This document shows positions 1-29,376 of a stretch of 29,376 bases of DNA, piece by piece. The position numbers and the translations under genes were made by a program. Position 1 is the first letter of the stretch. Each line of letters opens with the position of its first letter. The DNA comes from a virus: IMG/VR virus record IMGVR_UViG_3300024062_000038, positions 1 to 29,376 of that record; one strand, given 5' to 3'. The notes below the pieces were generated by a model. That model was given only the letters and a program-made list of their open reading frames with translations. It searched no databases and was not told the DNA's origin.

Positions 1-350
1 TACAGCCGATAATCAATGGCAATGTAGTAACTCAGATAATTGATATTGATACAGAGCAGATGATTGAATCATCAATACCTTTAACCGATGAGAATGATCC
101 TCAAAAGTTAGGCTCTCAGATAAGTTACTTTAGGAGGTATTCTTGCAGCAGTATTTTAGCAATCCAGGCAGAGGATGATGATGCCAATAGTGCAAAGCCT
201 AAACCTCAGCCAATCAAACCTAAATTAGAGATGGGAACAGAGGCATTTGAAAAGGTTGCTGCATACATGGCTAAAGATGGCAAGATTACAGAGGTGCAAA
301 AAAAATACACATTAACAGAAACAATCAAAAAAATATTAATATCTAAATAA
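1..350 (+). CDS. ERF-family single-strand annealing protein, 5'-truncated
   Basis: This is the C-terminal part of a phage recombination protein that anneals complementary single strands. The frame is open from base 3 to the TAA at 348-350, so the gene starts before the window; the ATG at 60 is internal. The stretch DPQKLGSQISYFRRYSCSS followed by AEDDDAN matches the most conserved ERF block (DPQ-x-GS-x-I-x-Y-x-RRY, then EDDDA). After it comes a proline- and lysine-rich linker and a short helical tail rich in lysine. The SSB gene follows 6 bases downstream, the usual neighbour of a phage annealing protein. Family assignment is confident; the N-terminal half cannot be judged. Confidence 0.85.
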   Translation, partial: QPIINGNVVTQIIDIDTEQMIESSIPLTDENDPQKLGSQISYFRRYSCSSILAIQAEDDDANSAKPKPQPIKPKLEMGTEAFEKVAAYMAKDGKITEVQKKYTLTETIKKILISK

Positions 351-356
351 ACAATT

Positions 357-716
357 ATGAGTGATTTAAAAGTAAGCGGTAAAATAACGTCAATATTAGA
401 TGTTGAAAAGGGAACAAGTAAAGCCGGTAAAGATTGGCAAAAACAAAACTTTGTAATCGATACGGGCGAAAAGTTTAATAATATCATTTGCTTTCAAGTA
501 TTCGGAGTAGATAAATGTGAGGCATTAACCAAATATAATAAGGTTGGAGATGTTGTTAATGTATCTTTCAATGTATCAAGCCGAGAATTTAATGGTAAAT
601 ACTACCATAATCTTGATGCCTGGATGGTAAAATTAACCGATGAAAATGTAAATGATTTGGCTATCTCTGAGCCTCCAACAGTAGATGAGAATGGAGTTGC
701 AGATTTGCCATTCTAA
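357..716 (+). CDS. Single-stranded DNA-binding protein, DUF3127-like
   Basis: A 119-residue OB-fold-type protein that should coat single-stranded DNA during phage replication and recombination. The order SGKI, then EKGTSKAGKDWQKQNFVI, then SFNVSSREFNGKYYHNLDAW, fits the DUF3127 family, which is found mainly in Bacteroidota and has an SSB-like fold. The C-terminus is acidic and ends in DLPF, like the tip with which bacterial SSBs recruit partner proteins. It starts 6 bases after the ERF gene stop and an A-rich leader precedes the ATG. Function follows from the family and from the ERF neighbour. Confidence 0.87.
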   Translation: MSDLKVSGKITSILDVEKGTSKAGKDWQKQNFVIDTGEKFNNIICFQVFGVDKCEALTKYNKVGDVVNVSFNVSSREFNGKYYHNLDAWMVKLTDENVNDLAISEPPTVDENGVADLPF

Positions 717-728
717 AGAAACGTAAGA

Positions 729-772
729 CCTTTAGCTTCGGTGGCTCTGCAATAGCAACCATCTAAGCGAGG
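729..772 (+). other. Stem-loop in the leader of the Gp157-like gene
   Basis: The 96-base gap between the SSB and Gp157-like genes can form a nested stem. CCT (729-731) pairs with AGG (770-772), GCTT (735-738) with AAGC (765-768), and GGTGGCT (740-746) with AGCAACC (754-760) with one mismatch, leaving a 7-base loop. No U-run follows, so it is not a standard terminator. It may be a processing, stability or translational control element. It was read by eye only. Confidence 0.4.
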
Positions 773-812
773 CAATTAAAAAACAAAAATTTAACCAAAT
801 AAATAAATAATT

Positions 813-1301
813 ATGAAAACAACATTATACAATATCGAACAGGAGTATTTAACCTTAATATCAGAGATTGAATCTTTAGATGGCGAATTAACTCCTGAGA
901 TTGAGGAGCAATTAACGATCAATAAAGAGCAGTTAGAGAGTAAATCAGTAGCTTATATGCAAGTAATTGCAACAAAAGAGGATTTAAACTCTGCAATAGA
1001 TATTGAAATAAAGCGATTACAGGCACTTAAAAAGAGAAACAAGGGCTTAGTAGATAATCTCAAAAATCGTTTATTAGAGGCAGTTAATCTATTTGGAGCG
1101 TTTGAGATAGGTTTTAACAAATTTGGTACTCGTAAATCATCATCTGTAGCTGTTGAGGATGTTAATTCACTACCAACAGAATATAAAACTGTAAAAGTAA
1201 CAGAGGCAGCAGATAAAAAGGCAATAAAAGATGCTATTAAGGCCGGTAAAGATGTTCCTGGATGTTCAATAGTTGAGAATCTTAACCTTAAAATTAACTA
1301 A
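813..1301 (+). CDS. Siphovirus Gp157-like protein
   Basis: A 162-residue protein resembling the Siphovirus Gp157 family first named in Streptococcus thermophilus phages, where it was linked to phage resistance. It begins with a long charged helical region (about residues 1-90) with heptad spacing. It ends in the family's typical tail, LPTEYKTVKVTEAADKKAIK followed by AIKAGKDVPGCSIVENLNLKI. It lies between SSB and RusA-like genes, where Gp157 genes are often found. Its biochemical role is not known, although recombination or replication partnership is often assumed. An A-rich leader with TTAACCAAA at 791-799 precedes the start. Confidence 0.8.
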   Translation: MKTTLYNIEQEYLTLISEIESLDGELTPEIEEQLTINKEQLESKSVAYMQVIATKEDLNSAIDIEIKRLQALKKRNKGLVDNLKNRLLEAVNLFGAFEIGFNKFGTRKSSSVAVEDVNSLPTEYKTVKVTEAADKKAIKDAIKAGKDVPGCSIVENLNLKIN

Positions 1302-1302
1302 G

Positions 1303-1698
1303 ATGAAAGCAAACGAATTAAGGATAGGGAATTTATTTAAAACCGATGAAATTGTATTTGTTTACTCAATTGAGTTTAATGATAAAAAAAGAGAGCATAG
1401 GGTTTATGTAGATAATCTAAATAGAAACTATAAAGATGCTCTATTTTTAGATGAAATTAACGCAATACCATTAACAGAGGAATGGTTGGCTAAGTTTGGG
1501 GTTAAGTGGATTGATGAAACAGGGTATGGATGGATTGATGGAAACTATCATTTTAAAGCCAAAAAGTTTAAAAACGGGAGGATTGATATTTGGATTAATT
1601 CCAATCTTGTAAATAATAGAAAAACAAAATACGTACATCAATTACAAAACTTATATTTTGCTTTAACAGGCGAGGAACTTAAAAATCAATTAAGATGA
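1303..1698 (+). CDS. Conserved phage protein, KANELRIGN family
   Basis: A 131-residue protein of a family common in Bacteroidota phages but without known function. It opens with MKANELRIGN, carries IPLTEEWLAKFGV in the middle, and closes with VHQLQNLYFALTGEEL, which are the family's usual blocks. I chose the ATG at 1303, two bases after the preceding stop, because the family N-terminus begins there; an in-frame extension to 1273 would run into the Gp157-like gene. Its stop overlaps the next start as ATGA. No catalytic motif is visible. Confidence 0.8.
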   Translation: MKANELRIGNLFKTDEIVFVYSIEFNDKKREHRVYVDNLNRNYKDALFLDEINAIPLTEEWLAKFGVKWIDETGYGWIDGNYHFKAKKFKNGRIDIWINSNLVNNRKTKYVHQLQNLYFALTGEELKNQLR

Positions 1699-1913
1699 GC
1701 AGAAAGGAATTAGCAGAGTTGCTGAATAGCTACAGAAACAGCGAAAATATTGAATTGGTAAATTATACAGAATTAGGAGAGGGCAACAAATGTATCTCTC
1801 TCAGGGCAGAGGGGAGTTTTGGATTCCCTAATGGATCAGAGTGCAGTCACGCTATCGGCTTAGATATGCAAAAAATATCAGTAGCATTTGTATTAAAAAC
1901 TCAGCAAAAATGA
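1695..1913 (+). CDS. Small hypothetical phage protein (72 aa)
   Basis: Not recognised. A 72-residue soluble protein with an N-terminal helix (MSRKELAELLNSYRNSE) and a later glycine/serine-rich part. Both ends are joined to neighbours by 4-base ATGA overlaps (1695-1698 and 1910-1913), so it is probably translated by coupling within a chain of small early genes. No membrane segment, metal site or known motif is seen. The overlap pattern is the best evidence that it is real. Confidence 0.6.
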   Translation: MSRKELAELLNSYRNSENIELVNYTELGEGNKCISLRAEGSFGFPNGSECSHAIGLDMQKISVAFVLKTQQK

Positions 1914-2134
1914 AAGCAAAGGAGAAAGCAAAAGAGTTGTTTGATAAATACGATGATGTAACTGCATTGAATTTAACCTGCGACATACAAACAACAGAAC
2001 AGGAGATACATAATCACGCCAAACAATGTGCGTTAATAGCAGTTGAGGAGATATTTAATGATCCAATTTACAAAGCATTTAAGATAAAGCCTAAATATTG
2101 GCAAGATGTTAAAGATGAATTAGAAAAGTTATGA
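1910..2134 (+). CDS. Small hypothetical phage protein (74 aa)
   Basis: Not recognised by name. It is a 74-residue protein, mostly helical and charged, with KAKELFDKYDD near the start and ALIAVEEIFNDP in the middle. Similar short proteins, with a lysine-rich start and an 'H..K.CALIAVEEI' block, are frequent in Bacteroidota phage early regions, but no function is established that I know of. The ATG at 1910 was chosen because it overlaps the previous stop as ATGA; longer in-frame extensions would lie inside the previous gene. Its own stop overlaps the next start. Confidence 0.65.
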   Translation: MKAKEKAKELFDKYDDVTALNLTCDIQTTEQEIHNHAKQCALIAVEEIFNDPIYKAFKIKPKYWQDVKDELEKL

Positions 2135-2334
2135 ACAAAAAAGAAAGAGAACTACTCGAAAAACAGTTTATGGATGAAATGGCAACTCCTAAAATGAGAA
2201 AAATAGAGGTTGATGATGACCAGGAATGGGAGGATTATGTTAAAAGTTTGGATCGTGCTATGTGGAGGGGTGTTTTTATTGCCTCTCTTGTAATCGGAGT
2301 TGGAGTATTAATTGCCTTAATTGTTTACAAATGA
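2131..2334 (+). CDS. Small single-pass membrane protein (67 aa)
   Basis: A 67-residue protein with a charged N-terminal half (acidic DDDQEWED) and one clear hydrophobic segment at about residues 46-65 (VFIASLVIGVGVLIALIVY). It should sit in the inner membrane with the charged part probably cytoplasmic. It lies in the chain of 4-base overlapping genes (ATGA at 2131 and again at 2331). A role cannot be assigned. A holin is possible for any small phage membrane protein, but the early-gene location argues against it. Confidence 0.6.
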   Translation: MNKKERELLEKQFMDEMATPKMRKIEVDDDQEWEDYVKSLDRAMWRGVFIASLVIGVGVLIALIVYK

Positions 2335-2627
2335 GATTAACAGATATCCAAAAAAGAAACCTCTGCCGGAGGTATTGGGAAAACAATGAAACTTATCTAA
2401 TTGCTAAAAAGAGAAAGGGATTTGAGGGGATGCATGAATCAGATTTTAAGAGAATTACAGACCTTTACAGCTATTATTATCGGCAATTATATCCGGTTAC
2501 CTGCCTGGAGTGGATGAACAAAGAGGATGATAATTCTACTCTATTTGCTACAATGACTGAGGAGGAGATATTTAATCAATTATGCAAGGTAAAAGGCAAT
2601 GCACTAAACATTAAGTGGAAAAAATGA
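2331..2627 (+). CDS. Hypothetical phage protein (98 aa)
   Basis: Not recognised. A 98-residue soluble protein beginning MRLTDIQKRNLCRRYWENNE, rich in basic and aromatic residues in its first two thirds (YSYYYRQLYP) and with an acidic segment EEDDNS-like near residue 68. The ATG at 2331 forms an ATGA overlap with the previous stop, which decides the start over an out-of-context extension to 2262. The next gene starts inside its stop codon. The arginine/tyrosine richness would suit nucleic-acid binding, but this is only inference. Confidence 0.6.
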   Translation: MRLTDIQKRNLCRRYWENNETYLIAKKRKGFEGMHESDFKRITDLYSYYYRQLYPVTCLEWMNKEDDNSTLFATMTEEEIFNQLCKVKGNALNIKWKK

Positions 2628-2794
2628 GTATGTTTAGAGAAATGATTGAGTTTAATATTCAGATTTTATCCTTTAGATTAGTGTCAAAATACTATGATAG
2701 GATAAATTATGAGGCAGTAATATTACTTGATAACCAAGTGTCAACAGTTTACTATCAGGGAATAGAGGGCTTTGATGCTTATTGCTTAAATTAA
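2624..2794 (+). CDS. Very small hypothetical protein (56 aa)
   Basis: A 56-codon reading frame, MSMFREMIEFNIQILSFRLV and so on, ending in GFDAYCLN. It links the previous and following genes by overlaps (ATGA at 2624-2627; TAATG at 2792-2796), which fills what would otherwise be a 165-base gap in a tightly packed operon. Codon use resembles the neighbours. It has no recognisable motif and its function is unknown. The coupling on both sides is the main support. Confidence 0.5.
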   Translation: MSMFREMIEFNIQILSFRLVSKYYDRINYEAVILLDNQVSTVYYQGIEGFDAYCLN

Positions 2795-3114
2795 TGAGAA
2801 TATCAATTAAACCATTATCTGTTAATGAGTGTTTTCAAGGCCGTAGATTCAAAACTAATAAGTATAAAAGTTATGAAAAGGAGTTGTTGTTGAGGTTGCC
2901 ATTGATAAAATTACCTCCTCCTCCTTATCATTTAATCCTAAAATTTGGATTCAGTAGTAAGTTGGCTGATTGGGATAATCCTGTTAAACCTTTCCAGGAT
3001 ATATTACAAAAGAGGTATAATTTCGATGATCGAGATATATTTAAGGCAACAGTTGAAAAGGAGATTGTAAAAAAGGGAAATGAATTTATTGATTTTAAAA
3101 TTATAACATCGTAA
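2794..3114 (+). CDS. rusA: RusA-like Holliday junction resolvase
   Basis: A 106-residue nuclease of the RusA family, which cuts four-way DNA junctions made by recombination and replication. The family signs are the N-terminal PLSVNECFQGRRFKT block and the acidic metal-binding pair in ADWDNPVKPFQDIL (D59, D61, with K65 nearby), followed by FDDRDI (D78, D79). The terminal beta strands are KEIVKKGNEFIDFKI. The length fits the family (about 100-120 residues). The start at 2794 overlaps the preceding stop by one base (TAATG); the in-frame ATG at 2782 would lie in the previous gene. It should work with ERF and SSB. Confidence 0.88.
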   Translation: MRISIKPLSVNECFQGRRFKTNKYKSYEKELLLRLPLIKLPPPPYHLILKFGFSSKLADWDNPVKPFQDILQKRYNFDDRDIFKATVEKEIVKKGNEFIDFKIITS

Positions 3115-3136
3115 AAAAATTACGGACTAATAACAG
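3114..3136 (+). repeat. Direct repeat copy A, flanking a small gene
   Basis: A 23-base element with core ttacggactaataacag, repeated at 3334-3356 with one mismatch (a to g). It starts right after the RusA stop codon and ends one base before the next gene's ATG. The copies are 220 bases apart and enclose exactly one small gene. It could be an operator, an iteron-like replication element or a recombination site. Confidence 0.7.
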
Positions 3137-3331
3137 ATGAGATTAGAGAAACTTTATTGCAGGGCATTTAACTCATGGAGAGGCAAGGCCGGAGCATTTG
3201 CAAAAAATAGAAATTGGGAACTTTTAAAACTATCCAATAAACAAAAATTGAGATACTTTCATAAGTGGGCCGATGCAGCAGGATTTAATCAAGAAATGAA
3301 AAATCAAATGATTGAATCCAATTATGTTTAA
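3137..3331 (+). CDS. Small hypothetical protein between direct repeats (64 aa)
   Basis: A 64-residue, strongly basic and aromatic protein (SWRGKAGAFAKNRNWELLKL, then KQKLRYFHKWADAAGFN) that looks like a compact helical fold. The tryptophan/lysine/arginine content would suit nucleic-acid binding, but no known motif is seen. Its ATG follows directly after one copy of a 23-base direct repeat and its stop lies just before the second copy, so the gene could be lost cleanly by recombination between copies. Function unknown. Confidence 0.55.
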   Translation: MRLEKLYCRAFNSWRGKAGAFAKNRNWELLKLSNKQKLRYFHKWADAAGFNQEMKNQMIESNYV

Positions 3332-3333
3332 TT

Positions 3334-3356
3334 AAAAAATTACGGACTGATAACAG
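3334..3356 (+). repeat. Direct repeat copy B, upstream of a promoter
   Basis: Second copy of the 23-base direct repeat, core ttacggactgataacag, with one mismatch to copy A at 3114-3136. It ends 11 bases before a TAnnTTTG promoter box (3368-3375), a position suited to an operator or activator site for the helicase-methylase transcript. Confidence 0.7.
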
Positions 3357-3367
3357 TTAATTATTTG

Positions 3368-3375
3368 TATATTTG
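3368..3375 (+). promoter_or_regulatory. Bacteroidota-type promoter box for the helicase-methylase operon
   Basis: TATATTTG fits the Bacteroidota -7 consensus TAnnTTTG. It lies 122 bases before the helicase-methylase ATG and 15 bases before a possible GTG-started leader peptide. No clear TTG box is seen about 19 bases upstream; instead the 23-base direct repeat occupies that place, so the promoter may need an activator. An 8-base palindrome CCACGTGG (3440-3447) and a partial copy ACGTGG (3388-3393) lie in the leader. Confidence 0.5.
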
Positions 3376-3389
3376 TAAATATAAGTAAC

Positions 3390-3500
3390 GTGGAAATTAC
3401 TAACAATTTTATTAAAAGCCTTTATCAGATGATGCCGTTCCACGTGGCTAATTTGGTGGAGGCGAATTTTAACCAAAAATTAAATAACTATGGATTATAA
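3390..3500 (+). CDS. Possible GTG-started leader peptide (36 aa)
   Basis: A 36-codon frame starting GTG at 3390 reads MEITNNFIKSLYQMMPFHVA and ends NQKLNNYGL. Internal ATGs at 3429 and 3432 give shorter versions. It overlaps the helicase-methylase start by 11 bases in another frame, so its translation could control entry into that gene. Against it, the start codon is rare, and codons such as ccg and ctt are less usual here. The composition is protein-like, with no stop and no low complexity. It may be a regulatory upstream ORF or chance. Confidence 0.35.
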   Translation: MEITNNFIKSLYQMMPFHVANLVEANFNQKLNNYGL

Positions 3501-5670
3501 ACAATTTTTAGAAACAAAAACAAAAACACATATTAATAGTGGCTTTGAAATTAATGAAAGTGATTTGAATGATAATTTATTCGACTTTCAAAAACATATC
3601 ATTAAAATAGCATTAAAAAAGGGCAGATTTGCAATATTTGAGGATTGTGGATTAGGCAAAACAATACAGCAGTTGAGTTGGGCCACTCAAGTATATAAAA
3701 AAACAAAGCAGAAAGTTTTGATACTTGCTCCATTAGCTGTAGTTGAGCAAACTAAAGATGAAGCAATAAAGTTTAATATTGATCCTGATTGTTTTGATAT
3801 TACTAATTATGATCAATTAAAAAATATTGATTGTAGTTTATATTCAGGAGTTGTATTAGATGAGAGCAGTATTTTAAAAGGCAGGGATGGTAAATTAAGC
3901 AGATTAATAATAGATAGCTTTAAATCAACTCCTTATAAGTTGGCATGTACTGCTACTCCATCTCCAAATGATCACATGGAATTAGGGCAGCATTCTGAGT
4001 TTTTAGGAGCGAGTACCTATTTAGAAATGTTAGCAATGTATTTTGTTCATGATGGAGGAGAAACGTCTAAATGGAGGCTCAGAAAACACGCTCAGGATGA
4101 TTTTTGGAAATATGTATGTACATGGAGCATATCATTGGATAATCCTAAAACATTAGGATTTAACTCTGATGGATATGAATTGCCGGAAATAGAATATATC
4201 GAGCATATTATTCCTGTTGAAAACAATACTCTAACATTATTTGGAGATGTTGCAGTTAGTGCTACAGATTTGCATAAGGATTTAAAAAGGAGTTTTGATA
4301 AAAGGATTAAAAAAACTATTCAATTGGTTAATAATTCCAATGATCAATGGATAATATGGACTTTAAAAAATGATGAAGCTACTGAATTAAATAAAGTTTT
4401 GGATGATTCTATTAATGTGCAGGGATCAGATAAACCTCAAGTAAAGGCAGATAATTTAAATGGATTTGCAAAAAATAAATTTAGAAACTTAATCACTAAA
4501 ACATCAATCGCATCATTTGGTATGAATTATCAACAATGCAATAACATGATATTTACATCTTATGATTTTAAATTTGAGGCATTTTATCAAGCTGTTAGGA
4601 GGTGTTATAGATTCGGTCAAAAAAACAAAGTTAAGGTACATTTATTAGTGCCTGAGAGCCAGGTTAATGTTAGAAAAACAATATTAGAAAAAGAAAAAAA
4701 ACATAAAACAATGATCAGAGAGATGAGTAATTACTCTGCAATAACAGATTATAAATTAAATAAATCAAATGTAATGATAACCAAAAAAGAGATTAAAACA
4801 GATGACTACCATATTATTAATGGAGATTGTGTACAGGAAACGAAAAGATTAAATGCAGATTGTGCGGATTTAATAGTATTTAGTCCTCCTTTTGCTGAGT
4901 TGTATGTATATTCAGACAAGTCAGAGGACATGGGAAATGTATCTAATTATAAGCAATTTGAGCAGCATTTTCAATATTTAATACCGGAACTAAAAAGAAC
5001 ATTAAAAAAAGGCCGGATTTGTGCTGTTCATTGTATGGATTTGCCAATACAAAAAGGAAAGGAGGGCTTTATTGGATTAAGAGATTTTAGCGGAATGTTA
5101 ATAGATTGGTTTACAAAAGAGGGATTTATTTATCATGCCAAAACTACAATATGGAAAAATCCTGTAACTGAAATGCAAAGAACTAAAGCATTAGGATTAT
5201 TGCATAAAACAATAAAAAAAGATAGCTGCATGAGTAGAGTTGGCATTCCTGATTATGTTTTATTTTTTAGAAATGGAGATGGTAACGAAACTCCAATAAC
5301 ACATCAAGATACTAACGAAAATAAGCCGAATTATTTACCTGTTGATTTATGGCAAAAATATGCATCCCCTGTATGGATGGATATTGATTATCGTAGAACT
5401 TTACAATATAGAAGCGGTAGAGATGGTAATGATGAGAAACATATATGCCCTTTGCAATTAGATACTATTGAAAGGATAATACATTTATATTCTAATGAGG
5501 GAGAAACTGTATTATCTCCATTTGGAGGAGTTGGATCAGAGGGATTCCAGGCAATGAAAATGAATAGAAAAAGTATCTCTATTGAGTTAAAAGAGAGTTA
5601 TTTTGCCATCAATAAAAAAAATCATAGAGATTGTATAGTTGAAAAGAATAGCACATTAACATTATTCTAA
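3490..5670 (+). CDS. SNF2-type helicase fused to a beta-class DNA methyltransferase
   Basis: A 726-residue two-enzyme protein. Residues about 28-420 form a superfamily 2 helicase/translocase: Walker A in EDCGLGKTIQQL (near 50-60), Walker B in VVLDESS (near 120), TATPSPNDHMELG (motif III region), and motif VI in QAVRRCYRFGQ (near 366). Residues about 436-720 form an N4-cytosine/N6-adenine methyltransferase: catalytic SPPF (near 465) comes before the AdoMet-binding SPFGGVGSEG (near 675), the order of the beta class. Serines replace the usual aspartates in both motifs. No nuclease domain is seen, so it is more likely protective or epigenetic than a complete restriction enzyme. The MazG-like gene overlaps its stop by one base (TAATG). 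Confidence 0.87.
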   Translation: MDYKQFLETKTKTHINSGFEINESDLNDNLFDFQKHIIKIALKKGRFAIFEDCGLGKTIQQLSWATQVYKKTKQKVLILAPLAVVEQTKDEAIKFNIDPDCFDITNYDQLKNIDCSLYSGVVLDESSILKGRDGKLSRLIIDSFKSTPYKLACTATPSPNDHMELGQHSEFLGASTYLEMLAMYFVHDGGETSKWRLRKHAQDDFWKYVCTWSISLDNPKTLGFNSDGYELPEIEYIEHIIPVENNTLTLFGDVAVSATDLHKDLKRSFDKRIKKTIQLVNNSNDQWIIWTLKNDEATELNKVLDDSINVQGSDKPQVKADNLNGFAKNKFRNLITKTSIASFGMNYQQCNNMIFTSYDFKFEAFYQAVRRCYRFGQKNKVKVHLLVPESQVNVRKTILEKEKKHKTMIREMSNYSAITDYKLNKSNVMITKKEIKTDDYHIINGDCVQETKRLNADCADLIVFSPPFAELYVYSDKSEDMGNVSNYKQFEQHFQYLIPELKRTLKKGRICAVHCMDLPIQKGKEGFIGLRDFSGMLIDWFTKEGFIYHAKTTIWKNPVTEMQRTKALGLLHKTIKKDSCMSRVGIPDYVLFFRNGDGNETPITHQDTNENKPNYLPVDLWQKYASPVWMDIDYRRTLQYRSGRDGNDEKHICPLQLDTIERIIHLYSNEGETVLSPFGGVGSEGFQAMKMNRKSISIELKESYFAINKKNHRDCIVEKNSTLTLF

Positions 5671-5951
5671 TGGCACTACAAAAGATAATTAGAGAAAATT
5701 ATAATAGTATAGTTAAAAGGGGGTTAATATCCCCCAATACTAAGCCGAGAGAGTTTTTAGAAAAACTATATGAGGAGTGTAAAGAGTTTGAAACAGCACT
5801 ACTAACCGGAACAAAAGCCGAAATTAATGAGGAGTTGGCCGATGTTATTTTAGTATGTTTAAATTTTGCTCAACATTATGATATTGATATTGAAAATGAA
5901 TTAACCAAAAAAATTAAAAAGAATTATGAAAGAGCAAGAGGTAATACGTGA
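5670..5951 (+). CDS. MazG-like nucleotide pyrophosphohydrolase
   Basis: A 93-residue all-helical protein of the MazG/all-alpha NTP pyrophosphohydrolase superfamily, which hydrolyses NTPs or dNTPs to the monophosphate and pyrophosphate. The magnesium-binding signature EExxE is at residues 35-39 (EECKEFE) and the second ExxD at 55-58 (EELAD), as the family requires. The size matches single-domain phage members. Substrate cannot be told. In phages such enzymes are thought to clean or tune nucleotide pools, or alarmones, during replication. The start overlaps the upstream methylase stop, so the two are co-translated. Confidence 0.82.
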   Translation: MALQKIIRENYNSIVKRGLISPNTKPREFLEKLYEECKEFETALLTGTKAEINEELADVILVCLNFAQHYDIDIENELTKKIKKNYERARGNT

Positions 5952-6180
5952 ATGGAATATATTGATAGCACTATTTAGAGCAACAAATGAGCAAACTAAT
6001 ATGCTCACAGGCCAAACTAAAAGAGAAGCAAAACTAATCTTTAAAAGATGGATCAAAGAGGGATATAGACTTGTTAAATTAATCGAAAGAGAAAGTTTTG
6101 ATGATGATTTGGATGAGGTAACTGAGGTAATTGAGGATTCAGTACATCAACTAAGAACAAAAACATTAGAGTTAATTTAG
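5926..6180 (+). CDS. Small helical hypothetical protein (84 aa)
   Basis: Not recognised. An 84-residue, fully helical-looking acidic protein (MKEQEVIREWNILIALFRAT, later DDDLDEVTEVIEDSV). It overlaps the end of the MazG-like gene by 26 bases in a different frame, a sign of coupled translation, and it closes this operon: the next bases hold a promoter box. The VIREWNILIALFRATNEQT segment could be an amphipathic dimerisation helix. No function can be given. Confidence 0.6.
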   Translation: MKEQEVIREWNILIALFRATNEQTNMLTGQTKREAKLIFKRWIKEGYRLVKLIERESFDDDLDEVTEVIEDSVHQLRTKTLELI

Positions 6181-6188
6181 TATCTTTG
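6181..6188 (+). promoter_or_regulatory. Promoter box upstream of the replication module
   Basis: TATCTTTG, directly after the stop codon at 6178-6180, matches TAnnTTTG. No TTG box is obvious at the expected -33 spacing. A transcript would begin near 6192, at the very start of the stem GTGTGC that forms the terminator-like hairpin downstream. Confidence 0.5.
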
Positions 6189-6190
6189 GA

Positions 6191-6265
6191 GTGTGCCATT
6201 CGCTTAGCGGCTTATGTTCAACGAGGTTATCAAGTTCCTGCACACTTTTTTTTAATAACTTGATA
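6191..6265 (+). promoter_or_regulatory. Terminator-like leader with a competing helix (possible attenuator)
   Basis: GTGTGC (6191-6196) can pair with GCACAC (6240-6245), followed at once by eight T residues (6246-6253), which is the layout of an intrinsic terminator though with a large internal loop. A second helix, TATCAAGTT (6228-6236) with AACTTGATA (6257-6265), is a perfect 9 bp. It uses bases inside the first stem's loop and bases after the U-run, so the two conflict topologically. That is the layout of an attenuator or antiterminator switch ahead of the replication gene at 6279. Seen by eye only; no ligand or leader peptide was recognised. Confidence 0.4.
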
Positions 6266-6278
6266 TAAAAACTTGGAA

Positions 6279-6917
6279 ATGAAAAACAACAGCAGAAAAG
6301 CCTTTAATTTTTACCTCAGTTATTTTGATGTTTATCAGGAATTATCAGATAAAGATAAATTGATATTCATAGATGCTTTATTAAATAGGCAATTTTATGG
6401 AGTAGAGCCAACAGATTTAAAAGGGATGGTTAAGTTTGCCTATATCAGTCAAAAACATAATATAGATGCTCAGGTTGAGGGATTCGAGAACAAAACAAAG
6501 ACTAAATTAACACACGCTATCAAAGGGGGTAGGCAAGGGGGTAGGCAAGGGGGTTCGATACAAGAGAAAGAGAAAGAGAAAGAGAAAGAACAATACGTTA
6601 AAGAAAGTATTAATGAGTTTTGGGATTTATATCATTCAATATCTAATAAACTCAAATCTGATTTACAGCCATCTATTAAGCATTGGGATAAATTAACAGA
6701 AACGGAAAAGGAGAAAGCTAAATGCAATATCAAAGCATACATTGATTCTGTAAACGATCCAAAATACATAGTTAAGGCTCGAACATATTTAGCTGATAAG
6801 AAATTCAATGATGAGTTTAATCCTCCAATACCTAAAAAAATGACGCAGGAGAGATGGGATACAATGAACGAATCAGAGAGAGTTACATACTTTAAAAACT
6901 CTCTAAAAAATGGATAA
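6279..6917 (+). CDS. Phage replication protein, DUF6291-like N-terminus
   Basis: A 212-residue protein. Residues 1-75 (KAFNFYLSYFDVYQELSDKD, then FIDALLNRQFYG) resemble the DUF6291 domain found in Bacteroidota phage proteins that precede replicative helicases. A basic repetitive linker follows: GGRQGGRQGGS and a KE run. The second half is helical and DnaD-like in flavour, with LADKKFNDE and a terminal 'P.P.KMTQERWDTMNESER' segment. The ATG at 6279 is preferred to the in-frame TTG at 6273. Its end overlaps the helicase start by 8 bases. A helicase-loader or initiator role is inferred from position, not shown by a motif. Confidence 0.65.
   Translation: MKNNSRKAFNFYLSYFDVYQELSDKDKLIFIDALLNRQFYGVEPTDLKGMVKFAYISQKHNIDAQVEGFENKTKTKLTHAIKGGRQGGRQGGSIQEKEKEKEKEQYVKESINEFWDLYHSISNKLKSDLQPSIKHWDKLTETEKEKAKCNIKAYIDSVNDPKYIVKARTYLADKKFNDEFNPPIPKKMTQERWDTMNESERVTYFKNSLKNG
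6524..6590 (+). repeat. In-frame tandem repeats inside the replication gene
   Basis: Two adjacent microsatellites lie in the linker of the replication protein: a 12-base unit (ggtaggcaaggg, two full copies plus part of a third) giving GGRQ repeats, and a 6-base gagaaa unit repeated about four to five times giving a Lys-Glu run. Both units are multiples of three, so copy-number change would alter linker length without breaking the frame. Confidence 0.8.
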
Positions 6918-7836
6918 ACAGATACAACAATATTTAGAGGATTATAAAAATGGCAGGATTAAAAAGGGCTTAGATGTTGGCTGCATAGAATTAGATGAGA
7001 TTATAAGATACAAACAAGGGCAATTTAATATTATAAACGGGATTGATAATGTGGGTAAAACTGCCTGGATGTTATGGTATTTTCTATGCCTATCAAACAA
7101 ACACAATCTAAGGTGGCAGATTTGGTCAGGAGAAAATAAAGCAGGGCAATTAGTGAGGCAATTAATAGAATTTTATACAGGAGAAAAGGTTGCTGATATG
7201 AGAGAGGATAAAATCTATCATTATATGCAGCTAATCGGCCAATGGTTTACCTTTATTGATAACTCTAACATTTATAAATCTAAAGACTTATTCAAAATAT
7301 TTGCAGATTCTGAGGCTCATGGATGCTTAATTGATCCTTATACGGGATTAAATAGAGGTTATACTCATGCTGATAATTACGATTTTTTAAATGAATCAAG
7401 AGATTTTTGCAATAGAACAGGCAAAACATTATACTTAAATACTCATCCAAATACTCCGGGTGCTAATATGACTTTTGGAGATAGGCATGAGCATTCAGGA
7501 TATAGAATGCCTCCAGGAAAGCAGCAATCAGAGGGAGGGCAGCCATTTGCAAATAGATGTGATGATTTTATTACATTACATAGATTTACAGACCATCCGA
7601 TATTATGGAAATATACTCAGATTTTTACTCGAAAGGTAAAAGATACGGAAACAGGAGGGAGGATATCATTTAATGATCAGCCGGTAATGATGGAATATAA
7701 TAATGGATTGGGCTTTGTCTGCAGTGGTGTTAATCCTTTAAATAACAAAATACAAGCAGAAAAAACATCAAATATTGAATTTAATAATAACTTTACATTA
7801 ACCAAAAAAGATGAACATGATGAAATGCCTTTTTAA
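6910..7836 (+). CDS. DnaB-like replicative helicase (RecA-fold ATPase)
   Basis: A 308-residue ATPase corresponding to the C-terminal motor domain of DnaB-type helicases, without the usual N-terminal domain. Walker A is GIDNVGKT (44-51). The segment WSGENKAGQLVRQL (72-85) corresponds to the DnaB 'SLEM..EQL' block with catalytic Glu75. Walker B is CLIDPY (139-144). A serine/asparagine stretch LNTHPNTPG occupies the sensor position. The protein ends in an acidic tail, DEHDEMPF, resembling SSB tips. The upstream gene overlaps it by 8 bases and may be its loader. It should unwind DNA at the phage fork; the host would supply primase, as none is seen. Confidence 0.8.
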   Translation: MDKQIQQYLEDYKNGRIKKGLDVGCIELDEIIRYKQGQFNIINGIDNVGKTAWMLWYFLCLSNKHNLRWQIWSGENKAGQLVRQLIEFYTGEKVADMREDKIYHYMQLIGQWFTFIDNSNIYKSKDLFKIFADSEAHGCLIDPYTGLNRGYTHADNYDFLNESRDFCNRTGKTLYLNTHPNTPGANMTFGDRHEHSGYRMPPGKQQSEGGQPFANRCDDFITLHRFTDHPILWKYTQIFTRKVKDTETGGRISFNDQPVMMEYNNGLGFVCSGVNPLNNKIQAEKTSNIEFNNNFTLTKKDEHDEMPF

Positions 7837-8014
7837 TCCGATTCCCGGACTAATATTCAGAACCAACAAAGGAAATTACAAGATAGTCAATAGGTGGTTG
7901 CCTGATGATACGTTAGATTTTACAAATATTGAAACAGGAGAGGGTAAATCTTGCTCTGTTGAGTATTTCAATGAGATGCAAGAGATAGGAAATATTGAGA
8001 TTGTTGAATTATAA
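7811..8014 (+). CDS. Small hypothetical protein (67 aa)
   Basis: Not recognised. A 67-residue beta-rich protein: PGLIFRTNKGNYKIVNRWLP, then a strand pattern DTLDFTNIETGEG and a closing helix. It resembles the small SH3-like or 'translation-like' beta barrels often found in phage early operons, but no specific family is claimed. It overlaps the helicase gene by 26 bases. ATGs at 7811, 7817 and 7820 are all possible starts; the hydrophobic core begins after them. Confidence 0.6.
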   Translation: MNMMKCLFNPIPGLIFRTNKGNYKIVNRWLPDDTLDFTNIETGEGKSCSVEYFNEMQEIGNIEIVEL

Positions 8015-8025
8015 CGAATGGTAAT

Positions 8026-8208
8026 ATGAAAAGTAAAACGAACGATATGAACACATTAAGAGAAGATTTAAAAGCACCTTTAGACAAAGTACAAAGATGG
8101 TGGATTAGAAGACCGAGTATGTTAATACTAACGGTTATAATAATGCCTGTAGGTGCTTTGAGTGGTATTTGTAGTTTAACAAGGGAATGGTTTGAAGACT
8201 GCTGGTAG
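8026..8208 (+). CDS. Small single-pass membrane protein (60 aa)
   Basis: A 60-residue protein with a charged N-terminal helix (NTLREDLKAPLDKVQRWWIR) followed by one hydrophobic segment at about residues 32-50 (MLILTVIIMPVGALSGI) and a short acidic aromatic end. It starts 12 bases after the preceding stop; ATG 8047 is an alternative start. A 116-base spacer with an inverted repeat follows, unlike the tight packing elsewhere, and the codons look a little different from the neighbours, so it may be a transferred accessory gene. No function known. Confidence 0.55.
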   Translation: MKSKTNDMNTLREDLKAPLDKVQRWWIRRPSMLILTVIIMPVGALSGICSLTREWFEDCW

Positions 8209-8227
8209 TGAGAGTATATTTTATATT

Positions 8228-8286
8228 ACGTGTTAGCATTAGCGAAGCGTAGTTTTAATTAATGCTAACGCAATAGTAGAACACGT
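8228..8286 (+). repeat. Nested inverted repeat between 8208 and 8325
   Basis: The spacer after the membrane-protein gene holds two connected inverted repeats. ACGTGTT (8228-8234) matches AACACGT (8280-8286), and TTAGCATTA (8233-8241) matches TAATGCTAA (8260-8268). The left arm is continuous over 14 bases, while the right arm is split by an 11-base bulge. It is not followed by a clean T-run. It may be an RNA structure, a transcription end in both directions or a relic of an insertion. Confidence 0.6.
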
Positions 8287-8324
8287 TTTAATGTGGTTTA
8301 AAATTAGTTATAAAATATAGAATT

Positions 8325-8492
8325 ATGAGCAGGAGCAAAGAGGATAGAGCAAAGGCAATCAAATGGTGGGATAAGCTAATTATTGAATCCAGGATAGAAT
8401 ACCATTACAAACATTATCCTGATAGTTTACACAAATTAAGCAATGCAGAGATTGAGATTGTATGGCGGAGAGAAACACAAAAAAAGAAATGA
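8325..8492 (+). CDS. Very small hypothetical protein (55 aa)
   Basis: A 55-codon frame, MSRSKEDRAKAIKWWDKLII, continuing through YHYKHYPDSLHKLSNAEIEI to WRRETQKKK. The charge pattern and tryptophans look genuine, and a similar 'HY..YPDSL..L...EIE.IW' pattern is common in small flavobacterial phage proteins, of unknown role. Its TGA overlaps the ATG at 8489 as ATGA. The start is preceded by an A/T-rich leader. Function cannot be assigned. Confidence 0.55.
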   Translation: MSRSKEDRAKAIKWWDKLIIESRIEYHYKHYPDSLHKLSNAEIEIVWRRETQKKK

Positions 8493-8746
8493 TTATACAG
8501 TTAGAAATAGAGCAGATGATTGCTGAGTTAAATAGGCATAACAGCGACAAGGCCAAAGATTATATTAATATCCTTAATAGAACGCTGATGGAGATGAGAG
8601 AGCAGAATGAGGCTTTAAAAGAGAGCATGATGCTAACCTCACAATCTGAGATTGATGGATTAAACCTGTTAAAAGAGAATGCTGCTTTAAAAGAAAGGAT
8701 TGAGCAGATGAACAAACTAATAAATAGCTTAAATGAGGCCGAGTAA
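8489..8746 (+). CDS. Coiled-coil hypothetical protein (85 aa)
   Basis: An 85-residue protein that is almost entirely a predicted coiled coil, with leucine/methionine heptads from MIIQLEIEQMIAELNRH through NLLKENAALKERIEQMNKLI. I choose ATG 8489 because it forms an ATGA overlap with the previous stop; ATG 8462 would overlap that gene by 31 bases. Such helices can form dimers or anchor to partners, but the partner is unknown. It overlaps the start of the next tiny membrane gene by 14 bases. Confidence 0.6.
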   Translation: MIIQLEIEQMIAELNRHNSDKAKDYINILNRTLMEMREQNEALKESMMLTSQSEIDGLNLLKENAALKERIEQMNKLINSLNEAE

Positions 8747-8828
8747 AACAGCAAAGAATGCCTATAAATTGGCAGTAATATCAATGATTTTAGCAATTAT
8801 TTCGCTATTAATCAGCATAATATTTTAA
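8733..8828 (+). CDS. Tiny single-pass membrane peptide (31 aa)
   Basis: A 31-codon frame (MRPSKTAKNAYKLAVISMIL, then AIISLLISIIF). It has a basic start and one complete hydrophobic span to the C-terminus, as expected for a membrane peptide with positive charges inside the cell. It begins inside the end of the coiled-coil gene and stops 3 bases before the next ATG, filling the space exactly. A pinholin-like or toxin-like role is conceivable, but nothing proves it. Confidence 0.4.
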   Translation: MRPSKTAKNAYKLAVISMILAIISLLISIIF

Positions 8829-8831
8829 ATA

Positions 8832-9152
8832 ATGAATAAAGAAATTGTAAAAGAGTTACATAATTACGCTAATGAGGTATGCAATAGGTACTCCAGGACA
8901 GATAGGGAGGGTAATTATAACAAAGAATTATTTAAAATTAGCGAAATTATACCAACATCAGACCATACAGCAACAGTAATAATGCAGAAAAATACCGGTA
9001 AATTAGCAGCTTTTTTATTTTACTATATTAACAGAGGTGCATCTAAAGGTTGGAAATATTTTATTCCTACAGATAGCCATATTACAGGGTTTAGAGCATT
9101 TGAACACTATAAAATGAATGTTGAGAGGTATAATTATAAACATAATTTTTAA
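8832..9152 (+). CDS. Hypothetical protein (106 aa)
   Basis: Not recognised by function. A 106-residue protein with an N-terminal helix (MNKEIVKELHNYANEVCNRY) and a beta-rich second part: TATVIMQKNTGKLAAFLFYY, then a final SHITGFRAFEHYK. The pattern of alternating strands with aromatic residues is seen in small phage proteins near the terminase genes. It ends at the promoter box at 9150-9157, so it closes the early gene cluster. Confidence 0.6.
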   Translation: MNKEIVKELHNYANEVCNRYSRTDREGNYNKELFKISEIIPTSDHTATVIMQKNTGKLAAFLFYYINRGASKGWKYFIPTDSHITGFRAFEHYKMNVERYNYKHNF

Positions 9153-9157
9153 CTTTG
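9150..9157 (+). promoter_or_regulatory. Promoter box ahead of a terminator
   Basis: TAACTTTG overlaps the stop codon of the preceding gene. No TTG box is seen at a normal distance, so the support is the -7 match alone. A transcript from here would meet the terminator at 9194-9229 after about 65 bases. Confidence 0.35.
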
Positions 9158-9193
9158 CAACAATTCATAATTTTTTGGTTAAAGTTAGGCGAG

Positions 9194-9229
9194 AGGCGGA
9201 GTGGTTTTAATTGCTCTGCCTTTTGTTTT
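9194..9229 (+). terminator. Intrinsic terminator before the terminase genes
   Basis: AGGCGGAG (9194-9201) pairs with CTCTGCCT (9214-9221) over 8 bp with one G-U pair and a 12-base loop, and is followed by TTTTGTTTT. This is a standard intrinsic terminator that ends the early operon on the + strand. Confidence 0.75.
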
Positions 9230-9249
9230 ATATAACTTTTGTAACTTTG
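9222..9249 (+). promoter_or_regulatory. Promoter for the terminase operon
   Basis: A TTTG (9222-9225) and TAACTTTG (9242-9249), 16 bases apart, fit the Bacteroidota -33/-7 pair. The TTTG is part of the terminator's T-run, so terminator and promoter are fused. The transcript would begin near 9253, 25 bases before the terminase small subunit ATG. Confidence 0.65.
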
Positions 9250-9277
9250 TAGCGTATTGATTAATAAGCTAAATTCA

Positions 9278-9556
9278 ATGGAGGATAACAAAACAGCTAA
9301 AGGAGGCCGCAGAGAGGGAGCAGGGAGAAAGCCAAAAGAGGATGAGGTTAAAATAAAAAACTTTGCTCTCAATGCAATGGTTGAGGTATTTGGATCAGAG
9401 GAGGAAGCATGGCAATCATTAAGCAAACAAGCAAAAGATTCCTTTCCTCATCTTAAATTATTATTTGAGTACAGATATGGCAAACCTAAAGAAAGGATTG
9501 AACATTCAGGAGGTGTAAACATTCCAATAACATCCTGGAATGATTCAAAAAAGTAG
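9278..9556 (+). CDS. Putative terminase small subunit
   Basis: A 92-residue basic protein located directly before the large terminase. Its start, KGGRREGAGRKPKEDE, is the glycine/arginine motif seen at the N-terminus of many phage small terminases and related DNA-binding proteins. Helices follow (AMVEVFGSEEEAWQSL, then FPHLKLLFEYRYGKPKERIE). Such subunits recognise the packaging site and regulate the large-subunit ATPase. The ATG at 9278 is preferred to the in-frame TTG at 9257. It overlaps the large subunit gene by 17 bases. The call depends mainly on position and the N-terminal motif. Confidence 0.7.
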   Translation: MEDNKTAKGGRREGAGRKPKEDEVKIKNFALNAMVEVFGSEEEAWQSLSKQAKDSFPHLKLLFEYRYGKPKERIEHSGGVNIPITSWNDSKK

Positions 9557-10748
9557 AGATTACCAAGCATTATACAATACCGATAAGAGGTATATCCTAA
9601 TAACAGGAGGCAGAGGCTCAGGTAAATCATTTGAGGTAGGTACATTCTTATCATTACTAACATACGAGCCAAAACATAGGATATTATTTACTCGTTATAC
9701 AATGGCATCCGCAGGAATATCAATTATACCTGAGTTTATGGAGAAAATTGAATTGATGGAGGTTGCTCATCATTTTGACATTAACAAATCAGAGATAACA
9801 AATACAGAAACAGGATCAGATATTTTATTCAGAGGTATTAAAACCTCATCCGGTAATCAAACAGCTAACTTAAAATCATTGCAAGGTGTTACAGCATGGG
9901 TATTAGATGAGGCTGAGGAGTTAATTGATGAGAATATTTTTGATACTATTGATTTATCAATAAGAAAAAAAGGAATCCAAAACAGAATAATATTAGTAAT
10001 GAATCCAACAACTAAAGAGCATTGGATTTGGAAACGTTTTTTTAATGGCCATGTAAAATATATTGATGTAGATGGAGAGCAAATTCCTGTATCTAATCAT
10101 CCGGATATTTGCCACATTCATACAACATACCTAAATAATAGAGAGCATTTATCCGATAGTTATTTAAAGAGATTAGATTTAATTAAACAAAACAATCCAG
10201 GAAAGTATAAGCATTTAGTATTAGGAGGATGGCTTGAAAAGGCTGAGGGAGTTATCTTTGAGAATTGGCAAGAGGGTACATTTAATGAATCTCTGCCTTA
10301 TGTTTATGGAATGGATTTTGGCTATATTACTGATCCAACAACATTAATTAAAGTTGCTAAGGATGGAGATGTTTTGTATTTAAAAGAGGAATTATACAGG
10401 CAGGGAATGGATACTAACTCTATTGCATCATTCTTAAATAGAACAGTTGAGAAACATGATTTGATAGTGGCTGATAATGCAGAGCCGAGATTGATAGCAG
10501 AGTTGCAGGATAAAGGATTTAATATTATTCCATGTCAAAAAGGAAAGGATAGTATTAAGAACGGAATTGCTAATCTATCAGGAGTTAAGATGGTTGTTGA
10601 TGGGCAAAACTTAATTAAGGAGTTAAATAATTATTCCTGGAGCAATAAGAGGGCAAATATTCCTAATGATAATTATAACCATCTAATCGATGCGGTTAGA
10701 TATGCATTTATTGAACTTATGCAGGATAATCAATTTTATTTTGCTTAA
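9540..10748 (+). CDS. terL: Terminase large subunit (PBSX/Terminase_3 type)
   Basis: The DNA-packaging motor, 402 residues, with an ATPase and a nuclease domain. Walker A is GGRGSGKS (23-30), Walker B WVLDEAEE (120-127), followed by the coupling motif in LVMNPTTKEHWIW. The C-terminal RNase H-like nuclease shows GMDFGY (near 258), VADNAEP (near 311) and HLIDAVRYA (near 384), giving the acidic metal-binding residues. The set matches Terminase_3. It docks on the portal gene product encoded next. It starts inside the small subunit gene. The length is typical and both catalytic centres look intact. Confidence 0.95.
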   Translation: MIQKSRDYQALYNTDKRYILITGGRGSGKSFEVGTFLSLLTYEPKHRILFTRYTMASAGISIIPEFMEKIELMEVAHHFDINKSEITNTETGSDILFRGIKTSSGNQTANLKSLQGVTAWVLDEAEELIDENIFDTIDLSIRKKGIQNRIILVMNPTTKEHWIWKRFFNGHVKYIDVDGEQIPVSNHPDICHIHTTYLNNREHLSDSYLKRLDLIKQNNPGKYKHLVLGGWLEKAEGVIFENWQEGTFNESLPYVYGMDFGYITDPTTLIKVAKDGDVLYLKEELYRQGMDTNSIASFLNRTVEKHDLIVADNAEPRLIAELQDKGFNIIPCQKGKDSIKNGIANLSGVKMVVDGQNLIKELNNYSWSNKRANIPNDNYNHLIDAVRYAFIELMQDNQFYFA

Positions 10749-10766
10749 TTATTTTTAATACTTTTG
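10740..10766 (+). promoter_or_regulatory. Promoter for the portal gene
   Basis: TTTG (10740-10743) and TACTTTTG (10759-10766), with 15 bases between, match the Bacteroidota promoter pattern. The box begins 11 bases after the terminase stop codon and 19 bases separate it from the portal ATG at 10785, so portal can be transcribed apart from terminase. Confidence 0.65.
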
Positions 10767-10784
10767 TAGGATATATCTATTAAT

Positions 10785-12038
10785 ATGGGATTACAAAGTT
10801 GGGTACAGGGCAAATTAGGACTAACAGCCCAAGATAGACAATCAATTTTTAGACTATTTGGCTCATTTAATGCCAATAAAATAGGGTTATCAGATGATAA
10901 ATTCATTGAGGAGGGTTATGAAAAGAATGTTGATGTTTACTCTGTTATAAAAAAGATTGTTGATACATCTAAGGCTGTTAAATGGATAGTTGAGGAGCGT
11001 ACATCTGAGGGATGGGAGGAGTTAAATGATAGCACTATCCATGAATTAATGGCAAATCCTAATCCAACAAAAGGCTATACCTGGAATGATATTGAGGAGA
11101 TGATGCTCGTTTATCTATTGGCATCAGGTAACTCTTATATGATATCTGAATCATCATTTAACAATAATATGATTGCTGAGGTTGATATATTACCATCTCC
11201 TTTTGTTGCTCCATCATCAAACAATAACTTTTTTATGCCGGATATTAAGTATCTATTTGAGTTAGGCACTAATAAAAGAACGTATCAAAGGGATGAGATA
11301 GAGCATATAAAGTTTTTTAATCCTGGATATACCTCAGTCGATGATTCATTATTAGGCCTAAGTATTATCCAAGTTGCAAGGGAGGCGGTAATGGTAGGCA
11401 ATTCAAGATGGGATGCTCATGCTAATCTATTACAAAATAGAGGAGCAGTTGGAATGATAACAGATAAATCCAATAGGCCAATGCTACCGGAGGAGGCGGC
11501 TCAAGTGCAACAGGCCTGGAATAGAGATATACAGGGAACGCATAACTCCGGAAAGATTAAGGTAACAAATAAGGATTTAAACTATATCCAAATGGCTATG
11601 AGTGCAACAGATTTGCAGTTAGTAGAATCTGATGTAATTACTCTCAGGGCTATGTGTAATGTATTTGGATTAGATAGCAGCCTGTTTAATGATCCTGCCA
11701 ATAAGACATTTAACAATAGAAAGGAGGCAGAGAAAGCCTTATACACTAATGCTGTTATTCCTTTATCAGAGAAAATAGCAATGGCACATACGCAATACAT
11801 TGCTCAGAATCATTATCCTAATGGTAATGTGAGGATGAGGCAGGATTTTAGCAATGTTGAGGCATTACAGGCCGATAAAAAAACAGAGGCAGAGAAAGAT
11901 AAAATAGTTTTAGATGGTGTTAATGTGATAATTGCAATGCCAATAAGCAATGAGGCTAAAGGTATATTATTGAATGAAACTTATCCGGAATTATCTGAGG
12001 AGTTTATAAATTCTCTAACTAAAGAAAATAATAACTAA
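10785..12038 (+). CDS. Phage portal protein, HK97 family
   Basis: A 417-residue portal protein, forming the dodecameric ring at one capsid vertex through which DNA passes. Typical signs are an N-terminal VDVYSVIKKIVDTSKAV, the block ANPNPTKGYTWNDIEEMMLV, LLASGNSYM, a 'FNPGYTSVDDSLLGLSIIQV' segment, and FGLDSSLFNDPANKTFNN near residue 300. These belong to the Phage_portal (PF04860) family. It lies between the terminase and the protease, as expected. The C-terminal tail is short and acidic to neutral, ending in ENNN. The stop codon overlaps the next promoter box. Confidence 0.9.
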   Translation: MGLQSWVQGKLGLTAQDRQSIFRLFGSFNANKIGLSDDKFIEEGYEKNVDVYSVIKKIVDTSKAVKWIVEERTSEGWEELNDSTIHELMANPNPTKGYTWNDIEEMMLVYLLASGNSYMISESSFNNNMIAEVDILPSPFVAPSSNNNFFMPDIKYLFELGTNKRTYQRDEIEHIKFFNPGYTSVDDSLLGLSIIQVAREAVMVGNSRWDAHANLLQNRGAVGMITDKSNRPMLPEEAAQVQQAWNRDIQGTHNSGKIKVTNKDLNYIQMAMSATDLQLVESDVITLRAMCNVFGLDSSLFNDPANKTFNNRKEAEKALYTNAVIPLSEKIAMAHTQYIAQNHYPNGNVRMRQDFSNVEALQADKKTEAEKDKIVLDGVNVIIAMPISNEAKGILLNETYPELSEEFINSLTKENNN

Positions 12039-12043
12039 TTTTG
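12036..12043 (+). promoter_or_regulatory. Promoter box just before the protease start
   Basis: TAATTTTG covers the portal stop codon and stands 6 bases before the protease ATG at 12050, so a transcript starting at the usual distance would be leaderless or nearly so. No TTG box is evident at -33, which lowers confidence. Confidence 0.45.
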
Positions 12044-12049
12044 TAAAAT

Positions 12050-12796
12050 ATGTTTCAAACAAAAAATATATCATTAGAAATTAAGGACATTGATACAGCC
12101 GGGAGGAGAGTGCAAGTTGCATTATCTAAATTTGGCAATGTTGATAGTGATGGAGATGTGATTACAAGAGGAGCATTTAGCAAATCAATCCAGGAGCGAG
12201 GACATGAATCACAATCCAACAGAAAGATTAAGTTTTTACGTTACCACGATTTTGAACATGAGATAGGAGTATGGAAATCATTGGAGGAATCAGCAGATTA
12301 TTTATTAGGCATTGGAGAGTTGGGCCGATCAACAAAGGGCAATGATGCCTTTTTAGATTATCAAGATGGAATTATTACTGAGCATTCCATTGGATTTATG
12401 ATGATGCCGGATAAGATTCAAGTTAGAGAGGATGGATTGAGAGAGTTAAATGAGGTGTTTTTAATGGAGGGGAGTGCTGTAACCTTTGGTGCTAACTCTG
12501 AAACTCCTGTATTTAATGTATCAGGCAAAGATGCTTACTCTCCTGATATGCTAATCAAGCATTTGGATAGCTTAAATAAGAAAATGGAATCTTGTATTAC
12601 TGCTTTAAAGAACGGCAAGGGTACAGATGATAGATTATTCACGATTGAGAATCAGTTGAGAGTAATACAAAAAGAATATAATTCACTTATAAATTTAGAG
12701 CCGCAAAAGGATGAAACCTCAGCACTCGGTAATGATAAGCCGAATCAAGTTGAGATCGCTGAGGATAAGCGAAAATCATTTTTTACGAACATCTAA
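12050..12796 (+). CDS. Prohead protease, S78 family (HK97-like)
   Basis: A 248-residue serine protease that trims the immature capsid. The fold resembles herpesvirus assemblins: the catalytic histidine is H66 in LRYHDFEHEIG and the catalytic serine S113 in TEHSIGF, with a preceding VDSDGDVITRGAF motif. These belong to Peptidase_S78 (PF04586). After about residue 160 a hydrophilic helical extension follows (DMLIKHLDSLNKKMES), which may act as an internal scaffold because no separate scaffold gene is seen. It stands between portal and capsid genes. The catalytic residues appear intact. Confidence 0.92.
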   Translation: MFQTKNISLEIKDIDTAGRRVQVALSKFGNVDSDGDVITRGAFSKSIQERGHESQSNRKIKFLRYHDFEHEIGVWKSLEESADYLLGIGELGRSTKGNDAFLDYQDGIITEHSIGFMMMPDKIQVREDGLRELNEVFLMEGSAVTFGANSETPVFNVSGKDAYSPDMLIKHLDSLNKKMESCITALKNGKGTDDRLFTIENQLRVIQKEYNSLINLEPQKDETSALGNDKPNQVEIAEDKRKSFFTNI

Positions 12797-12806
12797 ATAT
12801 AATAAG

Positions 12807-14078
12807 ATGACAAAATTTCAATCATTCCTTGAGGTTAAAAACATAAGCCAAGAGGAATTCAATAAAAAAACTGCTGAGGAAATGGCAGGATTGTACAACG
12901 AGTACAATGAAAAGGCTCAATCAGATTTGACTGAGGCCATTAGTGCTAAGGCATCAAAAGAGGATATTCAAGCAATTGAAAAGTCTTTAAAAGATAACCA
13001 AGCAGAGCAAATGAAAGCATTGAATTCTACTTTAAAAGAGTATGGAGTTGCTATCAAAAAACTATCTACAGAGGAGAAAGTTGCGAAAGCAGGAGAGGTA
13101 TCGATCTTTAAATCATTAGAGAACAATAGAGAATCTTTAATTGCTATCAAAGAGGGGAACGCTAAATCGGTTTCTTTTAAAGCGGCTGCAGATATGCTTA
13201 TCTCTACTAACGTAAGCGGTGGTAATGTTCCTGTTGAGCAAAGAATACCAGGAATGAATGCTATTGCATCACGTCAGGTTAGATTGCTTGATATAGTTTC
13301 AAGAGGTACAGCAGAATCTAATGTTATTTCTTGGGTTTCTCAAGCTAACAAAGATGGTGCTGCCGGTGGTACTGCTGAGGGTGCTGTTAAGAATCAAATT
13401 GATTTTGATTTAGTTGTAGCGTCTGAAACAGTTGTTAAGAGAACAGCATTTATCAAAGTATCTGATGAGATGGTTGATGATATTTCTTTCATGGCTTCTG
13501 AAATCAACAATGAGTTGATGAGAGAGTTGTTAAAAGATGTTGAAAACCAAGTATATCAAGGGAACGGAGTTGCTCCTAACATGAATGGTATTAGAACAGT
13601 TGCTACAGCGTTTGCAGCAGGATCATTCGCAGGAACAGTTGACAATGCTAACATAGTTGATGTGTTAAGAGTTGCAATGAATCAGGTTAAATTGGCTGAT
13701 CAAGCAATGCCTAACTATATCTTGATGAATCCATCTGATATTACATCTTTGAAACTTATCAAAGTTGGCTCAACAGATGATAGATACATTGATCAATTAC
13801 AGTTGGTTGCCGGTATGCTTTCTCTTGATGGTGTTCCAATTATCGAAAGTACTTTAGTATCACAAGATGATTACTTAGTAGGTGCATTTGATTTGGCTAC
13901 TGTTTATGACAAAGGCTCAGTATCTATTGAGGTAGGTTTAGATGGCGATGACTTTACAAAGAACTTACGTACAGTGAGAGCAGAGTGGAGAGGTGCAACA
14001 GTTGTTAAGACTAACGATCGTACTGCTTTCATTGCAGGAGATTTCACTACTGATAAAGCAGCATTAGAAACTCCATAA
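12807..14078 (+). CDS. Major capsid protein, HK97 fold
   Basis: A 423-residue shell protein. Residues about 1-110 are a coiled-coil delta domain (SFLEVKNISQEEFNKKTAEE, then KASKEDIQAIEKSLKDNQAE), the part that serves as scaffold and is removed by the protease. The rest fits the Phage_capsid (PF05065) fold, with VPVEQRIPGMNAIASRQVRL, a KRTAFIKVSDEMVDD segment and a final VRAEWRGATVVKTNDRTAFI. I chose the ATG at 12807, 10 bases after the protease stop; an extension to 12711 would run inside the protease gene. A strong terminator follows 21 bases after the stop. Confidence 0.95.
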   Translation: MTKFQSFLEVKNISQEEFNKKTAEEMAGLYNEYNEKAQSDLTEAISAKASKEDIQAIEKSLKDNQAEQMKALNSTLKEYGVAIKKLSTEEKVAKAGEVSIFKSLENNRESLIAIKEGNAKSVSFKAAADMLISTNVSGGNVPVEQRIPGMNAIASRQVRLLDIVSRGTAESNVISWVSQANKDGAAGGTAEGAVKNQIDFDLVVASETVVKRTAFIKVSDEMVDDISFMASEINNELMRELLKDVENQVYQGNGVAPNMNGIRTVATAFAAGSFAGTVDNANIVDVLRVAMNQVKLADQAMPNYILMNPSDITSLKLIKVGSTDDRYIDQLQLVAGMLSLDGVPIIESTLVSQDDYLVGAFDLATVYDKGSVSIEVGLDGDDFTKNLRTVRAEWRGATVVKTNDRTAFIAGDFTTDKAALETP

Positions 14079-14099
14079 GAGTAACTATAATTCATAATT

Positions 14100-14133
14100 A
14101 AAGAGGGTGCATATTTGTACCCTCTTTTTTTTT
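14100..14133 (+). terminator. Intrinsic terminator after the capsid gene
   Basis: AAAGAGGGT (14100-14108) is the perfect complement of ACCCTCTTT (14119-14127), giving a 9-bp stem with a 10-base loop followed by nine T residues in total. This is the strongest terminator in the window and ends the portal-protease-capsid transcript. Confidence 0.85.
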
Positions 14134-14140
14134 ACCTTTG
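14114..14140 (+). promoter_or_regulatory. Promoter fused to the capsid terminator
   Basis: TTTG (14114-14117) lies in the terminator loop and TACCTTTG (14133-14140) begins at the last base of its T-run, 15 bases on. Transcription should restart at about 14144 for the connector genes. The overlap of the two signals is very compact. Confidence 0.65.
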
Positions 14141-14157
14141 TAGCAAATCATTTAATT

Positions 14158-14343
14158 ATGGCTAAGAAAAAAACTACAAAAAAGGCATTTAAGGAAACTC
14201 CTGAGAACAAAGCAGAGAAAGTTATCCAGGAAACAAAGAAAGTACCTTACAATGGATTTGTTTCTATGGGAGGAGCAAGGATCAAGATGAGTGAGGCAAA
14301 GGCTCGATTATTAGTTAAAGAGGGAAAGGCTAAATTTGACTAA
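14158..14343 (+). CDS. Small basic protein downstream of capsid (61 aa)
   Basis: A 61-residue lysine-rich protein. The first 30 residues (MAKKKTTKKAFKETPENKAE) are disordered and basic; the second half, VPYNGFVSMGGARIKMSEAK then LLVKEGKAKFD, looks like a small folded domain. It is the first gene after the capsid terminator and promoter; the ATG at 14158 is chosen because an extension to 14107 would begin inside the terminator. Its TAA overlaps the next ATG. Function unknown; a capsid-associated or DNA-contacting role is possible from its charge. Confidence 0.65.
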   Translation: MAKKKTTKKAFKETPENKAEKVIQETKKVPYNGFVSMGGARIKMSEAKARLLVKEGKAKFD

Positions 14344-14855
14344 TGGCAACAATAACTCAAACATCAGATTTTATTGGAGAGTACAGAGTTAATAGCAGTT
14401 GTTTTGATGCGTTACAATTATACATTGATAAGTATGAGCCTTATTACTTAGTTAGGCTCTTAGGAGCAGACTTAAAGGCTTTATTCGAGGCAGATTTAAC
14501 TGCTACTACTCCGCAAGTACCTCAAACATCTCCATTCATTGAGATATTTACTCCTTTTGAGATTGATACAAATGATTGCCTTTATATTTCTGAGGGCATT
14601 AAACAGATGTTAGTACAGCTAATTTACTTTCATTATACAAGGGAACAAGGCCACAAGAATACTCAATCCGGAACAGTCAATGTTAATGCTGAGAATAGTG
14701 TTAAGGCTCTTTCATTTAATGATATTGCAGCCTACAATCAAGGCATTAGCAATTATCAAATAATTCAATGGTACATTTGCGACAATCCTATTGATTCAGC
14801 TATCCTGGATGATGATTATAATGGTATTAATTTATATTTTACAAATGGTATCTGA
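14343..14855 (+). CDS. Putative head-tail connector (adaptor) protein
   Basis: A 170-residue protein in the place where siphoviruses encode the first head-tail adaptor. It has a helical pattern: CFDALQLYIDKYEPYYLVRL then LLGADLKALFEADL, a loop, and a second helix SEGIKQMLVQLIYFHYTREQ. The blocks look like the DUF6712 family of Bacteroidota phages, which is taken to be a neck protein. Start overlaps the previous stop by one base (TAATG) and its stop overlaps the next start (TGATG). The role is inferred from position. Confidence 0.6.
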   Translation: MATITQTSDFIGEYRVNSSCFDALQLYIDKYEPYYLVRLLGADLKALFEADLTATTPQVPQTSPFIEIFTPFEIDTNDCLYISEGIKQMLVQLIYFHYTREQGHKNTQSGTVNVNAENSVKALSFNDIAAYNQGISNYQIIQWYICDNPIDSAILDDDYNGINLYFTNGI

Positions 14856-15211
14856 TGAGGAATGTAACTCTATTCAATAATGTAGCTGCTGATGTTCAGC
14901 AGATAAGTGCTGAGATTAACATGGATCAGCGAACAGAATGGAAAGTTTACATTAATACTACAGGATTAAATGGCAGACCTCAGTTGTATATTGAGGACAA
15001 TAATTCGCCAAGTAAAAATGAAACTCCGGTAGGAGATTGGAGGCCTATCTGTAATACTTGCTCTGATACTGATTATTTTACTTTGGATGATACAGTAATC
15101 ACTATTGAGAAAAAAGATTTTAAAGCTAATTGGTTTAGAATTAGAGTTGAGCCTGTTGATAATACAGCAGGAACAATTAGCGTAACATTATCATATAAAA
15201 CATTCCCTTAG
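14855..15211 (+). CDS. Small beta-rich virion protein candidate (118 aa)
   Basis: A 118-residue protein predicted to be nearly all beta strand: MRNVTLFNNVAADVQQISAE, then TEWKVYINTTGLNGRPQLYI, and a final ITIEKKDFKANWFRIRVEPV with SVTLSYK. That layout suits a beta sandwich such as a head decoration, head-tail stopper or short fibre base. It is joined to its neighbours by a one-base overlap upstream and zero spacing downstream, so it belongs to the connector operon. Not assigned to a known family. Confidence 0.6.
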   Translation: MRNVTLFNNVAADVQQISAEINMDQRTEWKVYINTTGLNGRPQLYIEDNNSPSKNETPVGDWRPICNTCSDTDYFTLDDTVITIEKKDFKANWFRIRVEPVDNTAGTISVTLSYKTFP

Positions 15212-16147
15212 ATGACTTGTTATAATTTAGATATTGGTTGTGCTACAATAAATGTTACCTCTGAGGACATCAGAGTTAAGGTATCAGGCAATGATTTATC
15301 TAATGGCTATTTAGCTGAGAAAGTTGTAGCAGGAACAAACATAACTGTTACAGAGTTGAATGATGGAGGGGTTGAAACTTTGCAGATTTCAGCAAGTGGA
15401 GGTAATACAGATGAGCAAGTAAAAGTATCAGCAAATGATACAACAGCAGGTTATTTAGAGGATAAGATTGTAGGTACTGCTTCAAATATATCTATCACTA
15501 CTTTGAATGATGGAGGAGATGAGGATAGTAAGATTGATTTAATTAATACTGCTGTTACTCCAGGCAGCTATACAAATACTGATTTAACTGTTGATGCTAA
15601 TGGTAGAATTACAGCAGCAAGTAACGGAACAGGCGGAACAGTATCAATAGGTAATTATGCTCAAACTGCAAATAGTGCTACAATAAACACAACAGGAGAG
15701 CAGTCTATTGTAGGTACAGGAGTTGGCTCTCTTTCTATTCCTGCTAATATTTTTGCAGTTGGAGATTCCTTTCATGGAAAGATGGGAGGTTTAATTAATG
15801 CAACAGGAGGCGGTGGTAGGTCTGAAATAACTATAAAAGTAAAAACGGGGACAACTATTTTAGCAAGTACAGGAGTATTTGATTTAGATAATGCTACTAA
15901 TCAAGGTTGGGAGGTTGAATTGGATTTTACTATTGCAGTAATAGGAGCAGCGGGAACTATTTGCACTAATGGTAATTTCGCCTACACAAAGGATAACAAT
16001 AGGCAAGTATTCGGTTACATTTTTCAAGATGTTCAAGCAATAGATACAACAGTAAGTAACACTTTAGATATTACTGTTGAATGGAATGTTTTAAATAGTG
16101 GGGATGATATTTATTCCGCTAATTTTGTATTATATAAAGTGTATTAA
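15212..16147 (+). CDS. Fibre-like or head-decoration protein with duplicated stalk motif
   Basis: A 311-residue probable virion protein. Residues about 20-120 contain two related units: VKVSGNDLSNGYLAEKVVAG followed by TELNDGGVETLQIS, and VKVSANDTTAGYLEDKIVGT followed by TLNDGGDEDSKIDL. Next comes a linker DLTVDANGRITAASNGTGGT, common in phage stalks. From about residue 145 (YAQTANSATINTTGEQSIVG to the end) a beta jelly-roll domain is likely. The motif type belongs to trimeric fibres, but its place between connector genes and tail genes points to a head or neck fibre. Binding partner unknown. Confidence 0.6.
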   Translation: MTCYNLDIGCATINVTSEDIRVKVSGNDLSNGYLAEKVVAGTNITVTELNDGGVETLQISASGGNTDEQVKVSANDTTAGYLEDKIVGTASNISITTLNDGGDEDSKIDLINTAVTPGSYTNTDLTVDANGRITAASNGTGGTVSIGNYAQTANSATINTTGEQSIVGTGVGSLSIPANIFAVGDSFHGKMGGLINATGGGGRSEITIKVKTGTTILASTGVFDLDNATNQGWEVELDFTIAVIGAAGTICTNGNFAYTKDNNRQVFGYIFQDVQAIDTTVSNTLDITVEWNVLNSGDDIYSANFVLYKVY

Positions 16148-16149
16148 AA

Positions 16150-16329
16150 ATGAATCATCAGGATAAAATAGGTTGTGTATTTGCATGGATTCAAGGCCAA
16201 GCATTCTCAACAGGAGTGCTAATATTTACTGAGGATTTACTCAGAGCCTTTTTATTGGGCTTTGTTGGAGGTTTAGGAGGTTTATTTGTTAGATTTATTT
16301 GGAAATCCTTTGAGAAATCAGAAAATTAA
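16150..16329 (+). CDS. Small glycine-rich membrane peptide (59 aa)
   Basis: A 59-codon frame beginning MNHQDKIGCVFAWIQGQAFS. One hydrophobic span at about residues 33-50 (AFLLGFVGGLGGLFVRFIW) has glycines at spacings of three to four, like helix-packing glycine zippers. It starts 2 bases after the fibre-like gene's stop, among virion genes, and is followed by a promoter box. It could be a membrane-active virion component, an injection-related peptide or a holin; none can be proved. The spacing and coding-like composition support it. Confidence 0.5.
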   Translation: MNHQDKIGCVFAWIQGQAFSTGVLIFTEDLLRAFLLGFVGGLGGLFVRFIWKSFEKSEN

Positions 16330-16340
16330 TTCTATTTTTG
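16309..16340 (+). promoter_or_regulatory. Promoter for the candidate small RNA
   Basis: TTTG (16309-16312) and TATTTTTG (16333-16340), 20 bases apart, fit the Bacteroidota pattern. The -33 part lies in the end of the upstream gene and the -7 box lies after its stop. No reading frame follows for more than 400 bases, so it probably drives a non-coding transcript. Confidence 0.55.
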
Positions 16341-16344
16341 TAAA

Positions 16345-16440
16345 AATTATTCTCGGTAATTGTATAAGATTTTAAGATTTGGTATTTTAACCAAATAAAT
16401 TAAAGCCCTTAATAGCCGAGAACTGTTAAGGGCTTTTTTT
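16345..16440 (+). ncRNA. Candidate small RNA with a pseudoknotted terminator
   Basis: Between the promoter box at 16333 and a U-run at 16434-16440 lie about 96 bases without an ORF. Three elements are visible. (1) A 7-bp hairpin ATTTGGT/ACCAAAT (16377-16383 with 16390-16396). (2) An 11-bp terminator stem AAAGCCCTTAA/TTAAGGGCTTT (16402-16412 with 16426-16436). (3) The terminator loop holds CCGAGAA (16416-16422), the perfect complement of TTCTCGG (16350-16356) near the expected 5' end. Together they would form a compact pseudoknot. No Rfam family was recognised. The 16345 start is estimated from the promoter box, not observed. Confidence 0.55.
16402..16440 (+). terminator. Strong intrinsic terminator with a 13-base loop
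   Basis: An 11-bp perfect stem, AAAGCCCTTAA with TTAAGGGCTTT, and T residues through 16440. The loop is longer than usual and contains the sequence complementary to the upstream TTCTCGG. It ends the connector operon or the candidate small RNA. Confidence 0.85.
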
Positions 16441-16751
16441 ATATAAAAGAATAATTATGAATGACGAATTTATTAAATAGTTAAAATAGGATGTATTGAG
16501 TTGATCCATAAAAACAACTTATGACTTATATTGAATGGTATTAAATCCTGCTCTGTTCTACTCCAACAACAGGTACTGCATACTCGAAAGAGTTAATTAA
16601 TACTAAACCAAATAGCCAAAGAGGAAACTCTGAATAAATAAGAAATGGTCGCAGAGGGAATTGTCAATTATAGGTTAAGCCTTTAGGGATGTTCTATTGC
16701 AGAGTTACTTATGCAGTATAAAGGAGAGGTTGTATCTAATTGTTAAATTTG
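16441..16751 (+). ncRNA. Non-coding gap with candidate structured RNA
   Basis: About 310 bases with no ORF over roughly 30 codons in any + frame; stops occur in all three. Possible pairings by eye are: CCTG/CAGG (16547-16550 with 16570-16573) with inner TGTT/AACA; a 9-bp helix TACTGCATA/TATGCAGTA (16574-16582 with 16710-16718); and, enclosed by it, two hairpins with GAAA tetraloops, ACTC-GAAA-GAGT (16582-16593) and AGAG-GAAA-CTCT (16620-16631). The second lies within ACCA/TGGT (16607-16610 with 16646-16649). No promoter box is found inside, so it may be made by read-through. No tRNA, intron or known RNA was recognised. Confidence 0.35.
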
Positions 16752-16759
16752 TACTTTTG
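16730..16759 (+). promoter_or_regulatory. Promoter for the first tail-module gene
   Basis: TTG (16730-16732) and TACTTTTG (16752-16759), spaced by 19 bases, make the best full Bacteroidota promoter match in the window. The ATG at 16765 comes only 5 bases after the box, so the mRNA should be leaderless or nearly so. Confidence 0.7.
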
Positions 16760-16764
16760 TAAAC

Positions 16765-17460
16765 ATGAGAGATATTACTAAAAAAGTTGAGGCAACAATA
16801 GGTAAATTAACGAGAACTGTAACAATAGATTTGATTACAGATTTAGGAGATAGTATCTACAGATTAGATACTTGTTGCACTTATTGGCTCAGGCCTTGTA
16901 AAACTATTACAATAGATTCTGTTGATTATAAAATTCAATCCTTTGTACAAAATGAATCATTAACTATTAAAGGGGATATCCTGCCAACAGCAGCTACATT
17001 TACAATAACTCCTCCCTTTTATAAGCATGGTACTCCAATGGCTACTAATAATGAGTTATTTCATGTTGATAACGATCAGCAGTTGCCATTAGTTTGGCTT
17101 TTAGAGATATTAACGCAAACAGTATTCCAAAATGAGGAGAATCCTTTAGATTATTCAAGTGATTTGAGGTTGTTTTTCCTGGATGAATACGATCCTGAGG
17201 ATGATTTAACCTCTGATATCTATACAGACATTATAAGACCTATGCAGTCAATGGTTGATGAGTTTATAAAAGAGGTTGAAAAGGATGGTAATTATAATGA
17301 TTTAGATGAATATAAGACTATAAATTGGAGTAAATTCGGTGTTTATACTACTAATAAAGGCTCAACATCAAAGGTTTTAGATGCTTATTTATCAGGAATA
17401 GAGGTTAAAATTACCTTAGATATAATGAAAATTGAAAACTGCGATGATTGTGTATGTTAA
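16765..17460 (+). CDS. Hypothetical neck/tail protein (231 aa)
   Basis: Not recognised by a specific family. The 231-residue protein begins with beta strands (KKVEATIGKLTRTVTIDLIT, then SIYRLDTCCTYWLRPCKTIT) and ends with a helical part and a cysteine cluster, NCDDCVC. Its location directly before the probable major tail protein is where tail terminator or tail completion proteins are encoded. The cysteines (CC near 37, the final C..C.C) could form disulfides in the virion or bind metal. It has its own promoter 5 bases upstream. Confidence 0.6.
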   Translation: MRDITKKVEATIGKLTRTVTIDLITDLGDSIYRLDTCCTYWLRPCKTITIDSVDYKIQSFVQNESLTIKGDILPTAATFTITPPFYKHGTPMATNNELFHVDNDQQLPLVWLLEILTQTVFQNEENPLDYSSDLRLFFLDEYDPEDDLTSDIYTDIIRPMQSMVDEFIKEVEKDGNYNDLDEYKTINWSKFGVYTTNKGSTSKVLDAYLSGIEVKITLDIMKIENCDDCVC

Positions 17461-17475
17461 TTTTTAATACCTTTG
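17448..17475 (+). promoter_or_regulatory. Promoter of the probable major tail protein
   Basis: TTG (17448-17450) and TACCTTTG (17468-17475), 17 bases apart, match the Bacteroidota pattern. An A-rich leader of about 35 bases (aaaacaaaaaaat) precedes the ATG at 17514, a feature associated with efficient translation in flavobacteria, and suits a highly made virion protein. Confidence 0.7.
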
Positions 17476-17513
17476 TACAAATTAATTATTAAAAACAAAA
17501 AAATATTTTAGCT

Positions 17514-18428
17514 ATGGCTTGTAAATGTGACGTAGGATTGTCGAATACAGGAACAGCGTGTACTCCATTACAGGCAGTTGCTCGACAATACGTATTAACT
17601 CCGAAATTTAAAGCGGATGGTACTTTAAACAAATTAGATTTAACCTCAACATTGGATGCTGCTTTTTGGGCATCTCAAGTAAATGCAGTTGCTGAGGAGA
17701 GATGGTACCCATTACCAAGAGTACAGAATGTTGCTGATGAGAAAGCGGATAACATTGTTCAATCATTTAATGATGGCTCAACAGCATTTATAGCTGAGGG
17801 AGCGAGAACAGTAGTTGGATTCTTACCAGGACAGGCTCCTCATTTAGTAGGTCAAATCAATGACGCAAGATGTTCAGAGATTGCAATGTATGTTATTGAT
17901 AAAGATGGTAATCTAATCGGTAAGCAAATTGAAGCAGGGTTTTTGCACCCGATATGCTTAGAGGATGATACTATTACAGCGACTTATGTAAAGAATGATG
18001 CGAGTGCTACAGTTAGCGGAGTAAACATTGCTTTCACTTGGTCACTTGATGAGAAAGATGAGAATATGACAATGGTAACTGCTGATGAGATGACTGATGG
18101 AGTTGCAGGAATCAAAGGATTATTAGATATAACATCTGCTTATGCTAACATTGCTTTAAATCAATTTGATGTAACGTTAACAGTAACGGGTTATGGAACT
18201 CCACTTGGGCCACAACTTGTTAAGGGATTAATTGATACTGATTTTGCTCTATTTAACATTGATGATTCTTTAGCTGTTGCAGTTGCATCATCAACAGAAT
18301 CTACAGCAGGAGGTACTTATACAATTACTTATGCTCCTCAGGATACTACAGAGGTGTTAAGATTAACTCCAACTAAAAACGGATATAATTTTAGTGCAGT
18401 TGTAACAAATACTATTACTCTACCATAA
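17514..18428 (+). CDS. Putative major tail (tube) protein
   Basis: A 304-residue protein in the position of the tail tube gene, before small assembly genes and the tape measure. It starts MACKCDVGLSNTGTACTPLQ and continues with beta-rich segments (YVLTPKFKADGTLNKLDLTS, GFLPGQAPHLVGQINDARCS). It ends with a probable Ig-like domain of about 90 residues, SLAVAVASSTESTAGGTYTI then YNFSAVVTNTITLP, as seen appended to many tail tube proteins. No signature motif exists for this group, so position, a strong promoter and domain pattern carry the call. Confidence 0.65.
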   Translation: MACKCDVGLSNTGTACTPLQAVARQYVLTPKFKADGTLNKLDLTSTLDAAFWASQVNAVAEERWYPLPRVQNVADEKADNIVQSFNDGSTAFIAEGARTVVGFLPGQAPHLVGQINDARCSEIAMYVIDKDGNLIGKQIEAGFLHPICLEDDTITATYVKNDASATVSGVNIAFTWSLDEKDENMTMVTADEMTDGVAGIKGLLDITSAYANIALNQFDVTLTVTGYGTPLGPQLVKGLIDTDFALFNIDDSLAVAVASSTESTAGGTYTITYAPQDTTEVLRLTPTKNGYNFSAVVTNTITLP

Positions 18429-18429
18429 A

Positions 18430-18639
18430 TTGAGTAATCAAAAATCAATAACTTTTGGAACAACAGTCGTTAGTTTAGCGGCTGTTGTTACCATGAGTGA
18501 ACAAGAGTTTAAATCCATGTTTCGAGGTTTATTAACTACCGATATAAACGAGGCATGGAAAGAGGTAAAAAAGCATCAGCCAAAAGTTGCTAAATCTCAG
18601 CAAAAAAGAGGCAAAAGAAAATCCAATAAAGAGGATTAA
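18430..18639 (+). CDS. Small protein between tail tube and tape measure genes (69 aa)
   Basis: A 69-residue protein. It appears to start with TTG at 18430, one base after the previous stop, because the N-terminal SNQKSITFGTTVVSLAAVVT is coding-like; the first ATG is at 18493 and would halve the protein. A short hydrophobic part and a helix EQEFKSMFRGLLTTDINEAW are followed by a very basic tail, QKRGKRKSNKED. Its place fits a tail assembly chaperone or accessory. The TAA overlaps the next ATG. Function unknown. Confidence 0.5.
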   Translation: MSNQKSITFGTTVVSLAAVVTMSEQEFKSMFRGLLTTDINEAWKEVKKHQPKVAKSQQKRGKRKSNKED

Positions 18640-19097
18640 TGGCCTTTGAGGCTATCAGACAATTAACAGATCGGGTTTCTAAATTAGATGAGGGGATTAT
18701 CCTTAATCGATTTGTTGAGTTGCCTATTGTACAAAAATTTATTTTAGACCTTAACCGAGTGGATCAGCTATTTAACAAAGGAGTTGATTCTAAAAATAGG
18801 GCATTAGGTGTTTATGCTCCATCTACAATTAACAGTAAACAGGAGAGGGGTGTTCCTGTTCCAAGTGATTTCCATATTACCCTATTCGATACGGGGGAAT
18901 TTTATAGTACCTTTGTAATAATTCCTGGAAAGGATTTTTTTGAGATAGATGCCAATCCAATTAGAGAGGGCGATAATCTATTTGATGATTTTGGAGAGGA
19001 TATTTTAGGGTTAAATGATGAAAATTTACAGATACTTATCGACTTTTTTAAGGAAACTGTTGTACTCCGAGTTAAAGAACAACTCCGATTGTTATAA
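18639..19097 (+). CDS. Hypothetical tail module protein (152 aa)
   Basis: A 152-residue protein, MAFEAIRQLTDRVSKLDEGI then LNRFVELPIVQKFILDLNRV, later GVPVPSDFHITLFDTGEFYS and a helical end. The pattern of N-terminal helix plus 'NR..QL..G.DS....G.YA' block and 'F..TG.FY.SF' strands is common in Bacteroidota phages and resembles tail completion or HK97 gp10-like proteins that act at the head-tail joint. The function is not proved. The one-base overlap upstream and 38-base overlap downstream tie it to the tail operon. Confidence 0.6.
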   Translation: MAFEAIRQLTDRVSKLDEGIILNRFVELPIVQKFILDLNRVDQLFNKGVDSKNRALGVYAPSTINSKQERGVPVPSDFHITLFDTGEFYSTFVIIPGKDFFEIDANPIREGDNLFDDFGEDILGLNDENLQILIDFFKETVVLRVKEQLRLL

Positions 19098-19530
19098 TAC
19101 AATCCAGGAGTTACCTTTAATAAATTGGTGGAGATTTAATGAAACGAAAGATGTAAAATACTTTCTTAAAAAATATTCTGATAATGTATCTGTTGGTAAA
19201 TTGCTCCAATTAGAGGGTTTATATTCTAAATTAATGGATGAATTTACTGCTGAATTTGGTATTAATGAGCATTTATTATTAGTTTTAGAGAAGCAGATTG
19301 ATATTGCAAAGTTAAAAGCGGATTTCATGTTGGGAGAGGCAGCGAATATTACATTGATTGAGGTTGCTGAGTTGGAATTAACTGCATTAGTTAGAGGAGT
19401 TAATGGTATGGGATTTCACGAGGTTAAAGCAATATTAGAGAAACAGATGGGATTCAGGATTGATCCTTATGTTACAACAGTAATGGAGTATTATTCATAT
19501 ATTAAGTTGATCGATGGCAAAAAAGATTAA
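19060..19530 (+). CDS. Putative tail assembly protein before the tape measure (156 aa)
   Basis: A 156-residue protein whose coding-like part begins NSDCYNTIQELPLINWWRFN, followed by helical segments (KLLQLEGLYSKLMDEF, INEHLLLVLEKQIDIAKLKA). Genes of this position in flavobacterial phages often carry a similar 'CY.TI.ELPL.NW' start. No ATG suits it: ATG 19015 gives an unlikely 30-residue extension inside the upstream gene, so TTG 19060 is my best start. It overlaps the tape measure gene by 17 bases. A tail chaperone role is likely from position. No slippery sequence for frameshifting is clear. Confidence 0.55.
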   Translation: MYSELKNNSDCYNTIQELPLINWWRFNETKDVKYFLKKYSDNVSVGKLLQLEGLYSKLMDEFTAEFGINEHLLLVLEKQIDIAKLKADFMLGEAANITLIEVAELELTALVRGVNGMGFHEVKAILEKQMGFRIDPYVTTVMEYYSYIKLIDGKKD

Positions 19531-22525
19531 AAGTAGTGACATATTTCAAGGGGATGTATTTGCCACAACAAAAGAGGGAGCAGAGCAATTAAACGAGGAA
19601 TTAAAAACCTTAATATCCGGATTCTCTAAATTAGGTAAGTCAATTAAAGATGATTTACCAAAAGGAGAAATTAAAACTTTCCAACAGATAAAAGAGGCAT
19701 CAGAAAGTGTTACTAAACTTGATGCAGCATATCAAGGATTTACAAAAACAGAACAGGAAAGATTAAAAGTAGAGAAAGCATTATTGCAGATAGAGCAGCA
19801 ACAAGCAAAAGTTGAGCAGCAGAATATTAAAAATATTGCTGAGGAGGAGAAAGTAAAACAGCAGAATATTAAAACTAATATTTTACTTACCAAAGAGAAA
19901 GAAAGACAGGCAAAGATAGCAGCAAAAGAGGAGAAAGCAGCTAAGGCATTAAATAGTGAATATAAAAAGCAATCCAAAAGATTAAACGAGTTAAGAGGAG
20001 ATTACAAAGATTTAGTATTAACTCAGGGCAAGAGTGCTGATGGTGCTAAGGAGTTATTAGATGAGATTAGGGAACTTGATGACGCATTAAAGGATGTTGA
20101 TGCTGAGGTTGGTCAATTTCAGAGGAATGTAGGAAACTATCCAAAGGTAACAGAGAATGCAAAAAGAGGAATTGGATCATTATCAGGCTTTTTATTAGGG
20201 GTGTTTACAGCATCATTACAAAAATCAAGAGATGAGGCTCGAACATACGGAGAAACTCTTGAAAAGGTAGGTAATTCAGTTGCTACAATATCAATAGCAG
20301 TAATTCAATTTGCTACAAAAATTGCTTTACCGGCAATAGGATTATTTATTAATAAAACTCAAAATCTATTTATTAATTTACAAACTAAAATTAAAGAAAC
20401 ACAAAAAGAATTATTGGAGTTTGTTCCCGAGCAATTTAGAACAGATAAGATTGCCGAAAAAATTGCATCATTAACAGGAGAGATTGATACATTAAACAAA
20501 ACTCAATCAGAAAATAATGAAAACATTGAAAAGTATTCTAAATTAATAGATGAGGCTCAGAATCCTTTTGATGGTTTAATTGATAGAGTTAATGAATCTA
20601 ACTCTACTTTAGGAGAGCAATTAGAGTTGGAGGATAGATTGATTGATACGACTGCTAAATTATCATTAAAAATAAATAATCTAACTACTCAAGAGGAATT
20701 ATTGCAAAGCATAGCAGATGATTCAACTAAATCATTTGCAGAAAGAGAACAAGCTATAAGAGATGTAATTGATACTCAGGCAGAGAGAGGAGCGTTAGAG
20801 TTGCAGTTGGCAGAGCGAGAGTTTGAGGTTGCAAGATTAGGTATAAAAAATGATTTCATTAGGAGAGGACAATTAGAGAAATTTCAAGCATTAGAGGAAC
20901 AAGGAGCAATAAAATCATTAAAATTCCTGGAGGATAAAGAATTAGCCGATATAATTGGATTAGAAAACCTTGAGAAACTCACAACAGCAACAAATAACTT
21001 AGCATCGGCAGAGGGATTGATTGAGGTTGCAACAGCCGATGCCAATAAAACAATAGCAGAATTAAAACAAGACAGGCTCGAAAAGGATTTAGATATATTA
21101 ATTGATGGTTTTGATAATCAGAAAACAATTAACGAGCGGATAATTGCTAATGAAAAGAAAACTTTTGATGAGAGAGGAAAGTTATTAACAGAAACTGCAA
21201 AATTAGGAGATGAAACTTTTGCCAAGCAAGTTGAAACCATTCAACAGTTTACAGATGCTCAGATTGATTCTAACGACTTATTAAACGAATCTGATGCAGT
21301 TGCTTTAAATAATAAAATTAGAGCATTAGGATTATCAGAAATAATTGAGGGCAGATTATTGGAGATAATAAGAGAAAGGAGAATTGTTGTTGAGGATTTA
21401 AACGAGGCAGAAACAGACTTAAATAACGCAAGGCTTGAATCTACTCAGGCAATAGCAGAATCAGAACAAGCAACAGAACAAGATACATCTGATCTTAAAA
21501 CTGAATTATTAGAAAGAGAATTAGAAAATGATGAGTTAAAATTAAGAGAAAGAAAAAGGATTGTTAATGAGATTTATGATAATGAAAAAGAGGCATTAGA
21601 GGATCAGGCAAAATTTGACAAAGAACAGGCTGTATTAACAATTAATGATTCGGAGGAGTTGGCAGCTAAATTAAAAGAGATTGAATCAAAAAAGAATAAT
21701 GATATAATTAGACTTGAGAAAGAGGCACAGGATGAGATTACTGATATTACTATTGCAGCACAAAATGAAAGATTTGAGAAAGGTCTTGCAAGTGCTGAAA
21801 AATTAATTGATTTAACATCTGATGCATTTGAGGAGGGAGTTGAGAAAGAGGAGAAAGAGCAGGAGGAGGCAATTAAAAGGAGAGAGGAATCTGTTGCATT
21901 ACAACAAAGCAGAGCAGAACAAGGATTAGAGAATACTTTAGCCTTTGAAAAGGAGCAATTAGCAAAGGCCGAATTAGAGAGAGCCAGGACAGCAGAGAAA
22001 CGAGCCAAACAAGAGGAGGCATTGGCATTGGCTCAGGCCTTTTTAAATGCATTTGCAGCCCGTTCAAAAGATGATCCTGATACAGCAGCAGCGAAAGCAT
22101 TAACAGATGTTATATTAGCCAAAGCATTATCAGAAACAGTTGCAGGAGCATTTGCAGAGGGGGTTGAGGATTTTCAGGGCAAAGGAACAGGAACGAGTGA
22201 TAGCAATCTCATTAGATTCTCACATGGGGAATCTGTTGTAACAGCTAAAGGCACAAAGGATAATCAAGGGTTAGTTACAGCAATGAATAATGGAGAGGTT
22301 GGCTCATGGTTTGCAAATAATATGATGTTATCTCCATTGAGTAGTGAAAAAAATTATGATAGTTTTGGAATATTGGCACAAAAAATTGAGAGCATTGAGA
22401 AAGCCATTAAAAACAGGCCGACAAGCCAAACGAATCTCGACAATATGGGTAATGTCATGCAGTCAACTTACAGGAACGGGATTAAGAACACTGTTAAATA
22501 CATAAATAAACCTGGAGTAATCTAA
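19514..22525 (+). CDS. Tail tape measure protein
   Basis: The longest gene: 1003 residues, almost all alpha-helical with long coiled coils (for example QQQAKVEQQNIKNIAEEEKV and VEKEEKEQEEAIKRREESVA). A hydrophobic stretch lies at about residues 220-285 (SGFLLGVFTASLQ, ATISIAVIQFATKIALPAIG). The C-terminal part, AEGVEDFQGKGTGTSDSNLI followed by FSHGESVVTAKGTKDNQGLV, is typical of tape measure proteins of Bacteroidota phages. It sets tail length; by the usual rule of about 0.15 nm per residue the tail would be near 150 nm. It starts within the previous gene and its stop overlaps the next ATG. Confidence 0.9.
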   Translation: MAKKIKSSDIFQGDVFATTKEGAEQLNEELKTLISGFSKLGKSIKDDLPKGEIKTFQQIKEASESVTKLDAAYQGFTKTEQERLKVEKALLQIEQQQAKVEQQNIKNIAEEEKVKQQNIKTNILLTKEKERQAKIAAKEEKAAKALNSEYKKQSKRLNELRGDYKDLVLTQGKSADGAKELLDEIRELDDALKDVDAEVGQFQRNVGNYPKVTENAKRGIGSLSGFLLGVFTASLQKSRDEARTYGETLEKVGNSVATISIAVIQFATKIALPAIGLFINKTQNLFINLQTKIKETQKELLEFVPEQFRTDKIAEKIASLTGEIDTLNKTQSENNENIEKYSKLIDEAQNPFDGLIDRVNESNSTLGEQLELEDRLIDTTAKLSLKINNLTTQEELLQSIADDSTKSFAEREQAIRDVIDTQAERGALELQLAEREFEVARLGIKNDFIRRGQLEKFQALEEQGAIKSLKFLEDKELADIIGLENLEKLTTATNNLASAEGLIEVATADANKTIAELKQDRLEKDLDILIDGFDNQKTINERIIANEKKTFDERGKLLTETAKLGDETFAKQVETIQQFTDAQIDSNDLLNESDAVALNNKIRALGLSEIIEGRLLEIIRERRIVVEDLNEAETDLNNARLESTQAIAESEQATEQDTSDLKTELLERELENDELKLRERKRIVNEIYDNEKEALEDQAKFDKEQAVLTINDSEELAAKLKEIESKKNNDIIRLEKEAQDEITDITIAAQNERFEKGLASAEKLIDLTSDAFEEGVEKEEKEQEEAIKRREESVALQQSRAEQGLENTLAFEKEQLAKAELERARTAEKRAKQEEALALAQAFLNAFAARSKDDPDTAAAKALTDVILAKALSETVAGAFAEGVEDFQGKGTGTSDSNLIRFSHGESVVTAKGTKDNQGLVTAMNNGEVGSWFANNMMLSPLSSEKNYDSFGILAQKIESIEKAIKNRPTSQTNLDNMGNVMQSTYRNGIKNTVKYINKPGVI

Positions 22526-24639
22526 TGGAATTAACATCTACATTTAGAATTAGCGGCTCAGATACTATTGATGGAGAATTGGTTGTACCTTTAAATTGGC
22601 AGAATGCGTTTGTTAATTTATCCTTTGATAAGGATTCAGTAATTGCCAAAAGTAAGGGAGTTGTATCTACTACAGAATGGGAATGGATCAGTAAAACAGC
22701 TAAATTCCTTTCCAATTATCAAAAGGATGGTTTAACGGGAGGATTTGGTGTTTTAGTTGGCATTCCTTTCCAATGGGAATTAACAGATGACAATGAGAGG
22801 CAAATAATATTTAATGGTTATTTAGATTTAAGTAATGCTATTTTTGAATGCGATAAAGTAACTGCACCATCAAGAGAAAATAAGCAAATTGACGATCTTA
22901 ATAGCAAGGTAGATTCATTTACTTATGAATATCTATTATCATTAGGCCGGTTAACTCCATCAGATTATACTTATGTACCTTATGCCAAGTTACCTGTTCA
23001 AAATTTAGCATTAGAGTTAGTTATATCAATAATTCAGTTAACAATATTAATCATTGAATTAGTACAGGCTATTGCAACATTAGTAAAACATATACAGGCG
23101 TTAATTGTATTCTCATGGGCTGATTTATTAAAGGCAATCATTCATCAAATTTACTGCTTATTTTTAATGACAGCAGTATCTCAAGCAATTAACAACATCA
23201 TTAAATTAATAATTCAGCCAATAAAGTATCATGCAGGAATGACTGAGTTGAGATTAATGCAAGTAGGTGCTGAGTATTTAGGTTATGAATTTACCTCATC
23301 TATCCTGGAGGATCAATTTCCTAATGCTGTAATTATTCCCGAAAAGTGGAATTTACCTGCCAATCCTGATGATGAATTAATAACAGGATTTACAGAGGTT
23401 AATCAAATGATTAATTCAATTACATCAGGATCAAATCATACTAATCAACAAGGTTATTTTAACGGCACTTTTGGAGATGTTATAAGGTTGCTAAAAATAA
23501 AATACAATGCAAAAGTTATTATTGAGGATAGTACAACAGGAGGATTACCTTTACTTAGATTTGAGAGAGAGGATTATATTGCCGCTTCATCAGCACTTTA
23601 TGAGATTCCTGCAATAGATAACAATGATAAATTTACTTTAAATGCTGATGAATTTAAGGCTAATTATTTAATAGAATATCAATTAGATTCTGCAAATAAA
23701 GCCGGATATTTAGATTATGGAGGCACTATCTTTCAAGCTACAGCATCAGTAAATAATTTTGATGATAAAGGTTTAGTATTAATGACAGGGTTAGAAAGTA
23801 AATCTATCGGATTGGCAAAAGGCTCAAGAAAAAATACATTAACGACAGTAGAAACTGTTATAACTCCATTACTTGATACGATCGATACTATTGTTGGGGA
23901 TTTAGTATTTGGATGGAATGAAACGATGTTAGATATTTGGTTTGGTGCTGTTGGAATTATTAATACTTTAAATGATATTATTAATTTTCTAAACAATCTT
24001 CCTGGCTCAGGATTGACAATTACTCCAATTGATACTAATATCGTCGGTAGTTTGGATTCAATGCCTTTTATTCCTTTACCTCCTGCATTAGGAGGAGATA
24101 GAACAGGAGTAATGCAAGTTGAGAATGATTTTTTGAACATACCTCACAATGTAATTTTAACAGAATCAGCAGATGCAGTTGTTACATCTCCATTAACTTT
24201 TGATTTGGCGAATTTTCCTGCTAATGGTCAATTAGTTGATTTAACTCCATATTTTAGCAGCCAATCAACAGCAGGAGATTTCTTAGTAAATAAATTAGTT
24301 GAAAATCACAGTTTTGAGATAGGTGCAAAAAATTTATTTAAAAAATTCCATTACATTAATTCATTTGTACCGACAGATGTTGCCGATACTGATGATAATC
24401 CATTAACTCCTCAGTTGCATAATCAATGGAAATTATACGAATTTGAGAATGTTCCTTTTTGCATGGAAGATTATCTCAAGGTAAAAAGTAATAATAATAT
24501 TATCTTTGCTGATAAAGTTGGCAGAATTGAATCTTTAGAATGGGATGTTTACAATCAAACAGCTAAAATATCATTTCGCATCAATGAATTATGGACAAAC
24601 AACTTAGAAATAAATTACAATGAGCCAATCGGTAGATAA
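22525..24639 (+). CDS. Distal tail / baseplate protein with hydrophobic inserts
   Basis: A 704-residue virion protein encoded directly after the tape measure, the place of distal-tail proteins. It opens with beta segments (MELTSTFRISGSDTIDGELV, NWQNAFVNLSFDKDSVI). Residues about 160-235 are strikingly hydrophobic (ALELVISIIQLTILIIELVQ, ALIVFSWADLLKAIIHQIYC, FLMTAVSQAI). A second hydrophobic part lies near 450-490 (VFGWNETMLDIWFGAVGIIN). A soluble phage tail protein seldom contains these, so they may insert into the host envelope or pack as a helical bundle. No enzymatic motif is seen. The TAA of the tape measure overlaps the ATG. Confidence 0.65.
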   Translation: MELTSTFRISGSDTIDGELVVPLNWQNAFVNLSFDKDSVIAKSKGVVSTTEWEWISKTAKFLSNYQKDGLTGGFGVLVGIPFQWELTDDNERQIIFNGYLDLSNAIFECDKVTAPSRENKQIDDLNSKVDSFTYEYLLSLGRLTPSDYTYVPYAKLPVQNLALELVISIIQLTILIIELVQAIATLVKHIQALIVFSWADLLKAIIHQIYCLFLMTAVSQAINNIIKLIIQPIKYHAGMTELRLMQVGAEYLGYEFTSSILEDQFPNAVIIPEKWNLPANPDDELITGFTEVNQMINSITSGSNHTNQQGYFNGTFGDVIRLLKIKYNAKVIIEDSTTGGLPLLRFEREDYIAASSALYEIPAIDNNDKFTLNADEFKANYLIEYQLDSANKAGYLDYGGTIFQATASVNNFDDKGLVLMTGLESKSIGLAKGSRKNTLTTVETVITPLLDTIDTIVGDLVFGWNETMLDIWFGAVGIINTLNDIINFLNNLPGSGLTITPIDTNIVGSLDSMPFIPLPPALGGDRTGVMQVENDFLNIPHNVILTESADAVVTSPLTFDLANFPANGQLVDLTPYFSSQSTAGDFLVNKLVENHSFEIGAKNLFKKFHYINSFVPTDVADTDDNPLTPQLHNQWKLYEFENVPFCMEDYLKVKSNNNIIFADKVGRIESLEWDVYNQTAKISFRINELWTNNLEINYNEPIGR

Positions 24640-24811
24640 TATTCAGCAGCAAGTAAAAGAGTTTACAAATAAAGTTAATGAATCTTTAGAGATGGCGAGA
24701 ACTTTGATTGATCAGAGGATGGCAGATTTTAAAGGAGATGTTCCTGAGGATATTCAAGAGAAAATAAAAGATTTTAAGGCTAAAATGAGGGAGCATGGGA
24801 ATAATACTTGA
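24620..24811 (+). CDS. Small helical tail-module protein (63 aa)
   Basis: A 63-residue, wholly helical, hydrophilic protein: MSQSVDNIQQQVKEFTNKVN, then LEMARTLIDQRMADFKGDVP and a second helix EDIQEKIKDFKAKMREH. It is placed between two large tail genes and overlaps both (20 bases upstream, 17 downstream), which suggests translation tied to them. It could be a chaperone or small subunit of the tail tip. No family recognised. Confidence 0.6.
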   Translation: MSQSVDNIQQQVKEFTNKVNESLEMARTLIDQRMADFKGDVPEDIQEKIKDFKAKMREHGNNT

Positions 24812-27293
24812 TTCGATTAATTTTAGTAATGAATTTGAGCCAACAGATACAACTTGGTTACTTGCTAATATTGGCGAAAAGATTACAGCTACAATAGACT
24901 TTACAGTAAGGGCTGATGCTATTCCTAATGGATCAACTACAACAATATTATGCAATCCTCCAGGCAATCCAACAGCAGATTATGTTCAATCAATAGGCTT
25001 TGCAGGATTCCAGGATTTTAATTTAGGAGATGAGATTGCAATAGATGATACTTTCTCAGGCGGTGGTAACTCAGGCTCATATACAATTATTGAAAAAATA
25101 TCTGCATCAATAATCAGAGTTGATTCTAATCTAAATAATGCGATAATTGATTCTACTAATGATTCTATTACGCTAATAACTCCAATGGAGGCAATTAGAT
25201 ATAATTGGAATCTGATCGGCAACAGCGAAAATCCAACATTTAACTCTAAAATTGATGGAACAAATCAAGAATTAACTGTTAATAATTATCCAATAGGCTC
25301 TACTCCTGTAACAGCAATGAATTTCTTTGGGGATTTATCCTATCAAATCGGGAGTGCTACAATAACGAGATTAGCGACAGGAACAGTAACAGGCCAACAG
25401 CAATTCAGAATAATACATGAATTTTTTATTACTCCTTTCTTTTTATCGGCTCAATATACAGATTTGCAGAATGGTATTGCTCCGAGTTATTTTCAGAATT
25501 TAGGCAATAGCTTAAAATTTATTTTTAGAATTGAGGCAGGAGAGGATTTGAGCAATCCTAATTCATTCCAATTTACAGAAACATTGGATGTAATTGGTAA
25601 CTCCGGATGGTTTAATGAAAATTTCGATAGCGGATTTACAGATTATTCAGTTAAATCAATCAGCTATGAGGATGATATATCGACTGCTACAGTACCTGGA
25701 ATCCAATTATCTGCTGATAAAACAAGGGTTAAGATTGTTATTGAGAATACTATTAGCTCTCCCTTTCTTAATAATAATACTGATTTTACTGCTAATTTTG
25801 CTTATTTACCTGAGTTTCAAACGGAGTATCAACAGAATGGCAAAACAGTAATTGAAAACTTTTACTTTGATAGAGGGCTGCAAACTGTTGGTAGTGCTGC
25901 AATAGCAGGAGATAATTTCGGTACAGATGAGCAAGTATTTGAAACGATAGAGGCAACATTTACAAGTACCTCAGAGATTGAGGTTGAATTGTTAGTAAGT
26001 TTATCTCCTGCAATGATTACAGACATTGAGGCAAGAGGTCGCAAAGCATTTGCCATTTGGATAACTACACAAAATCATTTATTAGCAACAGCAGATGCAG
26101 ATAAGGTTGCATTATTGGCAGATGTTGAGGTATTTTATCAAGATACTACAGATGCAGGGTTATTAACATGGGCAAATCCTGTATTTTTAAAGCATTACGA
26201 AACTGATCCAATTACTGAGGGTGCTGATACTATCAACGGGAGGATTGAGGATGATATATTGAGATATGATCAATTTTATATCGATAGAGGAGGCCGAGAG
26301 GATAATACAATTAACATCCAACAAACAAGGCAGTTTTTAATTGCAAAGAATAGTGTTACAGGAGATGAATTTATACTTGAGCAATTCTTTCAAAATTGGA
26401 ATAATACTACTCTTGTAAACGATGGAACGCCATCAGGGCAATATACTACTCAATTTATAAACTTTGTACAGGATAGGGTGTTTAAAATGCCTACAAATGA
26501 TGAAAGAAAGCAGATAAAAGTTACCAGGAGGAGTGATTTAGATACTACAGATTTTAGATATTATGAGATGTACTATCCTTTTATGATGAGGTGGGAGGAT
26601 TGGATTGCTTTATTAACGGCAAATACTAACTTTTTTGATGCCTCTTTACCTCAAAATGGATTAAATCAGCTATGGAATAGGTATTCTACATTTGCTGATT
26701 GGGATATTTACTACAGAAACCAAGTAATATTAAACCAACTTGATAATGTTACTAATATCAACAGCCAATTAACCTATTCTCAGGATAAAATTATCGATTC
26801 TTTTACTTATTTAGAAAGTACAGATTGGATTAATGAGGATATTTCATCATTTACATTAACAGGCTCTCCATTGATTAGCGGAGGAACAGAGTTTATACAA
26901 GGCTTTGAAGATACTAAAATCATCGCCTCTAAAGAATGGGCAGGAGCAGGAGCAAAGCCTGATAATGCTACAGAGGTTGTATGGGTTATGCGGATTGAGG
27001 TTTATGAGCAAGGCAGCATAACCGATATTAGATTTATATCCTCTGTATATGATTGGTTGCAGTTTAGTTGGTTTAAATCAACAGATTTGAGTAATAAATT
27101 GGTACTCTCAGAAACGGGAGGAGTATTCAAAGCAGAGGCATTAATCGATTATACATTAATACCGGCAGGAACACAATTTAGGGTATCTGCCAGGATATAC
27201 GACAAACGAACAGCAGCACCATCAGGCAAGTTAATGGAGGATGGTACTCAGAAACTAATGCAAGATGGAACATTCAAGCAACTTGATCCTTAA
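24795..27293 (+). CDS. Large baseplate or tail-tip protein with C-terminal short repeats
   Basis: An 832-residue beta-rich protein, second in size to the tape measure. Sections look like repeated beta domains: ATIDFTVRADAIPNGSTTTI, YTIIEKISASIIRVDSNLNN, FIAKNSVTG-type strands and IRFISSVYDWLQFSWFKSTD. A segment FKMPTNDERKQIKVTRRSDL then RYYEMYYPFMMRWEDWIALL is characteristic of tail proteins in Bacteroidota phages. It ends GKLMEDGTQKLMQDGTFKQL, three near-copies of a 'KLM(E/Q)DGT' unit. Its role, presumably host contact or baseplate structure, is inferred from position. A promoter begins before the next gene. Confidence 0.6.
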   Translation: MGIILDSINFSNEFEPTDTTWLLANIGEKITATIDFTVRADAIPNGSTTTILCNPPGNPTADYVQSIGFAGFQDFNLGDEIAIDDTFSGGGNSGSYTIIEKISASIIRVDSNLNNAIIDSTNDSITLITPMEAIRYNWNLIGNSENPTFNSKIDGTNQELTVNNYPIGSTPVTAMNFFGDLSYQIGSATITRLATGTVTGQQQFRIIHEFFITPFFLSAQYTDLQNGIAPSYFQNLGNSLKFIFRIEAGEDLSNPNSFQFTETLDVIGNSGWFNENFDSGFTDYSVKSISYEDDISTATVPGIQLSADKTRVKIVIENTISSPFLNNNTDFTANFAYLPEFQTEYQQNGKTVIENFYFDRGLQTVGSAAIAGDNFGTDEQVFETIEATFTSTSEIEVELLVSLSPAMITDIEARGRKAFAIWITTQNHLLATADADKVALLADVEVFYQDTTDAGLLTWANPVFLKHYETDPITEGADTINGRIEDDILRYDQFYIDRGGREDNTINIQQTRQFLIAKNSVTGDEFILEQFFQNWNNTTLVNDGTPSGQYTTQFINFVQDRVFKMPTNDERKQIKVTRRSDLDTTDFRYYEMYYPFMMRWEDWIALLTANTNFFDASLPQNGLNQLWNRYSTFADWDIYYRNQVILNQLDNVTNINSQLTYSQDKIIDSFTYLESTDWINEDISSFTLTGSPLISGGTEFIQGFEDTKIIASKEWAGAGAKPDNATEVVWVMRIEVYEQGSITDIRFISSVYDWLQFSWFKSTDLSNKLVLSETGGVFKAEALIDYTLIPAGTQFRVSARIYDKRTAAPSGKLMEDGTQKLMQDGTFKQLDP

Positions 27294-27308
27294 AATTTAA
27301 TACCTTTG
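27283..27308 (+). promoter_or_regulatory. Promoter of the tail fibre gene
   Basis: TTG (27283-27285) and TACCTTTG (27301-27308), 15 bases apart, match the Bacteroidota pattern. The ATG at 27314 comes 5 bases after the box, so the transcript should be leaderless or nearly so. It allows fibre genes to be expressed apart from the 832-residue gene. Confidence 0.65.
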
Positions 27309-27313
27309 TAGAC

Positions 27314-28255
27314 ATGGCAGGAAAAATTACAGATTACCCAACAACAACATCTTTAATTGATGAGGATTTATTTGATTTATCGAAATACGATGGAGTAAGT
27401 GCATACGCTACTAACGCTATTAAATGGGAGGATATATTAAAAGAGATTCAAATTGATTTAACTTTTAACAATATTTACAACAATAATGGCACTATTGGAA
27501 CAGGCCGAACAGCAACATTAACTGATTCATTATCTTTTGTTAGCGGTCAAGTTATAGCAGCAGCATCAGCAACAGGATATGCCTCGTTAAACATTCCATC
27601 AGGAGTTGATCCAACTGTTCCTGTTGATGGGGATTTATGGTTTAATGGTACGGAGTTATATTTTAGAGATGGTGCAACAAATGTAGATTTATTATCAGGC
27701 GGTGGTATCTATGGCGGTTCGGGTTCTGTTCTCACAAATACAACAGCAGCACTAACAACTAACAACTTTGCTTTCTCAACAACAGCAGAGCCATTTATGT
27801 TTATGATAAATGGAACTACTAACCAAGTAGGAATTGGCAAAAACCCAACAACAGTAGGCTTTGCTTTAGACGTTGATGGAACGATAGGTTTTAATGGAGT
27901 TGTTAAACCACACACTAACGCAACAGGAGAAAAGTTTGTTGCTTGGGATAATGGAGCGTTTGGAGTTTTCGGTTTAGGTGTAAGTCTTGGAAGATTGGCG
28001 ACAGAAATATACACACCGACTAATACGGGTAATATAACCTTTGGAAAGGGGAATGAAGCGGCTTTTACAGAATATGCAAGATTTAATACAAGCGGAAATT
28101 TAGGAATAGGCACAACTACTCCAACAGATAAATTACAAGTAGTAGGAACAGTAGACGCAACAAGATACAAAGTTGGCGGATTAGCTGGAGCAAATTTTAG
28201 CGGAGCAGTAACAAATATCACAGTAGTTGATGGATTAGTAACAGCAGTATCATAA
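27314..28255 (+). CDS. Tail fibre / receptor-binding protein candidate
   Basis: A 313-residue protein. The N-terminal KITDYPTTTSLIDEDLFDLS is the attachment-type motif common to many flavobacterial phage fibres. A low-complexity, glycine- and threonine-rich shaft follows (VDLLSGGGIYGGSGSVLTNT). The part after about residue 150 contains two units of the 'GIG..PT..ALDVDG' kind: VGIGKNPTTVGFALDVDG and LGIGTTTPTDKLQVVG, typical of beta-helical fibres, and ends with a short TNITVVDGLVTAVS tip. No peptidase or chaperone domain is present. It should meet the host surface; the receptor is unknown. Confidence 0.65.
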   Translation: MAGKITDYPTTTSLIDEDLFDLSKYDGVSAYATNAIKWEDILKEIQIDLTFNNIYNNNGTIGTGRTATLTDSLSFVSGQVIAAASATGYASLNIPSGVDPTVPVDGDLWFNGTELYFRDGATNVDLLSGGGIYGGSGSVLTNTTAALTTNNFAFSTTAEPFMFMINGTTNQVGIGKNPTTVGFALDVDGTIGFNGVVKPHTNATGEKFVAWDNGAFGVFGLGVSLGRLATEIYTPTNTGNITFGKGNEAAFTEYARFNTSGNLGIGTTTPTDKLQVVGTVDATRYKVGGLAGANFSGAVTNITVVDGLVTAVS

Positions 28256-28268
28256 AAATAAAAAGAAA

Positions 28269-28538
28269 ATGTCACATTTAACAGCAGAACAAGCAACAGA
28301 ATTAGTTGATGGAGGTAATTGCCTTTTACGATTAACAGATGAGGTTTATCAATTTCATAAATTTAGTGGCCGATTAGATGGCGATTATTATGAATGTACT
28401 ACTCCTACAGAGGTTGATTTAGAATTAACTCCTGAAAGTACAGAGGAGGAGTGCAAAGATGCTTTTATTGATTGGTTTGTCAATCATCAAGATTATAAAG
28501 GGGTTGCTCCTGTTAATGAGGATTCAAACGTATGGTAA
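28269..28538 (+). CDS. Hypothetical fibre-linked protein (89 aa)
   Basis: An 89-residue acidic protein (MSHLTAEQATELVDGGNCLL then LTDEVYQFHKFSGRLDGDYY) directly after the fibre gene. The later sequence, TEVDLELTPESTEEECKDAF and IDWFVNHQDY, is helical and acidic. Position suggests a fibre chaperone or assembly partner, as often follows phage fibres, but no family is recognised. It begins 13 bases after the fibre stop, with A-rich spacing. Its stop is followed by TTAACCAAA (28552-28560), the motif shared with two other leaders. Confidence 0.55.
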   Translation: MSHLTAEQATELVDGGNCLLRLTDEVYQFHKFSGRLDGDYYECTTPTEVDLELTPESTEEECKDAFIDWFVNHQDYKGVAPVNEDSNVW

Positions 28539-28567
28539 AAATATAATTAACTTAACCAAAAAAAAAG

Positions 28568-28729
28568 ATGGAAAATTTAAAAAAGAATATTGAAAAGGTT
28601 TTTGCACTTGCAAGAATGCAGATGGTAAACGCTAATCCAGGTAATGAGCAGGAGTTAATTGCTCTAATCAATTTAAAAGTTGAATTATTAGCTGAATTAG
28701 ATAAAGTGCCGCAAGATAAAAAGAAATAA
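28568..28729 (+). CDS. Very small hypothetical protein (53 aa)
   Basis: A 53-codon frame, MENLKKNIEKVFALARMQMV then NANPGNEQELIALINLKVEL, ending in DKKK. It is a clean amphipathic helix-rich coding pattern with the same codon style as the genes around it and an A-rich leader that resembles those of other starts. It stops 3 bases before the next ATG. It may be an accessory to the tail end, but no function can be told. Confidence 0.5.
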   Translation: MENLKKNIEKVFALARMQMVNANPGNEQELIALINLKVELLAELDKVPQDKKK

Positions 28730-28732
28730 GAA

Positions 28733-29376
28733 ATGGCAGGAGGAGATGTATGTACACAAGTATTCAATGTAATTGCCTCTGCTCCTGTTGAGCCTGTTGA
28801 TGTATTAAATTTACCTAATTCAACAGTTACAGATTGCTGTTTTTCTTTGCCTGTATTGGCAACATTAGCCGGTACAATAGATGCAGAGAACGATCAATCC
28901 TCATTTTTAGTATGCAGGGAGGAGAACATCACTAATATTGATTTATTTTTAGATAAATATGTTAGCGGTACATGGTCAGAGGTTGCTCCATTAACGAATG
29001 ACACTTATGGCACTAATTACGCATGGCAATTTTATCAATCATTAAATGCTGATGGTACAATTTATAAGAATTATATAGGCTATAAATTAGATTGGCAATC
29101 GGTTTTAAATGCCTTTGGTAGTGGCAGCTACAGGATTAGAACAGTTGAAACTCCAATAACAGGCTCAGATATTAGCAATTACTCTAACGAATGGTGTTTA
29201 AAGATTTACTCAGCAGAGAGAGCCGATGGTACAGTTAGATTATCCTACATTCAGAACGGTATAATTGGAGATGCCAATGATTTTACTATGCTAAAGGATT
29301 ATGCTTCTTTAGATTGGTTTAATCAAATGCGGATTCCTGCTTTCTTTGGCCTGGAAACAGCCACATACGAAAGGGA
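28733..29376 (+). CDS. Virion-type hypothetical protein, 3'-truncated
   Basis: A frame open from ATG 28733 to the end of the window (214 whole codons), so the gene continues beyond. It begins MAGGDVCTQVFNVIASAPVE and is beta-rich: DCCFSLPVLATLAGTIDAEN, then NIDLFLDKYVSGTWSEVAPL, SYRIRTVETPITGSDISNYS and WCLKIYSAERADGTVRLSYI. The block WFNQMRIPAFFGLETATYE is typical of proteins in the distal tail region of Bacteroidota phages. Its precise role is unknown; a tail-associated structural or adhesin function is inferred. Real end cannot be seen. Confidence 0.6.
   Translation, partial: MAGGDVCTQVFNVIASAPVEPVDVLNLPNSTVTDCCFSLPVLATLAGTIDAENDQSSFLVCREENITNIDLFLDKYVSGTWSEVAPLTNDTYGTNYAWQFYQSLNADGTIYKNYIGYKLDWQSVLNAFGSGSYRIRTVETPITGSDISNYSNEWCLKIYSAERADGTVRLSYIQNGIIGDANDFTMLKDYASLDWFNQMRIPAFFGLETATYER

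Follow-up and report, generated by a model that had tools for sequence, protein, structure and literature searches.

ColE1-type RNA I and RNA II carry hairpin loops of 7 nt that are fully complementary, and the loops of phi29-type pRNA covary. GOLLD and ROOL are phage-encoded non-coding RNAs, of undefined function, that form kissing loops (PMC12286853). In Flavobacterium, independent small RNAs such as Rfp18 of F. psychrophilum are transcribed from sigma-A promoters, whose TAnnTTTG box sits at -12 to -5, and are structured and presumed to act in trans (PMC9723704). The non-coding RNAs found in phages of Bacteroidota have been little explored. Here we describe an intergenic gap in a phage genome where, judging from sequence comparisons, there is fairly likely a gene for a small phage RNA (about 96 nt) that would be transcribed on its own, be stable and act in trans; the candidate is compact, well delimited and under 100 nt.

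The DNA analysed (the window) is the virus record IMGVR_UViG_3300024062_000038, of 29,376 bases. By gene content (terminase, portal, protease, capsid and tape measure) the virus is of siphophage type, and the closest annotated capsid proteins, 41% identical, are those of Flavobacterium phages. The early region contains, at 3490-5670, a 726-aa fusion of a SNF2/DEAD-type helicase with an N6/N4 DNA methylase, and no tRNA was found within the window. When only + strand ORFs of at least 35 aa are considered, the largest inter-ORF gap spans 435 bases (16330-16764), the next ones being 116 and 104 bases; an earlier note on this DNA had singled out the same coordinates as its sole large gap, and both statements hold. 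The gap is preceded by a 59-aa ORF (16150-16329, + strand), with a hydrophobic segment and neither Pfam nor PHROG matches, and followed by the gene for a 231-aa late protein (16765-17460, + strand). Among the distant relatives with sequence spanning this junction, the preceding gene abuts or overlaps the homologue of the 231-aa gene, or leaves fewer than 50 bases, in seven (L011, L014, L019, L026, L028, L031 and L039), and at most about 90 bases are found in L051, indicating that the gap is a trait of the immediate lineage of the window. A single close relative covers this site, IMGVR_UViG_3300028829_001766 (labels L002/L004/L057, G004), and its 59-aa and 231-aa proteins are, respectively, 93% and 95% identical to those of the window. 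The tail-fibre-like protein encoded before the 59-aa ORF (window 15212-16147; L004 9787 and L002 1-319) is 97% identical over its first ~62 residues, with the C-terminal part replaced.

At the start of the gap, using the Bacteroidota consensus TTTG...TAnnTTTG, we identified a promoter-like element on the + strand (16309-16340), overlapping the 59-aa ORF at its 3' end and composed of a -33 TTTG (16309-16312), a 20-nt spacer and the -7 box TATTTTTG (16333-16340). The relative carries TATATTTG at the matching position. From the location of the TAnnTTTG box in Flavobacterium, transcription is predicted to start at 16345. This position is the first base of the 5' hairpin described below, and the same rule places the start of the relative two bases before the aligned stem. 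The bare TAnnTTTG motif is common in the window, with 31 occurrences on the + strand as compared with about 22 expected, so that the argument for a promoter is carried by position and conservation and not by the motif alone. Promoter-like boxes and a very short leader (16744-16764, + strand) also precede the 231-aa gene, with TACTTTTG at 16752 and TAAATTTG at 16744, and the relative carries TACCTTTG at the same place. Thus, of the promoters proposed by the earlier note, a pair at the start of the gap and one at its end, the locations are supported by Bacteroidota-type boxes (16309-16340, and the TAnnTTTG box at 16752), but not the E. coli sigma-70 type, which was rejected because only 7 such promoters were found versus 10.3 expected by chance. 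The strong terminator that it had placed at 16402-16440 was confirmed: with its T-run, the site at 16402-16436 outranks all others in the region, where we counted 4 terminator-like sites versus 0.5 ± 0.6 in shuffles. The terminator of the capsid gene (window 14100-14160, L003 7790-7830, L004 8670-8710) has a hairpin sequence that differs in each close relative, between near-identical flanks.

The unit from promoter to terminator (16309-16442) thus shows a promoter-like box, a conserved structure and a terminator, and the predicted small structured RNA of ~96 nt (16345-16440, + strand) is defined by homology, fold z and paired changes. It consists of three hairpins. H1 (16345-16361, + strand) has the stem AATTA/TAATT and the loop TTCTCGG (16350-16356); in the relative, the stem is AATCA/TGATT, with a compensatory change from T-A to C-G, and the loop is GTTGCAT. 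H2 (16377-16396, + strand; ATTTGG ... CCAAAT) has a 6-bp stem that is invariant in both genomes. H3 (16402-16440, + strand) is the intrinsic terminator hairpin; its loop of 7 nt reads CCGAGAA (16416-16422), and its T-run extends to 16440. Single-strand folding of the RNA unit gave z values of -4.37 for the window and -3.27 for the relative, and RNAalifold predicted H1, H2 and H3 unprompted.

The most stable fold predicted for the RNA of the relative is different, with the two loop regions paired as a long helix. This minimum-energy fold is what would be expected of a cis-acting attenuator, in which pairing of the 5' loop with the loop and flank of the terminator would act as an anti-terminator and control read-through into downstream DNA. 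We consider an attenuator improbable, because the long alternative helix is not predicted for the window RNA, the DNA that follows differs between the two genomes (ORF-poor and unrelated in the window, with three small opposite-strand ORFs in the relative) and both carry a separate promoter-like box for the 231-aa gene.

We compared the DNA between the flanking genes in both genomes. Only about 115-119 bases are shared, on opposite strands and with 68% identity (window 16330-16445, + strand, and L002 1046-930, - strand). The alignment of the RNA units scored 41, as compared with 12.6 ± 2.2 in 300 shuffles, whose maximum was 20, and the rest of the two inserts scored 23 versus 21.0 ± 3.2 in shuffles and is therefore unrelated. 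The RNA unit is thus inverted between flanking genes that are 93-95% identical, although the inversion comes from one metagenomic assembly and an assembly error is possible. Behind the inverted RNA, L002 contains three small ORFs of 52, 25 and 50 aa (495-930, - strand); those of 52 and 50 aa have no Pfam match, and a pattern search found no other occurrence of the 50-aa ORF in IMG/VR.

Since the orientation of the unit and its position relative to the 231-aa gene differ between the genomes, the unit does not appear to be a cis-element of this late gene. Moreover, that it stays intact despite the inversion and the replaced remainder is expected if the RNA gene is self-contained and acts in trans, but not if the unit regulates the late gene in cis or is a plain operon terminator. 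The last of these would reduce the locus to the end of the late operon, followed by spacer DNA that is not conserved and by the next gene's promoter, with hairpins devoid of any further role. H3 is indeed strong, the late transcript would end in a terminator anyway, and a terminator followed by a TAnnTTTG promoter is the usual gene boundary in this genome, as at 14100-14140 after the major capsid gene. However, the unit of the relative points the other way and so ends nothing that comes from the upstream late operon, and the unit follows a promoter-like box in each genome. A plain terminator is therefore rather unlikely, and it also gives no reason for the loop complementarity, with its five double changes, that 39 other terminators of related phages do not show in full.

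The loops of H1 and H3 are perfect 7-base complements in the window, and those of the relative (GTTGCAT and ATGCAAC) are likewise complementary at all seven positions. In the alignment of the two sequences, all seven pairs of this putative kissing helix form in both, five of them changed on both sides and none lost. Together with one pair in H1 and another in H3, seven pairs of the whole RNA are changed on both sides, and 96.9% of the cells of the two-sequence alignment are paired. When the partner was slid by 1-3 columns, only 0-2 double-changed pairs remained. Two sequences are too few for R-scape-type statistics, and the covariation reading takes their common ancestry as a premise. When the 100 upstream bases were subjected to dinucleotide shuffling, a 7-mer complement coinciding exactly with the loop of a 5-bp hairpin arose with a chance per shuffle of 5e-5 for the window and 2e-4 for the relative. 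Additionally, among 41 distinct terminators of related phage loci, only these two have a loop partner matching at 7/7 positions, and one other reaches 6.

The covariation of the loops fits intramolecular and intermolecular pairing alike, and does not separate them. Perfectly complementary, non-palindromic loops on a single RNA are the geometry expected of head-to-tail dimers or rings, as in the phi29 packaging RNA or the quaternary kissing loops of GOLLD and ROOL. Nevertheless, an estimate from helix lengths suggests that the segment joining H1 to H3 is long enough for the loops to pair within one molecule, the RNA is far smaller than GOLLD or ROOL, and it matches neither these nor the pRNA models of Rfam, making assembly between molecules quite improbable.

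The remaining bases of the gap offered no comparable signal. We found no ORF of 30 aa or more, fold signal or homologue in 16441-16743 (+ strand), confirming the stretch of 310 bases without ORFs reported by the earlier note; indeed, none exceeds about 20 codons. A structured RNA in 16445-16764 was rejected for both strands, with fold z values of -0.01 and +1.69, no better than shuffles. No homologue of the remainder was found among phage records, and a decayed protein gene there was rejected, as tblastx against the related phage loci gave nothing significant. These ~310 bases are probably an unconserved remnant, that is, decayed or filler DNA. The proposal of an undescribed phage RNA is accordingly supported in part: the relative provides the compensatory changes that the note had suggested seeking (seven pairs changed on both sides, in one relative), but the RNA does not lie in the 310-base stretch, which is unconserved in the relative and folds no better than shuffles. 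Instead of a large RNA like GOLLD or ROOL, the candidate comprises ~96 nt of what the note had treated as leader and terminator at the boundary.

We then searched for further members. The covariance models of Rfam, another of the checks that had been suggested, produced no gathering-level match in the whole window and none in the gap at E values up to 5, and thus no family for it. Three pattern scans of IMG/VR, requiring near-identical H2 and/or H3, recovered only the relative and chance matches; the latter, considered as third members, were rejected because they belong mostly to one unrelated family and have no terminator after the motif. As these scans demand near-identical H2 or H3 sequences, diverged members could have escaped them. 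A covariance model built from the two RNA sequences found no convincing third member in 62 sequence sources or in ~800 Flavobacteriales genomes, where the eight best alignments were plain terminators without complementary loops; the weak matches in relatives that were checked by eye also lacked complementary loops. There was no significant match in a collection of 50,697 phage records either. Duplex scans of the translation-start regions of the two phages themselves identified no antisense target common to both.

These searches also bear on a role in counter-defence, with the RNA serving as a mimic of CRISPR repeats (Racr; described in PMC10651486), a tracrRNA mimic or a decoy. The RNA is small and solitary and sits in an accessory slot, and the nearest annotated relatives of the phage infect Flavobacterium, hosts that can carry type II-C CRISPR (PMC10309648). 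Against this, our RNA model gave no repeat-like match in the ~800 Flavobacteriales genomes, only plain terminators, and we identified no cas or anti-CRISPR gene beside the RNA, and so regard this role as very improbable.

Because of the inversion, regulation of the neighbouring gene in cis is disfavoured, and a stable small RNA acting in trans is the best explanation of the locus. Such an RNA would be transcribed by the host RNA polymerase from a sigma-A promoter, with H1 sealing its 5' end and H3 its 3' end. Within one molecule, both loops would kiss through a 7-bp loop-loop helix, producing a compact RNA that may resist exonucleases. During infection, its trans action could consist of pairing with a target RNA or of binding a protein. 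More speculatively, and with low confidence, the RNA could belong to an undescribed class of small phage RNAs, with the H1 and terminator loops forming a 7-bp kissing helix; this helix would serve as a switchable lock, which a target or partner RNA opens, or would build multimers between molecules during infection. The predicted structure is directly testable with loop-swap mutants.

The slot occupied by the RNA lies between the tail-fibre-like and 59-aa genes on one side and the 231-aa late gene on the other, and the unit may be an accessory cassette in this variable slot. This idea is supported by other junctions in the same phages that take cassettes: a moron with a PAPS-reductase domain (PF01507) and its own TAnnTTTG promoter-like box lies between the capsid-gene terminator and the next gene in the close relatives L003 (7850-8680) and L005 (about 3929-4759), and is absent from the window (14079-14160) and from L004. 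The presence of the RNA in both orientations between genes that are 93-95% identical suggests that such RNAs are exchanged among phages as accessory cassettes, much as protein morons are.

Among the known systems, we rejected a type III toxin-antitoxin of the ToxIN kind, since the gap contains no tandem repeats like those of ToxI and no toxin-sized ORF follows the terminator. The candidate resembles GOLLD and ROOL in being phage-encoded and non-coding, with putative kissing loops and an undefined function; these are, however, much larger (many GOLLD exceed 800 nt) and often lie near tRNA islands, whereas ours, of ~96 nt in a tRNA-free window, has no Rfam match, no length of several hundred nt and no tRNA neighbourhood. 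It is in a size class similar to that of phi29-type pRNA and likewise has two complementary loops (PMC5340915), but the loops of pRNA pair between molecules around a three-way junction, whereas the candidate is predicted to have three hairpins in a row, the last of them a terminator, and lies in a genome of siphophage type that has a terminase, with no pRNA match in Rfam. In ColE1, the complementary loops belong to two RNAs, transcribed from opposite strands, and here both are on the same RNA. With the independent small RNAs of Flavobacterium, the candidate shares the TAnnTTTG promoter, a structured body and a presumed action in trans; those RNAs, however, are chromosomal and conserved across the genus, whereas the phage RNA was found in two genomes only and is distinguished by its covarying 7-nt kissing-loop pair.
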